Of a DNA stretch of 7,298 nucleotides, positions 1 through 7,298 are shown piece by piece; the first letter of the stretch is position 1, and each line of letters starts with the position of its first letter. The stretch lies in assembly GCA_018725485.1 (NCBI GenBank), contig QLUP01000048.1, positions 1-7,298 of the forward strand, in the 5' to 3' direction. The notes beneath the pieces are model-generated. The model did no database searches. It was not told where the DNA came from and worked only from the letters and a program-made list of their open reading frames with translations. The DNA comes from Candidatus Lithacetigena glycinireducens (GTDB lineage Bacteria; Coprothermobacterota; HKB111). Position numbers and translations under genes: made by a program.

Positions 1-1
1 T

Positions 2-2866
2 GTTTCTTTTCCAAAGAAAGAGATTAAAGGAGAAGAACCAAAGCTTTCTGTCTTGGAAGCAACTGGACTTCTGAGAAGTCAGCGGCCGGACCTCAAAAGC
101 CAATCTTTAATCTGTGTCCGTCTTGTCAAAGATTGGGCAGTCTGTTTGGATCTCAGAGAAAAACCAGAAGATGATTGTCCTTTGGTGACAGTTAGCTTAA
201 AGAACAAAGAGATACCAATTATCCAAACTCATCACTCTTTTAAAGAGGCAATTGAAGAAACAATCAGAGAAAAGAAGAAGGCCCAAGCTGCCAGACAAAG
301 GGTAGCTAATAGAAGAGAAGAGGTGGAAGAAAGAAGAGAAAGAGAGTTTAGTCATACTCGGAAAAAGGGACAACCATATCCTCTTTACCCCAGACCTCGA
401 GATTGGCACCCCTTAATAAGAAGAGTTCATGATGATGTCGTAGGCAGAACTGCTTTCAGGTACAATTCCCGTTTCAGTGCCTTAGAGGTAGATGAGTTTT
501 ATGCTCCAGATCATCCAGAATATAAAGAAGGAGAGCCTCTGAAGAGTTTACTTATCTCAATCTTTGGTGGAGCCCATTCATTAGGAGGTTCTCTGGATAT
601 TATATTCACCAAAGATATTAGAGAAGATGAGGAAACCAAAAAGATAAGGGAAAGAAATTGGCAAAGAATTCTCCCAACTCTTTCTCCAGAATTGAGAGAA
701 GAAGCTGAGGAAAATAATGGCAGAATTCACCGACTAATTCCTCAAGAATTGGTAGAATTGGCAGAGAAATATGGAATAACTTTCAAGGATGTTGAGGAAG
801 GGAGAATTAACCATAAAGAAGGAGTTGAGCTTTTTATTAGGTTGTTTGAATTCCCAACTGAAGTTCGAAAGAAAATTGATGAGCTGGTAGAGAAGGGTTA
901 TTTCACCAAGGAAGCTCTTTGCTTCATTGTGGCAGCTGGAATCTGGAGTCGGGAAGAGGCTATTTGGTTCTTCCTGAATGTACCCAGACCTGAAGCTGTT
1001 ATTTTAGGAACAGGTGCTCCAGAAAGCAGATTGCTTCATTCTGAATCAGTGAATTGGGGAATATCAGTCTATCTCACCAGTCTTTTGCGACAAAAGATTC
1101 TGGTAGACCTAAGCGGTGGTCTTTCAGAAGAAGAAAGATCAGGAGTAGATTGTATTTTGGAGCCGAGAGAAGAATTTTGGATTCTTCAAGCCAACCAGGA
1201 ATTTTACCTTCCCTGGCAGATTAAAGGGTCAGAACCTGTTTTGGTGAAAGCAGAAGAGTCAGTGCTTATTTTGTCTCGGCCTCAACAAACTAGTCAGCCA
1301 GATGCAGATAAAGCTTGGCTTGAGAGGAATGTTGAATTCTTGGCAAAAGTAGAAAGCGAAGCTAAAATCCGTTGTCTCTTACTCAGCTTTGAGTTTTCAG
1401 ATCTCAAATATGGGATGAAAGTTTCAGAAGAAATGAAAGAGGTTTCCAGAGAAACAACAAAAAGAGGAGTTTACTTGCTTTTCTCGCCTTATAAGTTGGA
1501 TATCTTAAATAATGAAGCAGAAGAGAGAATGGCAAAAGCCAGAAGACTGAAGCACTTTGAGCCAAGGAGCTGTCCTTTAAAGCTCCAGGTTATTGAAGTG
1601 CCAAGCAAAATCTGGCAAGAACCGGCTCTTAAATTTTCGGTGGAGGATGCCTTAAGTGCTGGCAGTTGGATTGCAAAAAGAATTGACCTGAGATTAGGGA
1701 GAATTCGCTTTCGGACAAATTGCCAGGTTGTAGAGAGAATTGCCCTTCAAGATTCCAGAAACAAAATAATTGCTGAGTTTGATGGCAAAGAAAGTGAAAA
1801 ACTCCTGGAAACCCTGAAGTCTGAACAAGGAATTACTCTTCCTTTTGTTCAGCCAGAAGAAATGCCAGAATTTTTGGAAAAACTCATAGGGGAACTAAGA
1901 AGCACTTTAAGTAAAGTTCAAGGCGGAATAGTGGTGGCAGTTCCACCCTATGAGAAGTCAGTTACTGAGCCTAAGGTGAGGGAAATTGAAAAGCCAGTGA
2001 TAACTCGGGTTCCAACTGATTTCCAGTTTTCAGTTAATCCCGAGGAAATTGATTTTTCTAGATACCGGCAGGGTTATAGAAAAGCAGAAATTCAAAGGTT
2101 TCATGAGCAAGTTCAAACCGCTTTAAGAACCGGAGAACCATTGGCCGTCTCTTATCTTCCTCACGAGCTGTTTCCTGAAGTGATGCGAGATTACATTTAT
2201 TACACCACTTATACTGAATATCAGGAAAAACCATTTCTCTTTTTCTGGAAGCGTCGAGTGAAGCAGGAAAGAAGAGATCCACCTGAACTGGTAATGCTCA
2301 GGATTTCCTATCAAGATGGCACAGAAGGAAAACCTTTCCCTCTATTTTCCTTACCAGAACCAAAGGAATCTCCTGAATTTACCAATTTCTACGAGTTTAA
2401 AATTGGGAGTATCTCTATGCGTCATGTCAATCTGGATTTGATAACTGAAGGCTATCTGATGACAAATATGATGATGAAAAAGAAGGGAAGAGAGAGCGCA
2501 TCTGCTCAAGAAGATTATGCTTTCCGAATGACCTGGCATTTCCTTACAAACTTTATCGATTTGATTCAGCACAAAAGAGTAGAGGAAATTATCCAGGAGG
2601 TTAAATTTAGATTTCTCTGGAATTGGTTAAAGGAAATCAGAGAAAAAAGCTATGTTGGTTTAAAACTCCATATCTTTCAGACTGGTTTAGAGCCTGCAGT
2701 AGTGGGAATGTATCGAGCAGTTCTTGAGTTTTTACAAAAAAGACGAGGAGAATTAGTAGTAACACCCAGGTTAATTAGCGAGAGAGAATTGAGGAGGTTG
2801 AGAAAGGAAAAAGGAATTAAAGGAATTACTGAAGATGTTTACCTAAGAACCGCAGAATGGTTCTAA
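2..2866 (+). CDS. Large protein of unknown function with a possible degenerate metallo-beta-lactamase-like middle region (5'-partial)
   Basis: I do not recognise this protein as a named family. Numbering from the TTG at 53 gives 937 residues, but the frame is open to the left edge and the 17 codons before that TTG look equally coding. No ribosome-binding site sits at a normal distance from the TTG (the nearest GGAG, at 29-32, is about 20 nt away), so the true start probably lies outside the window. Residues about 62-105 form a highly charged Glu/Arg/Lys helix, possibly coiled coil. Residues 317-325 read ILGTGAPES, followed by KILVDLSGG and VDCILEP, which resembles the opening strands of metallo-beta-lactamase folds of the RNase Z/PhnP kind. 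The HxHxDH metal motif expected next is absent. Residues about 438-480 could be the later strands of the same fold. The C-terminal third is Arg/Lys-rich with no motif I can name. No signal peptide or convincing membrane segment is visible in the sequenced part, so a cytoplasmic location is likely. Coding status is certain; function is unknown. Confidence 0.85.
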   Translation, partial: VSFPKKEIKGEEPKLSVLEATGLLRSQRPDLKSQSLICVRLVKDWAVCLDLREKPEDDCPLVTVSLKNKEIPIIQTHHSFKEAIEETIREKKKAQAARQRVANRREEVEERREREFSHTRKKGQPYPLYPRPRDWHPLIRRVHDDVVGRTAFRYNSRFSALEVDEFYAPDHPEYKEGEPLKSLLISIFGGAHSLGGSLDIIFTKDIREDEETKKIRERNWQRILPTLSPELREEAEENNGRIHRLIPQELVELAEKYGITFKDVEEGRINHKEGVELFIRLFEFPTEVRKKIDELVEKGYFTKEALCFIVAAGIWSREEAIWFFLNVPRPEAVILGTGAPESRLLHSESVNWGISVYLTSLLRQKILVDLSGGLSEEERSGVDCILEPREEFWILQANQEFYLPWQIKGSEPVLVKAEESVLILSRPQQTSQPDADKAWLERNVEFLAKVESEAKIRCLLLSFEFSDLKYGMKVSEEMKEVSRETTKRGVYLLFSPYKLDILNNEAEERMAKARRLKHFEPRSCPLKLQVIEVPSKIWQEPALKFSVEDALSAGSWIAKRIDLRLGRIRFRTNCQVVERIALQDSRNKIIAEFDGKESEKLLETLKSEQGITLPFVQPEEMPEFLEKLIGELRSTLSKVQGGIVVAVPPYEKSVTEPKVREIEKPVITRVPTDFQFSVNPEEIDFSRYRQGYRKAEIQRFHEQVQTALRTGEPLAVSYLPHELFPEVMRDYIYYTTYTEYQEKPFLFFWKRRVKQERRDPPELVMLRISYQDGTEGKPFPLFSLPEPKESPEFTNFYEFKIGSISMRHVNLDLITEGYLMTNMMMKKKGRESASAQEDYAFRMTWHFLTNFIDLIQHKRVEEIIQEVKFRFLWNWLKEIREKSYVGLKLHIFQTGLEPAVVGMYRAVLEFLQKRRGELVVTPRLISERELRRLRKEKGIKGITEDVYLRTAEWF

Positions 2867-2892
2867 AAAAGGTGGCGAAAGCCACCTTTTTA
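2866..2892 (+). terminator. Intrinsic terminator after the first large gene
   Basis: An 11-bp perfect stem (AAAAAGGTGGC at 2866-2876 with GCCACCTTTTT at 2881-2891) is closed by a GAAA tetraloop at 2877-2880 and followed by a T-rich stretch. The last A of the TAA stop codon (2864-2866) is the first base of the stem, so the terminator touches the reading frame. The A-run on one side and T-run on the other mean the hairpin could also end transcription on the opposite strand. Confidence 0.93.
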
Positions 2893-2909
2893 TTTTGTTT
2901 TTCAAAAAT

Positions 2910-2938
2910 TTGACAAATTCCTCTAAGTAATTTAATCT
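2910..2938 (+). promoter_or_regulatory. Candidate sigma-70-type promoter for the helicase gene
   Basis: A perfect TTGACA -35 hexamer lies at 2910-2915, just downstream of the terminator. The -10 is less clear: TTTAAT at 2931-2936 is a 5/6 match but leaves a short 15-bp spacer, while TAATCT at 2933-2938 gives a 17-bp spacer with a poorer match. A transcript from here would have a leader of roughly 60 nt. Its position between a strong terminator and a strong ribosome-binding site is what makes it credible. Confidence 0.45.
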
Positions 2939-2987
2939 GAAAATAGCAGTATTAACAAGTGAATATGGTTTAGATAACCAGAAAACG

Positions 2988-2997
2988 AAAGGAGGAG
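2988..2997 (+). promoter_or_regulatory. Strong ribosome-binding site of the helicase gene
   Basis: AAAGGAGGAG is an almost complete match to the anti-Shine-Dalgarno sequence. The GGAGG core (2991-2995) ends 8 nt before the ATG at 3004 and fixes that start. The first large gene and the RAYT gene lack a comparable site. Confidence 0.9.
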
Positions 2998-3003
2998 ATT
3001 AAG

Positions 3004-6000
3004 ATGACAAAGGAGATTACTTTAAAGTGTAAGAATTGTGAAAAGCCATTCAGTTATTCTGAAGAGGCTTATCGGTTGATGGCAGAGAAAGGAGAAAGCC
3101 AATTTCTTAGATGCTCAGAATGTCGGCAGTCACACAGTAAAGAAATTAGAGAGGTGAAAATTCCTTATTCCCCTTTAAAGAAGAGAGCTATTCCAGGATG
3201 GAATTTTCATCAACTGGAGTACACGTCTCATGGGGAACGAATTCTCCAAGAAGAGGAGAAGGAAAAAGTTGATTATTCTGAGAACTTGACGATTACTGAT
3301 GAAGAGATTTTAGCTCTTTATCAAAAATTTCAAGAAAATCAGGTAGTGGTGTTAGCTGCTCCTACTGGAGCTGGAAAATCAACTTTTGTTCCAGCCAGAT
3401 TGATTGAGCCTCCTGAAAGTTATTCCGGAGAATTTATTGAATGTTTAATCCGCCAAGGCCAGATAATTATTACTGAACCGAGAATTTTGGCTACTATTCG
3501 AGTTCCTGGAACCACAGCTGATATGTTAGGCTCAAGTGTAGGACCTGGTCATTTGATTGGACATCGACACAGTGGGGAAGATCTCTCTAATCGCTGGAAT
3601 TTAGGGATTACCATTACTGATGGGACTTTACCCAATTGGCTCAGAGAAGGAAAGCTTGATCAATACAGTTTGATTATGGTTGATGAAGCTCATGAAAGAA
3701 GCTGTAATATTGATTGGAATTTGGGAACTTTAAGAAGGGAGTTGCCAAAGTATCCTCAGTTGCGGCTGATCATTTCTTCAGCCACTATTAATACCCAAAA
3801 ATTCTTGGATGCCTTTAGAGAAATGAATGTCTCTGCTGAGCTTCTTGACCTCTCTTATCTTGAAGAAAGGAGAAAGTTCAAAAATTACTTCCATTTTTGG
3901 AAAGATGAGAATATTTATCGGTTATCCAAAGAAGGAAAGTTAGAAAAAGTTAAAGATTGTTATTGCTGGCTTTGTCAGAAATCAATGAAGGAAAAAGAAG
4001 AATTCTGGAAAAACCAGAAAGATGAGATTTCAGAGCCTGAATTACCAGAGATAACAGCTTCTTTAATCACCAAAATCCTTACAGAAACCAAAGAGGGAGA
4101 TATTTTGGTTTTCTTACATGGGGAAAAGGCGATTAATGAAACAGTAAAGAAGATAAGAGCAAGGTGGGGAAACCGAATAGATGCTATTCCAGCCTATCGG
4201 AGAATCCAAGAAGATGTGGAGAGAGAATTAGTTAAAGAAACTACCAAAAGAAGAGTAATTGTTGGGACAAATCTCTTGGAAACCTCCCTAACTCTTCAGG
4301 GAGCAGTCTATGGGATTGACTCAGGTTTTATTAAAGAAGCCAAATGGGAGCCTGAAACCCAAATTTTTACTCTGCCCACAGAGCGTCACAGTCAAGATGG
4401 CAGAAAACAGAGATGGGGGAGATTAGCCAGAACAGAAGATGGTTACATTTACAATCTCTATACCAAAGAGGAATTTGAGAAGGCAGAAAAACATACTGCA
4501 CCAGAAATTACTCGGAGCTGTCTTGAAGATTCTTTAGTCAATCTCAAAGGAGCTGGAATAACTAAGGTTGAGCAATTTCCCTGGATGGAGAGACTTTCTA
4601 GCCATCCCCAGATGGAAAAGGAAATAAAAAGAGCGAACTTAGCCCTGAAAGAAAAGGGGGTTATTGATCAAAAAGAGGAGATTACCGAAAGAGCGCTTGA
4701 GCTCTTAGGTATCCCGAGGCAAGCAGGTGAAGCTTTTTTTTTAGTTTCAGCTGATGAGCAAGGGATTCTCTTTGAGGCAATGATTGCTCTCTGGCTAATG
4801 TCTACTCGAGAAGGAGAAGCCAGAACCGGAGCTAATCTTTATAGTTCTGGTTTAGGTCTTTTAACCTGGGAACCTGAGTGGGATGCCAAAAAGTGGCCAG
4901 CCAAAACCAAAGCAAAAGTCTGGGCCCTACACCAAGGATTGAGAGCAGGTTGTCAAGATGACCTGGATTTTGTGACAAAGTTGGCAGTCTGCTTCAATAA
5001 AGCTCGGGCTAAAGGGTTAGCTAAAGAATGGGCAGAGCACTATTTCATCAACTATGAAAATTTAGAGAAGGTGATCTCTGAGGTAGACGAGCTGATTATT
5101 GAGAAATTCGGAGAAGAAAGAGAAGAATCAGCTCGCGAGATTGATACAACCCAGTTGGATAAAATCCGTTCTCTAATGATAGCTGTCTGGATAGAAAGAA
5201 TAGTAAACCTGAAGCCCGGAGAACCAATTACTTATCCAGTGGCAGGAAAGAAAAAAGTAGGCGTAGTCTCTCGCCTCTGCGCTGGGAATTGGCAGGAAAA
5301 AAAGCAGGCAATAGTGGCAGCAGCTATTGAGGAAAAAGCAATAGTTGATGGTTACCCGCAAAAAGTACCAACTGCTTCCTTTATGGTTCAGCTACCAGGT
5401 CAGGTAAGAAAAGCGGATCAGGCAGGTCTTTTTACTGAGCAAATTTCAATTGACGATTTTACTGAAAGCAAAAGAGAAACCTTTGCTTTGGGTAAGAGAA
5501 TAAGTGACACTCTTGAAGTAAAGATTGATCAGGTAAAGGGAGATCCGGTTGGAAAAGGCGGCTGGATTGTTGGAAAAACAGAAGAAGATTTTGAAATTCC
5601 GATAGAACTGAGAGAAATGAGTCTTTCTCCTTGGGGTCCAGGACTTGAGCGAATTGAGGGCCAAACCTTAACTCTCACCATAAAAGATTTCGATGAAGAG
5701 GGTTTGCCTCAATTAAGCAACGTTGAGAGAATTATTGAAGATCTCAGAAAGCTGAGAGAAGAAATCTCAGAAAGCGAAAGAGCGACTAAAGTAAGCCAGA
5801 GAAACTTTGTTGAACTACCAGGCTTTGTGGTGGAAATAAACGAGGAGAAAGAGAAAGCAGTGGTAGTGGTTCTCAGAGAAAATGGAGTTTTGCATCCTTT
5901 TGAAGTTGCTCAAATCTATGTTCCGGGTAGTGACCTCAAGAATTTGCGAATTGAAGAGGGGGTAACTGTTCGTCTCTTTCGTCGAACTGATAGAGATGAA

Positions 6001-6489
6001 ATTCCTCTTGAACACTTAAATGATGAGGAAATTAAAAGTAAGCCCAAAAACTGGCAGCTTCAAGAAGAGAAAGGGGAAATTCTGGTACCCCTTTGTTTAG
6101 ATGACAAAAATCTCAAAGATTGGCCAGCTCGACCAGAAGCCATTGATTTTGTAAAGAGACACTCTTGGCAGTATTGTTTCAATGCCCAAATTAGAGTTGC
6201 CTTTGTGGCTAAAGCTGAGATTTCTTGGTCACCAATCCAGTATTTGAGAAAATCACAAGACTATGATATTCACAAAATAACTGGAAAATTTATTGGCAGA
6301 AAGGGAGAAAATATAAAAAATTTAATCGCTGAAGAGCCAGCAAGAGTGGAAATTAGTTGTTTCACGGTAACTGTCCGGGCTCAATCTGAAGATGCGAGGA
6401 GAATTGTCTGTCAGAGAGTCAATAAATGGTTCAAAGAGAAGTTTGGTATCACTCTTGAATGGGTTTTTTCCGAAAACAACTTTGAGTAA
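3004..6489 (+). CDS. DEAH-box RNA helicase (HrpA/HrpB-like) with N-terminal zinc ribbon and C-terminal KH domain
   Basis: This is a predicted ATP-dependent RNA helicase of superfamily 2, acting on RNA or ribonucleoprotein in the cytoplasm. Residues 9-12 and 37-40 carry two CxxC pairs around a short aromatic-rich segment, like the small Tbcl-type zinc ribbon. The RecA1 core shows Walker A APTGAGKST (119-127), motif Ia TEPR (157-160), DEAH (227-230) and SAT (259-261). RecA2 shows ILVFLHG (367-373), motif V GTNLLETSLT (421-430) and motif VI QRWGRLAR (469-476). Residues about 500-640 match the winged-helix/HA2 region, and about 645-800 resemble the helical and OB-like C-terminal part of DEAH helicases. 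Segments about 828-905 and 935-1005 look like S1/OB-type beta barrels (tentative). Residues about 1086-1140 form a KH domain with the GxxG loop GRKG (1098-1101). Unusual points are a CxCxxC cluster (319-324) between the RecA lobes, Ala475 replacing the usual Gly in motif VI, and the combination of domains. Helicase identity is firm; the in vivo substrate is unknown. It has its own ribosome-binding site and is followed by a terminator. Confidence 0.95.
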   Translation: MTKEITLKCKNCEKPFSYSEEAYRLMAEKGESQFLRCSECRQSHSKEIREVKIPYSPLKKRAIPGWNFHQLEYTSHGERILQEEEKEKVDYSENLTITDEEILALYQKFQENQVVVLAAPTGAGKSTFVPARLIEPPESYSGEFIECLIRQGQIIITEPRILATIRVPGTTADMLGSSVGPGHLIGHRHSGEDLSNRWNLGITITDGTLPNWLREGKLDQYSLIMVDEAHERSCNIDWNLGTLRRELPKYPQLRLIISSATINTQKFLDAFREMNVSAELLDLSYLEERRKFKNYFHFWKDENIYRLSKEGKLEKVKDCYCWLCQKSMKEKEEFWKNQKDEISEPELPEITASLITKILTETKEGDILVFLHGEKAINETVKKIRARWGNRIDAIPAYRRIQEDVERELVKETTKRRVIVGTNLLETSLTLQGAVYGIDSGFIKEAKWEPETQIFTLPTERHSQDGRKQRWGRLARTEDGYIYNLYTKEEFEKAEKHTAPEITRSCLEDSLVNLKGAGITKVEQFPWMERLSSHPQMEKEIKRANLALKEKGVIDQKEEITERALELLGIPRQAGEAFFLVSADEQGILFEAMIALWLMSTREGEARTGANLYSSGLGLLTWEPEWDAKKWPAKTKAKVWALHQGLRAGCQDDLDFVTKLAVCFNKARAKGLAKEWAEHYFINYENLEKVISEVDELIIEKFGEEREESAREIDTTQLDKIRSLMIAVWIERIVNLKPGEPITYPVAGKKKVGVVSRLCAGNWQEKKQAIVAAAIEEKAIVDGYPQKVPTASFMVQLPGQVRKADQAGLFTEQISIDDFTESKRETFALGKRISDTLEVKIDQVKGDPVGKGGWIVGKTEEDFEIPIELREMSLSPWGPGLERIEGQTLTLTIKDFDEEGLPQLSNVERIIEDLRKLREEISESERATKVSQRNFVELPGFVVEINEEKEKAVVVVLRENGVLHPFEVAQIYVPGSDLKNLRIEEGVTVRLFRRTDRDEIPLEHLNDEEIKSKPKNWQLQEEKGEILVPLCLDDKNLKDWPARPEAIDFVKRHSWQYCFNAQIRVAFVAKAEISWSPIQYLRKSQDYDIHKITGKFIGRKGENIKNLIAEEPARVEISCFTVTVRAQSEDARRIVCQRVNKWFKEKFGITLEWVFSENNFE

Positions 6490-6498
6490 ATTTCACAA

Positions 6499-6528
6499 AG
6501 CCGAGGCGAATATTCTGCCTCGGCTCTT
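6499..6528 (+). terminator. Intrinsic terminator after the helicase gene
   Basis: A 9-bp GC-rich stem (AGCCGAGGC at 6499-6507 with GCCTCGGCT at 6517-6525) encloses a 9-nt loop and is followed by a pyrimidine-rich tail (CTTTATTTCCTC). It starts 10 nt after the TAA stop at 6487-6489. Confidence 0.88.
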
Positions 6529-6563
6529 TATTTCCTCTAATCGATTTATTTCTCTTCTTATTT

Positions 6564-6614
6564 TCTTTTTCCGGCTTTCCTGTACTATAAGGAAAAAGAT
6601 GTCAAGGAAAAAGG
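6564..6614 (+). repeat. Short inverted and direct repeats in the helicase-RAYT spacer
   Basis: TCTTTTTCC at 6564-6572 is the exact reverse complement of GGAAAAAGA at 6591-6599. The right arm is partly repeated again: AAGGAAAAAG occurs at 6589-6598 and 6604-6613. A shorter nested pairing (TTTCC at 6576-6580 with GGAAA at 6591-6595) is also possible. The low complexity makes chance likely. RAYT genes are often flanked by palindromic REP sequences, but this is AT-rich and lacks a clear GTAG-type foot, so I do not call it a REP. Otherwise the 6529-6643 spacer holds nothing I can identify. Confidence 0.4.
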
Positions 6615-6643
6615 TATCAAGTCTATTTTTCTGAGTTCTTTTA

Positions 6644-6652
6644 TGATAAAAT
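6644..6652 (+). promoter_or_regulatory. Extended -10 promoter element of the RAYT gene
   Basis: TGATAAAAT fits an extended -10 (TG-N-TAAAAT). No good -35 is seen about 17 bp upstream (6624-6629 is TATTTT), which extended -10 promoters can tolerate. The hexamer ends 8 nt before the ATG at 6661, so transcription would begin at about the start codon. There is no Shine-Dalgarno sequence, so the message may be leaderless. Confidence 0.5.
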
Positions 6653-6660
6653 AATTTTAT

Positions 6661-6927
6661 ATGGGAAGACCGCTTAGAATTATTGTTCCTAATTTACCTT
6701 TTCATATCCTTAATCGAGGCAATAATAGACAATCGGTTTTTCGAGAGGAGGCAGATTTTATTTATTATCTTGAACTTTTAAAAAGATACAAAAAAGAGTT
6801 GGGGTTTAAGCTGTTTCACTTTATTTTAATGCCCAATCACACCCATTTTTCCTCTTCTCAAACAGAGGGGAAGACCACAGAAAAGGGAAAAATAGACTGT
6901 AGAAAGGAAATGATAATTTCAGGGTAG
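6661..6927 (+). pseudogene. Truncated RAYT / IS200-like Y1 (HUH) transposase
   Basis: The N-terminus MGRPLRI and the following FHILNRGNNRQSVF are characteristic of REP-associated tyrosine transposases, which nick and join single-stranded DNA at palindromic REP sequences. The metal-binding HUH motif is present as MPNHTHF (H60 and H62). Family resemblance stops at about residue 63 (position 6849); the remaining 25 codons to the TAG at 6925-6927 are Lys/Glu/Thr/Ser-rich and not family-like. The helix with the catalytic tyrosine and the whole C-terminal half are missing, whereas intact members are roughly twice this length or more. The gene is therefore inactive. The likely cause is insertion or rearrangement involving the mobile DNA that follows, since transposase-like remnants begin within about 165 bp. 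The ATG start is secure because it gives the conserved N-terminus. No 3' half is seen in the window. Confidence 0.88.
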
Positions 6928-6953
6928 AGGGAAATAGAAATTTCAGGGTAATC
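6906..6953 (+). repeat. Two tandem 24-bp repeats with identical 12-bp core
   Basis: Units 6906-6929 and 6930-6953 match at 18 of 24 positions. The core AATTTCAGGGTA is identical at 6915-6926 and 6939-6950, and both units begin with GGAAAT. Regularly spaced short direct repeats near the end of a DDE-type element are often transposase-binding sites; that role is inferred from position next to the transposase remnant. The TAG stop of the truncated RAYT frame falls inside the first core. Confidence 0.75.
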
Positions 6954-7006
6954 TAGTAGTAGAAAGGTCAAATTATTAATTTTAATTGTAAGATTTTCTA
7001 CTACTA
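6954..7006 (+). repeat. 12-bp perfect inverted repeat with AT-rich loop
   Basis: TAGTAGTAGAAA at 6954-6965 is the exact reverse complement of TTTCTACTACTA at 6995-7006. The 29-nt interior is AT-rich and contains the smaller palindrome ATTAA-TT-TTAAT. It could form a hairpin in DNA or RNA. It lies immediately before the first recognisable transposase codons. It may be an element end, a small inserted palindromic element or a terminator-like structure; I cannot decide among these. Confidence 0.75.
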
Positions 7007-7298
7007 TGCTCTACATTTCAAGAAAGACCCCAAGAACCATCAGACAGATAATGATAGAGGAAGGATTATGGACACTCAGAAGGCGCAAAAAGCCGGATTA
7101 TCGAATCTCTAGATCCCGCAAGGAGTATTACGGCGAAATGGAGCAGTTTGACGGCTCTTACGAATACTGGTTTGAAGAAATGACTTCACTATCAGATTTA
7201 ACAACCAGTGGTACCAACTTACCAAAGAGCAGCCAGCTACCATTCGTCCCAAGGATCGAGTCTTAATAGAAGAAAGACTAGATGGTTCTCTTCAGATC
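7006..7298 (+). pseudogene. ISNCY-like DDE transposase remnant with missing N-terminus, core deletion and frame change
   Basis: In the frame beginning at ATG 7006, residues 4-58 resemble the middle of ISNCY-type transposases: ISRKTPRTIRQIMIEEGLW, then an Arg/Lys-rich stretch, then GEMEQFDGSYEYWFEE, which carries the first catalytic Asp (D49, codon 7150-7152). Homology in that frame ends near 7179. It resumes in the third forward frame from about 7203 with NQWYQL, and VLIEERLDGSLQI follows; these are typical of the family's C-terminal region. The catalytic core with the second Asp and the Glu, roughly 200 residues, is absent between the two parts. The N-terminal helix-turn-helix region, roughly 100 residues, is also missing before 7006, where a TAA (6949-6951) closes the frame. 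The product cannot be active. The remnant runs off the right edge. The family call rests on my recall of conserved motifs. Confidence 0.8.

Follow-up and report, generated by a model that had tools for sequence, protein, structure and literature searches.

A conserved bacterial cassette linking a DEAH helicase with exchangeable RNA-binding tails to a predicted SAVED/CARF-like protein and a variable effector gene

The SAVED proteins of CBASS and type III CRISPR systems (Cap4, Cap5, CalpL, SAVED-CHAT) follow a logic in which a sensor is coupled to a nuclease effector. CoCoNuT type IV restriction systems, which are predicted to target RNA, combine McrBC GTPases and an SF1 UPF1-like helicase with RNA-binding folds, nucleases and an optional TerY-P (VWA/PP2C/kinase) triad (PMC11090510). 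Polymorphic toxins and the SUKH immunity proteins associated with them are characterized by short constant N-termini followed by swapped nuclease C-termini, and by the SUKH domain (PMC3482391). Here we describe a conserved bacterial cassette in which four genes occur in the order effector u3, u2, predicted SAVED/CARF-like u1 and DEAH helicase. Since its parts have known folds, the cassette can provisionally be placed among the sensor-effector conflict systems.

The cassette shares features with each of these systems and departs from each of them. With the SAVED proteins it has in common the predicted fold of the u1 C-terminus and the pairing of a sensor with a nuclease effector, but u1 has no Pfam SAVED match, effector and sensor reside on separate genes, an RNA-type helicase is present, and no cyclase or CRISPR genes were seen. 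Like the CoCoNuTs, it brings together a helicase, RNA-binding folds and nucleases, and one member (L090) is accompanied by a VWA/PP2C/kinase triad; in contrast, its helicase is an SF2 DEAH enzyme whose partner is SAVED-like, and McrBC was not observed. The short constant N-terminus and swapped nuclease C-termini of u3, together with a SUKH domain in some u2 proteins, recall polymorphic toxins and their immunity proteins, although no secretion or trafficking domains were seen and the cassette also links them to a helicase and to the SAVED-like u1.

Our starting point was a 7,298-nucleotide stretch (the window) from Candidatus Lithacetigena glycinireducens, whose genome is a 1.24 Mb assembly of 204 contigs and was compared as one of nine genomes of its phylum. 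All features given below lie on its + strand. An open reading frame at 3004..6489 runs without a stop for 1161 codons and encodes a DEAH helicase of 1161 aa. A strong ribosome-binding site (AGGAGGAG at 2990) lies immediately 5' of its ATG, and its GC3 and codon usage match the rest of the source genome. Terminator-like hairpins are found on either side, one between the upstream reading frame and the helicase (2866..2891) and the other 3' of the helicase (6499..6525). IS fragments are also present downstream of the gene. The helicase had no match in the other eight genomes of the phylum, one of the same genus among them, and first searches of viral and genome contigs revealed no close relative of the whole protein. 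Viral contigs likewise gave no confirmed match to the upstream reading frame, to the KH end or to the alignments of u1 and the helicase, and phage records yielded ordinary HrpA/HrpB only.

The first-pass annotation had described a canonical HrpA/HrpB-like DEAH core, and this description holds. The core (3358..4434) contains motif I (APTGAGKST, 3358-3384), motif II (DEAH, 3682-3693), motif III (SAT, 3775-3792), motif IV (4105-4122), motif V (4267-4293) and motif VI (QRWGRLAR, 4408-4431); motifs I, II, III, V and VI, the last following the pattern QRxGRxxR, are intact and place the protein among the DEAH helicases of superfamily 2. The tryptophan in motif VI is frequent in the family, and the alanine replacing the last glycine is the window's own. 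Matches of the core to PDB chains, beginning at 2e-48, are to HrpA and eukaryotic DEAH helicases. A probable winged-helix/ratchet (HA2-type) region, assigned from the ratchet-region alignment and named after HrpA/DEAH structures, follows at 4471..5163. Conservation across the family ends with this region, as both tblastn matches and the alignment extend to residue 725.

Although HrpA is the nearest named family, the helicase falls far short of the scores that define either HrpA or HrpB. The HrpA model TIGR01967 matches it at 9e-65 with 219 bits, against an equivalog cut-off of 722.75, and the HrpB model TIGR01970 at 6.5e-46 with 157.1 bits, against a cut-off of 546.15. In a tree of 35 cores, comprising 20 family members and 15 HrpA/HrpB proteins, those of E. 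coli among them, the family helicases all fell into one clade (SH-aLRT 100) outside all HrpA/HrpB, within which the window clustered with helicases from Chloroflexota, Bacteroidota, Planctomycetota and Collierbacteria (support 83). Judged from these comparisons of sequence, the window helicase belongs to a separate clade and is no stray HrpA variant. The family shares with HrpA and HrpB the helicase core, the motif set and the ratchet-type region; it differs from them in an N-terminal zinc site present in all 20 members, in tails bearing S1, KH or Jag_N domains, and in a helicase gene that always adjoins u1. Relatives confirm both ends of the architecture, and the earlier proposal that the pairing of a zinc ribbon with a KH domain is foreign to HrpA/HrpB is borne out.

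The N-terminal treble-clef zinc site (C9, C12, C37, C40; 3016..3138), proposed earlier as a Tbcl-type ribbon, scored 24.3 bits against zf_Tbcl (PF13451, cut-off 24) when the N-terminal fragment was searched and 19.0 bits on the whole protein. The first three cysteines are invariant in 20/20 family members, and position 40 is cysteine in 10 and histidine in 10. Since this position is always one or the other, the ligand function is preserved, and the C/C/C/(C or H) pattern across the family is as expected of a real zinc site. A second candidate site, at C319/C321/C324, was rejected on the grounds that these cysteines are not conserved.

At the other end of the protein, the KH domain (6280..6411) proposed in the first-pass annotation stands in part: its GxxG loop is in place as GRKG (6295-6306, residues 1098-1101), and the score against KH_1 (PF00013; 19.1 bits, E 0.0011) lies under the Pfam cut-off of 21.5. 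KH domains pass this cut-off in two relatives, L078, with three KH (102.6 bits, 9.3e-30), and L090 (26.6 bits). The OB/S1-like part claimed for the same region was not confirmed: no fragment of residues 720-1060 matched S1 (PF00575, cut-off 22), and a single-sequence model of residues 590-1161 had a pLDDT of 36 and was unusable. The segment at 5506..5718 is retained as a putative OB/S1-like element from the look of its sequence. The C-terminal 390 residues of the window helicase (770-1161) have no significant similarity to the tails of relatives, which themselves vary. Clear S1 domains occur in L075, L077, L078, L080 and L084, with sub-threshold matches in L074 and L092. L075 carries four S1 and a Jag_N domain (1.1e-41), L078 an S1 (1.8e-9) in addition to its three KH, and L084 two S1 (1.1e-20), while the tails of L081 and L090 carry Jag_N and KH, respectively. 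Given that the tails differ between members, we regard the tail as an array of exchangeable RNA-binding modules, into which the KH domain of the window helicase, sub-cut-off by itself, probably fits. The first-pass annotation was also right to take the combination of several such modules with a single motor as a hint of a dedicated RNA or RNP substrate, which may be related to ribosomes or mRNA.

The reading frame upstream of the helicase (2..2866; 954 aa shown, with the 5' end beyond the contig) had no family in any profile library searched. A tblastn search of plasmids identified related helicases on two actinobacterial plasmids, a large one of Streptomyces (L074) and a conjugative one of Paenarthrobacter (L075). 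These proteins, of 1561 and 1962 aa respectively, share ~30% identity with the window helicase (E 1e-85 and 1e-69) over an alignment that begins at the zinc site and ends at residue 725, and each is preceded by two hypothetical genes, u2 and u1, with short overlaps. Homology to these genes identifies the upstream frame as a u2-u1 fusion: residues 618-922 match plasmid u1 (E 3e-14), residues 109-339 match plasmid u2 (E 2e-11), and the frame matches the u2 of a further locus, L079, at E 3.8e-27. The u2 part covers 2..1561 and the u1 part 1580..2863. That the window shares two separate genes with the plasmids, in the same order, strongly indicates a meaningful neighbourhood. The first-pass annotation had overlooked the cassette, that is, the SAVED-like protein, u2 and the nuclease-like effector gene, with the frame at 2-2866 part of the same system.

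When 84,980 species genomes were scanned with an alignment of u1, 20 loci were returned, a lower bound for this pattern-based search. A DEAH helicase follows u1 in 20/20 of these loci and on both plasmids, and u2 lies directly upstream of u1 wherever the flank reaches. In nearly all loci u1 overlaps u2 by 1-4 bases, and in most the helicase gene begins within the last 4-19 bases of u1 or at a distance of 9-22 bases from it; the gap is 129 and 1035 bases in the two Collierbacteria. The window differs from this arrangement, with u2 and u1 fused and the helicase in its own transcription unit. A similar u2-u1 fusion in L085 was rejected as a GC-rich frame artefact. Hosts include Actinomycetota (Streptomyces, Nocardia, Rhodococcus, Sinomonas, Nostocoides, Patulibacter and others), Chloroflexota, Bacteroidota, Planctomycetota, Collierbacteria (candidate phyla radiation) and a Brevundimonas MAG, so that at least seven phyla are represented, counting the window's own small phylum. 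Among 386 sampled genomes u1 was found in one, the window's own. This rare, broad and patchy presence, together with the plasmid copies, suggests horizontal movement. The surroundings of a few loci were judged by eye for defence-island context, and the two Collierbacteria copies are surrounded by ordinary genes and look chromosomal. Downstream add-ons comprise VWA, PP2C and kinase genes in L090, Hsp70 in L083 and a kinase in L091; add-ons of these kinds have also been described for CoCoNuTs (PMC11090510).

Profile A7 recovers the window's u1 at E 2.7e-85, the window itself being one of its 18 rows. An AlphaFold2 model of the Chloroflexota u1 (L078), built from 21 aligned sequences, had a pLDDT of 84.3. 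VIA-align superimposed residues of about 207-414 of this model on SAVED or CARF proteins in every one of the best 26 rows (Z 8.9 to 5.9), and the first unrelated row appeared at Z 5.4; a Z near 9 exceeds only moderately the 7-8 that is usual for models lacking a clear match. Foldseek gave weak matches (best E 0.008) with Cap5, Cam1, Cap4 and SAVED-CHAT near the top. No u1 protein matched Pfam SAVED (PF18145), and a search of five genomes with this model was empty, as was its control search. Taken together, these comparisons give moderate support to a SAVED/CARF-like fold for the C-terminal domain of u1, modelled on the homologue and transferred to the window at about 2075-2863. Within this domain lie the motifs SISMRHVNLD (2408-2437) and IFQTGLEPAVVG (2672-2707). 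Invariant residues of u1, which include S-x-R-H, D, N and the motif TG-x(3)-A, may occupy a place resembling the CARF strand-loop-helix ligand site.

The 350-residue core of u2 corresponds to no known family. SUKH is a domain known from immunity proteins. It is significant at the u2 N-terminus in L078 (7.9e-14) and L080 (5.7e-11) only; judged by eye in alignment A6, the first ~120 residues of the window's u2 part resemble the terminal portion of a SUKH-like domain, and Pfam finds no SUKH in this piece.

Near the start of u2, all 19 loci with enough flank contain a gene, u3, whose product begins M[AG]C or similar. Examples of these starts are MACGNNHVSR, MGCQNHGD, MGCGNY and MGCAKP, with MSQCC or MSQAC in two Collierbacteria. 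The gene is on the same strand as u2, except in four loci, where it is opposite. The C-terminal ends of u3 are variable domains and often nucleases: a PD-(D/E)XK-type motif is present in six of the 17 tested (500 shuffles averaged 0.14 and never exceeded 2), and u3 of L092 scores 41.5 bits as an Endonuclea_NS_2 nuclease. No nuclease domain is recognised in several u3 proteins. The contig of the window begins inside u2, so that u3 cannot be seen there, and an overlap search for the missing 5' neighbour of the contig found none.

Searches of PADLOC 2.0.0, NCBIfam 2026 and Pfam matched none of the components to a named system. PADLOC 2.0.0 has no model for u1 or u2 and gave weak matches of the Cas3-type helicase kind only; likewise, PHROGs, PADLOC and NCBIfam applied to the window's proteins, and PADLOC and NCBIfam applied to relatives, returned no system name. 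A literature search, with preprints and most subscription journals outside its scope, found no description of the cassette.

While the gene set and order are well supported, RNA as the trigger, a nucleotide ligand, contact between the parts, and a conflict or defence role are what we infer. We propose, with belief and doubt in equal measure, that the cassette is an RNA-triggered, nucleotide-gated nuclease conflict system in which the helicase is the RNA-handling motor. Through its zinc ribbon and interchangeable S1/KH/Jag_N tail, the DEAH motor would engage a specific RNA or RNP, candidates being foreign or abnormal RNA and a stalled ribosome. ATP-driven remodelling of this substrate would change the state of a u1-u2 partner complex, in which the SAVED/CARF-like domain of u1 may bind a small nucleotide and u2 may hold or guide u3. 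The complex would then release or activate u3. In many members the variable domain at the C-terminus of u3 is a nuclease, and cleavage of nucleic acid would arrest or kill the infected or competed cell.

This conflict reading is favored by the conserved adjacency of the genes, the separate helicase clade, the RNA-binding tails, the predicted u1 fold and the u3 nucleases, as well as by SUKH in two u2 proteins, the patchy spread, the plasmid copies, the lack of matches in the window's genus and phylum mates and regulatory add-ons of the conflict type. Against it stand the absence of a PF18145 match in u1 and of a PADLOC model for u1 or u2, the moderate Z and the Foldseek E of 0.008; no nucleotide cyclase was seen in the cassette. 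Several u3 proteins without a recognised nuclease and the Collierbacteria copies among ordinary genes also count against it, as do three features of the window, namely the u2-u1 fusion, the separate transcription unit of the helicase and the lack of a visible u3.

An RNA repair, RNA quality-control or ribosome-rescue module with no conflict role could also account for some of these observations. The helicase would then remodel stalled ribosomes or damaged RNA, u1 would sense a nucleotide alarm and u3 would trim RNA. That HrpA is the nearest named family to the core, that S1, KH and Jag_N occur as modules in proteins associated with ribosomes and RNA, and that HrpA chains are present in multi-chain PDB entries are all consistent with such a role. 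A housekeeping function is nevertheless hard to reconcile with so patchy a distribution (1/386 sampled genomes) and copies on plasmids, or with swapped u3 nuclease domains and SUKH in two u2 proteins, and we consider it unlikely. Plasmid carriage and polymorphic u3 C-termini would be accommodated by an addiction or competition module of plasmids or mobile elements, with u3 as toxin, SUKH-bearing u2 as immunity protein, and u1 and the helicase as regulators; SUKH in L078 and L080 and the IS fragments 3' of the window helicase point the same way. However, an RNA helicase of 1000-2000 aa and a SAVED-like protein would be unusual luxuries for an addiction pair, most u2 proteins have no detected SUKH, and the Collierbacteria copies look chromosomal, which makes this explanation improbable as well. 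Finally, the view that this is just another RNA helicase of the HrpA type, with a decorated tail and chance neighbours, is hardly credible despite the significant HrpA match of its core, since the recurrence of the same neighbours in the same order across phyla already contradicts chance and both the clade support of 100 and the scores far under the equivalog cut-offs set it apart.

Within the conflict reading, a more specific proposal, which we put forward tentatively and regard as somewhat doubtful, is that the cassette represents an undescribed immune class, in which a tail-swapping DEAH helicase would sense foreign or abnormal RNA and signal through its nucleotide-binding, SAVED-like partner, thereby releasing a diversified nuclease effector with a conserved M[AG]C start. 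If these proposals are correct, bacteria would have a system in which a DEAH helicase of the RNA type is coupled to a nucleotide-sensor fold and to interchangeable nucleases, a parallel in logic to the RNA-sensing helicases of animal immunity. Orphan families that are now annotated as hypothetical in at least seven phyla (u1, u2 and the M[AG]C proteins) would thereby gain names whose implied functions can be tested.

The helicase gene of the window is followed by one transposase remnant and a probable second one. An IS200/Y1 transposase fragment (6661-6927; 26.1 bits) breaks off after about 88 residues, and a truncated ORF at 7006-7266 (GEMEQFDGSYEYWFE), which had no match in a Pfam search, reads like a piece of an ISNCY-type transposase. 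Among related loci, the helicase is followed immediately by VWA, PP2C and kinase genes resembling the TerY-P triad in L090 (6687-10073), and by genes for a coiled-coil protein and an Hsp70-like protein in two Nocardia loci (L083, 7918-10460; L085, 15198-17875). Upstream, two inserted reverse-strand ORFs separate the helicase from u1, the SAVED/CARF-like gene, in one Collierbacteria species (L086, 10516-11341); they are absent from the other (L084).

The N-terminus of u2 may be exchangeable too, since in L079 (4098-6101) a different domain of about 270 residues takes the place of SUKH. One subtype of the effector u3, found in L088, L089, L091, L093, L094 and the Paenarthrobacter plasmid L075, carries a small C-terminal domain with an HVHV(I/V) motif; this domain belongs to no known family, and the subtype is possibly a non-nuclease effector. 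Finally, the neighbours in L087 (3-3120) and L095 (19265-20488) hint at defence islands: judged by eye only, they appear to encode a Z1-domain ATPase, an HNH protein and a C5 DNA methyltransferase.
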